In this document: positions 1 through 64,000 of the stretch, in pieces
How positions within the stretch are numbered: the stretch's first letter is position 1
How the letters are laid out: each line of letters starts with the position of its first letter
NCBI RefSeq assembly: GCF_026015965.1
Contig: NZ_CP110383.1
Coordinates: forward strand, 1,243,501 to 1,307,500
DNA from: Selenomonas sputigena
GTDB lineage: Bacteria > Bacillota > Negativicutes > Selenomonadales > Selenomonadaceae
Direction: 5' to 3'
DNA: 64,000 bases
The notes under the pieces: model-generated
What the model saw: only the letters and a program-made list of their open reading frames with translations
Told to the model about the DNA's origin: nothing
Database searches by the model: none
Position numbers and translations under genes: made by a program

Positions 1-122
1 GCGGCAAACGGCGGCTTCGAGACGCCGCCCAAGCGCGTGGAAATGCCATGCGCCAGCCCCTCCTCGGGAAAGAGCGAGAACGAGCCGCGCCAAAGGCCGC
101 CGCTATGTCTGAGCTGAAACAT
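1..122 (-). CDS. pgeF: PgeF/YfiH-family polyphenol oxidase-like protein, N-terminal part only
   Basis: The frame starts at an ATG at 122-120, behind a GGAGG six bases upstream, and runs off the left edge of the window after 40 codons. Residues 25-40 (HGISTRLGGVSKPPFA) match the strongly conserved N-terminal signature of the YfiH/PgeF family (multicopper-polyphenol-oxidase-like, linked to purine nucleoside phosphorylase activity or to correcting misincorporated peptidoglycan amino acids). The start overlaps the end of the upstream radical-SAM gene by 20 bp, which suggests translational coupling. Everything after residue 40 is outside the window, so the zinc ligands cannot be checked. Confidence 0.8.
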   Translation of the reverse strand, partial: MFQLRHSGGLWRGSFSLFPEEGLAHGISTRLGGVSKPPFA

Positions 123-1863
123 GTTTCTCCTCCATTGTATCACAAACGCCGCAGCGTGTGCATCCCGAAAAGCAAGGTTTCGTATATTGCAGCGCCGCCG
201 CCCTCTGCAGTTCGCGGTAGAGGTACTGCTTGGGAAATCCCATGTCGAGCACATCCCACGGGAATACCGCATCTTCTGCGTGCCGCACCTGCAGAAAATC
301 CGCAAAGGAAAGCCCCTCTTCCTTCAGCGCACGCTTGAACGATTTCGCGCCGCCCGCGAGGAAGGCGCGGTGCAGGGCGCGAGCGACGCGGCGGTCGCCG
401 CGCGCGAGCACGCCCTGCACATAGGCGCTCTTGGGCGATTCGGCGATGATGCGGATGCTCCTGTAGGGCGCCAGCCCCTTGCGGATCGTCTTCATCGCCT
501 CCTTGACCCATTTCTCGTCCGCCATCGGCAGCCACTGGAAGGGCGTGAACGGCTTGGGGATGAACGGATTGATGCTCAAGGTGATCTGCGCATGCTCCTT
601 CTTCGCCCGGATGTGCTCATGCAGGCGCACGGTCATATCGACGATGGCCTTGATGTCCTCTTCCTCCTCGTAGGGCAGACCGATCATCAAGTAGAGACGG
701 AATTGGCGGATGCCCGCCTGCAGAGCAAGATCGACCGTATGGCGCAGATGCTCCTCCTCGATGCCCTTGTTGATGATCTTCCTCATGCGCACGCTGCCCG
801 CCTCGGGGGCGAGTGTGATCGTGCGCAGCCCGCTCCTCGAAAGGGACGCGACAAGCTCCTCGGTCACGGAATCGGCGCGGAAGGAGGCGACGGACATGCC
901 GAGATTTTCTGCCAGAATGTCGCGGCACAAAGCGTCGATCTCGGGATAGTCCGAGATGGCGGCTCCCATGAGTCCGATGCGCTTTTCGTACTTCTTCGCC
1001 TCTTGGACTTCCTTTTCCAAGACCTTCAGCGAGCGGTTGCGCGGCTGTCGAAAGCAGTAGCCCGCCATGCAGAAGCGACAGTGCCTGCCGCAGCCGCGCG
1101 CCGTCTCGATGAGGTAAAGGTTGAATTCCGTATCGTCGGTGACGACGACGGTGTGCGCGGGAAAATCATCGAGATCGCGCACCCATTGGCGCGTGACGCG
1201 CGAAGGAGCGCCCGCCGCAGGGCGAATGGCGCACAGGCGGCCCGACTCATCGTAGTCGTGCGCGTAGAGCGAGGGCACGTAGACGCCCTCGACCTTCGAG
1301 AGGGCGCGCAGAAGCTCGGCACGCGAAAGACCCTGCCGCACGGCGGCGTCGTATGCGTCCATCAGAGCCGGCATGACGACCTCGCCCTCGCCGATGACGA
1401 AGGCGTCGACGAAGAGGCTCAACGGCTCGGGGTTGAACGTGGCGCAAGGGCCGCCCGCGAGGACGATGGCGTCCTGCTCGCCGCGCTCCGCCGCCAGAAG
1501 TCTGACCTTGCCGAGCTGCAGGATGCGCAGCAGGTTGAAGTAGTCCATCTCGAAGGAGACGGCAAAGCCGATCAAAGAGAAGCGATGGAGCGGCTGCTGG
1601 TTCTCCAGGCTCAGAAGCGGCGTGCCCGTACGCTCATGCTCGCGCTGTTCCTCGTCGCTCGGCAGGAAGAAGCGCTCGCACGCCGTGTCGCCGCGTCGGT
1701 TCAAGAGGTCGTAGATGATGTGCAGACCGAGGTTCGACATGCCGACGAAGTAGGAATTCGGGTATACGAGCGCGAAGGCGCGCCGCGTGCCCGTCGGAAA
1801 CGAAAAATAGCCTTGCTCGCGTTCCAACTGCTCGCGCAGACGCCGCTTGATCTTCCAGCTCAA
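103..1863 (-). CDS. B12-binding-like radical SAM protein (TIGR03960-type)
   Basis: This 586-residue protein has an N-terminal cobalamin-binding-like region (residues about 25-180, with VYPNSYFVGMSNLGL), then a radical-SAM core with the cluster motif CGRHCRFC near residue 260. The C-terminus carries a small cysteine-rich tail (CFSGCTRCGVC). The family is widespread in Firmicutes and is often next to a radical-SAM-linked DUF2344 protein and an RNase; its substrate is not established. The start is a TTG that shares TTGA with the nrdR stop codon, so translation is probably coupled. Other members have a longer N-terminus than this one. No DUF2344 partner follows; pgeF comes next instead. Confidence 0.8.
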   Translation of the reverse strand: MSWKIKRRLREQLEREQGYFSFPTGTRRAFALVYPNSYFVGMSNLGLHIIYDLLNRRGDTACERFFLPSDEEQREHERTGTPLLSLENQQPLHRFSLIGFAVSFEMDYFNLLRILQLGKVRLLAAERGEQDAIVLAGGPCATFNPEPLSLFVDAFVIGEGEVVMPALMDAYDAAVRQGLSRAELLRALSKVEGVYVPSLYAHDYDESGRLCAIRPAAGAPSRVTRQWVRDLDDFPAHTVVVTDDTEFNLYLIETARGCGRHCRFCMAGYCFRQPRNRSLKVLEKEVQEAKKYEKRIGLMGAAISDYPEIDALCRDILAENLGMSVASFRADSVTEELVASLSRSGLRTITLAPEAGSVRMRKIINKGIEEEHLRHTVDLALQAGIRQFRLYLMIGLPYEEEEDIKAIVDMTVRLHEHIRAKKEHAQITLSINPFIPKPFTPFQWLPMADEKWVKEAMKTIRKGLAPYRSIRIIAESPKSAYVQGVLARGDRRVARALHRAFLAGGAKSFKRALKEEGLSFADFLQVRHAEDAVFPWDVLDMGFPKQYLYRELQRAAALQYTKPCFSGCTRCGVCDTMEEKHVSAQT

Positions 1864-2324
1864 GACGGGTTCTTCTCCCTGAGCAGCGCTTCCAACTCCT
1901 CGCGGAAGCCGCTGATGTCGGCAAACTTGCGGTAGACCGAGGCGAAGCGGATGTAGGCGACCTCGTCGAAGTTCTTGAGCTTCTCCATCACGAGTTCGCC
2001 GATGTCGCGCGTGTAGACCTCGCGATCCATCGTGTTGCGAAGCTCCTTTTCGATCTCATCCGCCAGGGCGACGATGCGCTCCGTCGGAATGTCGCGCTTG
2101 TCGCACGAGCGTATGAGGCCGTTCAGCAGCTTGTTGCGGTCGAAGACGACACGCCTGCCGTCATTTTTAATAACCATCAGCGGAATCTTCTCCACTGTCT
2201 CGTATGTCGTAAAGCGCTTGCCGCACGACGTGCACTCCCTGCGGCGGCGAATGGTATTGCCGTCGTCAGCTGCACGCGAGTCGACGACGCGGCTGTCCTC
2301 CTCCTTGCAAAATGGGCAACGCAT
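1860..2324 (-). CDS. nrdR: Transcriptional repressor NrdR
   Basis: The 154-residue protein has the full NrdR layout: a zinc ribbon with CPFC at residues 3-6 and CTSC at 31-34, a basic stretch (RRRR) between them, and an ATP-cone domain from about residue 47 (VIKNDGRRVVFDRNKL). NrdR senses ATP/dATP and represses ribonucleotide reductase genes through NrdR boxes; no such genes lie in this window. The ATG follows the ygiQ stop codon with no gap, and a GGGGA within the ygiQ end serves as ribosome site. Length is normal for the family. Confidence 0.97.
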   Translation of the reverse strand: MRCPFCKEEDSRVVDSRAADDGNTIRRRRECTSCGKRFTTYETVEKIPLMVIKNDGRRVVFDRNKLLNGLIRSCDKRDIPTERIVALADEIEKELRNTMDREVYTRDIGELVMEKLKNFDEVAYIRFASVYRKFADISGFREELEALLREKNPS

Positions 2325-4175
2325 CTATATCCCCTTCTCTTTTCTTCGTTTTCTTCTCGTTTTTTCTACCGTCTCGCGCCGCTTCGGACGCAGCAGACAC
2401 TTCTTCCCGTAGCCAATGAGGTCGCTCCTGCCCGCCAGATGCAGCGCTTTGCGCACGATGGCGTCGTTCTCGGGCAGCCAATATTGCAGAAGCGCGCGCT
2501 GCATCCTCTTCTCCTCCGCCTTTTTCGCCGTATAGACCTTCTCGCCTGTCAGAGGATTGATTCCCGTGTGGTACATGCAGGTCGAAAGCGTGCCGGGCGT
2601 CGGGATGAAGTCCTGCACCTGCTCGGGATGGTAGCCGCGCTCATGGATGAACTCCGCAAGCTCGACGGCATCTTCGAGGTGCGCGCCCGGGTGGCTTGAC
2701 ATGAAGTACGGCACGAGGTACTGCTTCTTGCCGAGCTTTCGGTTCATTTCCTCGAACGCCTTGACGAAGCGCAGGTATACGGATTTTCCGGGCTTTCCCA
2801 TGAGTCGCGTGACGCGCCTCGATACATGCTCGGGCGCGATGCGCAGCTGTCCGCTGATATGATGACGGCACAGCACTTCCAGAAAATCATCGTGCGCCTG
2901 CTGCAGGTAGTCGAAGCGAATGCCCGAGCGGATGAAGACCTTCTTCACGCCCGGCAGCGTGCGAAGGCTCTCTAGGATAGCCAAGTATTCTCTGTGATCG
3001 GCTCGCAGGTTCTCGCACAAGGGCGAAAGACACGCCTTGCCGCGGCACGTCCCGCGCACGAGCTGGGCTCTGCACGACGGCTCATAGAAGTTCGCCGTCG
3101 GCCCGCCGACATCGTGAATATAGCCCTTGAAATCGGGCAGGGCGATGAGCCGCTCCGCCTCGCGCAGCAGGGACTCCTTGCTCCTATGCTGGATGATGCG
3201 CCCCTGATGCGACACGATGGCGCAGAAATGACAGCCGCCGAAGCAGCCCCTCTGGCTGACGAGGCTGAACTTGACCTCGGCGATGGCGGGCACGCCGCCC
3301 GCCTTGTCGTATACGGGATGCCACGTATAGCGATACGGCAGTTCGTAGATCTCGTCCATCTCTTCCGTCGTCAAGGGCAGCGCCGGAGGATTCTGCACGA
3401 CGCAGATCTCTTCGTTCTGCTGGATGAGCCTGCGCCCGCGCAGGGGGTCCTGCTCCAGATATTCGACGCGGAAGGCGTCGGCAAACTGCGCCTTGTCCTT
3501 CGCGACCTTCTCATAGGGCGGCAGTTCCACATAGTCCCATACATAGTCGCGGTTCGGTACGCGGTAGCAGGTACCGCGCACATCCTGCACGTTCTCGATC
3601 GCGACGCCCGCATGAAGTTCGGCGGCGATCTCGACGATCTGCTTCTCTCCCATGCCGTAGATCAAGAGGTCTGCGCCGCTCTCTAAGAGGATGGACGGGC
3701 GCACCTCATCGCGCCAATAGTCGTAATGCGCCATGCGGCGCAGGCTCGCCTCGATGCCGCCGATGATGACGGGAATCTCACCCCAAGCCTCACGCAACCG
3801 CTTCACATAGACGCTGACAGCGCGCTCAGGCCTGCAATTCATGCGTCCGCCAGGTGAATAGGCGTCCTGCCGGCGCAGTTTCTTCGCCGCCGTGAAGCGT
3901 GCGAGAACGGAATCGAGATTGCCGCTCGATACAAGAAAGGCAAGCCGAGGCTTGCCTAAACGTCGAAAATCTTTTGCACTGTGCCAATCGGGCTGGGCGA
4001 TGATGCCGACGCGATAGCCGTGCGCTTCGAGCACGCGGCAGATGATCGCAGTGCCGAAGCCCGGATGGTCGACATAGGCGTCGCCCGAAACGAAGATGAA
4101 ATCAAGCTCGTCCCAGCCTCTTGCCTCCATGTCCGTCCGGCTCATCGGCAAAAAATCCTTCACGCTTCCAACCAT
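2325..4175 (-). CDS. ygiQ: YgiQ-family radical SAM protein
   Basis: The 616-residue protein belongs to the YgiQ family, an iron-sulfur radical-SAM group of unknown reaction. The N-terminal FLPMSRTDM and GDAYVDHPGFG are nearly invariant in this family, the radical-SAM cluster motif is CFGGCHFC in the central part, and the C-terminus is strongly basic (RPKRRETVEKTRRKRRKEK). The chosen ATG lies 3 bp after the upstream rodZ-like stop and keeps FLPMS in the protein. A start at 4145 has a better AAGGA but would begin inside the conserved block. It sits in a run with rodZ-like, nrdR and a second radical-SAM gene. Confidence 0.9.
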   Translation of the reverse strand: MVGSVKDFLPMSRTDMEARGWDELDFIFVSGDAYVDHPGFGTAIICRVLEAHGYRVGIIAQPDWHSAKDFRRLGKPRLAFLVSSGNLDSVLARFTAAKKLRRQDAYSPGGRMNCRPERAVSVYVKRLREAWGEIPVIIGGIEASLRRMAHYDYWRDEVRPSILLESGADLLIYGMGEKQIVEIAAELHAGVAIENVQDVRGTCYRVPNRDYVWDYVELPPYEKVAKDKAQFADAFRVEYLEQDPLRGRRLIQQNEEICVVQNPPALPLTTEEMDEIYELPYRYTWHPVYDKAGGVPAIAEVKFSLVSQRGCFGGCHFCAIVSHQGRIIQHRSKESLLREAERLIALPDFKGYIHDVGGPTANFYEPSCRAQLVRGTCRGKACLSPLCENLRADHREYLAILESLRTLPGVKKVFIRSGIRFDYLQQAHDDFLEVLCRHHISGQLRIAPEHVSRRVTRLMGKPGKSVYLRFVKAFEEMNRKLGKKQYLVPYFMSSHPGAHLEDAVELAEFIHERGYHPEQVQDFIPTPGTLSTCMYHTGINPLTGEKVYTAKKAEEKRMQRALLQYWLPENDAIVRKALHLAGRSDLIGYGKKCLLRPKRRETVEKTRRKRRKEKGI

Positions 4176-4178
4176 CGA

Positions 4179-4973
4179 TCACTTCGCCGTATTCTCTTTG
4201 GTAAAGGTCTTCTCCACCACTTCACCCTTCTGCCCGATCGCGCCCATGTCCTTGCCATTCAGAGAATAGTTGAGCGCTCCGGCATTGCCCGCCGTGATGC
4301 GCACCTTGTCCTTGCCCTTGAGCGTCAAGACCTTGCCCTTTTCAGCCGTCCCCTCGAACTCCGTCTTGCCGTCAACGACAACTTCCGTCCAGCAGCGATC
4401 GGTGAAACTGAGCTTCACCTCTACACCGTCAGCCGCCGCCTTCGGCGCGGCCTCCGTCTGCTTCTGTCCCGGCTTCTGCCCCTGCTGCGTCTGCGTCTTT
4501 GCACGCGGCGCGGGAGCGCTCGGCTCTTCGTCCCCGCCGAAGGCGATGAGCGCCGCGAAGGCAACGACGAAGACGGCCACCGCCACCATCAGAGCATTGC
4601 GAACGCCATGGGAGCTCTTCTCCATCGGATAACTTTCAAGCGAGGTGATCTTCGGCCCTCGGTATTCTTCCCTGTTCTTTTCTGACGACTGCTCCTGCCT
4701 CGCTTCTTCCGCAGAAGAAGACCCCGCCACTTGCATCTCTTCCTGCGGATGCATCTCTTCATTGAAAGCGTTTACAATCTCGTTGGCATTAAGCTTCAAA
4801 TAGTTTGCATAATTGCGGACAAAGCCCTTCGCATAGACCTCGCCGGGCAATGTCTTGTATTCGCCTTTCTCGATTGCATCTATATATAAAGCGCGTATGC
4901 TCGTAGCCTTTTCAATATCCTTGATCGATAAATTCTGCCTCTCGCGTTCCCTGCGCAGAAGATCGCCTATCAT
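4179..4973 (-). CDS. RodZ-like helix-turn-helix membrane protein
   Basis: This 264-residue protein has an N-terminal helix-turn-helix of the RodZ type (residues 1-70, LLRRERERQNLSIKDIEKAT), a charged linker, one transmembrane segment at about residues 127-148, a P/Q-rich stretch and a C-terminal DUF4115 domain (about 185-255). In rods, RodZ links MreB filaments to the wall-elongation machinery. It is the first gene of the run rodZ-ygiQ-nrdR-radical SAM-pgeF and has its own promoter at 5020-5048. RodZ-like genes in Firmicutes are commonly next to ymfF/ymfH or ygiQ-type genes. Confidence 0.85.
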   Translation of the reverse strand: MIGDLLRRERERQNLSIKDIEKATSIRALYIDAIEKGEYKTLPGEVYAKGFVRNYANYLKLNANEIVNAFNEEMHPQEEMQVAGSSSAEEARQEQSSEKNREEYRGPKITSLESYPMEKSSHGVRNALMVAVAVFVVAFAALIAFGGDEEPSAPAPRAKTQTQQGQKPGQKQTEAAPKAAADGVEVKLSFTDRCWTEVVVDGKTEFEGTAEKGKVLTLKGKDKVRITAGNAGALNYSLNGKDMGAIGQKGEVVEKTFTKENTAK

Positions 4974-5019
4974 CGAAATTCATCCTTTCCGAAAGCTTCC
5001 CAATAAAACTTCCCATTCC

Positions 5020-5048
5020 ATTATACCGTCATAGAAGAGAAAAGACAA
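5020..5048 (-). promoter_or_regulatory. Sigma-70-type promoter of the rodZ-ygiQ-nrdR run
   Basis: On the minus strand TTGTCT at 5048-5043 is followed after 17 bp by a perfect TATAAT at 5025-5020. The predicted start point lies about 40 bp ahead of the rodZ-like ATG. The site is downstream of the pnp terminator, so the run is probably transcribed independently of pnp. Confidence 0.75.
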
Positions 5049-5090
5049 TAAGCGCGAAAAGCACGCGGTGCAAGAATAGGAATTGAGTCT

Positions 5091-5125
5091 CAATAAAAGA
5101 CTCGCGCCGCAGCAAGCAGCGCGAG
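5091..5125 (-). terminator. Rho-independent terminator of pnp
   Basis: Inverted arms of 10 bp (5101-5110 and 5116-5125, one mismatch) enclose a 5-base loop. On the minus strand they are followed by TCTTTTATT. It lies 17 bp past the pnp stop codon. Confidence 0.85.
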
Positions 5126-5141
5126 CCTTCGATTCCTATAG

Positions 5142-7211
5142 TCAGAGAAGAACCTTGTGCGAGAGGTTCACACGTCCCTGCTTGTCGATCTCGACGACCT
5201 TGACTTCAAGCTCATCGCCTTCATGCACGACGTCCTCGACCTGAGCGACACGATGGCGTGCAAGCTGGGAGATGTGGCAAAGCCCCTCCTTGCCCGGCAG
5301 GATCTCAACGAAGGCGCCGAAGTTCATGATGCGCGTGACCTTGCCCTTGTAAACAGCGCCGACCTCCACATCGCGCACGATATCCTCGATGATCTGCTGC
5401 GCCTTCTTTGCGCCCTCGCCGTCCGCCGCCGCGATGAAGATCGTGCCGTCCTCCTGGATGTCGATCTGCGCACCCGTCTCGTCAATGATCTTCTTGATCG
5501 TCTTGCCGCCCGAGCCGATGACCTCGCGGATCTTGTCGACATGGATCTTCATGACCGTGACGCGCGGCGCATAGGGCGAGAGATCGGCCGCCGGCTTGTC
5601 GATGACGGCGAGCATCTTCTCTAAGATGAAGGCGCGGCCGCGCTTCGCCTGCGAGAGCGCCGAAAGGAGAATGTCGCGCGTGATGCCGGCAATCTTGATG
5701 TCCATCTGGATCGCCGTCACGCCCTTCTCCGTGCCCGCGACCTTGAAGTCCATATCGCCGAGCGCGTCCTCCATGCCCTGGATATCCGTCAGGATCGTAT
5801 AGTGGTCACCGTCCTTGACGAGTCCCATGGCGACGCCCGACACGGGACGCTTGATCGGAACGCCCGCGTTCATCAGCGAGAGCGTGCTGCCGCAGACGCT
5901 TCCCATGGAGCTTGAGCCGTTCGACTCCAAGACCTCCGACACGAGGCGGATCGTATAGGGGAACTCATCGAGCGAGGGAATCATGGGCAGGAGCGCACGC
6001 TCCGCCAGAGCGCCGTGACCGATCTCGCGCCTGCCGGGACCGCGTGCAGGCCGTGCCTCGCCGACGCTGTAGCCGGGGAAGTTGTACTGATGAATGTAGT
6101 GCTTCGACTGCTCGGGACCGAGACCGTCGATGATCTGCTCGTCGCCGACGGAGCCGAGCGTCGTGATCGTGAGTACCTGCGTCTGTCCGCGCGTGAAAAG
6201 CCCCGAGCCGTGCGTGCGCGGCAAAAGGCCAACCTCGCAGCTCACGGGGCGCACCTCATCGAGCGCACGCCCGTCGGGACGGATCTTCTCGTGCGTGATC
6301 ATGCGGCGCACGCTCTCCTTGACGATCTTGTGCGTGACGGCGGCGATCTCCTTGGCGTTCTCGGGATAGTCCGCAAGGAAATGCTCCAGAACCTCCGCGC
6401 CGATGGCGGCGATATGCTCGTCGCGGTCGAGCTTGTCGGGATTGCGCACAGCTTCGTCGAGACGCGAAGAAGCGTAGTCGCGAATCGCCCGATCGAGTTC
6501 TTCCGGCGCGAGGAAGAGCTTGACTTCGCGCTTCTCCTTGCCGCAGGCAGCGGCGATCTCCTGCTGGAACTCGACGATGCGCTGAATCTCCTTGTGCCCG
6601 AAGAGGATCGCTTCGAGGATGACTTCCTCGGGAAGCTCGTTCGCTCCCGCCTCGACCATCATGACGGCGTCGTGCGAGCCGGCAACCGTCAGATTCAAGT
6701 CGGAAACTGCACGCTGCGCCTCCGTCGGATTGATGACGAGTTCGCCGTCGACGCGGCCGACCTTGACGCCTGCGATCGGTCCGGCAAACGGGATGTCCGA
6801 GACGCAAAGAGCGCACGAAGCGCCGATCATGCCTGCGATCTCGGGAGCATTGTCCTGGTCGACGCAGAGCACCGTCGCGATGATCTGCACATCGTTGCGG
6901 AAACCCTCGGGAAACAGCGGGCGGATCGGGCGGTCGATGAGACGGCTGCAAAGAATCGCCGATTCGCTCGGGCGGCCTTCGCGCTTGATGAAGCCGCCCG
7001 GAATCTTGCCGGCAGCGTACATCTTTTCTTCGAAGTCAACCGTCAGCGGAAAGAAGTCGATGCCCTCGCGCGGCTCTGCCGACGCAGTCGCCGCGACGAG
7101 AACTGCCGTATCGCCGTAACGGACAAGAACGGAGCCGTTCGCCTGCTTCGCCATCTTTCCCTGCTCGATGATCAGCGGACGGCCTCCAACCTGCATTTCA
7201 AAACTCTGCAT
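5142..7211 (-). CDS. pnp: Polyribonucleotide nucleotidyltransferase (PNPase)
   Basis: PNPase is a trimeric phosphorolytic 3'-to-5' RNA exonuclease of the RNA degradation machinery. The 689 residues show two RNase PH domains (about 10-145 and 310-545, with GEGLF-type second core [18 protein letters not shown]), a KH domain near 550-610 ([15 protein letters not shown]) and an S1 domain at the C-terminus ([18 protein letters not shown]). Length is near the usual 700, lacking only the acidic tail. The ATG follows a TAGGAGGAA. It lies behind rpsO, the order known from most bacteria. Confidence 0.98.
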
Positions 7212-7287
7212 TTGAGTTCCTCCTAAATTTTCACTCTTTGATTCATGACCTTATTCGACAAAAAAACGCATTATCCTTGCCACATGC

Positions 7288-7314
7288 AAAAAAAGGCGGG
7301 GAAAAATCCCCGCC
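7288..7314 (-). terminator. Terminator between rpsO and pnp
   Basis: Perfect 7-bp arms (GGCGGGG/CCCCGCC, 7295-7301 and 7308-7314) with a 6-base loop are followed on the minus strand by seven T. It starts 7 bp after the rpsO stop, so most rpsO transcripts should end here; pnp must be reached by read-through or by a promoter at 7212-7287 that I could not define. Confidence 0.9.
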
Positions 7315-7320
7315 TCTCTC

Positions 7321-7587
7321 TTACTTCCTCAAGTTCAGTTTTGCGATAATCGCGCGATAGCGCTCGATGTCACTGTTGTAGAGGTAGCTCAGAAGCCTCC
7401 TGCGATGACCGACCATCTTCAAAAGACCGCGTCTCGAATGGTGATCCTTCTTGTGCTCTTTCAGATGCTCCGTGAGGTAGACGATACGCGCCGTCAAGAG
7501 CGCGATCTGCACCTCGGGCGAACCCGTGTCGCCTTCGTGTACGGCATTTTCCTCGATGATCTTCTGCTTTGCTTCCTGTGTCAGCAT
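7321..7587 (-). CDS. rpsO: 30S ribosomal protein S15
   Basis: The 88-residue protein matches S15 over its whole length, with the signature [19 protein letters not shown] and the C-terminal [22 protein letters not shown]15 binds the 16S rRNA central domain early in 30S assembly. The ATG follows an AGGAGGG. It has its own promoter at 7686-7714 and an unusual structured leader. Confidence 0.99.
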
Positions 7588-7621
7588 GAATAAGCCCTCC
7601 TAAGCGTCTTTCTTTTCTCCT

Positions 7622-7661
7622 GCAGCCACGGCGTCGTCGGAGAAATCGGCGTCGTAGCTGC
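7622..7661 (-). promoter_or_regulatory. Structured rpsO leader, candidate S15 autoregulatory site
   Basis: Between the promoter and the rpsO start, nine-base arms at 7661-7653 and 7630-7622 pair on the minus strand (GCAGCTACG with CGTGGCTGC, one G-U). Two copies of GGCGTCGT lie inside the hairpin, and the stem ends about 35 bases before the ATG. Many bacteria control rpsO by S15 binding to such leaders, but the leader families differ; the function here is inferred. Confidence 0.4.
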
Positions 7662-7685
7662 GGAATTCCTTAAAACTTCTCTGGC

Positions 7686-7714
7686 ATTATAGCACAGTTC
7701 CTTCGCCCTTGCAA
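7686..7714 (-). promoter_or_regulatory. Sigma-70-type promoter of rpsO
   Basis: TTGCAA at 7714-7709 and a perfect TATAAT at 7691-7686 on the minus strand are 17 bp apart. The predicted transcript starts near 7680 and has a leader of about 90 bases. Confidence 0.85.
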
Positions 7715-7749
7715 GCCTTCGACATGCGCGTTCCGGCATATATCCGGCC

Positions 7750-8601
7750 TCAAAGACCGAGTTTCCTGCTGTAGTCTCCGAGGTAGCGCTCGAAGTTGAC
7801 GCCGTAGCGGATGTCCGTACCCGCCTCCTTCGTCCAGGCGATGCACTCCACCGTATAGTCGACGGCGATGCGTGCGGCCTCCGCGATCGGCTTGCCGCCG
7901 ACCGCCGCGCCGACGAAGGCGCTGCCGAACACATCGCCCGTGCCGTGGTAACTGCCCGGAATGTTCTTGCCGAGGACATAGCAAACATTGTCCGCCGCCG
8001 CATCATAAACCGCCGCGCCAAGTTCCTTGTCGTCAAAATAGACGCCCGTCAGCACGATATGCTTGACGGGAATCGCCTTCGCCAGGCGGCGCAGCAAACC
8101 TTCCACATACTCGCGCGTGTAGGGACCTTCCGCGTAGTCCTCGCCGAGCATGAACGCTGCCTCCGTCATGTTGGGCAGAATGATGTCCGCCTTGGAGCAA
8201 AGCCCCTTCATCGCCGGCGGGAATGTCTCGTCGAAAATGGAATAAAGCTTGCCGCCGTCCGCCATCACAGGGTCGACGACGAGCAGCGTATCCTTGTCCG
8301 CCAAGGCGGAGAAAGCATCGCCGACAAGCTTGATCTGCTCGAAAGAGCCGAGAAAGCCCGTGTAGATGCCGTCGAATTTCAGACGAAGCGACTGCCAATG
8401 CGCGACCATCGGCGAGATGTCCTCGGTCAAGTCACGATAGGTGAAGCCCGTGAAGCCGCCCGTATGCGTCGACAAGACCGCCGTCGGCAGCACCGAGCAC
8501 TCGACGCCCGCCGCCGATATGATCGGCAAAGCCACCGTCAGCGAGCACTTCCCCACGCCCGAAATATCATGAATCGCCAAGACTCTCTTCTGTCTTTCCA
8601 T
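7750..8601 (-). CDS. Pyridoxamine/pyridoxal kinase-like PfkB-type kinase
   Basis: The 283-residue protein begins VLAIHDISGVGKCSLTVALP, the hallmark of the Firmicute pyridoxamine kinase group (related to PdxY and ThiD). It has the C-terminal ribokinase-fold ATP/anion-hole motif IPGSYHGTGDVFGSA. It should phosphorylate vitamin B6 vitamers to the 5'-phosphate. The gene stands alone: palindromic element and tandem repeats upstream, rpsO promoter downstream. Pyridoxine versus pyridoxamine specificity cannot be told from sequence. Confidence 0.85.
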   Translation of the reverse strand: MERQKRVLAIHDISGVGKCSLTVALPIISAAGVECSVLPTAVLSTHTGGFTGFTYRDLTEDISPMVAHWQSLRLKFDGIYTGFLGSFEQIKLVGDAFSALADKDTLLVVDPVMADGGKLYSIFDETFPPAMKGLCSKADIILPNMTEAAFMLGEDYAEGPYTREYVEGLLRRLAKAIPVKHIVLTGVYFDDKELGAAVYDAAADNVCYVLGKNIPGSYHGTGDVFGSAFVGAAVGGKPIAEAARIAVDYTVECIAWTKEAGTDIRYGVNFERYLGDYSRKLGL

Positions 8602-8642
8602 TTTTATAGCCTCTTTTCAATCTTCAAGTGGGAGAGGTATTT

Positions 8643-8675
8643 GAGAAAGCACTGATAAATTCAGCGCTTCCTTGA
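8643..8675. repeat. Dispersed palindromic element, copy A
   Basis: The 13-bp core CTGATAAATTCAG (8652-8664) is a near-perfect palindrome, flanked by AAGC and GCTT that extend the pairing. Related copies lie at 21971, 23724 and 52798, all in intergenic DNA. This copy is 42 bp upstream of the pyridoxamine kinase start. Confidence 0.6.
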
Positions 8676-8721
8676 TGACTGCTTCCACATCATCCCCCTC
8701 AAGGTCTTTTCATTCTACCAC

Positions 8722-8937
8722 GAAACCCCAAGAAGTCAAACCCAAAGGGTGCAGGCTGATTGGCTAGGTTTCTGGTAAGGGCGGCGCACTATGTCCACAA
8801 AGTGGACGTTTGTGCGTGTAGTTCGCCGTGAAACCCCAAGAAGTCAAACCCAAAGGGTGCAGGCTGATTGGCTAGGTTTCTGGTAAGGGCGGCGCACTAT
8901 GTCCACAAAGTGGACGTTTGTGCGTGTAGTTCGCCGT
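8722..8937. repeat. Perfect 108-bp tandem duplication with nested inverted repeats
   Basis: Units 8722-8829 and 8830-8937 are identical over 108 bp. Each contains three foldable parts: GAAACC with GGTTTC 47 bp apart, ACCC-AAA-GGGT, and a long hairpin built from GGCGGCGCAC-TAT-GTCCAC-AAA-GTGGAC-GTTT-GTGCG ending in CGCC. After the second unit a third, diverged start (GAA...GAAGTCAAGC) can be recognised. The repeats lie in the 491-bp space between the kinase gene and the toxin-antitoxin operon. No matching copy was seen elsewhere in the window. There are no unique spacers, so it is not a CRISPR array. Confidence 0.85.
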
Positions 8938-9046
8938 GAACGTCCATGAAGTCAAGCAGAAGGCGCAAATCGTCGCCTTATTTCAGGCAGGGAGCATGGA
9001 AGAATCGCTCTTCTCGCTCGGCTTGACGCAAGGAAATGGAGAATGA
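8936..9046 (+). pseudogene. Short open tail after the tandem repeats, possible gene remnant
   Basis: From a GTG at the end of the second 108-bp unit, 36 codons run to a TGA. The predicted peptide (VNVHEVKQKAQIVALFQAGS onward) looks protein-like and uses codons similar to the backbone. The same frame in unit 1 reads AVKPQEVKPKGCRLIG and then stops. There is no ribosome site, and the end overlaps the antitoxin promoter. I read it as the possible 3' remnant of a lost gene whose tail was duplicated; it could also be chance. Confidence 0.25.
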
Positions 9047-9052
9047 TATACT
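9023..9052 (+). promoter_or_regulatory. Promoter of the relB-yoeB-like operon
   Basis: TTGACG (9023-9028) and TATACT (9047-9052) are 18 bp apart. The predicted start point near 9059 excludes an antitoxin start at 9036 and supports the one at 9093. Confidence 0.75.
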
Positions 9053-9092
9053 CAAGAAAACGAAAGATTCTCTGGAAAGGAGCTTGATTTCC

Positions 9093-9323
9093 ATGACCAC
9101 GCTTGCCATACAGATTGATGATGCCAATGCCCGCATACTGGAAGATTATGCACGATCGAACAAGATCACGATTGACAGCTGCATCAACAAATTGATTGCC
9201 GAACTTCACCAGCGAGAAAGAACCGCCTACCTCAAGATGCTTGAAGAAAGCAACCAAGCGCTTCGCGAAGGCCGCACGATCACGAAGACGTTTGCTGAGC
9301 TTAAGGCCATGGAACATGAGTAA
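9093..9323 (+). CDS. RelB/DinJ-like ribbon-helix-helix antitoxin
   Basis: The 76-residue protein has an N-terminal strand-helix-helix pattern (LAIQIDDANARILEDYAR, then a second helix to about residue 45) and a charged C-terminal part that would wrap the toxin. The ATG at 9093 follows AAGGAG at 10 bp spacing; a longer frame from 9036 would start within the promoter. Its stop overlaps the toxin start by 8 bp. Antitoxins of this type repress their own operon and neutralise a ribosome-dependent mRNA interferase. The YoeB-like toxin would normally be paired with a YefM/Phd antitoxin, so the pairing is unusual. Confidence 0.75.
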   Translation: MTTLAIQIDDANARILEDYARSNKITIDSCINKLIAELHQRERTAYLKMLEESNQALREGRTITKTFAELKAMEHE

Positions 9324-9573
9324 TATCACCTTTACAGAACCCGCATTTGCACAATATCTCTATTGGCAAACGCAAGACAAGCGTACGCTGAAAAAAATCA
9401 ATCAACTTCTGCAGAGCATCGACCGCGACGGCGTCTTGAACGGACTTGGCAAGCCTGAAGTGCTGAAGCACCTCGGCGGCGATTTCAGCAGACGCATCGA
9501 CGAACAAAATCGTCTCGTATACACCGTCGAAGGCGATAATATCATCGTAAAAGCCTGCAAAGGGCACTATTGA
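9316..9573 (+). CDS. yoeB: YoeB/Txe-family mRNA interferase toxin
   Basis: The 85-residue protein aligns along its whole length with E. coli YoeB: YLYWQTQDKRTLKKIN, GLGKPEVLKH, SRRIDEQNRLVY and the terminal CKGHY. The catalytic residues known for YoeB (Glu46, Arg65, His83, Tyr84) correspond to Glu48, Arg66, His84 and Tyr85, all present, so the toxin should be active. YoeB cleaves mRNA in the ribosomal A site. The ATG overlaps the antitoxin end (9316-9323), and a terminator follows at 9603. Confidence 0.93.
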   Translation: MSNITFTEPAFAQYLYWQTQDKRTLKKINQLLQSIDRDGVLNGLGKPEVLKHLGGDFSRRIDEQNRLVYTVEGDNIIVKACKGHY

Positions 9574-9602
9574 AACCAAAGAAAAAACTTCAAACACATA
9601 TC

Positions 9603-9648
9603 AAAAGAGGCAGCACCGACTCACAAAGGGTCGGTTGCTGCCTCTTTT
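9603..9648. terminator. Bidirectional terminator between yoeB-like toxin and exonuclease gene
   Basis: Long arms AAAAGAGGCAGC plus ACCGAC pair with GTCGGT plus GCTGCCTCTTTT around the loop TCACAAAG. T-rich tails are present on both strands, so it can serve both converging genes. Confidence 0.85.
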
Positions 9649-9658
9649 ATTCCTTATC

Positions 9659-10219
9659 TCACACGCCGAAATGGCCGATCCCTACGCCGATTTTCTGCGC
9701 AAGCTCTTCTATGTCGTCGGTGCCCGTTTCCATTCCTGCAAAAAGCGGGATGGCGGCGCACGTTCTGGCATCGTCCAAGGCGCGGTGATGGCGGAAGTTG
9801 ATATTGAGGTGTACGCCTACGGTGTTGAGTTTGTGATCGTCAAGAGCAGGCCAGACCTTGCGTGCGATACGCACGGTGCAGCATGTGCGAAAATCTGGTG
9901 CCTGCAGGCGATTGGCAAGGAGCGATGCCTTGAGCACACCCATGTCGAAGGACGCATTGTGCGCGACGACGATCTTGCCAGCAAGGCGCTCCTTCAGCTC
10001 TTCCCAGACCTCGGCGAAGGTCGGCGCATCTGCCACATCCTTAGGGCTTATGCCGTGGATGCCGATGTTGAAGCTGTCGAAGCGAAGTCCGGGCGGCTGA
10101 ATGAGCGTCGTCCACCCTTCCTTTAGCTGTCCGTCCCGCACCTCTACGGTAGCCACGCTGCAGGCGGAGTTCATGCTGCCCGTCGCCGTTTCAAAATCAA
10201 TCGCGATATAGTTCATCAT
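9659..10219 (-). CDS. DnaQ-like 3'-5' exonuclease
   Basis: The 186-residue protein is a single exonuclease domain of the DEDDh class: motif I DFETAT (residues 6-11), motif II VAHNASFDMGVL (about 85-96), and motif III with HRALDDARTC (about 143-152). All four acidic residues and the histidine are present. Stand-alone domains like this are related to the proofreading subunit of DNA polymerase III, RNase T and oligoribonuclease; the in vivo substrate cannot be told. The ATG chosen has GAGGTGAT at good spacing; a frame from 10267 lacks one. Confidence 0.85.
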   Translation of the reverse strand: MMNYIAIDFETATGSMNSACSVATVEVRDGQLKEGWTTLIQPPGLRFDSFNIGIHGISPKDVADAPTFAEVWEELKERLAGKIVVAHNASFDMGVLKASLLANRLQAPDFRTCCTVRIARKVWPALDDHKLNTVGVHLNINFRHHRALDDARTCAAIPLFAGMETGTDDIEELAQKIGVGIGHFGV

Positions 10220-10270
10220 GGCGATCACCTCGCAAAACACTTTCTGCGGCACTGCCGCGCCGTACACACG

Positions 10271-10301
10271 CCGAGGGACGCTCCCTTCCCGCGTCCCTCG
10301 G
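10271..10301. terminator. GC-rich hairpin downstream of nfnB
   Basis: Perfect 11-bp arms (CCGAGGGACGC and its complement, 10271-10281 and 10291-10301) enclose a 9-base loop. No T-run follows on either strand, so it may act as an mRNA 3'-end stabiliser or work together with the hairpin at 10304-10340. Confidence 0.45.
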
Positions 10302-10303
10302 AA

Positions 10304-10340
10304 ACGCCTGCCGCTTCGGTCTTCTTCGAAGCTCAGGCGT
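10304..10340 (-). terminator. Hairpin overlapping the nfnB stop codon
   Basis: Arms ACGCCTG plus GCTTCG pair with their complements at 10327-10340. On the minus strand only TTTCC follows. The nfnB stop codon (10335-10333) lies in the stem. It probably forms a tandem 3'-end structure with the hairpin at 10271-10301. Confidence 0.45.
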
Positions 10341-11739
10341 TCTTTTTCTTCTGCAGATACTCGTCGATGGCGGCGGCCGCCTTCTTGCCCGCGCCCATCG
10401 CCAGGATGACGGTCGCCGCGCCCGTCACGATGTCGCCGCCCGCGAATACGCCTTCCTTCGTCGTAGCTCCCGTCTCCTCGTCGGCGACGATGTTGCCGCG
10501 CTTCGTCGTATCCATGCCGGGCGTCGTCGTCGCGACGATGGGATTCGGCCCCGTGCCGATGGACATGATGACCGTATCGACGGGAAGCTCGAACTCCGAG
10601 CCTTCGATGGGCACGGGACGACGGCGTCCCGAATCGTCCGGCTCGCCAAGTTCCATCTTGATGCAGCGGATCGCCTTGACCCAGCCGTCTTCGTTGCCCA
10701 AGATTTCGACGGGATTGTTCAGCAAGCGGAAGTCGATGCCCTCTTCCTTCGCATGGTGCACTTCCTCGCGCCTTGCGGGCAGTTCTTCCTCGCTGCGGCG
10801 GTAGACGATGTAGACTTTCTCCGCGCCGAGCCGCAGCGCCGTGCGCGCCGCGTCCATGGCGACGTTGCCGCCGCCGACGACGGCAACGCCCCTGCCGACG
10901 TGAATCGGCGTCGCAAAATCGGGGAAACGGTATGCCTTCATGAGGTTGCAGCGCGTCAGGAACTCGTTGGCGGAATAGACGCCGTTGAGGTTTTCGCCGG
11001 GAATGTTCATGAAATGCGGCAAGCCCGCGCCCGTGCCGACGAAGACGGCGTCGAATCCCTCTTCTTCCATGAGTTCGTCGATCGTATAGAGCTTGCCGAC
11101 AACGGAATTCAGCTCGATCGTCACGCCGAGCTTCCTGAGGTTTTCGACTTCCTTCTGCACGACGCCGTCCTTCGGCAGGCGGAACTCGGGAATGCCGTAG
11201 GAGAGCACGCCGCCCGCGACATGCAGCGCCTCAAAGATCGTCACGCGGTAGCCCTTTTTCGCGAGATCGCCGGCGCACGAGAGTCCCGCAGGACCTGCGC
11301 CGATGATTGCGACCTTCTGCGCGTCCGGGGCGAACTCGACGGGCTTGACCTCTTCTTCCTGCGCGAGCTGCCAATCCGCCGCGAAGCGCTCAAGTCTGCC
11401 GATGCCGACAGGCTCGCCGCGCTTGCCGAGGATGCAGAGCTTCTCGCACTGGTTCTCCTGCGGACAGACGCGGCCGCAGACGGCGGGCAGCGCATTGTCG
11501 CCCTTGATGATGTCGATCGCCGCCGCAAAATCGTGCGCCTTGATCTTCTGGATAAACTCGGGGATGCGCACGGACACAGGACAGCCCTTGCGGCACTGCG
11601 GCACCTTGCAGTTGAGACAGCGCTCAGCCTCGGCGATCGCCGTTTCCTCATCGTAGCCCAACGCCACTTCTTCAAAGTTGTGGGCGCGAACCTTCGGGTC
11701 TTGCTCAGGCATCTTATGTTTTTCCAGCACCAACGCCAT
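10333..11739 (-). CDS. nfnB: NfnB/GltA-type NADPH oxidoreductase large subunit
   Basis: This 468-residue protein is of the glutamate-synthase small-subunit type. N-terminal cysteines for two 4Fe-4S clusters are present (CLNCKVPQCRKGCP, CGRVCPQENQCEKLC), followed by an FAD-binding GAGPAGLSCA and an NADPH-binding GGGNVAMDAARTA. Together with the 280-residue ferredoxin-NADP reductase-like subunit upstream it forms the two-gene NfnAB unit, an electron-bifurcating NADH-dependent ferredoxin:NADP oxidoreductase; sulfide dehydrogenase (SudAB) is a close relative and cannot be excluded. The ATG follows GGGGAGGAA, one base after the nfnA stop. NADPH from NfnAB would suit the folate genes next to it. 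Confidence 0.88.
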   Translation of the reverse strand: MALVLEKHKMPEQDPKVRAHNFEEVALGYDEETAIAEAERCLNCKVPQCRKGCPVSVRIPEFIQKIKAHDFAAAIDIIKGDNALPAVCGRVCPQENQCEKLCILGKRGEPVGIGRLERFAADWQLAQEEEVKPVEFAPDAQKVAIIGAGPAGLSCAGDLAKKGYRVTIFEALHVAGGVLSYGIPEFRLPKDGVVQKEVENLRKLGVTIELNSVVGKLYTIDELMEEEGFDAVFVGTGAGLPHFMNIPGENLNGVYSANEFLTRCNLMKAYRFPDFATPIHVGRGVAVVGGGNVAMDAARTALRLGAEKVYIVYRRSEEELPARREEVHHAKEEGIDFRLLNNPVEILGNEDGWVKAIRCIKMELGEPDDSGRRRPVPIEGSEFELPVDTVIMSIGTGPNPIVATTTPGMDTTKRGNIVADEETGATTKEGVFAGGDIVTGAATVILAMGAGKKAAAAIDEYLQKKKNA

Positions 11740-11740
11740 G

Positions 11741-12583
11741 TCAATTCCTCCCCAAGCCGATGTTGCAGATGTGATCCTTCTCCTTCGCTTCCTGCGTGCG
11801 GTACATCCTGCCGCGCGCCATCAATCCGTGGAAATCGACGAGATGACCGTCGAACTCAGGGCCGTCGACGCAGGCGAACTTCGTCTCCTCGCCCACCTGC
11901 ACGCGACAGCCGCCGCACATGCCCGTACCGTCAACCATGATGGGATTGAGGCTCACGATGGTCTTGATGCCGTAGGGGCGCGTGGCTTCGGCGACGCTCT
12001 TCATCATGACGCCCGGGCCTATCGCCGTGACCTGGTCGATCTTCTCGCCGCGCTTTATAAGTTCTTCGATGGCGTTCGTGACGAACCCCTTGATGCCGTA
12101 GGAGCCGTCGTCCGTCGTGATCAGAACCTCGTCGGAGATTGCCCTCATGCGATCTTCAAAGATGAGGATGTCCTTCGTCTTCGCACCGAGAATCGAGATG
12201 ACCTTGTTGCCAAGTTCATGCGCCCCGCGTGCGATCGGATAGACGGGCGCGACGCCGATGCCGCCGCCGACGAAAACGACGGTTCCCATGTGATTGGAAA
12301 GCTCCGACGGCTGCCCCAGAGGGCCGACGAAGTCAAGAATAGAATCGCCCTCCTTGAGAGAGGCGAGGAGCCCAGTCGATGCGCCGACGACCTGGAAGAG
12401 GATCGTGACGATTCCCTTTTCGCGGTCGAAGTCGGCGATCGTCAGCGGTACACGCTCGCCTTCCTCATTGACGCGCAGGACGATGAACTGCCCCGGCAGA
12501 GCCTTCTTCGCCACGCGGGGTGCCTCGATATCGTACTCAAGGATGCCCGGTGACAACTCTTGCTTCTTTAAGATTCTGTACAT
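11741..12583 (-). CDS. nfnA: NfnA-type ferredoxin-NADP reductase subunit
   Basis: The 280-residue protein has an FAD-binding N-terminal domain (RVPLTIADF near 50), a nucleotide-binding middle (GGGIGVAPVYPIARG) and a C-terminal 2Fe-2S motif (DGTGMCGGCRV...FACVDGPEFDGH). This matches the small subunit of NfnAB and the PyrK-like reductases. The ATG at 12583 has GGAGGGG seven bases upstream; an open frame continues to 12604 without a ribosome site. It is directly followed by nfnB. Confidence 0.88.
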   Translation of the reverse strand: MYRILKKQELSPGILEYDIEAPRVAKKALPGQFIVLRVNEEGERVPLTIADFDREKGIVTILFQVVGASTGLLASLKEGDSILDFVGPLGQPSELSNHMGTVVFVGGGIGVAPVYPIARGAHELGNKVISILGAKTKDILIFEDRMRAISDEVLITTDDGSYGIKGFVTNAIEELIKRGEKIDQVTAIGPGVMMKSVAEATRPYGIKTIVSLNPIMVDGTGMCGGCRVQVGEETKFACVDGPEFDGHLVDFHGLMARGRMYRTQEAKEKDHICNIGLGRN

Positions 12584-12605
12584 TCCAATGCCCCTCCTCT
12601 GCATT

Positions 12606-12631
12606 AAAAAAACAAAGAATCAGATTTCTGA
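12606..12631 (-). terminator. Weak terminator after metF
   Basis: A short stem TCAGA/TCTGA (12620-12631) is followed on the minus strand by TTCTTTGTTTTTTT. The stem is only 5 bp, so read-through from metF into nfnA is likely. Confidence 0.4.
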
Positions 12632-12639
12632 CACGCCCT

Positions 12640-13386
12640 TTATCCTTCGGCAAATATGCCGCCCAAATACTCGTCAATCCCCGTGCGAATCGGCATGAGG
12701 TAGACATGTTCACCCTTTGCCCGCGCTTCTGCCAAAACATCACGCGCAAACGCGATGCTCCATGCAAGCGTCGGTTCGAAGTCCTTCGGGAACACGACCT
12801 GATTCTTCGTCTCCCAATAGCTCTCAGAGCGCTGCGAGGTCACGGGCGAGAGCCCCCAGTAAACCTCGATGCCTTCGAGCATGTCCGCATACATCGCGAG
12901 GAAGCGGCGATCGAAAAACGGCTGTGTGAAGAAGCCGACAGCGCCCGCCTGCAGTTTGCGGCGGATGCGGTAATCTTCCTGCCTCATGCTGCCGCGATAC
13001 TGGTCGATGCCCGCAAAGACTCGAATCTCGGGCATTTCCTCGCGGAACTTCCGTATGACGTCGATGCTCTCCGTCGGATAGACGGTGTGCGTCATGTTCT
13101 GCGGCGCATCTCCCTCGATGACGAGGACTTCTCGAATCGCATGTTCGCGCAGGTAGTCCTCCATGGGCAGCGGCTTCGTGATATCGATGTCCATGGCGCG
13201 AATGTGCGGCACAGCGGGGAAAGTCTCGCCCGCAATCGCCGCACCCTCCCAACTGCGCACAGGAAGCCGCAGGAGGTCGGGGACGTTGATGAGATCGATC
13301 TTTCCCTCATATTTTTTCGTCTGCGCGAGTTCTTCACGCAGCGCCGCTTCATCGCGCGGCACAAGTTCAAGCGACACTTTGCTCAT
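12640..13386 (-). CDS. metF: Methylenetetrahydrofolate reductase
   Basis: The 248-residue protein is a MetF-type TIM barrel: an N-terminal strand with a conserved Glu (SLELVPRDE), LVIEGDAPQNMTHTVYPTES for FAD and folate contacts, and GAVGFFTQPFF, which corresponds to GAxFxxTQ/PxF of the family. It reduces 5,10-methylene- to 5-methyl-tetrahydrofolate. An ATG with AGGTG eight bases upstream was preferred over the GTG at 13395 that overlaps the previous stop. It ends the folD-fhs run. No MetV partner, which often accompanies Firmicute MetF, is nearby. It is shorter and more divergent than the E. coli enzyme. Confidence 0.82.
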   Translation of the reverse strand: MSKVSLELVPRDEAALREELAQTKKYEGKIDLINVPDLLRLPVRSWEGAAIAGETFPAVPHIRAMDIDITKPLPMEDYLREHAIREVLVIEGDAPQNMTHTVYPTESIDVIRKFREEMPEIRVFAGIDQYRGSMRQEDYRIRRKLQAGAVGFFTQPFFDRRFLAMYADMLEGIEVYWGLSPVTSQRSESYWETKNQVVFPKDFEPTLAWSIAFARDVLAEARAKGEHVYLMPIRTGIDEYLGGIFAEG

Positions 13387-13391
13387 ATCAA

Positions 13392-13793
13392 TCACCTGCT
13401 CAACTCTAAAGGATACGCTTCTCGCACAGCCTCATCCATCGTCTCGAATGCCGGAATGAAGCGGGTCAAAATCTCCGTCACCAAAGCCCTTGCACGCGCA
13501 CTGTCATAGATATGCGTCAAATCGTTGCGCGTGCGCAGCATGTCGAGCCACACGTCTTCCTCAAGAAAATCAAAGCAGCGGTATGCCGCCTTGATAATCT
13601 CCCTTGGCGACCCCGAAGCGGCAGTCGCCTTTCCCTCGTAACGCAGAAGCTCTTTCAGCACCTTCCAGCCAAGTTCAAACTGAATGAAAAACTTGTCGAT
13701 GATGCCGCTGATGATGAACTCATTCTCCAAATCCTGCAGCGGAGCCTGCGCCAATACATGCAGATGACGGGAAAACTCGTCATACCTTTTCAT
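13392..13793 (-). CDS. HEPN-domain protein (HI0074/HepT-like toxin or substrate-binding partner)
   Basis: The 133-residue all-helical protein matches the HI0074 family (nucleotidyltransferase substrate-binding, HEPN superfamily). The RNase motif R-x4-H is intact as R89-NDLT-H94, preceded by a typical FELGWKVLKELL helix. Its start overlaps the end of the nucleotidyltransferase gene by 14 bp. HEPN/MNT pairs act as toxin-antitoxin systems in which the nucleotidyltransferase AMPylates the HEPN RNase. The pair sits inside the folD-fhs-metF run. Confidence 0.85.
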   Translation of the reverse strand: MKRYDEFSRHLHVLAQAPLQDLENEFIISGIIDKFFIQFELGWKVLKELLRYEGKATAASGSPREIIKAAYRCFDFLEEDVWLDMLRTRNDLTHIYDSARARALVTEILTRFIPAFETMDEAVREAYPLELSR

Positions 13794-14106
13794 ACAAGAT
13801 CACCCCATCGCGCAAAATCTCTGCAACAAGTTCCGCCGACGGCGATTCATTCATGTTGACGATGTCAAACGTCAGCAGCGTGTCCACTTTCTCCTCCACA
13901 TCGAACGCGAAATCACGAAAATCGGCACAGTCATAGACGGCGATATCCACGTCACTTTTCTCCGCTTGCAACCTGCGCGCCCGTGAGCCAAAAAGCACCA
14001 GTTTTCCTACATCGTAGCGCTTTGCCAGATCTCGAAGCTGGGCGAAGATTTTTTCCTCGCGCACCGTCCAACAAATTTGCGGCTCAGCCATCGTTTTCAT
14101 TCGCAT
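13780..14106 (-). CDS. Minimal nucleotidyltransferase (MntA-like antitoxin)
   Basis: The 108-residue protein carries the polymerase-beta-type motif GSRARRL (40-46) followed by SDVDIAV with the two metal-binding aspartates (D52, D54). It is the size of stand-alone MNT proteins of the HI0073/MntA group. AAGGGAAGG precedes three close ATG codons; the second (14100) has the better spacing, so the true start may be 6 bp shorter. It is paired with the HEPN protein just downstream. Confidence 0.85.
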   Translation of the reverse strand: MRMKTMAEPQICWTVREEKIFAQLRDLAKRYDVGKLVLFGSRARRLQAEKSDVDIAVYDCADFRDFAFDVEEKVDTLLTFDIVNMNESPSAELVAEILRDGVILYEKV

Positions 14107-14139
14107 GACCTTCCCTTGTGCTCCAAGCGCCTTGCTGCC

Positions 14140-15807
14140 TCAGAACAATCCCGTGATTCTACCGTCTTCCGTGATGTCCATATCCATCGCCGCCGGATGC
14201 TTGGGAAGCCCCGGCATCGTGAGGATGCTGCCCGTCAGGGCGACGACGAAACCCGCGCCCGCCGCGAGGCGAAGCTCGCGCACCGTGATGCGAAAGCCCT
14301 CGGGCCTGCCGAGAAGCGCGGCGTCGTCGGAAAGCGAATACTGCGTCTTCGCCATGCACACGGGCATCTTGTCGAAGCCCAGCGCTTCCAATTCCTCAAG
14401 CTCTCTTTGCGCTTCCTTCGTAAAATCGACGCCTGCCGCGCCGTAAATCTCACGCGCAATCTTGCCGATTTTTTCAGGGATAGTCTCCTTCTCATCGTAG
14501 ATATAGCGAAAGTCCGCCTTCTTTTGAAGCGCCGCCTCGACCTTCTCGGCAAGCGCCTCGCCGCCCTCGCCTCCCTTCGCCCAGACCTCGGACAGAGCGA
14601 CCTCGGCACCGAGCGCCTCGCACTCGCGGCGCACGAAATCAAGCTCTTCGGCCGTATCGGTCGGGAAGGCGTTGACGGCGACGACGGCGGGCAAACCGAA
14701 CTTCTGCACGTTCTCGATGTGCTTGGCGAGATTCGCCATGCCCTTTTTGAGCGCCGTCATGTCAACCTTCTCCAATTCCTTCTTGGAGAGTCCGCCGTGC
14801 ATCTTGAGCGCACGCACCGTCGCGACAATGACGACGGCGTCGGGAGAAATCCCCGCAAAGCGACACTTGATGTCGAGGAACTTCTCCGCACCGAGGTCGG
14901 CGCCGAACCCCGCCTCCGTCACAACGACGTCGGCGAACTTCAACGCGAACTTCGTCGCCATGATGCTGTTGCAGCCGTGCGCGATGTTGGCAAAAGGACC
15001 GCCGTGGATGAAGACGGGCGTGCCTTCGAGCGTCTGCACGAGGTTCGGCTTGATCGCGTCCTTGAAGAGCAGCGTCAGTGCGCCCGTCGCGCCGAGCTCG
15101 TCGGCACGCACAGCTCTGCCCGAGCGAGTGTAACCGATGACGATGCGTCCGAGACGCCCCTTCATGTCCATGAGGTCGCGCGAGAGACAGAGGATCGCCA
15201 TCATCTCCGACGCCACCGTGATGTCAAAACCCGTCTCACGCGGCACGCCGTGCGCCTTGCCGCCCATGCCGATGACGACATGGCGCAGTGCGCGGTCATT
15301 GAGATCGAGGACGCGCTTCCATGTGATGCGGCGCACGTCGAGATCAAGTGCATTGCCCTGCTGGATATGGTTGTCGATGATGGCGGCGAGGAGGTTGTGC
15401 GCCGTCGTGATGGCGTGAAAGTCTCCCGTGAAATGCAGGTTGATGTCCTCCATCGGCACGACCTGCGCATAGCCGCCGCCCGCCGCGCCGCCTTTCATGC
15501 CGAAGCACGGCCCCATCGACGGCTCACGAAGCGCCGCCGCCGCTTTGCGGCCTCGGCGAGAAAGCGCGTCGGCCAGCCCGACGCTCGTCGTCGTCTTGCC
15601 CTCGCCCGCCGGCGTCGGATTGATCGCCGTGCAGAGGATGAGCTTGCCGTCCGGCCTGTCCTTGACGCGCTGCCAGGCGTCAAGTGTGACCTTCGCTTTG
15701 TATTTGCCGTAAAGCTCCAGATCATCAGGCGCAAGGCCGATCTTCGAAGCAATCTCCTCGATCGGCTTCATCTTCGCCGCCTGTGCGATTTCCACATCAG
15801 ATTTCAT
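14140..15807 (-). CDS. fhs: Formate-tetrahydrofolate ligase
   Basis: The 555-residue protein has the formyl-THF synthetase P-loop [15 protein letters not shown] (about 63-77), the signature [15 protein letters not shown]-type block (here [16 protein letters not shown]) and [13 protein letters not shown]. It makes 10-formyl-THF from formate, THF and ATP in the cytosol. It lies 12 bp after folD, so the two are probably co-transcribed; FolD, Fhs and MetF cover formate to methyl-THF. The ATG has GGAGGAG upstream. Length is normal. Confidence 0.98.
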
Positions 15808-15819
15808 GGCTGCTCCTCC

Positions 15820-16683
15820 TCACTTTTCCACTCGCATCTTCGCCGCCTGCACCGTGTTCGCCATGAGCGTGGCGATGGTCAGGAGTCCGACGCCGCCGGG
15901 CACGGGCGTGATCGCGCCCGCGACTTCCTTCACGGCGTCAAAATCGACATCACCGACAAGTTTCTTCTCGGCGATGCGGTTGATACCGACGTCGATGACC
16001 GTCGCGCCGGACTTCACCATATCCGCCGTCACGAAGCGCGGCTTGCCGACGGCAGCGACGAGGATGTCCGCCTCGCGTGCGACAGCGGCGAGATCTTCCG
16101 TGCGCGAGTGACAGACCGTGACCGTCGCATTCTCTGCGAGCAAGAGATGGCTGATCGGCTTGCCCACGATATTGCTCCTGCCGATGACGCAGGCGCGTTT
16201 GCCCGCGACGGGAATCCCCGCGAGCTTGAGCATCTTCATGCAGCCTGCAGGCGTGCATGGCACGAGCGCTTTTTCCCCCGCCACGAGGCGGCCGATATTG
16301 ATCGGATGGAAACCGTCGACGTCCTTTTTCGGGTCGATGCGCTCGATGATCTCCGCCGCGCTCTTCGCGAGGTGTGCGGGCAGAGGAAGCTGCACGAGGA
16401 TTCCATCGATGCGGCGACTCGCATTGAGCCGGTCGATCTCGGCGAGAAGATCCTCCTTCGTCGTCGTTTCGGGCAAGGCGATCAGAGCGGAGAAAAAGCC
16501 GAGCGCCTCGCACGCACGCTCCTTGTTGCGCACATAAACCTCGGATGCCGGATCTTCGCCGACGATGACGACGGCAAGCCCCGGCATCCTGCCGAGTACG
16601 GTGCGCAAAGCCAGCGCCTCCTCCCGCGCCTCGTCCTTGATCTTTTGGGCAAAGACCTTGCCTTCGAGCAATCGGGCTGTCAT
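15820..16683 (-). CDS. folD: Bifunctional methylene-THF dehydrogenase/methenyl-THF cyclohydrolase
   Basis: The 287-residue protein shows the FolD pattern: YVRNKERACEALG with the catalytic lysine (residue about 54), DGILVQLPLP, and the NADP-binding end PVPGGVGLLTIATLM. It interconverts methylene-, methenyl- and formyl-THF. It is followed by fhs after 12 bp and preceded by ubiA after 14 bp, so it is the hinge between the quinone/Tat part and the one-carbon part of this long run. Confidence 0.98.
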   Translation of the reverse strand: MTARLLEGKVFAQKIKDEAREEALALRTVLGRMPGLAVVIVGEDPASEVYVRNKERACEALGFFSALIALPETTTKEDLLAEIDRLNASRRIDGILVQLPLPAHLAKSAAEIIERIDPKKDVDGFHPINIGRLVAGEKALVPCTPAGCMKMLKLAGIPVAGKRACVIGRSNIVGKPISHLLLAENATVTVCHSRTEDLAAVAREADILVAAVGKPRFVTADMVKSGATVIDVGINRIAEKKLVGDVDFDAVKEVAGAITPVPGGVGLLTIATLMANTVQAAKMRVEK

Positions 16684-16697
16684 ATTTCACTCCCCCA

Positions 16698-17576
16698 TCA
16701 AACGTACAAGCTCGCCACGGTAAAGATGAGCATGGCGATGGAAACGATGCCGTTGCGCATGAAGTAGCGCTGCGTGACGCGGCTGTAGTCGTCAGCACTC
16801 ACGATGCGGTGCTGATAGACGAGCGTTCCTGCCGCGACACCGACACCGATGAAGTACGGCCACTGCAGTCCCATGAGGATGCCGAGACCATAGAAGCACG
16901 CGATACTCGCGGCGTGCACGAAGCGGCAGATGACGAGTGCGCCGTGCGCCGTGAACTGCGTCGCCAGCGAGTGAAGCCCCTCCGAGCGGTCGAACGCCTC
17001 GTCCTGCGAACCGTAGACGGCATCGAACGCGCCGATCCAGAGCGCCACGGCGACGCAGAGGACGACGGCGGGCAGAGGAATCTCTCCCGCCACCGCGACC
17101 CAGCTGCCCGCTGGCGCCATGGCGATGGCGATTCCCAGCACCAAGTGACACAAGAATGTGAAGCGCTTCGTATACGGATAGATCAGGAACGGCACGACGG
17201 CGACGGGCAGAAGCCAAAGACAGATCGGCCTGAGCTGCGCCACCGCCAAGATGCAAACGATGAGATAAAAAACGATCGAGAGTTTCGCCTCGCGCGGCTT
17301 CAAGTCGCCGCGCACCATGGCGCGTGAGGCGAGCCGCGGCTGCTTCTTGTCGTACTTTAAGTCGGCGAGGTTGTCCAAGGCGAGCGCCGCGCTCCTCGCG
17401 CCCGCGATGGCGACCGTGATCCAGACGAGATCCATCACGGGCGGCATCCCCCCCGCCGCCAAAAATGCGCTCATGTAGGCAAACGGCAGAGCGAAGACGA
17501 TATGATGGAGCGCGATGTTGTTGATGTGCGCACCGAGTTTAGCCAAGTCCGAGTTCCCTCCACTTCGCATCGACAC
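16698..17576 (-). CDS. UbiA-family prenyltransferase (menaquinone pathway, MqnP-like)
   Basis: The protein of up to 292 residues is a polytopic UbiA-family enzyme. It has the first aspartate motif NLADLKYD (about 68-75) and the second DAVYGSQDEAFD (about 186-197). It would attach the polyprenyl chain to an aromatic acid at the membrane. Beside UbiD and a polyprenyl diphosphate synthase this points to menaquinone synthesis; the exact pathway (futalosine or classical) is open. The start is uncertain: the GTG at 17576 lacks a ribosome site, while a TTG at 17546 has GGAGGG nine bases upstream and gives 282 residues. Confidence 0.85.
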   Translation of the reverse strand: MSMRSGGNSDLAKLGAHINNIALHHIVFALPFAYMSAFLAAGGMPPVMDLVWITVAIAGARSAALALDNLADLKYDKKQPRLASRAMVRGDLKPREAKLSIVFYLIVCILAVAQLRPICLWLLPVAVVPFLIYPYTKRFTFLCHLVLGIAIAMAPAGSWVAVAGEIPLPAVVLCVAVALWIGAFDAVYGSQDEAFDRSEGLHSLATQFTAHGALVICRFVHAASIACFYGLGILMGLQWPYFIGVGVAAGTLVYQHRIVSADDYSRVTQRYFMRNGIVSIAMLIFTVASLYV

Positions 17577-18999
17577 GCGCCTTGACCTCGTCCGTCATGA
17601 CGATCTCATCGGGCCATTCGCGCGTATGCCCCTCTTCTGGCCACGACTTCGTCGCATCGATGCCGAGTTTCGTGCCCCACTTCGCCATCGGCGAGGAGTG
17701 ATCGAGCACGTCGAGAGGCCCTTCGACCATCTCCAGATCGTATTTCGCGTCGATGTTGTTGAAGACGCGCCACCAGACTTCCTTCATATCCTGCACGTTC
17801 ACATGCGCGTCGACGACGATGATCATCTTGCAGAACATCATCTGCCCCATGCCCCAGATCGCGTGCATGACGCGGCGCGCCTGCATCGGGTACGTCTTCT
17901 TGATGGAGACGACGCAGCAGTCATGGAACACGCCTTCAAGCGGCATATTGATGTCGACGATCTCGGGCACCATCTGCTGCAGGAGCGGCAGGAAGATGCG
18001 CTCCGTCGCCTTCGCGAGGAAGCAGTCCTCCATCGGCGGCTTGCCGACGATCGTCGCCGGATAAATCGGATTCTTGCGGTGCGTGATGCAGGTGATGTGA
18101 AACACCGGGTAATCGTCCGCCAGAGAATAATAGCCCGTGTGATCGCCGAACGGCCCTTCGCGGCGGCGTTCGCTTTCCAGCACATAGCCCTCCAAGACGA
18201 TCTCGCTCGTCGCAGGCACCTCAATGTCGACCGTCTTGCACTTGACAAGCTCGACCGACTTGTGACGCAGAAAACCCGCGAAAACCATCTCGTCGATGTC
18301 GCGCGGCAGGGGTGCCGTCGCGGCATACGTGAGGACGGGATCCGTGCCGATGGCAACGGCGACCTCGATGCGGTCCTTGCCCTGCTCCTGTGCCGCACGG
18401 AAGTTCTCCGCGCCGTTTTTATGAATATGCCAGTGCATACCCGTCGTATTCTTGTCGTATTTTTGCAGACGGTACATGCCGACGTTGCGCTTGCCCGTCT
18501 CGGGATTCTTCGTAAAGACGAGCGGCAGCGTGATGAAGGGGCCGCCGTCCTCGGGCCAGCACTTCAAGATCGGCAGGATGTCGAGCGACGGATTATCCAT
18601 CTCCACGACTTCCTGGCACGGCGCTTTCTTAACGTACTTGGGGAAGTTCACCGCCTTGCGCATCTTCGGGATGAGCGTGACGAGATCCATCTTGTTCGCG
18701 AGCGAGATCTTCGGCAGACGCATGAAATCGCGCAGATCATCGGCGATCTCGTCAAGACTCTCGACCCCCAGAGCGATGCTCATGCGTTCCATGCTGCCGA
18801 AAGCGTTCATGAGCACGGGCATGTCGTAGCCCTTGACGTTCTCGAAGAGCAGCGCGACGTTCTTCTCGCCCTCCATCTTGGAAACACGGTCGGTGATCTC
18901 GGTGATTTCGAGTTCGGCGTCAACCTCCGTCTTGATGCGGCGCAAAAGCCCGCGCGATTCCAGTTCCTCGATAAACTCGCGTAAATCCTTGAAAGCCAC
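17539..18999 (-). CDS. UbiD-family decarboxylase (menaquinone biosynthesis type)
   Basis: The 486-residue protein matches the UbiD family, prenylated-FMN-dependent aromatic decarboxylases. Features include GMYRLQKYDKNTTGMHWHIHKNGA, the conserved FGDHTGYYS block with the catalytic acidic residues, and LEGVFHDCCVVSI. It would remove the carboxylate from the prenylated quinone precursor made by the UbiA-like enzyme, whose gene overlaps its end. The start is a GTG with AAGGAGGAA eight bases upstream. No ubiX-like flavin prenyltransferase, needed for the cofactor, is in the window. Confidence 0.88.
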   Translation of the reverse strand: MAFKDLREFIEELESRGLLRRIKTEVDAELEITEITDRVSKMEGEKNVALLFENVKGYDMPVLMNAFGSMERMSIALGVESLDEIADDLRDFMRLPKISLANKMDLVTLIPKMRKAVNFPKYVKKAPCQEVVEMDNPSLDILPILKCWPEDGGPFITLPLVFTKNPETGKRNVGMYRLQKYDKNTTGMHWHIHKNGAENFRAAQEQGKDRIEVAVAIGTDPVLTYAATAPLPRDIDEMVFAGFLRHKSVELVKCKTVDIEVPATSEIVLEGYVLESERRREGPFGDHTGYYSLADDYPVFHITCITHRKNPIYPATIVGKPPMEDCFLAKATERIFLPLLQQMVPEIVDINMPLEGVFHDCCVVSIKKTYPMQARRVMHAIWGMGQMMFCKMIIVVDAHVNVQDMKEVWWRVFNNIDAKYDLEMVEGPLDVLDHSSPMAKWGTKLGIDATKSWPEEGHTREWPDEIVMTDEVKARVDAKWRELGLG

Positions 19000-19011
19000 G
19001 AATATTCCTCC

Positions 19012-19854
19012 TTATTTGCGCAAAACAAAACGAACGATGACGTAGCTGATCTCATAGAGGAGGATCATGGGCACGGCGATCATCGTCTGAGAAAAAACAT
19101 CGGGTGTCGGGGAAATGACAGCGCCGATGACGAAAGACAGAAACACCACGATGCGCTGCTGCTTCCAGAGAAAGGCAGAGCCGACGAATCCGAGCTTCGC
19201 GAGAACCACGATGATAAGCGGCAATTCAAAGATGCAGCCAAACGGCAGGATGAACGCCAGCACAAAGTCAAGATACTTTCCTAAGGAAAAAAGCGGCTCC
19301 AGATTGTCCGTGCCGAAGCCGATGAAGAAGCGGATGGCGGCGGGCAATACAAGGGTGAAGGAAAAGGCGATGCCGACGACGAAGAGCACGACGGAAAGCG
19401 GCACGATGAGGAGCAGCGCCTTTCTCTCGCGCACGGTCAAGGCCGGCAGGATGAAGCGCCAAATCTCGTAGAAGATGACGGGCAGAGCGAGCAAAAAGCC
19501 GCCAAAGACCGCAATCTTCAGATAGGTGAAGAACGCCTCTGCCGGCTGCATGTAGTAGAGTTTTCCCGCAGGCGCCGTCAAGCAGCGCATGATCTCGTCG
19601 ATGTAGAAGTAGGCGACGCCGCTTCCGACGGCGACGGCAGCAATCGAATAGATCAGCCGCTTCCGCAGTTCTTCGAGATGCGCGATGATGGACATGCTGC
19701 CGTCCCTGCGCTCTTCCGGCGCCTGCTGCCCCGCTTGCTCTCGCGGCTCAGACAGCTGCTGCATCGGCGACTCGGGCGGCTGCTGCATCGGCGGCTCGTG
19801 CCCTGCCTGTCCATCGTTCAAGCCTTGCGGCTGCTCATGCTTTTCGTACGTCAT
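19012..19854 (-). CDS. tatC: Sec-independent protein translocase TatC
   Basis: TatC is the signal-binding subunit of the twin-arginine translocase in the cytoplasmic membrane. The core from about residue 53 is typical: HLEELRKRLIYS, the PAEAFFTYLKIA loop, ALPVIFYEIWRFILPAL and six membrane segments. The first 52 residues are an unusual P/Q/E-rich extension with MQQPPESPMQQ. The ATG overlaps the tatA stop (ATGA). Two TatA-type genes precede it, so the full TatABC set is present. Confidence 0.95.
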   Translation of the reverse strand: MTYEKHEQPQGLNDGQAGHEPPMQQPPESPMQQLSEPREQAGQQAPEERRDGSMSIIAHLEELRKRLIYSIAAVAVGSGVAYFYIDEIMRCLTAPAGKLYYMQPAEAFFTYLKIAVFGGFLLALPVIFYEIWRFILPALTVRERKALLLIVPLSVVLFVVGIAFSFTLVLPAAIRFFIGFGTDNLEPLFSLGKYLDFVLAFILPFGCIFELPLIIVVLAKLGFVGSAFLWKQQRIVVFLSFVIGAVISPTPDVFSQTMIAVPMILLYEISYVIVRFVLRK

Positions 19855-20054
19855 TTTTCGCTCTTCTCATCTTTTTTAGCAAGCGTCGACGACTCGGGCG
19901 TGACGTCGACGGTGCTCTTTTCGCCTTCGTCCTTGCCTTCCTTGAACTCCTTCACGCTCCTGCCGAGCGCCTTGCCGATCTCAGGCAGTTTGCGCGGGCC
20001 GAAAATGATGAGTGCAACGAGGATAATGGCTCCAAGCTCATAAAGGCTCAGCAT
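19851..20054 (-). CDS. tatA: Twin-arginine translocase subunit TatA
   Basis: The 67-residue protein has one N-terminal membrane helix (ELGAIILVALIIFGP), the conserved FGPRKLPEIGKALG hinge and amphipathic helix, and a short charged tail. TatA forms the protein-conducting oligomer. GGGGAGA precedes the ATG, and tatC overlaps its stop. Confidence 0.95.
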   Translation of the reverse strand: MLSLYELGAIILVALIIFGPRKLPEIGKALGRSVKEFKEGKDEGEKSTVDVTPESSTLAKKDEKSEK

Positions 20055-20057
20055 TTT

Positions 20058-20378
20058 CTATCTCCCCTCGCTTTCCTGCTTCTTCGCTGCATCGCCTTCT
20101 GCGGCAGTCGTCTGCGCCCCATTCACCGGCTCGGGTGCAAGCGGCTGCTGCCCCGCCGGTGGTTCGGCAATCGTCTGCATCGGCGGCTGCTGCACACTCG
20201 GCGGCGCGGCGCTTTCGATCGGCTTATTCACGTCGGACATCAGATTGTTCGTCGCCTTTTTGAACTCGCTGAGACCCTTGCCAACGGCACGGCCGATCTC
20301 GGGCAATTTGCCCGGACCGAATACCACGAGCGCAATGATGAGAATGAGGATGAGCTCAGGAAAGCCCAAATTAAACAT
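20058..20378 (-). CDS. TatA/TatB-type translocase subunit
   Basis: The 106-residue protein shares the TatA/B pattern ([37 protein letters not shown]) but has a longer tail rich in P, Q and A from about residue 58. Because a shorter tatA follows directly and TatB usually has the longer tail, it may be the TatB, although the [14 protein letters not shown] block is TatA-like. GGGGG precedes the ATG by seven bases. The tail resembles in composition the N-terminal extension of this TatC. Confidence 0.85.
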
Positions 20379-20434
20379 AGCTTTTCCCCCTTAAAGAACT
20401 GCACAAAGCAGAACTTGCATATTTCAAGCAAAAC

Positions 20435-21409
20435 TTACGATTCGCGCTTCGCGATGTAGTCCGCCGCCTTGCAGAAGGTATCACGCACCTTGTCGGGCAG
20501 AACGGCAGGCAGAGCCTCCTTCGCCTCGATCAGGAACTCGCGCACCTTGGCACGCGCATATTCGATGCCGTCGGAAGCACGCACGATGGCGAGTGCGCGC
20601 TCGACGTCTTCGCGCGTCATCGAAGGATTCGTCACGATGGAAAGAAGTTCTTCGCGTTCGGAGCTGACCTCAAGCGCACGAATCACGGGCAAAGTCACGA
20701 TACCCTCATGGATGTCGTTGCCCGCAGGCTTGCCGATCTTCTTCTCGTTCGAGGTCAGGTCGAGAAGGTCGTCCGTGATCTGGAACGCCATACCGACGTA
20801 CTTGCCGTAGGCATGAAGCCCCCGTTCCGCCTCCGCGCCGAGATTCGTCGCGATGGCGCCAAGCTCGCAGCAGATGGCGAGGAAATTCGCCGTCTTCTTC
20901 GCTATGCGCTCATAATACTCCTCGACATCACGCGAGGCGCGATAAAGTTCCTTGTTCTGGATGATCTCACCCGAACTCAAATCCATGATGAGCTGCGCGA
21001 TACGCCTCGAAACGCGCTCGCCGAAGCCGTTCTCAACGATGAGAAGAAACGCTCTCGCGAAGAAGTAGTCTCCCGAGAGAATCGCCTGTTGATTGCCCCA
21101 CATGGCATTTGCCGTCACCGCGCCGCGCCGTGTATCGGCATGATCGAGCACATCGTCATGGACAAGCGACGCCATGTGGATCAGTTCGAGTGCAACGGCT
21201 AGCGGCATCATTTTTTTCGCGTCAAAATCCTTGCTGGAGCGTGCCGCAAGCAAAAAGAGCGCAGGGCGCAGCCTCTTGCCGCCGGACTTCACAAGATGCG
21301 TGCCGATCTCCGTGATGCGATCTACAGGCGAGACGACCGCCTGCAGAAGCTCTTCTTCAAGCAAGGCAAGATCTTTCTTTATCAAGAGAAACATCGAATG
21401 GATGAACAT
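20435..21409 (-). CDS. Polyprenyl diphosphate synthase (long-chain, trans)
   Basis: The 324-residue protein has both aspartate-rich motifs of trans-prenyltransferases: DDVLDHAD (about 92-99) and DDLLDL (about 218-223), plus GGKRLRPALFLL. It elongates farnesyl diphosphate to the C30-C40 side chain of menaquinone; chain length cannot be read safely. It heads the run that continues with tatB, tatA, tatC, ubiD and ubiA. AGGTGA precedes the ATG. Confidence 0.92.
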   Translation of the reverse strand: MFIHSMFLLIKKDLALLEEELLQAVVSPVDRITEIGTHLVKSGGKRLRPALFLLAARSSKDFDAKKMMPLAVALELIHMASLVHDDVLDHADTRRGAVTANAMWGNQQAILSGDYFFARAFLLIVENGFGERVSRRIAQLIMDLSSGEIIQNKELYRASRDVEEYYERIAKKTANFLAICCELGAIATNLGAEAERGLHAYGKYVGMAFQITDDLLDLTSNEKKIGKPAGNDIHEGIVTLPVIRALEVSSEREELLSIVTNPSMTREDVERALAIVRASDGIEYARAKVREFLIEAKEALPAVLPDKVRDTFCKAADYIAKRES

Positions 21410-21501
21410 CCCATCACCTACATGCCTACAATTTCATAATGCTCTCATAAGTGTACACCATTCAAGCATTTTTGTCATGAATTTTCTTTTTGGGAGCAGT
21501 G

Positions 21502-21933
21502 CTAATCGATTTTCTCATCGAGTTCCCTTTGCTTCTCGATGAGATCGGCAAGCGAGACATGATCAATGACGTCCTTCATTGCCTCATGCAGCTTTTGCCA
21601 CAGAAGAAGCGTTGCACATCGTTCGTGCCTTGGACAGTCGTTCTCCTCCATGTCCATACAGGCAACGGGGGCGAGACTGCCCTCAATTAAATGCAGGATG
21701 CTGCCCGCCGTATATTCCTGCGGTGAACGCATCAAGCGATAGCCGCCCTGCGGTCCGCGGCTGCTCTTGACAAAGCCCGCCTTGTTCAGCACGGAGACAA
21801 TCTGCTCCAGATACTTTTCCGAGATCTCCTGCCTTCGCGCAATATCCTTGATGCGCACAGGCTCGTTCTGCCCGTTCATGGCGATATCCATCATGAGCCG
21901 CAGCGCATATCGCCCTCTCGTAGAAATCTTCAT
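21502..21933 (-). CDS. Rrf2-family iron-sulfur transcriptional regulator
   Basis: The 143-residue protein has an N-terminal winged helix (MKISTRGRYALRLMMDIA, then RIKDIARRQEISEKYLEQI) and the cysteine triad C92...C100...C106 (ACMDMEENDCPRHERCATL), which matches the 2Fe-2S site of IscR/RsrR-type Rrf2 proteins. It probably senses iron-sulfur status, redox or NO. Cysteine biosynthesis regulator CymR is also in this family but lacks the cysteines. No isc/suf genes are adjacent. An inverted repeat at 22003-22022, ahead of the gene, could be its operator. Confidence 0.88.
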   Translation of the reverse strand: MKISTRGRYALRLMMDIAMNGQNEPVRIKDIARRQEISEKYLEQIVSVLNKAGFVKSSRGPQGGYRLMRSPQEYTAGSILHLIEGSLAPVACMDMEENDCPRHERCATLLLWQKLHEAMKDVIDHVSLADLIEKQRELDEKID

Positions 21934-21970
21934 TTCTTTTCCTCCGCTTGGATTTTTCCTGCGTTTCTCG

Positions 21971-21998
21971 TGGAAGCACGGATAAACTCAGAACTCTC
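21971..21998. repeat. Dispersed palindromic element, copy B
   Basis: The sequence GGAAGCAC followed by GGATAAACTCAG at 21972-21991 matches copy A with two changes in the core. It lies upstream of the Rrf2 gene. Confidence 0.5.
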
Positions 21999-22002
21999 TT
22001 GT

Positions 22003-22022
22003 ATATCGTTCCTATATGATAT
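22003..22022. promoter_or_regulatory. Inverted repeat between rrf2 and deoD, candidate operator
   Basis: ATATC (22003-22007) and GATAT (22018-22022) are separated by 10 AT-rich bases. A TATAAT at 22043-22038 on the minus strand would place the rrf2 transcription start just ahead of the repeat. A role as Rrf2 autoregulatory site is inference. Confidence 0.35.
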
Positions 22023-22068
22023 GTTTATGCATGTTCTATTATAGCGCATTTTCTTCTCTCTGTCTCCC

Positions 22069-22096
22069 TTGCAAATTCCTGTGCATCCCTTATAAT
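22069..22096 (+). promoter_or_regulatory. Promoter of deoD
   Basis: TTGCAA (22069-22074) and TATAAT (22091-22096) are 16 bp apart on the plus strand. The leader to the deoD start is about 30 bases. Confidence 0.75.
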
Positions 22097-22131
22097 ATTC
22101 TTATGAATACCATTCCAAGGAGGAGTCCATC

Positions 22132-22845
22132 ATGCCAACACCACACAACTCCGCTGAAGTCGGCGATATTGCCGAGCGCATTCTGCTGCCTGGCGATCCC
22201 CTGCGTGCGAAGTACATCGCTGAAAACTTTCTCACGGACGCTAAAGAATACTCGCATGTGCGCAATGTGCTCGGCTATACGGGAAGCTACAAGGGCACGC
22301 CCGTTTCCGTGCAGGGCACGGGCATGGGCATGCCGTCCATCGCCATCTATGTGCATGAGCTGATCAACGTCTACGGTGTAAAGAAGCTCATCCGCGTCGG
22401 CAGCTGCGGTGCGCTCGCCAAGGATCTCCACATCCGCGATGTCGTCATCGCGCAGGGAACGACGACGGATTCTTCCATGCCGAAAAACATCTTCGGCACA
22501 TCCGTCAACTTCGCACCGCTCGCCGATTTCTCGCTGTTAGAAAGTGCCGTACATCATGCGCGCGAAAAACATCTGCCCGTGCGCGTCGGCAACGTGCTGT
22601 CGCAGGATCGCTTCTACGACGACGAGATCGACTTCGCCAAACTCCTCAGCTACGGCGTGCTCGCCGCCGAGATGGAAACGGCGGCGCTCTACCTGATCGC
22701 AGCCAAATTCGACGTACAGGCGCTCGGTATCTTCACGGTCAGCGACCACATCACCTGCGACGAAGCGCGTGCAACGCCCGAAGAGCGCGAACGCTCCTTC
22801 AACGACATGATCGAGCTTGCCTTGGAAAGCATCCTCAAGGAATGA
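22132..22845 (+). CDS. deoD: Purine-nucleoside phosphorylase, DeoD type
   Basis: The 237-residue protein matches hexameric DeoD: LPGDPLRAKYIAENFL, GTGMGMPSIAIYVHEL, RVGSCGAL, MEMET-type GVLAAEMETAALY and the catalytic Asp in TVSDHI. It splits purine (deoxy)nucleosides with phosphate to base and pentose-1-phosphate. AAGGAGG precedes the ATG. It stands alone between its own promoter and terminator and is one of few plus-strand genes. Confidence 0.98.
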   Translation: MPTPHNSAEVGDIAERILLPGDPLRAKYIAENFLTDAKEYSHVRNVLGYTGSYKGTPVSVQGTGMGMPSIAIYVHELINVYGVKKLIRVGSCGALAKDLHIRDVVIAQGTTTDSSMPKNIFGTSVNFAPLADFSLLESAVHHAREKHLPVRVGNVLSQDRFYDDEIDFAKLLSYGVLAAEMETAALYLIAAKFDVQALGIFTVSDHITCDEARATPEERERSFNDMIELALESILKE

Positions 22846-22850
22846 AAACA

Positions 22851-22888
22851 AAGAAGCCGCACGGCAACATGCTGTGCGGTTTCTTTTC
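22851..22888 (+). terminator. Terminator of deoD
   Basis: Arms AAGAAGCCGCACGGC and GCTGTGCGGTTTCTT enclose a short loop. TTTTCGCT follows on the plus strand. Confidence 0.85.
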
Positions 22889-22902
22889 GCTCTCATGCAA
22901 AC

Positions 22903-22938
22903 AAAACCGTCCGCCATGTTCAAAAGGCGGACGGTTTT
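22903..22938. terminator. Bidirectional terminator, mainly for the secreted-protein gene
   Basis: Perfect 13-bp arms AAAACCGTCCGCC and GGCGGACGGTTTT lie 11 bp past the stop of the minus-strand gene at 22950. T-tracts on both sides allow action in both directions. Confidence 0.85.
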
Positions 22939-22949
22939 GTGTATGCAGC

Positions 22950-23579
22950 TTACTGATGCAAAGAGGCATACGACCAATCATTGACGCCCAGCATGCGGAT
23001 GGAGATTCTCATGCCGGCAGTCGTCGGATGCAGAGACAGTGCGAAGTATTTCTCCGTACCGTGGTCGTTGATCTTGAAGATGCTGTCGAAGTGGTTTCCT
23101 ACACCATAGAAACTCAGGAACGTCATCGGATAGGTGTTGAACGTCCCATTGCGGAAAAAGGCGACGAGGTTATTGTCAGCGTCGTACCAATGACCATCAA
23201 GGTAATCATAGGCGCTGTCGGGCACTTGGAACCATTCCTTGTGGACGTTGACGCCGTTCAAGTGTACCGTCGGGCGGAAGAACGGGTTGTTCTTCTCCTT
23301 GTCGTTTGCCGCCGCATTGGAATATTCGACGGGCACGTTGCGGAAGCCGTTCGGTTCCTGCACCTGCACGGCCGCAGCAAAATTGCCGGGGCTGCCCGCC
23401 ATCGTGATCATATCCATGCGGAAGGTATTGAGCCTGCCGTCGCGCACGATGGCAAAGAGATTGCCGTTGTCGTCGTACCAGTTCCCCTCAAGGAGATCCA
23501 ACTCGGAATATGCGTGCGCCTGCGGCGTCGCCAAGAAGAGCGAACACGCGAAAAGCGCAGCAGCAAGGAATTTTTTCAT
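22950..23579 (-). CDS. Secreted protein with an internally duplicated domain, function unknown
   Basis: The 209-residue protein begins with a Sec signal peptide ending in AHA-YS at residues 21-25. The mature part holds two related units: residues about 30-55 (EGNWYDDNGNLFAIVRDGRL) and 127-152 (DGHWYDADNNLVAFFRNGTF), both ending in NTxxM. The common pattern is G-x-W-Y-D-x3-N-L-x-A-x2-R-x-G-x2-N-T. I do not recognise the family. It is expected in the periplasm or outside the cell. AGGAGGCAG precedes the ATG, and the gene is monocistronic. Confidence 0.8.
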   Translation of the reverse strand: MKKFLAAALFACSLFLATPQAHAYSELDLLEGNWYDDNGNLFAIVRDGRLNTFRMDMITMAGSPGNFAAAVQVQEPNGFRNVPVEYSNAAANDKEKNNPFFRPTVHLNGVNVHKEWFQVPDSAYDYLDGHWYDADNNLVAFFRNGTFNTYPMTFLSFYGVGNHFDSIFKINDHGTEKYFALSLHPTTAGMRISIRMLGVNDWSYASLHQ

Positions 23580-23723
23580 GTTTTCTGCCTCCTGATTTCA
23601 AAATTATTGCCTACATCAAGTATTTTTATTCTTCATCAAGGCTTAAACTCCTGCTTCTTTGCCTAAACTACCCAAATTTTAAGGAAACGATGATAAGACG
23701 AAATCGCCCAGATTCGTGAAGAT

Positions 23724-23755
23724 GGACGGCTGAATTTATCAGCGGTTCCTGAAGG
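23724..23755. repeat. Dispersed palindromic element, copy C
   Basis: CTGAATTTATCAG at 23730-23742 is the exact reverse complement of the 13-bp core of copy A, and TTCCT follows as in copies A and D. It lies between the secreted-protein gene and the CDF gene end. Confidence 0.6.
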
Positions 23756-23767
23756 AAGGAACTTTGT

Positions 23768-24937
23768 TCAACAGAAGAAGCGGTCGACGCGAATCACAGG
23801 ATGATAGATTGGATGACGTTCCTCAATTTCCCGTGTAAGGAAGAAACGCACATCTTCGTTCGTCATCTTGCATGCAGGAGCAACTTCAACGTCAAAGATG
23901 AGTTTCTTGCCGCCGCCCTTTGCCGTCGTCATGCGAAAGTCATGGATGGATTCACCTAACTTGTTCTCGCGCATGATGGCCTCCACCTCTGCACGCGCAC
24001 GCTCAACCTCGGGATCATCCGTGACGACGGGATCCATATGGACGGTCACGATGATGTGATACTTCCTGCGCAGAAGTTCTTCGACTCCGTCGATGATCTC
24101 ATGCGCTTTGAGGAAGTCCATTGAAGCGGGCACCTCGGCATGCACCGAAGCGAAGATGCGCCCTGGGCCGTAGTCGTGGATGATGATGTCATGCACGCCC
24201 GTGATCGCGCGGTGCTTGAGCACCGTCTTCTCGATTCCCTCAACGAGCGCGGGATCAGGCGGCTGCCCAAGGAGCGGCTGCAGCGTGTCGCGCGCTGCCT
24301 CCCAGCCACTGTGCAGAATGAAGAGCGCGACGAGAACGCCCGCCCAGCCGTCGATATCGATTCCCGTCGCATAATGGAACGCGAGGCTGGCGACGACGAC
24401 GACGGTCGCGATGCAGTCGTTCAGACTGTCCGCCGCCGCCGCACGGATCGCCGCTGAATCGATGCGCTCGCCGATCGTCTTGTTGAAGCGACCGAGCCAG
24501 AGCTGCAGCGCGATGGACGCCGTGAGGATCACGAGCATCGAAACGCTCACCTCGGGCGGTTCGGGCGCGAGGATCTTCTCTACGGAAGCTTCCAATAGCT
24601 TAAAGCCGATCAGAAGGATCAGCCCCGCGATACAGAAGCCTGCAATGTACTCGACCCTGCCGTGCCCAAAGGGATGCTCGGCATCCGCCGGCTTCGCCGC
24701 GAGACGAAAGCCCAGGAGCGTCGCAATGGACGCCGCTGCATCAGCGAGGTTGTGCACGGCGTCGGCGACGACGGAGACGGCACCACTCATGAGACCGAGC
24801 GCAAGTTTGATGGCACTGAGGAGGAAATTGACTGCTATGCCGACGCGGCCGCTCAGATTCCCGTAGGCAAAGCGCACCTCGGGCAATGCCGTCTTGTCAT
24901 GGTTCTTGACGAAACGGCGGAAAAGAACTTCGTACAT
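23768..24937 (-). CDS. Cation diffusion facilitator transporter
   Basis: The 389-residue protein has the CDF layout: six membrane helices, the metal-site pattern VADAVHNLADAA in helix 2 and HPFGHGRVEY after it, and a cytoplasmic ferredoxin-like domain (about 210-290). An additional C-terminal part of about 90 residues follows, with ERHPIYHPVIRV at the end. It should export Zn, Mn or Fe in exchange for protons; the metal is not clear. It lies 6 bp after the M18 peptidase stop. Confidence 0.9.
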   Translation of the reverse strand: MYEVLFRRFVKNHDKTALPEVRFAYGNLSGRVGIAVNFLLSAIKLALGLMSGAVSVVADAVHNLADAAASIATLLGFRLAAKPADAEHPFGHGRVEYIAGFCIAGLILLIGFKLLEASVEKILAPEPPEVSVSMLVILTASIALQLWLGRFNKTIGERIDSAAIRAAAADSLNDCIATVVVVASLAFHYATGIDIDGWAGVLVALFILHSGWEAARDTLQPLLGQPPDPALVEGIEKTVLKHRAITGVHDIIIHDYGPGRIFASVHAEVPASMDFLKAHEIIDGVEELLRRKYHIIVTVHMDPVVTDDPEVERARAEVEAIMRENKLGESIHDFRMTTAKGGGKKLIFDVEVAPACKMTNEDVRFFLTREIEERHPIYHPVIRVDRFFC

Positions 24938-24943
24938 GCCGCT

Positions 24944-26341
24944 TTATGCCTCCGCGAGAAACGCGGCGTACCCTTTCTTCACTTCGTAGACGTCAACCTT
25001 GCTCGTGACTTCCCACGGCGCATGCATTGAGAGCACCGCGACGCCGCTGTCGATGACCTGCATGCCGTAGAGCGCCATGATGTAGGCGATCGTGCCGCCG
25101 CCGCCGAGATCGACCTTGCCGAGTTCGGCGGACTGGTAGCGCACGCCGCGCGCATCGAGCATGGCGCGAAGTTCGCCCAGATATTCGGCATTCGCGTCGT
25201 TCGAGCCGGACTTGCCGCGCGAACCCGTAAACTTATTGAAGACCATGCCGCGCCCGAGGTAGGCGACGTTGCGCTTGTCGAAGGCCTCGGCGTAGAGCGC
25301 GTCATAGCCCGAGGAAACGTCGGACGAGAGCATCTTGGACGAGGCGAGCGCACGGCGCACGGCAAGTTCCGAATATTGGCCGAGCGCATTCATGAGTTCG
25401 GCGAGCATGTTCTCGAAGAAGTGCGAGCGCATGCCCGTCGCGCCGACGCTGCCGATCTCCTCCTTGTCGACGAGCAGGCAGCACGCCGTGCGCTTCGAGG
25501 GCTTCGTCTCAAGCATGGCAGCGAGCGATGTGTAGGAGCACACGCGGTCATCCTGCCCGTAGCCGAGGATCATGCTGCGGTCGAAGCCCATCTCGCGAGC
25601 CGCACCTGCGGGTACGAAGGAAAGCTCCGCTGACAGGAAGTCTTCTTCTTCGATGCCGTACTTTTCCTGCAGCAGATGAAGCACGTTCTTCTGCACAGCC
25701 TCCTTTTCCTCGCCCGCAAGCGGCAGCGTGCCGACGAGCACATCGAGCTTCTCGCCTTCGACGACCTTGTCCGCCGACTTCTTGAGCTGCTCCTGCGACA
25801 GGTGCACAAGAAGATCGGTCACGCAGAAGGTCGGCTCGGACGCATCTTCGCCGATGACGATGTCCTGCACCGTGCCGTCCTTCTTGGCGACGACGCCATG
25901 CAGCGCGAGGGGAACCGTGACCCACTGATACTTCTTGATGCCGCCGTAATAATGCGTATCGAGGTAGGCGAGACCACCGTCCTCATAGAGCGGGTTCTGC
26001 TTGACATCGAGGCGGCACGTGTCGATGTGTGCACCGAGAATCGCCAGGCCGTTTTCCAGCGGCTCCGTGCCGACATGAAAGAGCGCGATCGCCTTCTTCA
26101 TGTAGGCGTAGTAAACCTTCGCGCCGGGTGCGATCTTCCTTCCGGAACGCACGATTTCTTCAAGATCCTCGTAGCCTGCCGCCTGCGCCTGCCGGATGAT
26201 CTCGCGCACGCTCTCGCGCTCCGTCTTGCACTTCGTCAAAAACTCGATGTAGCCTTTGGAAAGTGTCTCAAGCTCCTTTTTCTCAGCTTCGGAGTACGCA
26301 CTCCAAGGCAGTTCCTTCTTCTTGTCCTTCGTTTCTGCCAT
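24944..26341 (-). CDS. M18-family zinc aminopeptidase
   Basis: The 465-residue protein matches bacterial M18 aminopeptidases (ApeA/aspartyl aminopeptidase type): GAHIDTCRLDV with a zinc-binding His-Asp, DKEEIGSVGATGMRS with the catalytic Glu pair, and SMHAPWEVTSKVDVYE near the end. It removes N-terminal residues from peptides in the cytosol. It lies 20 bp after dusB and 6 bp before the CDF gene. Confidence 0.93.
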   Translation of the reverse strand: MAETKDKKKELPWSAYSEAEKKELETLSKGYIEFLTKCKTERESVREIIRQAQAAGYEDLEEIVRSGRKIAPGAKVYYAYMKKAIALFHVGTEPLENGLAILGAHIDTCRLDVKQNPLYEDGGLAYLDTHYYGGIKKYQWVTVPLALHGVVAKKDGTVQDIVIGEDASEPTFCVTDLLVHLSQEQLKKSADKVVEGEKLDVLVGTLPLAGEEKEAVQKNVLHLLQEKYGIEEEDFLSAELSFVPAGAAREMGFDRSMILGYGQDDRVCSYTSLAAMLETKPSKRTACCLLVDKEEIGSVGATGMRSHFFENMLAELMNALGQYSELAVRRALASSKMLSSDVSSGYDALYAEAFDKRNVAYLGRGMVFNKFTGSRGKSGSNDANAEYLGELRAMLDARGVRYQSAELGKVDLGGGGTIAYIMALYGMQVIDSGVAVLSMHAPWEVTSKVDVYEVKKGYAAFLAEA

Positions 26342-26361
26342 AATATCACCTTTCTATAGCC

Positions 26362-27318
26362 TTATGCCAAATTTTCCAAGATCGCGGCGAAATCCGCTCT
26401 CGTTTCCGCGCGATTGAAAAGCTCTCTGAGACGCGCACCATTCTTCATGCCGCGCGTGTACCACGTCGCATGCTTTCGCATCTCGCGCGGCCCGACGTAG
26501 TCGCCCTTCGTTTCGAGCAGCATGTCGAGGTGGCGCAGGATGAGCGCACGCCGCTCGGAGGCCGTCGGCGGCGCAGCAACCTCGCCCGTACGCAGGAAGC
26601 CCGCCATCTCACGAAAGAGCCACGGATTTCCCTGCGCGGCTCTGCCGACCATCACGCCGTCGGCATCCGTCGCCTCGAAGATGCGCACGAGATCGACGAC
26701 GCTTCGGACATCGCCGTTCGCGATGACGGGAATGGCGACACGCTCCTTCACGGCGCGGATGATTGCCCAATCCGCCTCGCCGCTGTAGAACTGCTCGCGC
26801 GTCCTGCCGTGCACGGCGATGGCGTCAACGCCCGCCGCTTCGGCGCGCGCGGCAATCTCCACCGCGTTGACGTGCGCCGCGTCCCAGCCCTTTCGAATCT
26901 TCACCGTCACGGGCAGATTGACGGCACGCTTCAATGCCTTCAAGATGCGCTCGGCACGCACAGGATCGAGGAGCAGCGCCGATCCCTCGCCGTTCTTGAC
27001 AATCTTCGGCGCGGGACAGCCCATGTTGAAGTCGATGACGTCGGCGACGCCGAGGCTCTCGACATAGGCGGCAGCACGCGCCACGGCTTCCGGCTCATTG
27101 CCAAAAAGCTGCATGGCCAGAGGACGCTCGCGCGGATCGGTCTGAAGCATCTTGAGCGTGCGCTCGTTTCGGTAGTTGATGCCATTCGTGCTGACCATTT
27201 CCGTGTAGACGAGCGGGCAGCCCATCTCGTGAACGAGGATGCGATACGCCATGTCCGTCACGCCCGCCATCGGTGCGAGAAAGACGGGTACGGAAAAATC
27301 GAGCCTGCCGAGCCTCAT
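26362..27318 (-). CDS. dusB: tRNA-dihydrouridine synthase
   Basis: The 318-residue FMN enzyme has [12 protein letters not shown], the catalytic-cysteine motif [26 protein letters not shown] and [16 protein letters not shown] of the DusB group. It reduces U to dihydrouridine in tRNA D-loops. The ATG overlaps the coaX stop (ATGA). The neighbourhood ftsH-birA-coaX-dusB resembles that of Bacillus, where coaX and dus lie after ftsH. Confidence 0.96.
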
Positions 27319-28085
27319 TCGGCGTTCCTCTCATAGAGGACGCGAAGTCCCGTGAGCGTCAGGAAATGATCGATCTTGTCGATCGTCTTCGATTCGCGCG
27401 AAACCATGCGTGCGTAGCCGCCCGTCGCGACGACCTTGATCTCGTCGTAGCCCATCTCCTTCTTCATGCGGCGCACGATCTCATCGATCTGCCCGACGTA
27501 GCCGTAGATGATGCCAGCCTGCATACCGCTGACCGTGTTGCGGCTGATGATACGCTTCGGCGTCACCAGCTCGATGCGCGGCAATCTCGCGGCGCGCTGG
27601 AAGAGCGCGTCCGCAGAACTCGACAGCCCCGGTGCGATGACGCCGCCGAGGAAGTCACCGTTCGGCGCGACGACGTCGAAGGTCGTCGCCGTGCCGATGT
27701 CGATGACAATCAAGGGCCCGCCGTACTGCTCGAAAGCACCCGCGACGTTGACGATGCGGTCGGCGCCGATCTCGCGTGGATTCTCATAGGAAATGCGGAA
27801 GCCCGTCTTGATGCCCGGCCCCACGACGAGCGGATGGATGTGGAAGTAGCGCTCGCACATCTTGATCATCGGCACCATCAGAGGCGGCACGACGGACGAT
27901 ATGATGATCGACCTCACCTGCTCCATGCGGATGTTCTGATACGCGAAGAGGTTGTTGATGAGCATGCCGTACTCGTCGCCCGTCTTCTGCCTGTCCGTCG
28001 AGATGCGCCAATGGCGCAGGAGCTTCTTCCCCTCGTAGGTGCCCATCACGATATTGCTGTTTCCTATGTCAAAAACAAGTAACAT
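27315..28085 (-). CDS. coaX: Type III pantothenate kinase
   Basis: The 256-residue protein has the CoaX signatures: [10 protein letters not shown] at the N-terminus, [11 protein letters not shown] and [12 protein letters not shown]. It phosphorylates pantothenate in the first step of CoA synthesis, uses a monovalent cation and is not feedback-inhibited by CoA. Together with coaD at 60938 it is the second CoA gene in the window. GGGAGGA precedes the ATG. Confidence 0.97.
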
Positions 28086-28146
28086 TCTCCATCCTCCCAG
28101 ACTGCACTGCCCCTAGGCAGGCTAGAAAAGGCACATTTCCCATGAT

Positions 28147-29133
28147 CTACGCCTTCTTCGGGCGAATCGACACGTCGCCCGCGAGCACGCGGCGCACACC
28201 GCCCTCCGTCTCAACGAGCAGCGCGCCCTCTTCGTCGATGTCGATCGCTCTGCCGTCGAAGCTGTCCTTGCCTATGGCGCCGATGACATGAACCTCCTGC
28301 CCGAGCGTCACGGCATACTCGCGCCAGCGCGCGATAATGGGCGCGAATCCGTCTTCTTCCAGCACGATGCAAAGCTCGTCGAGCGCTTCGAGAACTGCTT
28401 GGAAGAAGGCGACGCGCGGCAATCTCTCCCCCTTCATGATGGAAAGCGACGTCGCCTTGTCGCGCAGCTCCTCGGGGAACTCCTCCTCCTCAATATTGAC
28501 ATTGATGCCCGTGCCGATGACGATGTAATTGATGCGGTCGATCTCGGCGCTCATCTCCGTCAGGATGCCCGTGAGTTTCTTTCCCTCGTGCAGGATGTCG
28601 TTCGGCCACTTGATCTCTGCCTTGAGGTCAAAACGCTTCATCGCCATCGCCACAGCGACGGCGGCAAGAAGCGTGCACTTCGGCGCTTCCTGCGGCAGGA
28701 TGTGCGGGCGCAGGATCACCGAAAACCAGATCCCCTTTCCCGCAGGCGAGAAATACGAACGCTCCAAGCGTCCGCGCCCCTTGCCCTGCGACTCCGCCAC
28801 GACGACGGTACCCGCCGCTGCGCCTTTTTGTGCGAGCTGCTTCGCCACCTGATTCGTCGAATCGATCTCTTCAAAAAAGACGATGTCCTTGGCGATGAAG
28901 CGTGTCCTAAGGCCGTTCTTGATCTCCCCAGGCAGCAGGCAGTCGGGCGTCTCCTCCAAGGCGTAGCCGCTTCTCGACCGACTCTTGATCCCATAGCCAG
29001 CCTCGCGAAGCTCCTTGATGTGCTTCCAGACGGCGGTGCGCGAAACGCCGAGCCTCTTGGCGATCTCCTCGCCTGACATGTACTCTTCACCCGCCTTGCG
29101 CAAAAGCTCTAAAATCCTGGAGCGCAAATTCAT
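28147..29133 (-). CDS. birA: Bifunctional biotin-protein ligase/biotin operon repressor
   Basis: The 328-residue protein combines an N-terminal winged helix (EEIAKRLGVSRTAVWKHI) with the ligase core, including ESQGKGRGRLERSYFSP for biotinyl-AMP, KWPNDIL and a C-terminal SH3-like domain. It attaches biotin to carboxylases and, with the HTH, can repress biotin genes. Its position between ftsH and coaX matches several Firmicutes. Confidence 0.96.
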   Translation of the reverse strand: MNLRSRILELLRKAGEEYMSGEEIAKRLGVSRTAVWKHIKELREAGYGIKSRSRSGYALEETPDCLLPGEIKNGLRTRFIAKDIVFFEEIDSTNQVAKQLAQKGAAAGTVVVAESQGKGRGRLERSYFSPAGKGIWFSVILRPHILPQEAPKCTLLAAVAVAMAMKRFDLKAEIKWPNDILHEGKKLTGILTEMSAEIDRINYIVIGTGINVNIEEEEFPEELRDKATSLSIMKGERLPRVAFFQAVLEALDELCIVLEEDGFAPIIARWREYAVTLGQEVHVIGAIGKDSFDGRAIDIDEEGALLVETEGGVRRVLAGDVSIRPKKA

Positions 29134-29145
29134 CCCTCCTGACGA

Positions 29146-29174
29146 AGAGGGCTGTTTCCTGGAAACAGCCCTCT
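29146..29174. other. Strong inverted repeat between ftsH and birA
   Basis: Fourteen-base perfect arms (AGAGGGCTGTTTCC and complement) are separated by one base. On the minus strand no T-run follows, so termination by itself is weak; it may trim ftsH mRNA 3' ends. Confidence 0.6.
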
Positions 29175-29207
29175 GTCTTTGAAGTGCGGGCGTCCTCCCG
29201 ACTTCTC

Positions 29208-31199
<1,992 letters not shown>

Positions 31200-31420
31200 T
31201 CGGTCATCCTCCTGTTCCAAAACAATGCTTTAAGAAAAAGCCGGAAAGTCACGGCATTTCACCAAAATCCCCATATCATGTTTCAGCAAAAGGCGACGAA
31301 AGCGCCTTTTGACTCACACAACAAAAAAACCTCTACAGCATTTCATTATAGCATTAAAACAGGTGTTATACAAACCCTTTCGCACGATATTCGAATATTT
31401 CACAGAAGGCGCACGCCGTC

Positions 31421-31960
31421 TCATTTACTGTAGATCTCGGGTTTTAGGATGCCGAGGTACGGCAGGTTTCTGTACTTTTGATCGTAGTCAAGCCCATAGC
31501 CAACGAGGAAGGCGTCGGGCACTTCCGCACCGCAGTAGTCGACTTTCACATCGACCTTGCGCCGAGACGGCTTGCTCAAAAGCGAGCAGAGCTTGACGCT
31601 CTTCGCCTTTCGATGGCGGAAGTTCTCCATCAGATAGTGCATGGAAAGCCCCGAATCCACTATGTCCTCGATGAGCAGGATGTTGCGCCCCGCGACGCTC
31701 TTCGCGAGGTCGAGGAGGATCTGCACATCGCCCGTCGAACTCGTACCGCCGCCGTAGCTCGAAAGCTGCATGAAATCGAGCGTCACGGGCAGATCGATGG
31801 CGCGCACGAGGTCGGCGTAGAAGAGCACGGCGCCCTTCAGAATGCCGACGGCGTAGATCTCCTCGCCTGCATAATCGCGCGTGATCTCGCGCCCGAGCCG
31901 CTCCACCATCTCGGCGAGCTGCGCCTCATCGAAAAGAATCTTCTCCAAGTCGTTGTGCAT
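31421..31960 (-). CDS. hpt: Hypoxanthine phosphoribosyltransferase
   Basis: The 179-residue protein shows the PRPP-binding motif VLLIEDIVDSGLSM, the flexible loop MQLSSYGGGTSS and the C-terminal VGYGLDYDQKYRNLPYLG. It salvages hypoxanthine/guanine to nucleotides. The ATG at 31960 has AAGGAG nine bases upstream. It overlaps the tilS end by 35 bp; tilS-hpt-ftsH is a classic order. Confidence 0.97.
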   Translation of the reverse strand: MHNDLEKILFDEAQLAEMVERLGREITRDYAGEEIYAVGILKGAVLFYADLVRAIDLPVTLDFMQLSSYGGGTSSTGDVQILLDLAKSVAGRNILLIEDIVDSGLSMHYLMENFRHRKAKSVKLCSLLSKPSRRKVDVKVDYCGAEVPDAFLVGYGLDYDQKYRNLPYLGILKPEIYSK

Positions 31961-33428
31961 GATCGTATGCTCCTTCTTCAAAAATGGCACGAAGCCGTAC
32001 CATCGATTCATCTTCCTTCACCAGTGCGGACGAAAAACGCCGCACGCCTACCGCCCAGACGACCTCCCCGTCGCAGACAACGAGCGGCACGCGATCGCGC
32101 GCGGTGCGCGGCACATGCTCATCGATGAAGAAATCCTTGAGCTTCTTTTTGCCGCAAGGAAGGCGCACGCGGTCGCCCGCGCGGCGCGTGCGCACGACAG
32201 CTGCGGCAAGAACGCGAGACGGCAAATAGACTTCCGTGCGCCCGTCCGTCTGGGTGCGCTCACGGACAAAATCCGTGACGAGCGCGACGCCGAGCGCGGG
32301 CAGACGCGTCACGCCAGGCGCTCGAAGCGGCACGCCTCTCAAAAGTTCGCTCTCCGCCATGCCGTCCGCCGTCCTGCGCGTGGAAGCCGACCTGCCTCCT
32401 GCACCGCCTTTCTTATGGGCAGTACGAAGCTCATCGACAAAAAAGACGCCCCTTTTTCCATCGAGGAAAAAGCGCACGCGGCCGGGCAAGTCCCACGAGA
32501 GGCCGCCCCTTCCTTCCACCATCATGCGGCGCACTTGCTCGACCTGCCGCCAGCCCCAATCGTGCGACTCATCGACGAAGGTGTGCGCAGCAAGGCGCAC
32601 GATGCGCCGCTGCAAGGCGAGCGGCTCGGCGCGAAACGCCGTGCGCGAAAGCGCAAGTCTCTCGTGCGCCGCGCCCGCTTCCCACCCCTCGCTGCAGACG
32701 ACGCGCGAAAATGCCTTGTGCGCCATCTCATCGAGCAGCACGTCGTCTGCGCGGGCGGCTTCCGCGAGGCGCACGAGCGCCGCTCCCGCCGACGCGTTGA
32801 CATGCGCGGCGAGGCGCGGCAGGATCTCCAGCCGCAGATAGTTGCGCTGCGCATCCGCCGCATCGTTCGTCGCATCGTGGCGCACCTCGATGCCATGCGC
32901 CGCGCAGTAAGCGACAAGCTCCTCCTTCGTGCAGGCGAGCAGGGGGCGCACGACATCGCCCGTGCGCGGCCTCATGCCCACGAGGCCGTGCAGCCCCGCG
33001 CCGCGCAGGATATGCTGCAGCACCGTCTCCGCCTGATCGTCTGCATGATGCGCGACAGCGATCACCTGAGCGCCTACATGCGCCTTTACACGACGCAAAA
33101 AAGCGTAGCGCAGTTCGCGTGCCGCCGTTTCCAGCGACATCCTGCGCTCTTTCGCATACTGCGGCACATCCGCCGCCTCCACGCTGCAGGCAACGCCCTT
33201 CGTTCGGCAGAATGCAGCGACATAGTCCGCATCCTCGCGCGACGCCTCGCCGCGAATGCCGTGCTCGAAATGCGCGACATGCACGGAAAGCGCCAGCCGC
33301 TCCTGCAAATGCAGCAGCAGATCGAGCAGCGCCATCGAGTCTGCGCCGCCCGAGACGGCGACCACGATGGAAGAGCCATGCGCCAGAAGTCCATGCTCCT
33401 CGCAAAAAGCCAAGACCTTATTCAGCAT
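31926..33428 (-). CDS. tilS: tRNA(Ile)-lysidine synthase
   Basis: The 500-residue protein has the ATP-pyrophosphatase motif VSGGADSMALLDLL (about 25-38) and the TilS features HFEHGIRGEASREDA and VAHHADDQAETVL, followed by the C-terminal substrate-binding domains. It modifies C34 of tRNA-Ile(CAU) to lysidine, needed for AUA decoding. An ATG after GGGAGA at 33428 was chosen; the open frame extends to 33479 without a ribosome site. It overlaps hpt. Confidence 0.97.
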   Translation of the reverse strand: MLNKVLAFCEEHGLLAHGSSIVVAVSGGADSMALLDLLLHLQERLALSVHVAHFEHGIRGEASREDADYVAAFCRTKGVACSVEAADVPQYAKERRMSLETAARELRYAFLRRVKAHVGAQVIAVAHHADDQAETVLQHILRGAGLHGLVGMRPRTGDVVRPLLACTKEELVAYCAAHGIEVRHDATNDAADAQRNYLRLEILPRLAAHVNASAGAALVRLAEAARADDVLLDEMAHKAFSRVVCSEGWEAGAAHERLALSRTAFRAEPLALQRRIVRLAAHTFVDESHDWGWRQVEQVRRMMVEGRGGLSWDLPGRVRFFLDGKRGVFFVDELRTAHKKGGAGGRSASTRRTADGMAESELLRGVPLRAPGVTRLPALGVALVTDFVRERTQTDGRTEVYLPSRVLAAAVVRTRRAGDRVRLPCGKKKLKDFFIDEHVPRTARDRVPLVVCDGEVVWAVGVRRFSSALVKEDESMVRLRAIFEEGAYDHAQRLGEDSFR

Positions 33429-33505
33429 GAGATTCTCCCATCTGCCGCCGTCCGGCAAGCTCTGCACTACTCTTCCCAAATACGTCTCTCAAGACCATAA
33501 ACAGG

Positions 33506-33532
33506 AAAAGCACTCCTTGTAAGAGTGCTTTT
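33506..33532 (-). terminator. Terminator of the S1-domain gene
   Basis: Perfect 10-bp arms AAAAGCACTC and GAGTGCTTTT with a 7-base loop lie 10 bp past the stop of the S1 gene. On the minus strand TTTTCC follows. It separates this gene from tilS. Confidence 0.85.
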
Positions 33533-33541
33533 CTCATGTCG

Positions 33542-33997
33542 TCAATCCCTGCGCGAACCGCGGCCGCCGCGCTTGGAATCCGTCTTGCGGCGCAAGTCCG
33601 TCAGCCTTTCATCGCTGTCCTTGAGGAAGCGCGACAACTTGTCTTCAAAGGAGGCACTGCCCGGACCGAAACGCCCCTGCCGCCTAAAGTCCCCGCCTGC
33701 ACCGCGGCGCGGCGGCATCGGACGGCGCGGAACTTCGCCGACCTTCTTCTCCATCGGTTTCTTTTCCTGCAGTTGCTTGATGGAAAGCCCGATCTTGCCG
33801 CGATCGTCGATCGTCAAGACCTTGACCTTCACCTTGTCCTTCTCCTTGAGGAAATCATGGACGTCCCGCACATACTCGTCAGCGACCTCAGAGATATGGA
33901 CAAGACCGACCTTCCCCTCAGGCAGCTCGACGAACGCTCCAAAATTCGTAATGCCCGTCACAACACCCTCAACAATACTGCCTACTTCAATGGACAA
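33542..33997 (-). CDS. YabR-like S1-domain RNA-binding protein
   Basis: The 151-residue protein has a complete S1 domain in residues 1-76 (GSIVEGVVTGITNFGAFVELPEGKVGLVHISEVADEYVRDV) and a basic R/G/P-rich tail. It matches the general-stress/YabR proteins encoded between divIC and tilS in Firmicutes, and it occupies just that place. AAGGAGG precedes the ATG. Its promoter is at 34089-34118. Confidence 0.92.
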   Translation of the reverse strand: MSIEVGSIVEGVVTGITNFGAFVELPEGKVGLVHISEVADEYVRDVHDFLKEKDKVKVKVLTIDDRGKIGLSIKQLQEKKPMEKKVGEVPRRPMPPRRGAGGDFRRQGRFGPGSASFEDKLSRFLKDSDERLTDLRRKTDSKRGGRGSRRD

Positions 33998-34088
33998 ATT
34001 ATTTCCTCCTTAATTATACTGTGGGAATCGCCGACTGCGTCAGCACCCACCATCCCAGCGTCTTCTTCCGCGCTGAGTGTGCTTTCTT

Positions 34089-34118
34089 ATTATACTCTTG
34101 CGCCTTTTGCGCTGTCAA
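34089..34118 (-). promoter_or_regulatory. Consensus promoter of the S1-domain gene
   Basis: A perfect TTGACA (34118-34113) and a perfect TATAAT (34094-34089) on the minus strand are 18 bp apart. The leader is about 85 bases and contains CAGCG-CGGAAGAAGA-CGCTG. Confidence 0.9.
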
Positions 34119-34140
34119 GAAAATCCGCGCGTGAAACGAG

Positions 34141-34170
34141 AAAACAAAAAGAGACCGCTACATGCGTCTC
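34141..34170 (-). terminator. Terminator of divIC
   Basis: GAGACGC and GCGGTCTC pair with one bulge in 34151-34170. On the minus strand TTTTTGTTTT follows. It is 25 bp past the divIC stop. Confidence 0.7.
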
Positions 34171-34194
34171 ATCGACTCATGCGGCAGCCTCTTC

Positions 34195-34491
34195 TCACTT
34201 CTTCGCGATATACGGCAGCTCGCCCTCGTGCGTCATGCCTAGCTCTTCGCGTGCCGTCTTCTCGATGTAAACGGGATCGTCGAGCTTTGCCTTGAGGTCC
34301 TTAAGCTCTGCGTTCTCCCGCTGCGCTGTTTCCAGACGCTGCTGCGCCGCCGCGCAGTCGCGGTCAAGCTCGTTCAGGTGAATCTGCTGATCGATCATCG
34401 TGTAGGAGAAGTACCCGAGCACGCAAAGGATGACGACGACGAACCAGTCGAGTCGGTGTCCCCTGCGCTTGCTTTCCGTTACCATCTCCAT
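34195..34491 (-). CDS. divIC: DivIC/FtsB-type septum formation initiator
   Basis: The 98-residue protein has a short basic cytosolic end, one membrane helix (WFVVVILCVLGYFSYTMI), a coiled coil with LNELDRDCAAAQQRLETAQ and the DPVYIEKTAREELGM motif that defines the DivIC/FtsB family. It acts with FtsL and DivIB at the division site. The start at 34491 has GGAAGG upstream; ATG at 34485 is nearly as good. Its position before the S1 gene is conserved in Bacillus. Confidence 0.9.
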   Translation of the reverse strand: MEMVTESKRRGHRLDWFVVVILCVLGYFSYTMIDQQIHLNELDRDCAAAQQRLETAQRENAELKDLKAKLDDPVYIEKTAREELGMTHEGELPYIAKK

Positions 34492-34570
34492 CACGACCTT
34501 CCGTGCACATCGATGCGCTTCTCCTGCCCGTACAGCTGCACGGAGCATCTTCTTTCTGCGATCGGGACGG

Positions 34571-35026
34571 CTACTTCTCCGCCCACTGGAAATATTCTGT
34601 CGTCGCTATGCGACGAAATATGGAATCGCAGCTCGCACAGCGAAAGTGCGGCGAGACGTTTTCCATATCCGCCTTGCCGTCCACGAGATGAACGGGCTGC
34701 CATTCGACGAGGTCGAGCTGCCCGCCGCAGCGAGGGCACGGCGCGTGTCCCTCGGCGTCAACGCGCAGAATCGTCGGCGTGAGATCGCCGACTGCCTTGA
34801 TTTTCGGCATGTCAAACACATCGTAATAACCCGAATTCAGAAGCTCGCGGTAAAACACTCTGCAGTTGTCGCATTCGTAGCGCGGCTTCACACTTTCCAA
34901 ATCCGCCTTGCCGCCCCGAATCATGACCGTGCCGCCCTCAACCGTGCGAAGTGGCCTGCCGCACTGCGGACAGAGAAACGCGCCGTTCGCGTCCTTTTCC
35001 AATTTCGATACTGCCACAAAAACCAC
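34571..35026 (-). CDS. Tandem zinc-ribbon protein, function unknown
   Basis: The 151-residue protein is built of two similar halves, each with C-x2-C-x29-C-x2-C: Cys19/22/52/55 and Cys97/100/130/133. Both halves share GGKADLESV or DGKADMENV and an aromatic CDNC or CASC end, so one unit was duplicated. It is likely a cytosolic metal-binding protein; no catalytic motif is seen. I do not recognise a named family. It lies between the glycosyltransferase and divIC genes, in the place of yabP/yabQ in sporulating relatives, but it is unrelated to them. Confidence 0.8.
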   Translation of the reverse strand: MVFVAVSKLEKDANGAFLCPQCGRPLRTVEGGTVMIRGGKADLESVKPRYECDNCRVFYRELLNSGYYDVFDMPKIKAVGDLTPTILRVDAEGHAPCPRCGGQLDLVEWQPVHLVDGKADMENVSPHFRCASCDSIFRRIATTEYFQWAEK

Positions 35027-35056
35027 CCTCGCCCGAAATCGTAAAAACCATATTCG

Positions 35057-36187
35057 TCAACCGACGCTTGCGCCTGCCATCTGCAGAAACTGTGCGATCT
35101 CCTGCGCCGCTGCGGGGCGGCTTGCGAGAAGCGCCGCCTCGCGCATGGAGGCGAGACGCGACGCGTCCCCCAGCAACCCCATGACGAGAGCCGCCAGATT
35201 CTCGCCCTTGCCGAGCCAAACCGCCGTACCGCGCTCGCTTGCAATCATCGCATTCTCAAGCTCCGGCCCTGGAATCGGCTCATGCAGGATCAGCGGCACG
35301 CCCATCGCCCACGCCTCGCTGATGGTCAATGCGCCAGGCTTCGATATGAGAAGCGCTGCAACCGCCATCAGATCAGGCACCGCATTGGTGTACCCCCAGG
35401 CGCGAACCGCATGGTGCGAGCGCACGGCGTGTGCTTTGACCCAAGCAAGAAGGCGCTCGTTCTTCCCTGCAACAACGAGGATCTGCAGCTTTTCTGCGAC
35501 ATCCTCAAGCTTTTCAAGAGACTGAGCCACATCGCCGAGTCCAAGCCCGCCGCCCATGACGAGGATTGTAGGAAGCGACTCGCTGAGTCCCAGCCTTTCG
35601 CAAATCGCCGCACGGTCAAAATCTGCTGGGGACAGCGGCAGAATCGGAATGCCCGTCGCATGAACCGCCGTCGCTGCACAGCCTTCCTTGACGAGGCTGC
35701 GCCGCATCCTCTCCGTCGCGACAAAGAAGGCGTCGACACCCGGATAGAACCACATGCGATGCACGCTGTAGTCCGTAAGAACCGTGGCAAAAAAGAAATC
35801 TTCCTCGCCGCTCTTCTTGAGACACGACGCCGCACCCTCGGGAAAAGGATGCGTGCAGATCACCGTGTCCGCTGCATGGAGACGCACAAGTCTGCGCATG
35901 TTGCGCTTCGTCAAGGAAGCGATGAGCTTCTGCACGGGCGAAGCGCCCTGCCTGTGCCCCGTGAAACGATAGAGTAGCTGGTAAAGGTTCGGCATGAAGT
36001 GCAGCATCTTCAGATAGGCCGCCTTCATGAACCAAGTGACCCATGCCGTATCGCGCCTCGTGAAGTCGACGACCGCCACATGCGCCTTCGGCTCCGCCCG
36101 CAAAAGAGCCGCTGCCAAGGCTTCCGCCGCCTTCATGTGTCCAGAGCCGATCGACGCCGCTACGATCAGATAGCTGCGAGCCGCCAT
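35057..36187 (-). CDS. UgtP/MGDG-synthase-like glycosyltransferase
   Basis: The 376-residue protein has the N-terminal MGDG-synthase domain signature ASIGSGHMKAAEAL and a GT28/MurG-like C-terminal half with MGGGLGLGDVAQSLEKL and KPGALTISEAWAMGVPLI. Relatives transfer glucose or galactose from UDP-sugars to diacylglycerol at the membrane inner face. The ATG at 36187 follows GAAGGAAGG; the open frame continues to 36229. The nearby diacylglycerol kinase-like gene suggests a lipid context. The sugar used cannot be told. Confidence 0.85.
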   Translation of the reverse strand: MAARSYLIVAASIGSGHMKAAEALAAALLRAEPKAHVAVVDFTRRDTAWVTWFMKAAYLKMLHFMPNLYQLLYRFTGHRQGASPVQKLIASLTKRNMRRLVRLHAADTVICTHPFPEGAASCLKKSGEEDFFFATVLTDYSVHRMWFYPGVDAFFVATERMRRSLVKEGCAATAVHATGIPILPLSPADFDRAAICERLGLSESLPTILVMGGGLGLGDVAQSLEKLEDVAEKLQILVVAGKNERLLAWVKAHAVRSHHAVRAWGYTNAVPDLMAVAALLISKPGALTISEAWAMGVPLILHEPIPGPELENAMIASERGTAVWLGKGENLAALVMGLLGDASRLASMREAALLASRPAAAQEIAQFLQMAGASVG

Positions 36188-36309
36188 AACCGACCTTCCT
36201 TCACTCTTGAAAATGAAATAGTCAAACAATTCTCCTTTGTTATGCCCTCTATTTTAGCACAAGCAAGGAGGAGATACAACGAAACAGACGTTCGCTGCCG
36301 CCTGCCTCC

Positions 36310-37062
36310 TCAAGCCGTAAGGCCGCCGTCCACGCTCCACGCCGCGCCCGTCACGAAGGAAGCGGCATCGGAGGTCAGAAAAAAAATAATATCGGCGACT
36401 TCTTCCGCCCGCGCGATACGACCGAGCGGATAGACGCCCGACATCTGCCGCAGAGCCTCTTCACGGTCAGGAGCATCCTGCAGCTGCGCCTCCGTCATCG
36501 GTGTCGCAACATCTCCGGGGCACACGCAGTTCACGCGCACGCCGAAAGGCGCGAGTTCCAAGGCCAGAGATTTTGTGAAGAGCGTCACGGCGCCCTTCGA
36601 TGCGCAGTAGGCCGTGCACAGGAAATTGCCGTGAATCCCCGCGTCAGACGAAAGATTGACAATGCTGCCGCGACTCTCCTTCAAGGGCGCAAGCGCCGCC
36701 TGTGTTGTGAAAAAGGTGCCCTTGACGTTCGTGTCCATGACGTCCTCGAATTCCTCTTCTGTCAATTCTTCCAACGCGCGTTCCAAATAGATCCCTGCCG
36801 AATTCACGAGAACATCGAGTCGCGAAAAGCGTTCGCACACCGCACCCACGAGCCGCCTCGCCTCATCGGCGCGGCGCAGGTCGGCGGCGAAGAACGCGGC
36901 GCGCCCATCGAGCGCCAATTCACCTAACGAAGCGAGCGCCGCCTCGCCGCGCGTCGCCGAGCGCCCCGCCAGAGCGACCGTGCTGCCCGCCTGCAGGAAA
37001 AGACGCGCCGCCGCAAGGCCGATGCCCGACGTGCCGCCCGTAAGAAGAACAACGCGATTCAT
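36310..37062 (-). CDS. Short-chain dehydrogenase/reductase (FabG-like)
   Basis: The 250-residue protein is a classical SDR: cofactor motif TGGTSGIG (residues 8-15), NSAG near 88, catalytic Ser with YCASK (Tyr and Lys present) and the C-terminal FVTGAAWSVDGG. It closely resembles 3-oxoacyl-ACP reductase and glucose-1-dehydrogenase-like enzymes; the substrate is open. The ATG follows GAGAGGTGG. It stands between hup with its terminator and the glycosyltransferase gene. Confidence 0.85.
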   Translation of the reverse strand: MNRVVLLTGGTSGIGLAAARLFLQAGSTVALAGRSATRGEAALASLGELALDGRAAFFAADLRRADEARRLVGAVCERFSRLDVLVNSAGIYLERALEELTEEEFEDVMDTNVKGTFFTTQAALAPLKESRGSIVNLSSDAGIHGNFLCTAYCASKGAVTLFTKSLALELAPFGVRVNCVCPGDVATPMTEAQLQDAPDREEALRQMSGVYPLGRIARAEEVADIIFFLTSDAASFVTGAAWSVDGGLTA

Positions 37063-37096
37063 GCGAACCACCTCTCGAAAACTGCAAAATGCTACG

Positions 37097-37122
37097 AAAA
37101 AAGGCTGGGTAAAAACCCAGCC
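37097..37122 (-). terminator. Terminator of hup
   Basis: Perfect 7-bp arms GGCTGGG/CCCAGCC with a 6-base loop are followed on the minus strand by six T. It lies 18 bp past the hup stop. Confidence 0.9.
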
Positions 37123-37140
37123 CTCGGAGAGCCACCGTGC

Positions 37141-37419
37141 TCACTTGTTGTTGACAGCATCCTTCAATGCCTTGCCAGCCTTGAAAACAGGATTCCTCGA
37201 AGCGGCAATCTTGATTTCCTTGCCCGTCTGCGGATTGCGGCCGGTACGGGCAGCGCGATCCTTGACCTCGAACGTACCGAAACCGATGAGCTGAACCTTG
37301 TCGCCCTCGACAAGAGCCTCTTCAACGCTCTCGATGACTGCGCTCAGAGCCTTTTCGGCATCCTTCTTCGACAGCCCTGCTTTTTCCGCTACATTAGCCA
37401 CTAATTCCGTTTTGTTCAC
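37141..37419 (-). CDS. hup: DNA-binding protein HU
   Basis: The 92-residue protein matches HU throughout: [46 protein letters not shown] and [19 protein letters not shown]. It compacts and bends DNA. AAGGAGG precedes the ATG. In clostridia hup also lies next to yabN, as here. Confidence 0.99.
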
Positions 37420-37539
37420 GTTTGTAGCCTCCTTTTGAATTTGTTACGCTACTTTTATTCGCTGTAGTTGCCTAGAATCCTCTTTCTCACAACGAAAAAA
37501 GTGCAAAAAAACTTGAAAAACCGCCTTCCGTAGGCTTTT

Positions 37540-38235
37540 TTAATCATCCTGGAAGCTACCGTGAGGAATGAAAAGACTCGTCAGATGATCCGTATCCGTC
37601 TGTCGATCGATTTCATAGAGCGGCATCGGGCGCACGGATTCATCGGGCAGCGCAATATTGTGCAGATAGATGACTTCCTTCTCGTCATTCATTCGCTCCA
37701 TCAAGGCGAGTTTCAACTCAGAAGCAATCTCGCGGCTGTAGACCTGCGTGAAGAGCACACCTGTCGGAAAACGGAAGGGCATGCTCTCCGCATCCGATGC
37801 ATCGAGGATCATAAGACCCTCGACGGGATCGATGCCGAGACTGCCGTAGAGCGTCTCAACGAAGCTCATGCCCGGCAGAATAGAAAGCTCCAATCCTTCC
37901 TTCGCGCACAAATCACGCAAAAAGAGAACCGTTCGTTCCGCCACAAAGGGACTGCCGGGTACGGCATAGACGATCTCCTCGCCTGCACGCGCCCTTGCAG
38001 TGAGATCTTCCGCAATCGCATGGTAGAGCGCCTCGAAGCTTTGCGCCTTTTCATACCAGGAATCGTAGCTCATGAAAGGAACGCCGCGCCTCTTAAGTTC
38101 CGCCACGGATGGATGAACTGCCGTGCGCAGGAGAAGGCTTCGCCCGCTCGTCACCGCCTCCATGCTTTCAAGCGTGATAAGCCCGAAGCGTCCGGGGCCA
38201 AGTCCCACGACCGTAATGCTTCCTACGTCTTTCAT
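37540..38235 (-). CDS. YabN-like tetrapyrrole (SAM) methylase domain, without MazG
   Basis: The 231-residue protein is a SAM-dependent methylase of the tetrapyrrole class: ITVVGLGPGRFGLITLES, YAVPGSPFVAERTV and SILPGMSFVETLYGSLGIDP. These match the N-terminal half of Firmicute YabN. In Bacillus the protein continues with a MazG nucleotide pyrophosphohydrolase domain; here it stops, and the 120 bp before hup hold no MazG-like frame. Its place next to spoVB and hup is conserved. The reaction is unknown. Confidence 0.85.
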   Translation of the reverse strand: MKDVGSITVVGLGPGRFGLITLESMEAVTSGRSLLLRTAVHPSVAELKRRGVPFMSYDSWYEKAQSFEALYHAIAEDLTARARAGEEIVYAVPGSPFVAERTVLFLRDLCAKEGLELSILPGMSFVETLYGSLGIDPVEGLMILDASDAESMPFRFPTGVLFTQVYSREIASELKLALMERMNDEKEVIYLHNIALPDESVRPMPLYEIDRQTDTDHLTSLFIPHGSFQDD

Positions 38236-38311
38236 ATATGCCTGCCTCCTCTCATACCATAAAATAGAAAAAGACTTCTAAGCGAAATACCCAGAAGCCT
38301 TAAAATCTCTA

Positions 38312-38398
38312 TGGTGCCGAAGGCCGGACTCGAACCGGCACGTAGGTAACTACGCTTGATTTTGAGTCAAGTGCGTCTGCCAATTCCGCCACTTCGGC
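38312..38398 (-). tRNA. tRNA-Leu (anticodon CAA)
   Basis: The 87-base gene starts GCCGAAG and ends CTTCGGC-A-CCA, so CCA is encoded. It has the D-arm TGGCGGAATTGGCAGACGC, the anticodon loop CTCAAAA with CAA, a long class II variable arm and the T-arm GGTTCGAGTCC. It reads UUG. Confidence 0.97.
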
Positions 38399-38520
38399 AC
38401 ATGATGCAACAACAGAAAAAATGATACCATTCCCTTGAGGTTTTGTCAATAGGAGCGTAAAGAGTTTTTGAGTGGCTGCCGTGTTGCGAATTTACGTTGC
38501 GAATGTACGCTTCACAAACT

Positions 38521-39393
38521 TCAGATGAAAAGCTCGATTGCACTAGGTACAACCTCGACGTGCATGGGAAGAGGCGGCCCCTGCTCACCGTCCACATCAC
38601 TCAAAAGCGGCGCATCCGCCGCGATGCGAAACTCACTTGCCTGCAGATACAGCACATTCTTCTCTGAGATTCCCCTGCCCGAGACAATCTCCGCCGTCAG
38701 AGCGACGAGTTCCGGCAGACTGCACTTCTTCACGAGCAGCAAATCAAACTTACCATCATTGATGCTCGCATGCGTCGCTACGTTATTGAAACTGCCGACG
38801 ATACCGCTGTTGGCAATGACGAAGAGGAAGCCCTCTTCCTCGCGCATCTCGCCATCCGCCTCGATGGAAAACTTCACCGAACGGAACTTCGGCAGTTCGC
38901 TGATGCCCTTCAGGTAGTACGCCATCTTGCCCAGCGTATTCTTCAGCCGCACATCGACCTCATGTGCGATATTTGTCATGACGCCGGCGCTCGCGACGTT
39001 GATAAAGTATTCTTCCCCGATGCGCCCGAGATCAACGCGCATCGTCTTGTGCGCGAGGATGCGCTCGATATACGCTTCCAAGCCATCTGCAAGACCGAGG
39101 TACGTCGCAAAATCGTTCGACGTGCCGCTGCCGATGATCGCGAGGGGAACCGCAAGTTTTTCACGCACGATCACGTTGACGACTTCATGCACTGTGCCGT
39201 CACCGCCCGCGACAAGCACACCCTCGGCCTCAGATTCCCGCACATAGAGCGCAAGATTCGTAAGTTCGCGATCCGTGCGGTAGAGGATAAGCATGCAGCC
39301 GAGTGTCTGGAAGCGCCAGATCATCTCATCGAGCCGCTGCTTGAACGATGCATTGCCCGAGACAGGATTATAGACCAGCAGAAACTTTCTCAT
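38521..39393 (-). CDS. Diacylglycerol kinase-type lipid kinase (YegS/DgkB-like)
   Basis: The 290-residue protein begins FLLVYNPVSGNASFKQRL and has the catalytic-domain motif VAGGDGTVHEV (about 63-73) and GSGTSNDFA. It belongs to the DAGKc family that phosphorylates diacylglycerol or related lipids. The ATG overlaps the spoVB-like stop (ATGA), so the two are co-translated. The ATP and Mg sites look intact. Confidence 0.88.
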   Translation of the reverse strand: MRKFLLVYNPVSGNASFKQRLDEMIWRFQTLGCMLILYRTDRELTNLALYVRESEAEGVLVAGGDGTVHEVVNVIVREKLAVPLAIIGSGTSNDFATYLGLADGLEAYIERILAHKTMRVDLGRIGEEYFINVASAGVMTNIAHEVDVRLKNTLGKMAYYLKGISELPKFRSVKFSIEADGEMREEEGFLFVIANSGIVGSFNNVATHASINDGKFDLLLVKKCSLPELVALTAEIVSGRGISEKNVLYLQASEFRIAADAPLLSDVDGEQGPPLPMHVEVVPSAIELFI

Positions 39394-41057
39394 CCCTTCG
39401 CCCCCTCAACGCTGCGGAAAATGCCAATGCGGCGCAAAAAACGAATGCTCAAAGAGCCGATAAACGGAATGCGCGCCATATCCTCTTCGAGCAGTCCGCG
39501 CACGAGAATCAGCGCCGCGACGTAGACGATGACGCCGACGAACACCGAGCCGAAGGTCGCCACGGCATTGACGGCGAGCGTGCTCATGACAAAGCTGTAG
39601 AAGAGATACACAGCGCCCGCCATGAAGGCAGCCGCCGCCATCGTCTTAAAGAGCTGCAGCAGCTCCATGCGATAGCCGATATAACGCCAGATGAAGTAAA
39701 GGTTAATGACAGCGGCAACCCCCATATCCGCCGCCGTCGCCCAAGCCGCGCCCATGATGCCGAGCCAAGGGATCGCTGTCAAGATCCAGTTGAGGGCGAC
39801 CTTGACGGCAGCGGCAAGAATCATGTTGATCATCGGAATCTTCGGATGCCCGAGTCCTTGCAGAACCGCCGTCGACACCTGATGCAGGCCGAGGAGCACG
39901 ATGGAAAACGACGAGACGAGCACGGCGGGACCCGCGCCCGGCGCATTGTAAATGAGCGTCGAGATTGGCGTCGCGAGCACGAACACGACGACGAATGCAG
40001 GAAAGCAAACGAAGTTCGATATGCGCACGGCGGCTGCCGTTTGATTGTAGACGCGCTGCGTGTCCTTCAAGGCTCGCGCCTCCGAAATCGCCGGCACGAT
40101 GCTCACCGCCAAGGACGCCGTGAGGATTGTCGCGAGATTGACGAGCGGCACCGCCATGCCCGTGAGATAGCCGAACAACTCCGTCGCCTGCGGCACCGTA
40201 TAGCCCGCGACCTCAAGACGCTGCGGCACGATCAAAAGGTCGAGGTTCGACACGATCGGCAGCATGATGCTCGCCGCTGACACGGGCAAGGCGAGTGAGA
40301 AGATACGTCGGACGATCGCCCCGAGAGGCGCCGGCGCTTTCCCCGGCGGTGGCGCAAGATTCGGGCCGTACTCACGCTCAATGTCCTTGTCCAGCTTCCA
40401 ATGATAGTAGACGAGCACGAGAAGTCCGCCGATAGCGCCGGCAAACGCGCCGAGGCTCGCGCCCGCCGCCGCATAGTCGAGTCCCATCGGCAGGAGAAGG
40501 CTCGCGAAGAGCACCATCGTGAGCACGCGGAAGATCTGCTCGACAATCTGCGAGACCGCCGTCGGCGTCATGCGCTGCCAGCCTTGCAGATAGCCGCGTG
40601 AGCTCGCGAGCAAGGTCACGAAGAAAATCGTCGGCGAGAGCGCCACGACTGCCATATAGGCGCGCGGGTCACGAATGAACTGCCACTCGATGAGCCAGCC
40701 TGCGCCAAAATATGTCAAAAGGGAAAACAAAAGCCCCGTAAAAACCATCAAGGTCATGGATATGCGGAATACGCGCCGTGCGCCGAAAACGTCCTTCAAA
40801 GCGACACGCTCCGCCGTGATGATCGATATGGCGACAGGCACGCCCGCCTGCGAAATGCTCATGGCGAAAAAATAAATCGGGAAAGCCATCTGATAAAGCC
40901 CGATGCCCTCGCCGCCCAAGATGCGCGAAACGAAGATCCAATTCAAGGAACCGATGACCTTTACGACGAAGCTTGCCACCGTCAAGATCAAAGTCCCCTT
41001 GAGGAAACTCTCCGCTTTGCTCTTGCCTGTAGATTTTTGACTGCTGATACGAAACAC
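39390..41057 (-). CDS. SpoVB/MurJ-type polysaccharide flippase
   Basis: The 555-residue MOP-superfamily protein has about 14 membrane helices, beginning FLKGTLILTVASFVVKVIGSLNWIFVSRILG, which is typical of SpoVB/YkvU flippases. It should flip lipid-linked wall or glycan precursors. It lies where spoVB lies in Bacillus (after mfd, before yabN), although the organism shows no sporulation genes here. It overlaps the lipid kinase start. Confidence 0.88.
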   Translation of the reverse strand: MFRISSQKSTGKSKAESFLKGTLILTVASFVVKVIGSLNWIFVSRILGGEGIGLYQMAFPIYFFAMSISQAGVPVAISIITAERVALKDVFGARRVFRISMTLMVFTGLLFSLLTYFGAGWLIEWQFIRDPRAYMAVVALSPTIFFVTLLASSRGYLQGWQRMTPTAVSQIVEQIFRVLTMVLFASLLLPMGLDYAAAGASLGAFAGAIGGLLVLVYYHWKLDKDIEREYGPNLAPPPGKAPAPLGAIVRRIFSLALPVSAASIMLPIVSNLDLLIVPQRLEVAGYTVPQATELFGYLTGMAVPLVNLATILTASLAVSIVPAISEARALKDTQRVYNQTAAAVRISNFVCFPAFVVVFVLATPISTLIYNAPGAGPAVLVSSFSIVLLGLHQVSTAVLQGLGHPKIPMINMILAAAVKVALNWILTAIPWLGIMGAAWATAADMGVAAVINLYFIWRYIGYRMELLQLFKTMAAAAFMAGAVYLFYSFVMSTLAVNAVATFGSVFVGVIVYVAALILVRGLLEEDMARIPFIGSLSIRFLRRIGIFRSVEGAKG

Positions 41058-41120
41058 CGCCTAACTGCCCAATTCCCCTCTTCGCTTCTTCCCTGCAATC
41101 CGAGATATGAAAAAGCCGCT

Positions 41121-41149
41121 TTGCAAAAATGTACGAATTTCTATATAAT
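41121..41149 (+). promoter_or_regulatory. Promoter of the DUF4931 gene
   Basis: TTGCAA (41121-41126) and TATAAT (41144-41149) are 17 bp apart. The leader of about 100 bases shows no riboswitch I recognise. Confidence 0.8.
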
Positions 41150-41258
41150 AAGGGGAATGATGCATCTTCTGCACCCTAAGGCTCAACGTAGGAATTATAC
41201 CATTTCTGCCGGAAATATACTAGGTCGATTTTGTTACAAAACTTGAGGTGTCTTCTCT

Positions 41259-42026
41259 ATGGAAATCAATCTCATCGGTTTCAATACGACGCTCGGCAAG
41301 AAAAAGCCGGAAAATATCATCAACAAGACCGCCCCATGTCCTTTCTGTGACCGTGAAAATCTCTCGGGCATCGTCGATACAGACGGCGACCTCGTGCTGC
41401 TCAAGAACAAGTACAACGTCATCGAAGACGCCGACCAGTTCGTTCTCATTGAGAGCAAAATCTGTCACTCCGACATGCCCGACTATTCCGCCGAGCACAT
41501 GCACCGCCTCATTCGTTTCGGCGTGCATCACTGGCAGAAGATGCAGAATTCGGGAAAGTACGAGGCCGTCATCTTCTTCAAGAATTTCGGTCCACTCTCG
41601 GGCGGTACGCTGCGTCACCCCCACATGCAGATCGTCGGCTTCCACTCGCTCAACGAAAACCTGACCTTCGACCCCCTGGAATTCGAGGGACTGACCATAC
41701 ACGAGGAAAACGACGTCGACTTCAACATCGCGACATGCCCGCGCATCGGCTTCAGCGAATTCAATGTCGTCCCCAAGACGAACGAACCTCTGGACACCGT
41801 AGCCGACGACATACAGATTGCCGTCGACTATCTCATGCACCACTTCAACAAGCGATGCAACAGTTACAACATCTTCTTTTACCAGGAGAACGGCATCCTA
41901 CGTGCCAAAATCATGCCGAGATTCGCTACCTCCCCCCTCTTCATCGGCTACAACATCCGCTTTCGTCCGAGCAACTTGGAGGATTTGCGGAACAATGTGC
42001 GAAAGATTTATTTCGATCGGAAGTAG
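41259..42026 (+). CDS. DUF4931 protein, GalT/HIT-like nucleotidyltransferase fold
   Basis: The 255-residue protein resembles galactose-1-phosphate uridylyltransferase: an N-terminal CPFC (residues 27-30) and the catalytic HPHMQ (about 119-123), like the HxHxQ of GalT. It fits the DUF4931 family, whose substrate is unknown. Both key features are intact, so it is likely an active nucleotidyl transferase or hydrolase. It is on the plus strand, diverging from the SpoVB-like gene. It has backbone-like GC content, unlike the genes after it. Confidence 0.8.
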   Translation: MEINLIGFNTTLGKKKPENIINKTAPCPFCDRENLSGIVDTDGDLVLLKNKYNVIEDADQFVLIESKICHSDMPDYSAEHMHRLIRFGVHHWQKMQNSGKYEAVIFFKNFGPLSGGTLRHPHMQIVGFHSLNENLTFDPLEFEGLTIHEENDVDFNIATCPRIGFSEFNVVPKTNEPLDTVADDIQIAVDYLMHHFNKRCNSYNIFFYQENGILRAKIMPRFATSPLFIGYNIRFRPSNLEDLRNNVRKIYFDRK

Positions 42027-42190
42027 TATGATGGCAGAAATGCCACCTGGACAAAGCAAAGGATCCATCGAAGAGATTTCTATGAAACTTTGCATCACAA
42101 TCAAAAAAATTAGCACGGAGCAATAAAGAAAAGAAGGGATGATCCATAAAATACGCTATTTATCTTTATTTTCTTTGGGCAGCTGGGAAA

Positions 42191-42571
42191 ATGGCATATT
42201 TCTATTACTATAAGAAATTTGAAAGAAAATACAGCTATCGGAAATGGTATGTATTCAGCCATTGGTTTTCCTGCCTCATGCTTGCCGTTTCATGCTTTTG
42301 TATGGCTCTGTGCTTTGATGCTTGGAACGAAGGGATACAGCGCACAAAATTCTTTTGGATGGCACCCAGTATATTTACCTTTATATTGGGTGCGGTCTTC
42401 TTCTTTGAATCAAAGATCGTTTTAGAAGAAGAGAAGTTTCATCATGGGAATTATCCTTTAGAAACTTTATCTAATTATCGGTATAGATACTGGATACGAC
42501 TGAGAAGTATTTTAGCTTTATTGAGTGCGGGTTTAATGGGCGGATATATATTTTTTACTTTTGGTATCTAA
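42191..42571 (+). CDS. Small membrane protein of the AT-rich island, unknown
   Basis: The 126-residue protein has three likely membrane helices (about 24-43, 55-72 and 106-124) with aromatic basic ends (YYYKKFERKYSYRKWY). I do not recognise it. The ATG has only a weak ribosome site. An in-frame ATA at 42146 lies behind GAAGGGATGATCC and would add 15 residues (KYAIYLYFLWAAGK) and lengthen the hydrophobic N-terminus; use of ATA would be exceptional. Low GC and unusual codons point to recent acquisition. Confidence 0.55.
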   Translation: MAYFYYYKKFERKYSYRKWYVFSHWFSCLMLAVSCFCMALCFDAWNEGIQRTKFFWMAPSIFTFILGAVFFFESKIVLEEEKFHHGNYPLETLSNYRYRYWIRLRSILALLSAGLMGGYIFFTFGI

Positions 42572-42911
42572 CGATCATGCAGAACCAGGAAACCTGCGAA
42601 GGGAAGAACCGCCTCAGCACAGGGACGTTCTCTTTCAACAATTTGGAGAACGATGCCGACTACAGTGCCAAAAGTGAACGAAATAGCAAAAACCCAGCAT
42701 TAGTAGCACAAATTCCTCCGGTACTCCTAAGCGAACTCTTTTCAACTTCAACCGTGTGGATTCCTAAAACAAGCCGCAAAGTTGGGAAGGACAACAAGAA
42801 CGCTCTTCGTCTTCTTGGCTCCAGGCGGCGCAACAGCCAGTTCACAGAATCCTACCTCCATAGAGTATGATCTTTCGGAATAACACCAATACATTAAGGA
42901 GGCTAATATGC
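42572..42911 (+). other. Gene-poor stretch inside the AT-rich island
   Basis: A frame of 97 codons (42577-42870) is open, but it has no ribosome site, an unlikely composition and no recognisable family, so I do not call it a gene. On the other strand short protein-like pieces are interrupted by stops. It may be the decayed remnant of a mobile element or gene. The stretch just before 42912 holds AAGGAGG for the next gene. Confidence 0.4.
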
Positions 42912-43361
42912 GTGAATAAATTGGACTGGTATGATTTTGCTCTAGGATATCTTATCCGGGCACACTATGATGTCATAAAGGCTACACTCACAATAAATGT
43001 TGATGTACCACGAACAATTGATCATCCAAAACATCAAGAAGCAAAATGCTTTGAGGAAACTTTTGCCAATGTCAATCTAACATTTAAAGAGGTACGGTAT
43101 CTCAAAAATATTGTAAGCTCCAATATGACATCAGATCCAAACGAAGATGCGGGTGATACTGAACAGATCGTATATGCACCTGCCTCAGAGGATTGTTTGA
43201 ACGCCCTAGGGTTTAAAGATAAAAAAATTCAGCTAGACTACGGAGATGGCACGAACGCCAGTCTCTTTTGGAAAAAAGAGCCTTTAATGTACACTAAATT
43301 TGAAACAGCAGAAACGATTTTTCATATAATTTTTTGTGAATTAGATATAGTAGAACTCTGA
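42912..43361 (+). CDS. Orphan cytosolic protein of the AT-rich island, unknown
   Basis: The 149-residue acidic protein starts at a GTG nine bases after AAGGAGG and begins NKLDWYDFALGYLIRAHYDVI. No signal peptide, membrane helix or catalytic motif is seen; the C-terminus is rich in aromatic residues (FETAETIFHIIF). I do not recognise a family; size and composition would suit an immunity-type protein, which is a guess. Codon use is AT-rich unlike the neighbours. It runs toward mfd and ends 34 bp from its stop. Confidence 0.6.
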   Translation: MNKLDWYDFALGYLIRAHYDVIKATLTINVDVPRTIDHPKHQEAKCFEETFANVNLTFKEVRYLKNIVSSNMTSDPNEDAGDTEQIVYAPASEDCLNALGFKDKKIQLDYGDGTNASLFWKKEPLMYTKFETAETIFHIIFCELDIVEL

Positions 43362-43395
43362 TTGCTACAACATATCGCATCATCGACTACAGCAA

Positions 43396-46300
43396 CTACG
43401 ACCGGATGAGCCGACAGGAGTTGGCCGTCGCGCCCTTCGCCGAGAAAGCGTCCTGCTCGCCCTTCAGCAGCATCAGGACGCGCGTGATGAAATTCGCGAT
43501 GTTCTTCTTGTACTGCGCGGCCAGACGTATGCGAAGCATCTGCTGCGGCGGCGGGAGCATCTTGGCGTTCCTGCCGAAGAGGCCGAGGAGCTTCAACAGC
43601 CCATCGGGATCGAGTGTCGGTTTATCGACGAAAGAGATTTCCAAGAACATCGGCTTTTCCACGACGGAACGTATGCCAAGTTCTCGCGCGTAATTGCGTA
43701 TGCGTGCAACTTCCAGCAAACGCAGCACGACGGGCGTCGGCTCGCCGAAGCGATCGATCAATTCGTCAAGCAGTTCCTGTATCTCCGCATTCTTGCGAAT
43801 CGCTGCAATGCGCTGGTAAATCTCGATCTTGTGCATGGGATCGCTGATGTATTCACCGTCGAGGTAGGCTTCCGTCTCAATGTCGACGACAGGCTCAAGC
43901 TTCTCTTCAGGCGGCTTTCCCGTGCGCCTCTCCTCGATCGCCTCGTCAAGAAGCTTCGAGTACATCTCGAAGCCGACGCTCGCGATGTGGCCGTGCTGCT
44001 CCGCACCAAGGAGGTTGCCCGCGCCACGGATCTCAAGGTCGCGCATGGCGATCTTGAAGCCCGCGCCCAGTTCGGCAAACTCCTTCATCGCCTGCAGACG
44101 CTTTTCCGCCATCTCGGACAAGACCTTGTCGGCCTGATAAACGAAATAGGCAAACGCCATGTGATTCGATCGGCCGACGCGGCCGCGCATCTGATAGAGC
44201 TGCGACAGACCGAAACGATCGGCATTGTAAACGATGATCGTGTTCGCGTTCGCCACGTCGAGACCATTTTCCACGATGCTCGTCGCAAGCAGGATGTCGT
44301 AGCTCCCCTCGTAGAAATCGACCATGACGCGCTCCAAAAGCTCTTCCGCCATCTGCCCGTGCCCCGTCTGAATCCGCGCCTCAGGCACGAGTTCTTCGAG
44401 CCGTCGGCGCATGATGTCGATGCTCTCGACACGGTTGTAGACGAAGTAAACCTGCCCGCCGCGCCGAAGTTCACGTCGAATGGCATTTTTCAAGACGGCG
44501 TCGTTGTCCTCGATGACGTAGCTCTGCACGGGGAAGCGCTCGGCGGGCGGCGTCTCGATGATGCTCATGTCACGCGCTCCGACGAGCGACATGTGAAGCG
44601 TCCGCGGGATCGGTGTCGCCGAAAGCGTCAGCGCGTCTACGCCTGACGCAAGTTTCTTGATCTTCTCCTTCTGCTTGACGCCGAAACGCTGCTCCTCATC
44701 GACGATCAGAAGCCCGAGATCGGAAAAATGCACGCGCTTCTGATTCAGGATAGCGTGCGTGCCGATGAGCACGTCGACCTTGTTCGCCTCCAGACGCTCG
44801 ATCGTCGCCTTCTGCTCCTTCGCCGAGCGAAAGCGGCAAATGACGTCGACGCTCACGCCGAAATCGGCGAAGCGTGCGGAAAACGTCTGAAAGTGCTGCT
44901 GTGCGAGCACGGTCGTCGGCACGAGCACGGCTACCTGCTTATGATCCATGACCGCCTTGTAGGCGGCGCGGATCGCCACCTCCGTCTTGCCGAAGCCGAC
45001 ATCGCCGCAGAGCAGTCGATCCATCGGCTCGGGCTTTTCCATATCCGCCTTGATCTCCTCAATGGCGCGGCGCTGGTCGGGCGTCTCCTCATAAGGGAAG
45101 GCGTCCTCGAACTCCCGCTGCCACGGCGTATCGGGGGAAAAGGCGAATCCCTTCGCCGCGCGGCGCTTCGCGTAGAGCGCGATGAGTTCATCAGCGATGT
45201 CCTCGACGGAAGCACGCGCGCGCGCCTTCGCCTTGACCCATTCCGTGCCGCCCATGCGGTGCAGCCGCGGCGTCTCACCCTCCGAACCGATGTACTTCTG
45301 CAGGAGTCCCACCTGATCGGTCGGCACGAAGAGCTTGTCGTCGCCGCCGTACTTGATGTGCAGATAGTCCTTCTTGATGCCACCCACATCGAGCGTTTCA
45401 ACACCCAGATACTTGCCGACGCCATGATTCACATGGACGACGTAATCGCCGACGTTGATCTCGCGAAAGTGCGAAATGCGCTCTTCCTTCGACGCTTTCT
45501 GCGCGAGTTTCTTTTTCTGCCTGCCGAAGACGTCCTTTTCGGATACGACGACGAGTCGCGCTCCGGGCAATTCGAAGCCATTCGAGAGCGTGCCCACCAC
45601 GATGTTCAGATAGGCGTCGCTCAAAGGCTCATCGCCCGCTGCGACGGCAGATGGTATGCGTGACTTCGCAAAAAGTTCGCGCAGGGAAGCAGCCTTTTCT
45701 GCCTCGCCGACGAGAAGGACGACGTGCTGCTTGTTGGAAAGCCAGTTTCGCGCCTCATTCTTCAAAAGATCCATCTGTCGTTGGAAGGGCGCGACTGCCT
45801 GCACAGCCAAGCTCACGAGACTGTCCGGCTCCGCGCCGTGAATCTTCTGCAGCATGAGAGCGGCGAAGAAGGTTGCATTGCCTTCGGCGCCCGCCACAAG
45901 TTCTTCCCATGAGAAAAGCTTCGCCCTCAGCTCGGGCGTCTCCTTGACGAGTTTTTGTGCACTTTCACGCGTGCGCAAGGGTTCGTCGAAAATGACGGCT
46001 CCCTCGCCCTCCAAGTAAGAGAGGAATGTCGCATCCTCGCCGGATTCCTCAGGGGTCGCGACGGGCAGTACCACCGCTGAAGGCACATTGCGCACGGAGC
46101 GCCGCGTCGCCGGATCAAACTCGCGCAAAGAATCGATCTCATCGTCGAAGAATTCCAGACGAAGAGGTAAGGACGCATTAAGCGGATAGATATCGACGAT
46201 ACCACCGCGCGCGCTGAACTGCCCGAGGGCGTCGACCTCGCCCGCCGCCTCGTAGCCAAGCTCGACGAGACGCGAAAGAAGCGTCTCGCGCGAGAGCGTC

Positions 46301-46737
46301 GCACCGACTTCAAGGCGCAGGCTCATGCACTCGAAATCTCGGCGCGATACGCCCTTCTGTACAGCGGCGGCGGCGTGAGCGAGCACGATGACAGGATTCT
46401 TCTTGAGCAGCCTGCCGAGTATGCCCATGCGCAGAGCCGTGCGCTCCATGCCCTTCGCCGTCGCTTCCACCGCCATCATGTCGACCTCGGGCAGTTCCAG
46501 GATTTCACGTGCCGGCAGAAGCGCCGTCAGATCGGCGCGCCACGCCTCGATCGCCTCGCGGCTGTGCGTGACGATGACCATGGGCTTCTCTGCATTGTCG
46601 CAGGCGGCAGCAAAGAGCGCATGCTTCTGCGAGCCGCTGAGACCGTAGACGAGCGTCTTGCCCGCGCGGCGCGAAAAGGCCTCGACAATCTTTCGAGCCG
46701 AGCCATCCTGCATCATTTGTTCAAAAAGTGCTTTCAT
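43396..46737 (-). CDS. mfd: Transcription-repair coupling factor Mfd
   Basis: The 1113-residue protein has the UvrB-like N-terminal part, the RNA-polymerase-interacting domain ([20 protein letters not shown]), the RecG-like translocase with [11 protein letters not shown] and DEEQRFGV, and the TRCF domain at the end. Mfd removes stalled RNA polymerase and recruits UvrA. The ATG at 46737 has GGTGGA upstream; a longer frame to 46815 lacks a site. In Bacillus mfd also leads the spoVB-yabN-divIC block. Slightly shorter than usual but complete. Confidence 0.98.
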
Positions 46738-46854
46738 GATTCCACCATTCGGCAAAGCGCGAAAAGGAGCTTGGCGAAGCGCCAGCCCCTCTGCGCAGTG
46801 CGTCGGAAGGAGCACTCCCAGCGCACTTGCAAACGCCTTTATTGTTCAAAAAAG

Positions 46855-49329
46855 TCATTTGACGACAATGTTGACGAGCTTCTTCGGCACGCAGATGACC
46901 TTGACGACCGTCTTTCCCGCCGTGAGTTCGACGACCTTTGGCTGCGCGAGCGCCAGCTTCTCCATCTCCTGCGGCTCAATATTCGCCGGCACCGTCAGCT
47001 TGTCGCGCACCTTGCCGTTGATCTGCAGGACGATCTCGACCTCGTCCTCGACGATGGCCGCACGGTCAAACTTCGGCCACCTTGCATCGTGCACGCTTCC
47101 CTTGCCCTCCATGCGGCTCCAAAGCTCCTCCGTGATATGCGGCGCAAAGGGCGCGAGCATCTTCACGAGCGCAAAGGAAAGCTCACGCACGAGTCCCGGA
47201 TGAACCGGCTTTTCCTGGAACGCATAGAAAGCGTTGACGAGTTCCATGACGGCGCTGATCGCCGTGTTGAACATAAAGCGCTCGCCGACGTCCTCCGTGA
47301 CCTTCTTGATCGTCTGGTGCAGCGTGCGGCGCAGCGACTTCTCCTCAGCCGTCAGCGTCGAATGGTCGTAATCATCAATGCCCTCTTTGATCGCATCCTC
47401 GAAATGCGCGACGATGCGCCAGACACGGTTCAAAAAGCGGAATGCCCCCTCGACGCCCTGGTCGCTCCACTCCAAGTCACGCTCGACAGGCGCGGCGAAG
47501 AGAATGAAGAGGCGCGCCGTATCGGCGCCATACTTTTGGATGATCTCCTCGGGGGAGACGACGTTGCCCTTCGACTTCGACATCTTCGCGCCGTCCTTGA
47601 TGACCATGCCCTGTGTCAAGAGATTTTGGAACGGTTCATCGAAATCCAGAAGCTTCTCGTCGCGCAGTACCTTCGTGAAGAAGCGCGAATAGAGAAGATG
47701 CAAAATCGCATGTTCGATACCGCCGATATACTGATCGACAGGCGCCCAGTAGTTCACCTTGTCCGCCGCAAACGGCTTGTGCGTGTTGTGCGGATCGGTG
47801 TAGCGCATGTAGTACCACGACGAGCAGATAAAGGTGTCCATCGTGTCCGTCTCGCGCCTTGCTGGACCGCCGCATTTCGGGCATGTGCAGTGCACGAAGG
47901 ATTCGCTCTGCGCCAAAGGGGAAACGGCGCCTTGCTCGAAGTTCACATCCTCGGGCAGCTTGACGGGCAATTCCTCTTCGGGAACGAGCTGCTCGCCGCA
48001 TTTGTCACAGTAGATGACGGGAATCGGCGCACCCCAGTAGCGCTGGCGTGAGATGAGCCAATCGCGCAGGCGATAATTGACCTTGCGCCTGCCGAAGCCC
48101 TCCTTGACCGCCTTTTCTACAATTGCCACGAGCGCCTCGTGCATCTCCATGCCGTCGAACTCCGCCGAATTCACGAGGATGCCGTCCTTGTCCGTATAGG
48201 CTTCCGTCATTTCTTCAAGCTTTAGCTCACGATCCTTCGGGCGCAGGGTGACGATGATCGGCAGGTCGTACTTCTTCGCAAACATCCAGTCGCGCTGATC
48301 CTCCGACGGCACGCCCATGACGGCGCCCGTGCCGTACTCGGCGAGGACGTAGTTCGTGATCCAAAGCTCAACCTTCCTGCCGTTGAAGGGATTGACGGCG
48401 TAAAGCCCCGTGAACATGCCCTCTTTTTCCGACTCGCCCGACGTGCGCTCAAGCTCCGACTGCGCCTTGACCTTGTCGGCGAAGGCGCGAAGCTCCTCCG
48501 CCTTCGGATTATCCGCGAGGATCTTCTCCATCAGAGGGTGCTCCGCCGCGAGCGCCACGAAGGTCACGCCGTACGCCGTATCGGCACGCGTCGTGTAGAC
48601 GGCGATCTTCTCGCCGAGCGCGGGCACGTCGATGTCAAATTCCAAGCCCTCGGAGCGGCCGATCCAATTCTCCTGCATCGTCTTGACGCGCTCGGGCCAG
48701 CCCTTGAGCTTGTCGAGATCGGCGAGAAGTTCGTCCGCATAGTCCGTGATCTTCAAGAACCACTGTGAGAGATCCTTCTTGTGCACCTCGGAGTCGCAGC
48801 GCCAGCATTTACCGTCGATGACCTGCTCATTCGCGAGCACCGTGCCGCACGTATCGCACCAGTTGACCGACGCTTCCTTCTTGTAGGCGAGCCCCTTCTT
48901 GTAGAAAAGCTCAAAGAGCCACTGCGTCCAGCGGTAGTACTCGGGACGACAGGTCACAGCCTCGCGGCTCCAATCGTAGGAAAGCCCCATGCTCATCTGC
49001 TGGCGCTTCATGTTCTCGATGTTGGAATATGTCCAGTCGGCGGGCTTCACACCGTGCTTGATCGCAGCGTTCTCCGCCGGCATTCCAAAGGCGTCAAAGC
49101 CCATCGGGTGCAGCACATTGCAGCCTTGCATCTTCTTGAAGCGCGCGATGACGTCGCCGATCGAATAATTGCGCACATGACCCATGTGCAGATTGCCCGA
49201 CGGGTAGGGGAACATCTCCAGCACATAATATTCAGGCTGCGTGCGATCGATCTCCGTCTTGTAGACATCATCCTTCTGCCACTTCTCCTGCCACTTTTTT
49301 TCGATTTCCTGCGGAGCATATCTCTCCAT
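46855..49329 (-). CDS. leuS: Leucyl-tRNA synthetase
   Basis: The 824-residue class I synthetase has the HIGH motif as [13 protein letters not shown], the CP1 editing domain ([15 protein letters not shown]) and KMSKS as AKMSKSKGN. It charges tRNA-Leu, one of which lies at 38312. No T-box leader fits in the short space to the upstream gene. The ATG has AGGAGGA upstream. Confidence 0.99.
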
Positions 49330-49354
49330 ACAACAAAGTCCTCCTAGAGAAAGA

Positions 49355-49382
49355 GGGGCGTGCGGGTCTCCCCGTGCGCCCC
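49355..49382 (-). terminator. Terminator of the ArsB/NhaD-like gene
   Basis: Arms GGGGCGTGCGG and CCGTGCGCCCC (one mismatch pair) lie 14 bp past the stop codon, and TCTTTCT follows on the minus strand. The T-run is imperfect. Confidence 0.6.
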
Positions 49383-49396
49383 AAAAAACTTACGGT

Positions 49397-50680
49397 TTAC
49401 AAATACCTGAGCCAGATGTAGACGCTCGAAATCGCAATCGAGAGCGTCATCATCGGCAGCGCGATCTTCATGAAGCTGATGAAGGAGATCGGCTTGCCGC
49501 GTTGCGCCGCCATCGAAGCGACGACGACGTTCGCCGAGGCGCCGATCAAGGTGCCGTTGCCGCCGAGGCAGGCGCCCAGGGCGAGAGACCACCATACGGG
49601 ATCGAGATTCGTCATGCCCATCTGCCCCATATCCTGAATCAGCGGAATGAGCGTCGCGACGAACGGGATGTTGTCGATGAACGCCGAAGCGTAGGCACTC
49701 ATCCAAAGAATGAGCATCGAGGTCGCCGTGAGATCGCCGTTCGTGATCTTGATCGCCTCTTCTGCGAGCATCTTGATGACGCCCGTCTCGACGAGTGCGC
49801 CGACGAGGATGAAGAGACCGGCGAAGAAGAAGATGGCGAGCCATTCGACCTTCGACAAGACCTTCGCGATCATCGCCTCCTTCTGTGGGAAACTGATGAG
49901 GAGCAGGAGGCCTGCGCCTGTCATGGCGGCGGTCGCCGTGTCGAGGTGGAGCTGTCCGTGCAACACGAAGAGGCTGATCGTAATAGCGAGCGCGAACAGG
50001 CACTTCTTCAAGAGACGCGGCTCGACGATCTGACTCTTCTCATCGAGCTGCATGACCTTCTCGCGCAGCTCGTCCGTCGTGTGGAGCTTCTTTCCGTAAA
50101 TCACGATCAAAAGAGCGATCGTCACGATGAAGATCAGGATACAGATCGCCGTGAGGTTCGTGATGAAATCCATGAACTGCAGGCCGACGGCACTGCCGAT
50201 CATGATGTTCGGCGGATCGCCGATGAGCGTCGCCGTGCCGCCGATGTTCGACGCAAGGATCTGCGCGATGAGGAACGGCTTGACATCGACGTTGAGCTGC
50301 TTCGTGATGCTGAACGTGATCGGCACCGTCAGAAGCACCGTCGTCACGTTGTCAAGAAGCGCCGAGCAGACGGCCGTGAGGAGCGAGAGAGCGACGAGCA
50401 GGGAGATCGGCTTCGCCTTGACCTTCTTCGCCGCCCAGATTGCGAGGTAGTTGAAGAGTCCGGTCTCACTCGTGATGTTCACGATGACCATCATGCCCAT
50501 GAGGAGTCCGAGGGTGTTAAAGTCAATGTGATGAATCGCGGTCTCCTGGTTGATGATTCCGAGGAGGATCATCAGCATGGCGCCACAAATACCAATGATG
50601 GTGCGGTGAATCTTCTCTGAAATGATCAGCGCGTAAGCCGCGACGAAGATCACGATAGCAACAATTGTGCTTGTTTCCAC
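49397..50680 (-). CDS. ArsB/NhaD-superfamily ion transporter
   Basis: The 427-residue protein has about 11 membrane helices and the superfamily motifs SALLDNVTTVLLTVP and ASNIGGTATLIGDPPNIMIGS, with a second half repeat (FIDNIPFVATLIP, GGNGTLIGASANVV). It is an ion transporter of the arsenite/Na+/citrate group; without arsR/arsC neighbours an arsenite role is not implied and Na+/H+ exchange is equally possible. The start is GTG. Confidence 0.85.
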   Translation of the reverse strand: METSTIVAIVIFVAAYALIISEKIHRTIIGICGAMLMILLGIINQETAIHHIDFNTLGLLMGMMVIVNITSETGLFNYLAIWAAKKVKAKPISLLVALSLLTAVCSALLDNVTTVLLTVPITFSITKQLNVDVKPFLIAQILASNIGGTATLIGDPPNIMIGSAVGLQFMDFITNLTAICILIFIVTIALLIVIYGKKLHTTDELREKVMQLDEKSQIVEPRLLKKCLFALAITISLFVLHGQLHLDTATAAMTGAGLLLLISFPQKEAMIAKVLSKVEWLAIFFFAGLFILVGALVETGVIKMLAEEAIKITNGDLTATSMLILWMSAYASAFIDNIPFVATLIPLIQDMGQMGMTNLDPVWWSLALGACLGGNGTLIGASANVVVASMAAQRGKPISFISFMKIALPMMTLSIAISSVYIWLRYL

Positions 50681-50764
50681 TGGTTACACTTCTTTCTTCA
50701 TAAATTTTTAATAATAAATCTCAAAACACCTTTCATCTTGGAGCCCGCCCGCGAAGAAGCCGCC

Positions 50765-51073
50765 TCACCTCCCCTTCGTTTCTTTCGGCGCGAGCATGAT
50801 CGTCGTGCCCTCGCGCTTGATGTCTATGCGATAATTCTTGATGCCCTCGGCAAAAAGATCAAGTTTCAGTTGGAGAAGCTCCTTGCCCAACCGGTCGAGA
50901 AGGTCAGGCGTGAGTGCCGCTCGCGAAAGATCCGCTTCCTTTTCGTGCACAGCGCGGCGGCGCTTTTCCTCCTCGTGCGCTTCATGCGCGAGGAAGCAGT
51001 CTTCGAGCGTCGCCTCTTCCTCGAAGCCTTGGATCATCGCCTTGTCAGAAAGCCCCTTCGGTATCTTTCCCAT
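50765..51073 (-). CDS. Small acidic/basic helical protein coupled to glnS, unknown
   Basis: The 102-residue protein begins MGKIPKGLSDKAMIQGFEEE and is mostly predicted helical, rich in Glu and Lys, with a LAPKET tail. The ATG lies one base after the glnS stop, so it is very probably co-expressed with glnS. I do not recognise the family. No signal peptide or membrane helix is seen. Confidence 0.7.
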   Translation of the reverse strand: MGKIPKGLSDKAMIQGFEEEATLEDCFLAHEAHEEEKRRRAVHEKEADLSRAALTPDLLDRLGKELLQLKLDLFAEGIKNYRIDIKREGTTIMLAPKETKGR

Positions 51074-51074
51074 G

Positions 51075-52739
51075 TCAACCCTTGACCTTTCCCCACGAAT
51101 CCTTGAGTCCGACGACGCGGTTGAACACGAGCCTGTCGGGACGCGTATCCTTGTCCACGACGAAGTAGCCCGTGCGCAGGAACTGATAGTGCGTGCCTTC
51201 CGCCGTACGCGCAAGACTCGGCTCGACCTTCGCCCCCTCGATGACTTCGAGAGAATGCGGATTCAAGGACGCAATGAAGTCTGCCGTCGTCTCCTCATCG
51301 TCCGTCTTCAAAAGATAGTCGTAGAGGCGCACCTCGGCGTCCATGGCATCCTTCGCCGATACCCAGTGCAGCGTGCCCTTGACCTTGCGGTTCGCCGCAC
51401 TGCCGCCCGACTTCGACTCGGGGTCATAGCTGCAGCGAAGCTCTGTGATCTCGCCCTTTTCATCCTTGACGACTTCCTCGCACTTGATGATGTAGGCGTG
51501 CTTCAAGCGCACCTCGCCGCCTGGGCGCAGACGGAAGAACTTCTTCGGCGGCTCTTCCATGAAATCCTCGCGCTCGATGTAAAGTTCGCGCGAAAACGGC
51601 ACATAGCGCTTGCCGCCGCGCGTCGGATGGTTCTCTGCCAAAAGTTCCTCCGACTTGTCCTCGGGATAATTCGTCAGCACAACCTTCAAAGGATGCAGCA
51701 CCGCCATGACGCGTGCAGCGTGCTCATTGAGGTCTTCTCTCACACAGTGCTCAAGCATTGCCACGTCGACCGTACTGTTCGACTTCGCGACGCCGATGCG
51801 CTCGCAGAAGTCGCGGATTGAAGCCGGTGTATAGCCGCGCCGCCGAAGCCCCGAGATTGTCGGCATCCTCGGATCATCCCAGCCGCGCACATGCCCTTCC
51901 TCGACGAGTTGGCGCAACTTGCGCTTGCTCGTGATCGTATTCGTGACGTTGAGCCGCGCGAACTCGATCTGGCGCGGGCGCGTATTCTTATCGAAGCCCA
52001 GGACTTCCAGAAGCCAGTCGTAGAATGGACGGTGATCCTCAAACTCTAAGGTGCACAGGGAATGCGTGATATTTTCAATAGCATCTGACAGAGGATGCGC
52101 GAAGTCGTACATCGGATAGATGCACCAAGCGTCCCCCGTGCGATGATGCACGGCGTGCGCGATGCGGTAGATGACGGGGTCGCGCATCGTGATGTTCGGC
52201 GACGCCATGTCGATCTTGGCACGCAGCACGCGGCTGCCGTCGGGGAACTCACCCGCCTTCATGCGCTCAAAGAGCGCGAGGTTTTCCGCGACACTGCGAT
52301 TGCGGCATGGACTCTCCTTGCCCGGCTCCGTCAGCGTGCCGCGATAGGCGCGGATCTCCTCCGCCGTGAGGTCATCGACGTAGGCAAGCCCCTGCTCGAT
52401 CAGGGCGCACGCATACTCGTAGAGCTTTTCAAAGTAGTCCGACGCATAGTAGCGGCGATCACCCCAAGAAAATCCCAGCCACTTGATGTCCTCTTGGATC
52501 GAGTCGACGTACTCCGTATCCTCCTTCGTCGGATTCGTGTCGTCAAAGCGCAGGTTGCAAAGCCCCGCATATTTCTCCGCCGTGCCGAAGTTCAAGCAGA
52601 TCGACTTCGCATGACCGATGTGTAGATAGCCGTTCGGTTCGGGCGGGAAGCGCGTATGTATGCCCTCGGGATGCTTGCCGTTCTTCAGATCCTCGTCGAT
52701 GATGTTATAAATGAAATTCGATGATATCGCTTCTGCCAT
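51075..52739 (-). CDS. glnS: Glutaminyl-tRNA synthetase
   Basis: The 554-residue class I synthetase has [16 protein letters not shown] (HIGH region) and the KMSKS-like ITSKRKL, and the C-terminal beta-barrel domains with [13 protein letters not shown]. It charges tRNA-Gln directly. Many Firmicutes rely on GatCAB instead, so the presence of glnS is of taxonomic interest. The small unknown gene follows. GGAGC precedes the ATG. Confidence 0.97.
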
Positions 52740-52797
52740 ATTTGCAGCTCCTTCTGGCGCATCCGATCAACGCTTCACCGTCTGCACCGGAAATTGA

Positions 52798-52829
52798 GGA
52801 AGCACGGATACATTCAGCATTTCCTCAAG
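52798..52829. repeat. Dispersed palindromic element, copy D
   Basis: GGAAGCAC and GGATACATTCAG at 52798-52817 match copy B closely and copy A with two core changes, followed by TTTCCTCAAG. It lies directly before the terminator at 52830 and upstream of glnS. Confidence 0.5.
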
Positions 52830-52860
52830 AAAAAAATTTAACGCCTCTTTATTCGAGGCG
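52830..52860 (-). terminator. Terminator of the HD-domain gene
   Basis: CGCCTC (52842-52847) pairs with GAGGCG (52855-52860). On the minus strand TTAAATTTTTTT follows. Confidence 0.8.
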
Positions 52861-52973
52861 CAATGCGGAAAATCCTTCTGCTCGCTGAATTTTCCTGAAA
52901 AAACATTCGATTGAGACTTCTGGCGAAGATTCGCCCGCTATCACAAGCCTCCCAAGACTTCCTCCAGCCGCCA

Positions 52974-53756
52974 TCACTTCCCGCGCTGCAGAACCTCCGC
53001 CGGCGCCGCGTCCTCCTCAGCACACTTTTTCTCCACATAGGCGTGCAGCCGTTCGATGCCGAGCGCCATGCGCGGATCCTCAGGTAGGTGCGCGATGATG
53101 TCCTCGATGTAGCCGCGCTCTTTGACGCGCCGCAAGGTCCAGCTGAAATTCACATCGTAGACCCACATGAGACGCACGAGCTTGCGGTCGTCCATCGTGC
53201 GGATCTTCGTGTAGTCCACTTGATCGCCCGCGATGAACTTTTCGAGGAAATCGGGACTGACGCCCGTACCGTCCGACGGCGCGAGAAACGGGCGCAGCAC
53301 GCGGAAGATATCAAGCTTGTCGGCATCGCGCAAGAGGCGCGCAAAGAAAAGCTGCCGCGCATCTTCCGTCGGCGCGATGACCTTCTTGTTGTGGTTCAGA
53401 ATAGAGAAGCGCACGAGAGCCTCGTCCTCAGGCACAAGACGCGCAAGGAACGGCAATTCGTCAAGCACCTTGAGTCCGAGCGCCGCATGATCCTCCGATA
53501 CGGCGTCGTTGAACGTGCGGTAAAGCGTAAATTGACGAAAGCGCCCCACATCGTGAAAAAGCCCCATGATTTCCGCCAGCTGCACATCGTGCGCAGAGAG
53601 ATGCAGATGTTTGGCAAGCTCCACGGCAATCGAGGTCACACGGCCAGTATGCACCTCCTTCATGCGGATCGCCTGCTGCACCTCCTCGTCCTCCGTATAG
53701 AAGGAACGCATGTAATCCGCCATCCAAGCGTGCATCTCACGCAGTAGTTTCTCCAA
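52974..53756 (-). CDS. HD-domain phosphohydrolase
   Basis: The 260-residue protein has an HD domain with HTGRVTSIAVELAK, HDVQLAEIMGLFHDVGRFRQF (metal-binding His-Asp) and NHNKKVI. Such proteins hydrolyse nucleotides or phosphate esters; the substrate is unknown. All key residues are present. It stands alone with its own terminator, 63 bp after uvrB. Confidence 0.85.
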   Translation of the reverse strand: MEKLLREMHAWMADYMRSFYTEDEEVQQAIRMKEVHTGRVTSIAVELAKHLHLSAHDVQLAEIMGLFHDVGRFRQFTLYRTFNDAVSEDHAALGLKVLDELPFLARLVPEDEALVRFSILNHNKKVIAPTEDARQLFFARLLRDADKLDIFRVLRPFLAPSDGTGVSPDFLEKFIAGDQVDYTKIRTMDDRKLVRLMWVYDVNFSWTLRRVKERGYIEDIIAHLPEDPRMALGIERLHAYVEKKCAEEDAAPAEVLQRGK

Positions 53757-53823
53757 AAATGTCGCCTCCGCTTGTGTGCTTCAATTTACAGTATAACACA
53801 GCGCCCTCCGAACAACAATTTCC

Positions 53824-55872
53824 TCATGCGCCCTTTTTCTTCTTGCCCGGCAGCGATCCTTCCAACTCGATGATCATGTCGCGCAGTTCTGCGGCGCGCT
53901 CGAATTCCAAGGCGCGCGAAGCCGTCTGCATCTGGGCGAGCAGCGTGCGGATCAGAGACTCCTTCTGCTTCTTCGTGAGCTTCTTTTTCTTTCCATCGGA
54001 CTCCTCGCCGTAGGAGGCGCGGCTCTCGGCGACAAGCGTCGTTTCGATCAGCGGCACGACGGGCTTGACGATGGTCTTCGGCGTGACGCCGTGCTCCTTG
54101 TTGTACGCCTGCTGCACCGTGCGGCGACGCTCCGTCTCGTCCATGGCGCGCTTCATCGAGTCCGTGATGCGGTCGGCGTAGAGGATGACCCTGCCGCCCG
54201 CATTTCGCGCCGCACGCCCGATCGTCTGGATCAGCGACGTGTCGGAGCGCAGGAAGCCCTCCTTGTCGGCATCGAGAATCGCCACGAGCGACACCTCGGG
54301 CATGTCGAGTCCCTCGCGCAGCAAATTGATGCCGACGAGCACATCGAACTTTCCCGCACGCAGATCGTGGATGATCTCAGCACGCTCGAACGTCGCTATG
54401 TCCGAATGCAGGTAGCGCACGCGCACCTGCATATCCTTGAGGTAGTCCGTGAGGTTCTCCGCCATCTTCTTCGTCAGCGTCGTCACGAGCACGCGCTCGT
54501 CCTTCTTTGCACGAATGCGGATCTCCGACAAAAGATCGTCCATCTGCCCCGCCAAAGGCCGCACCTCGACGATGGGATCGAGCAGCCCCGTCGGGCGGAT
54601 GATCTGCTCGACGACCTGCTGCGCCTTTTCCAACTCATATTTCGCAGGCGTCGCCGAAATGTAGATGATCTGATTGATGCGCTGCTCGAACTCCTCGAAA
54701 GAAAGCGGACGATTGTCAAAAGCGGACGGCAGACGAAAGCCGTTTTCCACAAGCGAAATCTTGCGCGAACGGTCGCCGTTGAGCATCGCCTTGAGCTGCG
54801 GCATTGTCACATGGCTCTCGTCCATGACGATGAGGAAATCGTCGGGAAAGTAATCGAGCAGCGTATACGGCGCCGCCCCCGCCGGACGGTGTGTGAGGTG
54901 CCGCGAATAATTCTCGATGCCCGAGCAGTAGCCCATCTCCTGCATCATTTCAAGGTCGTAGTTCGTGCGCTGCTCAATGCGCTGCGCCTCGATGAGCTTG
55001 CCCTCTTCCTTGAAATGCGCGACCTGCGCGATCTTCTCCTCGTCGATCGCCGCCATGGCGATTTCCATGTCCTCCTTCTTCGTCACATAGTGCGAAGCAG
55101 GAAAAACCATCGAATGCGTGCGCTCGCCGTAGATCTCTCCAGTCAAGACGTCGAACTCAAGGATGCGCTCAACCTCGTCGCCGAAAAGCTCGATGCGCAC
55201 GGCGCGGTTATTCCAGCCCGCAGGAAACACTTCTATGACGTCGCCGCGCACACGAAAGCGGCCGCGCTCAAAGGCGATGTCGTTGCGCTCGTACTGAATG
55301 GCGACGAGCTTGCGCAAGATGTCCTCACGCACGACCGTCTGCCCCTTGTGCAGCGACAGAACCATCTCGTGATAGCTCTCCGGCGAGCCGAGACCGTAGA
55401 TACACGAAACGCTCGCGACGATGATGCAGTCGCGCCGCTCGAAGAGCGAGCACGTCGCCGAGTGGCGCAATTCATCAATCTCGTCGTTGATCGACGCATC
55501 CTTTTCGATGTAAGTGTCCGTCGAAGGAATATACGCCTCGGGCTGGTAGTAGTCATAATAGCTGACAAAATAGCCGACATAATTCTTCGGGAAGAACGCC
55601 TTGAACTCACTCGCGAGCTGCGCAGCCAGCGTCTTATTATGCGCGATGACAAGCGTCGGCTTCTGTACGCGCTCGATCGTCTTGGCGATCGTGTACGTCT
55701 TGCCCGTGCCCGTAGCGCCAAGGAGTACCTGCGCCTCTTGCCCGTTCTCGATGCCCGCCGCCAGATCGCGGATCGCACGCGGCTGATCCCCCATCGGCTC
55801 AAAAGGCGCCGAAACCTCAAACGGTATCTCCTTATCAAACTCCATCGTATTGAGCTTAGGCAAAATCGCCAT
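53824..55872 (-). CDS. uvrB: Excinuclease ABC subunit B
   Basis: The 682-residue protein has the Walker A GATGTGKT, the beta-hairpin with [12 protein letters not shown], the helicase motifs ([18 protein letters not shown]) and the C-terminal UVR domain. It verifies DNA damage in nucleotide excision repair with UvrA and UvrC; Mfd is also in this window. The ATG at 55872 has GGGGAGG seven bases upstream. Confidence 0.98.
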
Positions 55873-55899
55873 GTGTGCGCCTCCCCTGTGCAATCTATT

Positions 55900-56310
55900 T
55901 CAACTGTCCATAATATCCAAAAGCTGTTTTGGTGTAACGATATATGGCCTTTCAGGAAAATGCTTCATGTTTCCAGTAACGAGATATGCTCCATCCAAGC
56001 GCTTTTCCATGACGACTTTATAAAAAGGTATATCTTTCATATCAGGCAAAATAATATCAATCGGCCTTGCCTGCACAAAAATGCCGAATCGTTCCATGAA
56101 AGACAGCAAATACTCTATCTTCTGCGGAGAAAATCCAAACTTCTTGCGTTCTAAAACCTCTCGATACTCTTTCATGATTACATCGCTGTACAACGGAACG
56201 ATTTCTCCTGTAATCATCCTGCCAACAACCTGCACAGTAGCAGCGTCATCTTTAGAAGACAGCAACGCAGACACCAGTACATTCGTATCAATCACAGCAA
56301 GGCAAGTCAT
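55900..56310 (-). CDS. PIN-domain toxin
   Basis: The 136-residue protein begins CLAVIDTNVLVSALLSSKDDAATV, the first acidic residue of the PIN active site, and has Glu in VIMKEYREVL and Asp in KRLDGAYLVTGNMKHF. It fits the putative toxin PIN family (COG1569). It is a Mg-dependent RNase by inference. It overlaps the antitoxin end by 4 bp (ATGA). Confidence 0.9.
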   Translation of the reverse strand: MTCLAVIDTNVLVSALLSSKDDAATVQVVGRMITGEIVPLYSDVIMKEYREVLERKKFGFSPQKIEYLLSFMERFGIFVQARPIDIILPDMKDIPFYKVVMEKRLDGAYLVTGNMKHFPERPYIVTPKQLLDIMDS

Positions 56311-56606
56311 TTCCCTGCTCCCTGTCGAGCCATTTCAATCTCTCGATTGATTTCTTCCAACGTCATATCAACCGCACCGCTTCTCTTTGCTTCTTGGCGA
56401 AGAGTCATGAACGCTTGCATAGCGCCCTCTCTCGTCAACTTCGTCTCCAACGAAGAGATTTCAAAAGGTATCCTGCGCTCTCGTACCACGGCTCTGACAA
56501 ACACATGGATAGCGGTCGCCATATTCATCCCAAATTCCTGGCACAATCCCTCAAATTGTCTCTTAAGCCCCTCTTCCATCCGCACGCTGAATGTTGTCTG
56601 CGCCAT
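56307..56606 (-). CDS. RelB/DinJ-family antitoxin
   Basis: The 99-residue protein begins AQTTFSVRMEEGLKRQFEGLCQEFGMNMATAIHVFVRAVVRERRIPF, which is a clear DinJ/RelB ribbon-helix-helix. It is usually paired with YafQ or RelE toxins; here with a PIN RNase. The ATG at 56606 follows AGGGGGTG. A promoter lies at 56690-56717. Confidence 0.88.
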   Translation of the reverse strand: MAQTTFSVRMEEGLKRQFEGLCQEFGMNMATAIHVFVRAVVRERRIPFEISSLETKLTREGAMQAFMTLRQEAKRSGAVDMTLEEINREIEMARQGAGK

Positions 56607-56689
56607 ATTGAACACCCCCTTGAATATCCAAAAGCATACATTCCCTTGCCGCACCTGTACGGCTCTGTTCTCGGCAAATATCTACCTTC

Positions 56690-56717
56690 ATTATAGCGAA
56701 CGGGCGGAAAAAATCAA
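56690..56717 (-). promoter_or_regulatory. Promoter of the RelB/PIN toxin-antitoxin pair
   Basis: TTGATT (56717-56712) and TATAAT (56695-56690) on the minus strand are 16 bp apart. The leader is about 80 bases. Confidence 0.75.
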
Positions 56718-56851
56718 CCGCGTCGAAATTGCTCTTTTTCGATCTTGGAGGAAAAGAGAACGCCGAAAAACCGTATTTCTCATAGAAAGCGGCATTCTTG
56801 CTCTCTTCCTGCATAATTTCAAAATACAGAATACGTAATCATACGATGAAA

Positions 56852-56899
56852 AGAGAGAATCCCCTGCCTTTGGCACACAGCCCAAACAGGGGATTCTCT
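56852..56899 (-). terminator. Terminator of the small secreted-protein gene
   Basis: Perfect 13-bp arms AGAGAATCCCCTG and CAGGGGATTCTCT are 19 bases apart. On the minus strand CTTTTC follows. It lies 55 bp past the stop. Confidence 0.75.
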
Positions 56900-56953
56900 T
56901 GCTTGCATCAATAGTATTCTATTGGCATCCTATGGTCGATGTACATGCTGTAC

Positions 56954-57328
56954 TCAGTTGGGTAGAGCGTTGGGCGCTGCGAAAATGAAATGGTAGACAT
57001 CAACGCCAGGAACACGCATGCTGCCCAGATCGCGCACGGCGCCCATGGATTTCCAAGTGCTGTAGATGACTTTGTTCGGCGTGTACACTTCCACGCCGTT
57101 GCTCAGTTCCGCAGCGATTTCATGAGCCGCAGGCGGACCCGAGCGAGTGCACCAATATTCGGTGTAGCTGCTGCCATTCTTCACGTAGACAGAGGAGCGC
57201 GCCTGATCGGTGCATTTCGTCTTCATGACGCTCTCACTGATCGAATAGCGCTCCACGGAGGCGAAACAGAGGCTGGACGAGAGTAACAACATAGCAAACG
57301 CCACGGAAAGTACTTTCTTCAGTTTCAT
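56954..57328 (-). CDS. Small secreted protein, unknown
   Basis: The 124-residue protein begins with a signal peptide (MKLKKVLSVAFAMLLLSSSLCFA, cut near residue 23). The mature part has two cysteines (CTDQARSS...YWCTR), which may form a disulfide in the periplasm, and ends with a hydrophobic HFIFAAPNALPN. I do not recognise the family. AGGAGGGAA precedes the ATG. It is monocistronic. Confidence 0.75.
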   Translation of the reverse strand: MKLKKVLSVAFAMLLLSSSLCFASVERYSISESVMKTKCTDQARSSVYVKNGSSYTEYWCTRSGPPAAHEIAAELSNGVEVYTPNKVIYSTWKSMGAVRDLGSMRVPGVDVYHFIFAAPNALPN

Positions 57329-57453
57329 AATGGTTCCCTCCTTTGAAAATTTTAAAATCAACCCGTGCGCCAACTCCTCTAGAACACCGGATGCCTGTTC
57401 TCATTATATCATATATTAGGCAATGAGCGTCCTCTCATAAATGAAAAGCAACC

Positions 57454-57486
57454 GCGCCGAAGAGGCGAATCATCTCCTCTAGGCGC
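57454..57486 (-). terminator. Terminator of larE
   Basis: GCGCC plus AGAGG pair with CCTCT plus GGCGC around the loop CGAATCATCT, directly past the larE stop at 57497. On the minus strand GGTTGCTTTT follows. Confidence 0.65.
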
Positions 57487-57496
57487 GATGCATCCT

Positions 57497-58315
57497 CTAC
57501 GAATCCATATCCAGACCTTCATTCTGACTGCCCATGCGATAGCCACGCAAATCCAGCGTCACATAGGTAAAGCCTGCCGACCGTACGGCATCTTCCATCT
57601 CTTCCCTGTGCTGCCAGAAAACATCGAACTCCGCCGGCTCGATCTCGATGCGTGCGAGTCTGCCGTGACAGCGCACGCGAAGCTGACCATGGATGTAACG
57701 GCGCAGGGCATTTTCTGCGACTTCCACCGCACGAAGGCGCTCCCTCGTCAATTCGATACCATACTCGATGCGCGAGGCTAGACAAGCGGCGCTGGGCTTC
57801 GACCATACGGGGACGCCCCACGCTTTCGCCACTTCGCGTATATCGCGCTTCGTCCACCGCGCTTCTTTCAAGGGCGAGGCGACGAAAGGAGCAAGCTCTT
57901 CGATCGCGGCGAGTCCTGGGCGATAGTCTCCCGCATCGTCAGCGTTCGTGCCATCGAGGACACGTCGGAAGCCATGTTCCTTCGCCCATGCGACCAACAT
58001 TTCAAAGCGGCGCTTCTTGCAGTAGTAACAGCGGCGCTCGTCGTTCCTTACGACGTCGGATGAGGTGAGGTCGTCTGCCGGCAAAATCGTCAGGGGAACG
58101 CCCGCAAGAGCCGCGCAGCGCTTCGCGTCCTCTAGCTCCCTCTCAGCCAAAAGCTCAGATGCAGCGGTAGCGGCGACGACATGCGCCGCGCCGAGCGTGC
58201 GCACCGCCGCCACGAGCAGGACGGCGCTGTCGACGCCGCCCGACAGGGCGACGGCGGCAGAACCGTAGGACTGCAGAAGGGAGGAGAGTGTTTCCTCTTT
58301 TTCCTTTTCCATCAT
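57497..58315 (-). CDS. larE: Sacrificial sulfur transferase LarE
   Basis: The 272-residue protein has the PP-loop SGGVDSAVLL (25-34) and the cysteine-containing KPSAACLASRI. Cys178 matches the Cys176 that gives up its sulfur in Lactobacillus plantarum LarE, so it is a sacrificial-type enzyme rather than a three-cysteine cluster type, though CYYC at 96-99 adds two more cysteines. LarE puts sulfur on the nickel pincer nucleotide precursor. It overlaps larC by 4 bp and closes larB-larC-larE. Confidence 0.95.
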   Translation of the reverse strand: MMEKEKEETLSSLLQSYGSAAVALSGGVDSAVLLVAAVRTLGAAHVVAATAASELLAERELEDAKRCAALAGVPLTILPADDLTSSDVVRNDERRCYYCKKRRFEMLVAWAKEHGFRRVLDGTNADDAGDYRPGLAAIEELAPFVASPLKEARWTKRDIREVAKAWGVPVWSKPSAACLASRIEYGIELTRERLRAVEVAENALRRYIHGQLRVRCHGRLARIEIEPAEFDVFWQHREEMEDAVRSAGFTYVTLDLRGYRMGSQNEGLDMDS

Positions 58316-59610
58316 TCGCCAAGCCGCTCGCGCAGATCGTCGAGCGCTTCTTGGCGCACGCGCTTCAGCGGAATGCCCTCACGCGCAGCAATCTCGCGGC
58401 AGTCTTCATACTCGGGCGAGAGCGAAACGATCTTGCCGCCGTAGGCGCTGACCTTGCAGCGCACCTTGCCGTGCGGTGTATCGACGAGCGCCGTATGGCG
58501 CACAGCCTCGACGCGCTCATCGACGTGCAGCACGCGCATGCCAATGCTCGTCGTCTCGGAAAAGAGCAGAGAAAGGCACTGTGCCCTCTTGTCCTCCTCC
58601 ACGAGAACGGACAGCATGTGCGCTGGGCGATTTTTCTTCATGTAGATAGGTGTCGTCCAGACATCGAGCGCACCGAGGGCGAAGAGGCGCTCGCTCACAT
58701 AGCCGAAGAGCTGCGCGTCCATGTCGTCGATGTTTGTCTCGATGAGCGAGAGATCGCGCTTTCCACCGCTCTTGCACTCGCCGATATAGAGCCGCACAAC
58801 GTTCGGCAGTTCGAGATCCCACGTGCCCGCACCGTAGGCGATGCATTCCGTCAGAAGATCTGTAGGCACATGATCGGAGAACTCGGCGAGTGCGGCGAGG
58901 ACGGCGGCGCCCGTCGGCGTTGTCAACTCCTTCGCCGCACCTTCATGATAGGTGGGAAAAAGCCGCAGCAGCTCCGCCGTCGCGGGCGCGGGCACCATCA
59001 TACGTCCGTGCTGCGTATGCACGGTGCCGCTTCCCGTATTCACGCGGGAAACGAAAATTTTCTCGATTTCAAGATAGTCGAGGCAGATCGCTATTCCCAC
59101 TATGTCGACGATGGAATCGACAGCACCGACCTCGTGGAAATGCACGTCCTCTGGCCTCACACCGTGCACCTTGCCCTCCGCCTGCGCGAGAACGCCGAAG
59201 ATCTTGAGACTCATCTCCTTGACTTCCGCGGAAAGCGACGAGCGCTCCAAGATTGTGCGCACATCATGCATCGTACGATGGTGATGCTCATGACTATGCT
59301 CATGTGCAGGCACAGCTCCTTCATTTGCATGTCCGTGGTCATGCTCGCAGCTATGTTCATGCGCATGGTCGTCTCCTTCCCCATGCTCGCAGCAATGCCA
59401 ATGCGTTGCGCCCAAAAGTTCGACGTCGACATACGTCGCGGCAATGCCGTTCTTCTTCACGGAACTAACCTTCAAACGAAACTCTTCCGCCATCGGCAGG
59501 CGACGCAGTTCGGCTTCCAGCGTTTCCAGCGGCATGCCCGCCGCAAGGAACGCGCCGAGCAGCATGTTGCCGCTCAGTCCTGAAAAACAGTCCAAATATA
59601 TCGCTCTCAT
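58312..59610 (-). CDS. larC: Nickel insertion protein LarC
   Basis: The 432-residue protein begins AIYLDCFSGLSGNMLLGA, has a His/Cys-rich metal-binding region at residues 70-115 (HWHCCEHGEGDDHAHEHS) and the conserved DDMDAQLFGYVSERLF. LarC uses CTP to insert nickel into the pincer cofactor. In L. plantarum it is made by a frameshift from two frames; here it is a single uninterrupted frame. It lies 3 bp after larB and overlaps larE. Confidence 0.95.
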   Translation of the reverse strand: MRAIYLDCFSGLSGNMLLGAFLAAGMPLETLEAELRRLPMAEEFRLKVSSVKKNGIAATYVDVELLGATHWHCCEHGEGDDHAHEHSCEHDHGHANEGAVPAHEHSHEHHHRTMHDVRTILERSSLSAEVKEMSLKIFGVLAQAEGKVHGVRPEDVHFHEVGAVDSIVDIVGIAICLDYLEIEKIFVSRVNTGSGTVHTQHGRMMVPAPATAELLRLFPTYHEGAAKELTTPTGAAVLAALAEFSDHVPTDLLTECIAYGAGTWDLELPNVVRLYIGECKSGGKRDLSLIETNIDDMDAQLFGYVSERLFALGALDVWTTPIYMKKNRPAHMLSVLVEEDKRAQCLSLLFSETTSIGMRVLHVDERVEAVRHTALVDTPHGKVRCKVSAYGGKIVSLSPEYEDCREIAAREGIPLKRVRQEALDDLRERLGE

Positions 59611-59613
59611 ATT

Positions 59614-60282
<669 letters not shown>

Positions 60283-60361
60283 AAATCTCACCTCATCCTA
60301 TGAATCTTCCTGCACAGAAAGCCTTGCAGGAAAATCTGCGGCTTCTCTCCGTCGCATAGAC

Positions 60362-60388
60362 AAAAGGCGCTGCCTTGCACAGCGCCTT
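60362..60388 (-). terminator. Terminator of the coiled-coil gene
   Basis: Arms AAGGCGCTG and CAGCGCCTT with a 7-base loop lie 13 bp past the stop. On the minus strand TTTTGTC follows. Confidence 0.8.
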
Positions 60389-60400
60389 CTTCTCCGTTCA

Positions 60401-60886
60401 TCAGCCTCTGGAACCGTGATTCAGATCGTCCTTTGCCTGCTGCACGACCTGCAGAGCGTTGCCGAGGTTGCCGATCAGATGGTCAAAGACCTGGTTCGCA
60501 TATTGGTCGGCATCGTCTCTAAGCTGTTTTGCATTCGCCATGGTCTTTTCCATGATCTCGCGCTCCTGCTCCTTCGTCTGCTGCATGATCGCCTTGGCCT
60601 TCTCTTCTGCCTGCATGACGATCTCGTTCTTGTCGACAAGCTCCGCCGCGTACTTCTTCGCCTTCTCGATGAGTGCCGCAGCTTCGTCGTTCGCACGATC
60701 GAGAATCTCCTGACGCTCCTGCATGACCCGCTCCGCCTTCTGCAGTTCCAAAGGCAATTCGCGGCGCAACTCGTCAACAAGGTGGATGAGATCCGTCTCG
60801 TCAATGAGGCTCTTGTTCATCAAAGGCATGCGCCTCGACTCGACAACAAGATTTTCTATGGAATCCAAAATATTTTTTACAGCCAT
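60401..60886 (-). CDS. Coiled-coil protein next to coaD, unknown
   Basis: The 161-residue protein is nearly all helical, with a long charged coiled coil (about 40-130, ERVMQERQEILDRANDEAAA and KAIMQQTKEQEREIMEKTM) that resembles F-type ATPase subunit b or DivIVA-like proteins in composition. Such ATPase-b-like proteins lie next to coaD in other Firmicutes; function is unknown. No membrane helix is seen. The ATG at 60886 follows AAGGCGG. Confidence 0.75.
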   Translation of the reverse strand: MAVKNILDSIENLVVESRRMPLMNKSLIDETDLIHLVDELRRELPLELQKAERVMQERQEILDRANDEAAALIEKAKKYAAELVDKNEIVMQAEEKAKAIMQQTKEQEREIMEKTMANAKQLRDDADQYANQVFDHLIGNLGNALQVVQQAKDDLNHGSRG

Positions 60887-60937
60887 ATTTCTGCCCGCCT
60901 TCTTTTCAAGAATATTGATATAAGGAAACATCTTCCT

Positions 60938-61426
60938 TCAATGATTTGTATCTTCAAAATGCCTATTTATAGCTAATTCTACACACTCGGGCACAAGTCC
61001 TGTCACGCGCCCGTGAAAATTTGCGATTTCCCGCACTCCCGAAGAACTGACGAAGGAATAGCGCGGATCCGTGAGCAAAAACACCGTCTCGATATCGGGC
61101 GCGATGTACTTAAGCATTTGCTCCTGCTTCTGCTCATACTCATAGTCCGTGACGGAACGCAGGCCGCGCACGATGACGGTCGCTCCTACGCTGCGCATGT
61201 ATTCGGGCAGAAGCCCTTCGAAAGCGCCGACGCGCAAGTTCGGGATGTGGCGCGTCGCCTCTTCCAAAAGTTCCACGCGCTCTTCTACCGTGAAGAACGG
61301 CGTCTTTCGGATGTTGTGGAAAACGCCCACGATGAGCTCATCAAACATGCGGCTGGCGCGCTCGAAAATATCGACATGCCCGTTCGTCACAGGATCAAAA
61401 CTCCCCGAGCATACAGCCTTGATCAT
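60938..61426 (-). CDS. coaD: Phosphopantetheine adenylyltransferase
   Basis: The 162-residue protein has AVCSGSFDPVTNGHVDIFERAS with the TxGH nucleotidyltransferase motif, and SFVSSSGVREIA. It makes dephospho-CoA from 4'-phosphopantetheine. The ATG at 61426 has GGAGGAG upstream and overlaps the rsmD end by 32 bp; rsmD-coaD is a common pair. Length is normal. Confidence 0.98.
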   Translation of the reverse strand: MIKAVCSGSFDPVTNGHVDIFERASRMFDELIVGVFHNIRKTPFFTVEERVELLEEATRHIPNLRVGAFEGLLPEYMRSVGATVIVRGLRSVTDYEYEQKQEQMLKYIAPDIETVFLLTDPRYSFVSSSGVREIANFHGRVTGLVPECVELAINRHFEDTNH

Positions 61427-61994
61427 CGGGATTCTCCTCCTCGCCCTTTGCAGCTCGCGTGAAAAAGCGTAGCTGTGTCGTCCTGCCATAAATCTCCTCG
61501 CGTACGCAACGGAGATTTTGCAGCGCCGGAAGCGCCTCCTCCGTGCCGTGCTCCACGATCATGCAGCCATCGGGCGTGAGCAGACCTCCTCTATCCACAG
61601 AAGAAAGAGCCTTCTCCCAAAGCCCCCGTCGGTACGGCGGATCGCAGAAAATCAAGTCGAAGGAACGCCCCAGAGCGCCAAGGCGCGCCAAGACGCGCAG
61701 AGCATCAGCACGCACGACCTCAGCATGCTCTAAAAGCCGCGTCTTAGCGGCATTTTCCTCGATCAGAGATGCCGTCTTCTCGTCGACAAAGAGTGCCGAC
61801 GCCGCACCGCGGCTCAAGGCCTCGAGTCCCAGAGCACCCGTCCCAGCGAAGAGATCGAGCACGCGCGCCTCTTCGACACGCCGTCCGAGGATATTGAAAA
61901 GCGACTCCTTGATGCGGTCTGCCGTTGGCCGCGTAGCCTCGCCCTTCGGCGTTTTCAGGCGACAGCCACGCGCTGTGCCCGTGATGATACGCAT
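61395..61994 (-). CDS. rsmD: 16S rRNA (guanine966-N2)-methyltransferase RsmD
   Basis: The 199-residue protein begins MRIITGTARGCRLKTPKG with R-P-T-A-D-R-I-K-E-S, has LDLFAGTGALGLEALSRGA for SAM and the catalytic CDPPY. It methylates G966 in 16S rRNA. GAGGTGAG precedes the ATG, and coaD overlaps its end. Confidence 0.97.
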   Translation of the reverse strand: MRIITGTARGCRLKTPKGEATRPTADRIKESLFNILGRRVEEARVLDLFAGTGALGLEALSRGAASALFVDEKTASLIEENAAKTRLLEHAEVVRADALRVLARLGALGRSFDLIFCDPPYRRGLWEKALSSVDRGGLLTPDGCMIVEHGTEEALPALQNLRCVREEIYGRTTQLRFFTRAAKGEEENPDDQGCMLGEF

Positions 61995-62064
61995 AATCTC
62001 ACCTCAAAGTCAAGGATGACCTTTCATATTCTATCATATTTTCTTCGTTTCGTGAACCGCACTA

Positions 62065-62073
62065 TGCTATAAT
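62065..62073 (+). promoter_or_regulatory. Extended -10 promoter of the DUF4127 gene
   Basis: TGCTATAAT combines a perfect -10 with the TG extension. No good -35 is seen at 16-18 bp. It would give a leader of about 28 bases with AGGAGG inside. Confidence 0.6.
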
Positions 62074-62107
62074 ATTGAAAAATCGAATTGTTTTAGGAGG
62101 AACTTCC

Positions 62108-63781
62108 TTGAAAAAGCGACTTCTGTATTTCATCGTCCTCGCGCTCTGTGTCCTTTCACTCTTCCACGCTTTCCTGCGCCCTTCTTACGGCGGCGCACCG
62201 CTCAACGCCGTGCGTGAAAAGATGGGGCGCGTCGTTCTCGTGCCGCTCGACGGCAGACCACCGTGCCGCCAACTCGTACTCGACACCGCCGATGTCGCAG
62301 GAACAGAGATTGCCGCCCTGCCCTACGAGATGCAGGACTACTACACGATGCCGGGCCAAACGAAGGAGGCACAGAAGTGGCTGCGCGAAAATCTGGCGCA
62401 AAGCGACGCCGCCATCATCTCCATCGACCAGCTTCTCTACGGCGGTCTGCTCGCGGCACGCGAGGCGGACAAATCGCCCGACGAAATCGAGGCCTTCATC
62501 GCCTATCTGCGCGAACTGCACGCCGCGCATCCGACGGTTCCCATCTATGCCTTCTCCATCCTGCCGCGCATGATTCCGCCCGCGAACATCGATGACTATT
62601 ACGACAACAAATACCTCCTCGCTTACTCGCGCCTCGCCGATCGCTATGCGCTCTGCGGCGCCCCCGAGGACGCTGCGAAGATGCAGGAACTGGAAGAGAA
62701 AATCAATCCCGCAAGCCTCGCGCAGTACCTCGCGCTCTTCGAGAAAAACGAGCGCCTCTCCCGCGCTCTCATCGAACTTGTCAAGGAAGGAACACTGGAA
62801 CGACTCCTCATCGGACAGGACGATGGCGAAAAGTACAGCATCCCCAACATCGAGAAGCGCCATCTGCAGGCTTTTCTCATCGAAGAACAAATTCCAAAAG
62901 AAAAAGCTGCCATCGTCCACGGTGCCGACGAACTCGCGCTGACGCTTCTTGCTGCCATCTCTGCCGCAAAAAACGGTCACCATCCGCAGATCTTTCTCGA
63001 TTGGAATGACGAATCAACGCCCGACGAAATCCTGCCCTTCATGGCGATTTCCCTGCGCGAAACGGCGCGGGAAAAAATCGCTGTTTTCGACGGCGAATGT
63101 ACGGCGTCCGCCGCGAGCGCCGACTTCGTGCTCTTCATCAGCGCAGGCTCGGAAAAAACCCTCGCCTCTCGCCGAAAAAGTGTCGAGCGCATCGAAAGAT
63201 ACCTCGCCTCGGGCACGCCCGTCGCTCTCGTAGACCTCAGCCGCCACTTCGCAGCCGAGGAGACGCTGCTGCCGCTCCTGATCGAGCGCGGTACTCCCAT
63301 CGAAGGGCTTCGCTCTTATGCCGGATGGAACACGGCGAGCAACTCCATCGGCACAGCACTCTCGCAAGCAGCGATTTTTACCGCCGCACGCGAAAAGGCG
63401 GCGACGCGAGAGGAAGTTCTCGCACTTCACGCTGCGAATCTCAAGCTGCTCAACAATCGTTTCTTGGAAGACTATTTCTACCTCAAAGACGTCATCACTC
63501 TCGTCAATACGAACCTCAAGAAAAACGGCACAAAAAACGTCTACGACCTCGACTTAGAACGCGACTACCTCGCGGCGACCGCGATGCTCAGAGAAGCGAT
63601 GAATGACCGTCTGCAGACCTTCAAGAGCACAAAGGCGTGCCGTCGCCCCTTCCGCGTCCATCTGCCCGGCGGAGAAAGCGCCGAACTCGCCGTCTACGAC
63701 CTCCAAACCGACATGAGCTTCCCATGGCCGCGCACCTTCGAGATCTATTTGGAAACGACACCCTTCATAGCCGTGCAGTGA
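62108..63781 (+). CDS. DUF4127 protein, membrane-anchored or secreted
   Basis: The 557-residue protein has an N-terminal hydrophobic segment (LLYFIVLALCVLSLFHAF), then the DUF4127 core with VVLVPLDGRPPCRQLV, SIDQLLYGGLLAAR and YAGWNTASNSIGTAL. The family's role is not established. The start is a TTG at 62108, seven bases after AGGAGG; an upstream TTG at 62075 precedes that site. It stands alone, converging on tRNA-Ser. Confidence 0.85.
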   Translation: MKKRLLYFIVLALCVLSLFHAFLRPSYGGAPLNAVREKMGRVVLVPLDGRPPCRQLVLDTADVAGTEIAALPYEMQDYYTMPGQTKEAQKWLRENLAQSDAAIISIDQLLYGGLLAAREADKSPDEIEAFIAYLRELHAAHPTVPIYAFSILPRMIPPANIDDYYDNKYLLAYSRLADRYALCGAPEDAAKMQELEEKINPASLAQYLALFEKNERLSRALIELVKEGTLERLLIGQDDGEKYSIPNIEKRHLQAFLIEEQIPKEKAAIVHGADELALTLLAAISAAKNGHHPQIFLDWNDESTPDEILPFMAISLRETAREKIAVFDGECTASAASADFVLFISAGSEKTLASRRKSVERIERYLASGTPVALVDLSRHFAAEETLLPLLIERGTPIEGLRSYAGWNTASNSIGTALSQAAIFTAAREKAATREEVLALHAANLKLLNNRFLEDYFYLKDVITLVNTNLKKNGTKNVYDLDLERDYLAATAMLREAMNDRLQTFKSTKACRRPFRVHLPGGESAELAVYDLQTDMSFPWPRTFEIYLETTPFIAVQ

Positions 63782-63828
63782 CGGTTCAAGGGAACAATTC
63801 TGCATGAGACGTCAAAACCTACGAATAT

Positions 63829-63867
63829 GAAAAAACCGCCGAACGAAATCGGCGGTTATATTTTTAA
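63829..63867. terminator. Bidirectional terminator between the DUF4127 gene and tRNA-Ser
   Basis: Perfect arms AACCGCCGA (63834-63842) and TCGGCGGTT (63849-63857) have ATATTTTT on the plus side and six T on the minus side. Confidence 0.88.
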
Positions 63868-63868
63868 A

Positions 63869-63959
63869 TGGCGGAGTGGAGAGGATTCGAACCTCCGCTG
63901 CAGTTGCCCACACTAACGATTTAGCAAACCGTCCTCTTCAGCCTCTTGAGTACCACTCC
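63869..63959 (-). tRNA. tRNA-Ser (anticodon GCT)
   Basis: The 91-base gene starts GGAGTGG and ends CCACTCC-G-CCA, so CCA is encoded. It has the anticodon loop TTGCTAA with GCT, a long class II variable arm and the T-arm GGTTCGAATCC. It reads AGC/AGU. Confidence 0.96.
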
Positions 63960-64000
63960 ATATGCGATTGACGCGCAAGCTACGGAAAATCTGTCCGCAA

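Follow-up and report, generated by a model that had tools for sequence, protein, structure and literature searches.

Described type II MITEs include Chunjie of Geobacter uraniireducens and QMITE1 and QMITE2 of Coxiella burnetii (PMC10969869). As that review sets out, these elements are gene-less, possess TIRs and target duplications, resemble an IS only in their TIRs and form a ladder from full length down to short remnants, and the Selenomonas element that we describe below is like them in each of these respects. Truncated QMITE2 copies resemble REPs and have lost both TIRs and DRs, whereas the short forms found in Selenomonas keep both ends (PMC10969869). The Selenomonas element also differs from them in its sequence and hosts, in a 160-bp form that makes up one hairpin, and in its discrete sizes of 67 and 27 bp.

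The second system of comparison is an IS5-family IS (NF033581; DDE_Tnp_1 and DUF772), whose outermost 16-18 bp, and whose AT-rich target of 4 bp, are shared with the Selenomonas MITE. This IS is about 1.25 kb long and has a transposase gene, whereas the MITE is gene-less and has no internal similarity to the IS. The target of the IS5 group is YTAR.

We are confident that the palindrome studied here forms the end of a type II MITE, with ends probably recognised by an IS5-family transposase, and that the element probably shrinks to 67 and 27 bp after insertion. The family is new and of a known kind (type II MITE); among the open-access papers listed, none, judged by title and the start of the abstract, dealt with such an element in Selenomonas. 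The analysis recognises a repeat scattered through oral Selenomonas and Centipeda genomes and through some related MAGs, and names its probable helper. Insertion differences could distinguish strains, and the family offers a worked example of how a hairpin transposon can give rise to REP-like palindromes by shrinking in steps.

Four copies of a palindrome in the window

The window is the whole stretch of DNA that was analysed, 64,000 nucleotides of Selenomonas sputigena, corresponding to positions 1,243,501-1,307,500 of genome G000 (one contig of 2,613,980 bases). An initial annotation made from the letters had listed four copies of a short palindromic element, at window positions 8643, 21971, 23724 and 52798, and all four were found there. 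They are given below with their flanks, together with the comparison to G001, another genome of the same genus.

8641 to 8644, no strand: TTGA, left target duplication of copy A
8645 to 8671, plus strand: copy A, 27-bp form, sequence GAAAGCACTGATAAATTCAGCGCTTCC, left end with one mismatch, right end exact
8672 to 8675, no strand: TTGA, right target duplication of copy A
21972 to 21998, plus strand: copy B, 27-bp form, right end degenerate, flanks TCGT/TTGT, same length in G001
23683 to 23749, minus strand: copy C, 67-bp form, flanks TTCA/TTAA, same length in G001 with 55 of 67 positions identical
52798 to 52824, plus strand: copy D, 27-bp form, flanks TTGA/TCAA, same length in G001 with 25 of 27 positions identical

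As first described, copies A and C have an exact 13-mer in common, on opposite strands, and copies B and D each differ at two positions and both contain GGAAGCAC. Copy C has its left end on the minus strand, and its true extent of 67 bp exceeds the stretch originally marked. All four copies are intergenic under a codon-usage gene model. Three of them had been placed upstream of gene starts; the association with starts was seen again, but for every copy, since each of the four precedes at least one start. Within the window alone, the excess of the core motif is modest, with five matches at up to two mismatches against 0.87 expected, a count reached by one of 100 shuffles. The fifth match, at 50617, has flanks that mark it as a non-member.

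A separate repeat family is present beside copy A, where two mutually identical copies of about 110 bp lie head to tail at window positions 8720-8938. Many more copies of this repeat are found in G001, some of them head to tail, and one copy sits within a 265-bp MITE copy.

The palindrome is one end of a two-ended element

Over the 2.61 Mb of G000, CTGATAAATTCAG had 33 exact matches against none for the reversed control, and GGAAGCACTGATAAATTCAG had 81 matches at up to three mismatches against none for its control. In this genome scan, which the initial annotation had proposed as a check, the excess over the control is large (33 against 0 and 81 against 0), an outcome in favour of a real element. 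Comparison of the flanks showed that CTGATAAATTCAG is the left end of a longer, two-ended element. The sequence of this left end is GGAAtCACTGATAAATTCAG, and that of the right end, in the inward direction, is GGAAGCGCTGATAAAATGAG, for which 51 matches were counted when three mismatches were allowed (some of which are left ends) against none for the control. The element consists of inverted repeats terminated GGAA...TTCC.

Within the stretches retrieved from G000, pairing of the ends at up to four mismatches gave 42 pairs, reduced to 41 by the removal of one double count, together with 35 unpaired ends. The family thus totals about 76 loci in G000, 41 two-ended and 35 recognised by one matching end, a few of which may be chance matches or heavily decayed copies. 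An extrapolation from the window to perhaps a hundred copies had been about right. The sizes of the 41 two-ended copies were 27 bp (one copy), 40, 43 and 44 bp (one each), 66 bp (three), 67 bp (12), 77 bp (one), 160-161 bp (14), 265 bp (one) and 279 bp (six). Among the 35 single-ended loci, a right end lies exactly at 27 bp in 16 and at 66-67 bp in four, including copy C.

When folded as RNA, the 160-bp form gave one hairpin over its full length (-59.0 kcal/mol, z -5.9), and the 67-bp form folded more weakly (-12.6, z -2.4). The 27-bp form has two 11-bp arms and a 5-base loop, and its consensus gave a strong hairpin (-14.6, z -8.0). The 279-bp form is the 160-bp form plus 119 bp, present as an extra hairpin-forming middle, and the 265-bp form includes one copy of another repeat, about 107 bp long. 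The common form of the MITE is a gene-less element of about 160 bp, predicted to fold as one end-to-end hairpin. A hairpin module of about 41 bp, 83% identical to the central module of the 160-bp element, also stands without recognisable MITE ends at about 858350-858390 of G000 (L103 1351-1391).

Target duplications and empty sites

Identical 4-bp flanks were found at 14 of the 41 two-ended copies of G000 (shuffle mean 2.0, largest 8, in 2000 shuffles), and the number of matching 4-bp flank positions was 119 against 74.9 in shuffles (largest 97). Only 4 bp stood out among the duplication lengths compared in G000, which were 2, 3, 4, 5, 6, 8 and 9 bp. The same was sought in named relatives, where 106 elements were retained after merging identical-flank copies and dropping 19 matches that lay at an edge or had no resolvable right end. 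Among the matches listed, 72 of these 106 elements had identical 4-bp flanks (shuffle mean 9.2, largest 18) and none had identical 5-bp flanks, the commonest duplications being TTAA, TTAG, CTAA, TTTA and CTAG.

The flanks of 17 G000 sites were joined and searched in G001. A base-precise empty site, in which the 4 bp stand only once, was present at eight of them (2054543, 2275753, 1958584, 2443401, 554413, 937809, 1441600 and 824607). The G000 element is 67 bp long at one of these eight sites and 160-279 bp at the rest. Matches spanning the eight junctions are 86-98% identical, indicating that the long forms moved after the split of G000 and G001. Two other sites (2129141 and 1769772) also look empty in G001, with poorer junctions. 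Sites 2519226 and 971537 are occupied by a copy of the same length and site 2511701 by one of different length; at 2072149, a G001 copy lies beside the same left flank, the right flank not being placed. No call was made for copy A, 2194892 and 1585160.

Several features of type II MITEs are therefore found together in this family: TIRs, a TSD of fixed length, a small size without a transposase gene (27-279 bp), insertion polymorphism with clean empty sites, and a resemblance to an IS that is limited to the TIRs. The MITE inserts at AT-rich, YTAR-like intergenic sites and duplicates 4 bp there. Of the interpretations offered initially, which are partly supported, that of a small MITE-like element was about right.

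An IS5-family element is the probable helper

A search with DDE_Tnp_1 gave no match in G000. A family-wide transposase search was then made on 151 genomes, 92 of which had a match, and 30 loci were taken. In seven of these 30 loci (L136, L137, L139, L142, L147, L149 and L152), the transposase lies between two facing MITE-type ends (up to two mismatches). The IS so delimited is 1.22-1.26 kb long, with ends such as GGAATCACTGATAAATAGTGG and GGAAACACTGATAAATTCTTATG. The protein of L137 (332 aa) is an IS5-family transposase (NF033581, 309 bits for a cut-off of 140) with the Pfam domains DDE_Tnp_1 and DUF772. By BLAST, similarity between MITE and IS is restricted to the terminal 16-18 bp in seven of nine IS copies; for L139 and L152, whose terminal similarity is weaker, no terminal stretch was aligned to the MITE, although the ends look alike. 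Elsewhere in the IS copies, the only MITE matches are of 9-12 bp (E 0.08 or worse), save for a MITE inside L222. The 4-bp flanks are identical in three of the nine IS copies, and in six they show one or two mismatched positions.

The L137 protein was searched in 12 chosen genomes and matched in four, namely G091, G146 and, as broken copies, G018 and G020, the last two of which both carry the MITE. No match to the L137 protein was found in G000, G001, G014, G022, G027, G028, G009 and G149. The IS transposase and the MITE occur together in genomes assigned to S. massiliensis, Centipeda periodontii and S. artemidis, and IS ends matching those of the MITE are thus present in MITE-bearing relatives; at locus L141 of C. 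periodontii, only one IS end was found. In two cases the MITE lies within the IS transposase gene itself, in S. massiliensis (L233 4746-4905, duplication TTTA) and in C. periodontii (L222 5653-5812, duplication TTAA), with the IS sequence resuming on either side of the inserted MITE. A third copy, with a TTCA duplication, lies in the broken IS of G020 (L171 2261-2419), with the transposase fragment on one side of it and the second IS end on the other. Copies in the helper's own gene or in a broken copy suggest that the parasite can disable its helper.

Matching ends and co-occurrence point to this IS5-family element of about 1.25 kb as probably the helper of the MITE. The GGAAnCrCTGATAAA-type ends would then be bound by its DDE transposase, supplied in trans. 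It counts against this helper that none was found in G000 or G001, though long copies moved after the split of these genomes. The non-identical flanks of six of the nine IS copies and the weaker terminal similarity of L139 and L152 are further points against it. A DDE transposase of G001 (L164, Pfam DDE_Tnp_1_6) was rejected as the helper, its ORF not being bracketed by facing ends. Among the matches listed for the probable helper protein against plasmids, the hits were transposases of the IS5 family, none of them above about 51% identity.

Short forms and their probable origin by internal deletion

Among the matches listed, 101 of the 106 elements of named relatives measure 158-163 bp, which suggests that the long form is probably ancestral. 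Twenty further sites of G000 were compared with G001: copies B, C and D, fifteen 27-mers, a 43-mer and a 40-mer. The length is the same in G001 at 15 of them (B, C, D, eleven 27-mers and the 40-mer), one site has 43 bp in G000 and 67 bp in G001, and 1475071 is partly deleted in G001; there was no call at 1697358, 2101623 and 2141200, the last of which had no match. At 2511701, the copy is 67 bp long in G000 and 27 bp in G001, so that, with the 43/67 pair, two orthologous sites differ in length in place. As copies, the short forms are older than the long forms.

The proposed deletion points leading from 160 to 67 to 27 bp were read by eye. The 67-bp form corresponds by eye to the 160-bp form cut between two copies of ATCTG, and the 27-bp form to the left 20 and the right 7 bases joined at TCAG, a motif present on both sides of the element interior. 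The 27-mers of G000 have loops of the left type (TAAAT, or a variant with one or two changes), as a TCAG-TCAG cut demands, and a 27-mer of the same construction is found in G028 (L055), built from the end variant of its own genus. Other genomes contain isolated short copies, 35, 37, 53 and 59 bp long, whose 4-bp flanks match perfectly.

After insertion, a deletion between the two ATCTG copies, followed by one between the two TCAG copies, would probably strip the hairpin of its interior and leave 67-bp and finally 27-bp palindromes. On established knowledge, the mechanism would presumably be slippage between direct repeats on either side of a palindrome. The copies of the window are probably old elements shortened through internal deletion. 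One allele counts against a simple deletion model: in the G001 copy at 2511701 (L113), the loop of the 27-mer runs the opposite way to that expected from a simple TCAG-TCAG cut in the 67-bp allele, as though the hairpin loop had flipped. The flank identity of the 27-mers as a group, which does not rise above chance, is a second point that speaks against the model or is left unexplained by it.

Alternatively, the 27-bp palindromes could be minimal transposons, made of the two arms and the loop, that spread as such. Copy A (TTGA/TTGA) and the copy at 1697358 (TTAA/TTAA) indeed have perfect 4-bp flanks, at least 17 copies are exactly 27 bp long with similar left-type loops, and perfectly flanked short forms of 35, 37, 53 and 59 bp exist in other genomes. 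We nevertheless consider this distinctly unlikely. None of the 27-mers gave a clean pair of filled and empty sites: of 18, 13 have the same length in G001, one is degenerate there and four are without a call. Taken together, the 27-bp forms lack a significant 4-bp duplication, with flank identity no higher than chance (2 of 18; shuffle mean 0.88, largest 4). Moreover, one site is 67/27 in place, and the left-type loop would equally be left by a TCAG-TCAG deletion.

Shrinkage after insertion, the reading that we prefer, could also be put in a more speculative form, in which the MITE descends a fixed ladder of about 160, 67 and 27 bp by means of the hairpin's own direct repeats, and the resulting 27-mers could still be mobile because they keep both transposase-recognition ends. 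We regard this form as rather unlikely. If true, few transposable units would be smaller than the 27-bp palindromes, and MITEs could turn directly into REP-like palindromes.

Genomic location, and a regulatory or REP origin as rival readings

The location of the copies was assessed with a home-made codon-usage gene caller trained on the window, single-ended loci being treated as 27 bp and one of the 76 loci being dropped for too little flank. Of the 75 loci placed, 74 lie between predicted genes, in surroundings where 83% of the bases are coding, which bears out the intergenic position first noticed in the window; the exception (926714) is a weak single-ended match. Gene order around the 74 intergenic copies was tandem in 53, divergent in 15 and convergent in five, with one side undefined in the remaining case.

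A palindrome that is intergenic, often near gene starts and, in its 27-bp consensus, a strong hairpin could also be the binding site of a common regulator, as had been proposed, or an RNA hairpin, retained because it affects the genes next to it. We hold this to be very improbable, because copies come and go between close relatives and leave a precise footprint of insertion, many of them being absent from G001. In addition, the 13 shared 27-mers are identical at 331 of 351 positions inside against 2488 of 2556 in their flanks, so that the short copies are not more conserved than their surroundings and give no sign of constraint. The mixture of gene orders likewise speaks against it, as does the lack of any Rfam match at the copies; in the window, Rfam 15 at gathering score returned two tRNAs only. 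Single copies could still have been co-opted.

REP or REPIN elements that depend on a REP-associated tyrosine transposase (RAYT) for their movement are likewise numerous short intergenic palindromes. REP, one of the readings offered initially, can in this RAYT sense be practically dismissed here, since Y1_Tnp (PF01797) has no match in G000 at E 0.001 (5 of 14 control genomes match) and the long Selenomonas copies, unlike REPs, are transposons with two DDE-type TIRs and a 4-bp duplication.

Distribution of the family

Left ends (up to one mismatch) were detected in eight of 60 genomes, all eight belonging to one family (G000, G001, G014, G018, G020, G022, G027 and G028), and in none of the 23 genomes of other families among the 60 scanned. 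A wider scan of contigs gave at least 120 stretches, titled Selenomonas, Centipeda or uncultured Veillonellaceae MAGs. The 160-bp element had no match in phage and plasmid records. Three MITE left ends are present on a predicted viral contig, IMGVR_UViG_649989997 (114,551 bases; L334-L336), which may contain host DNA.
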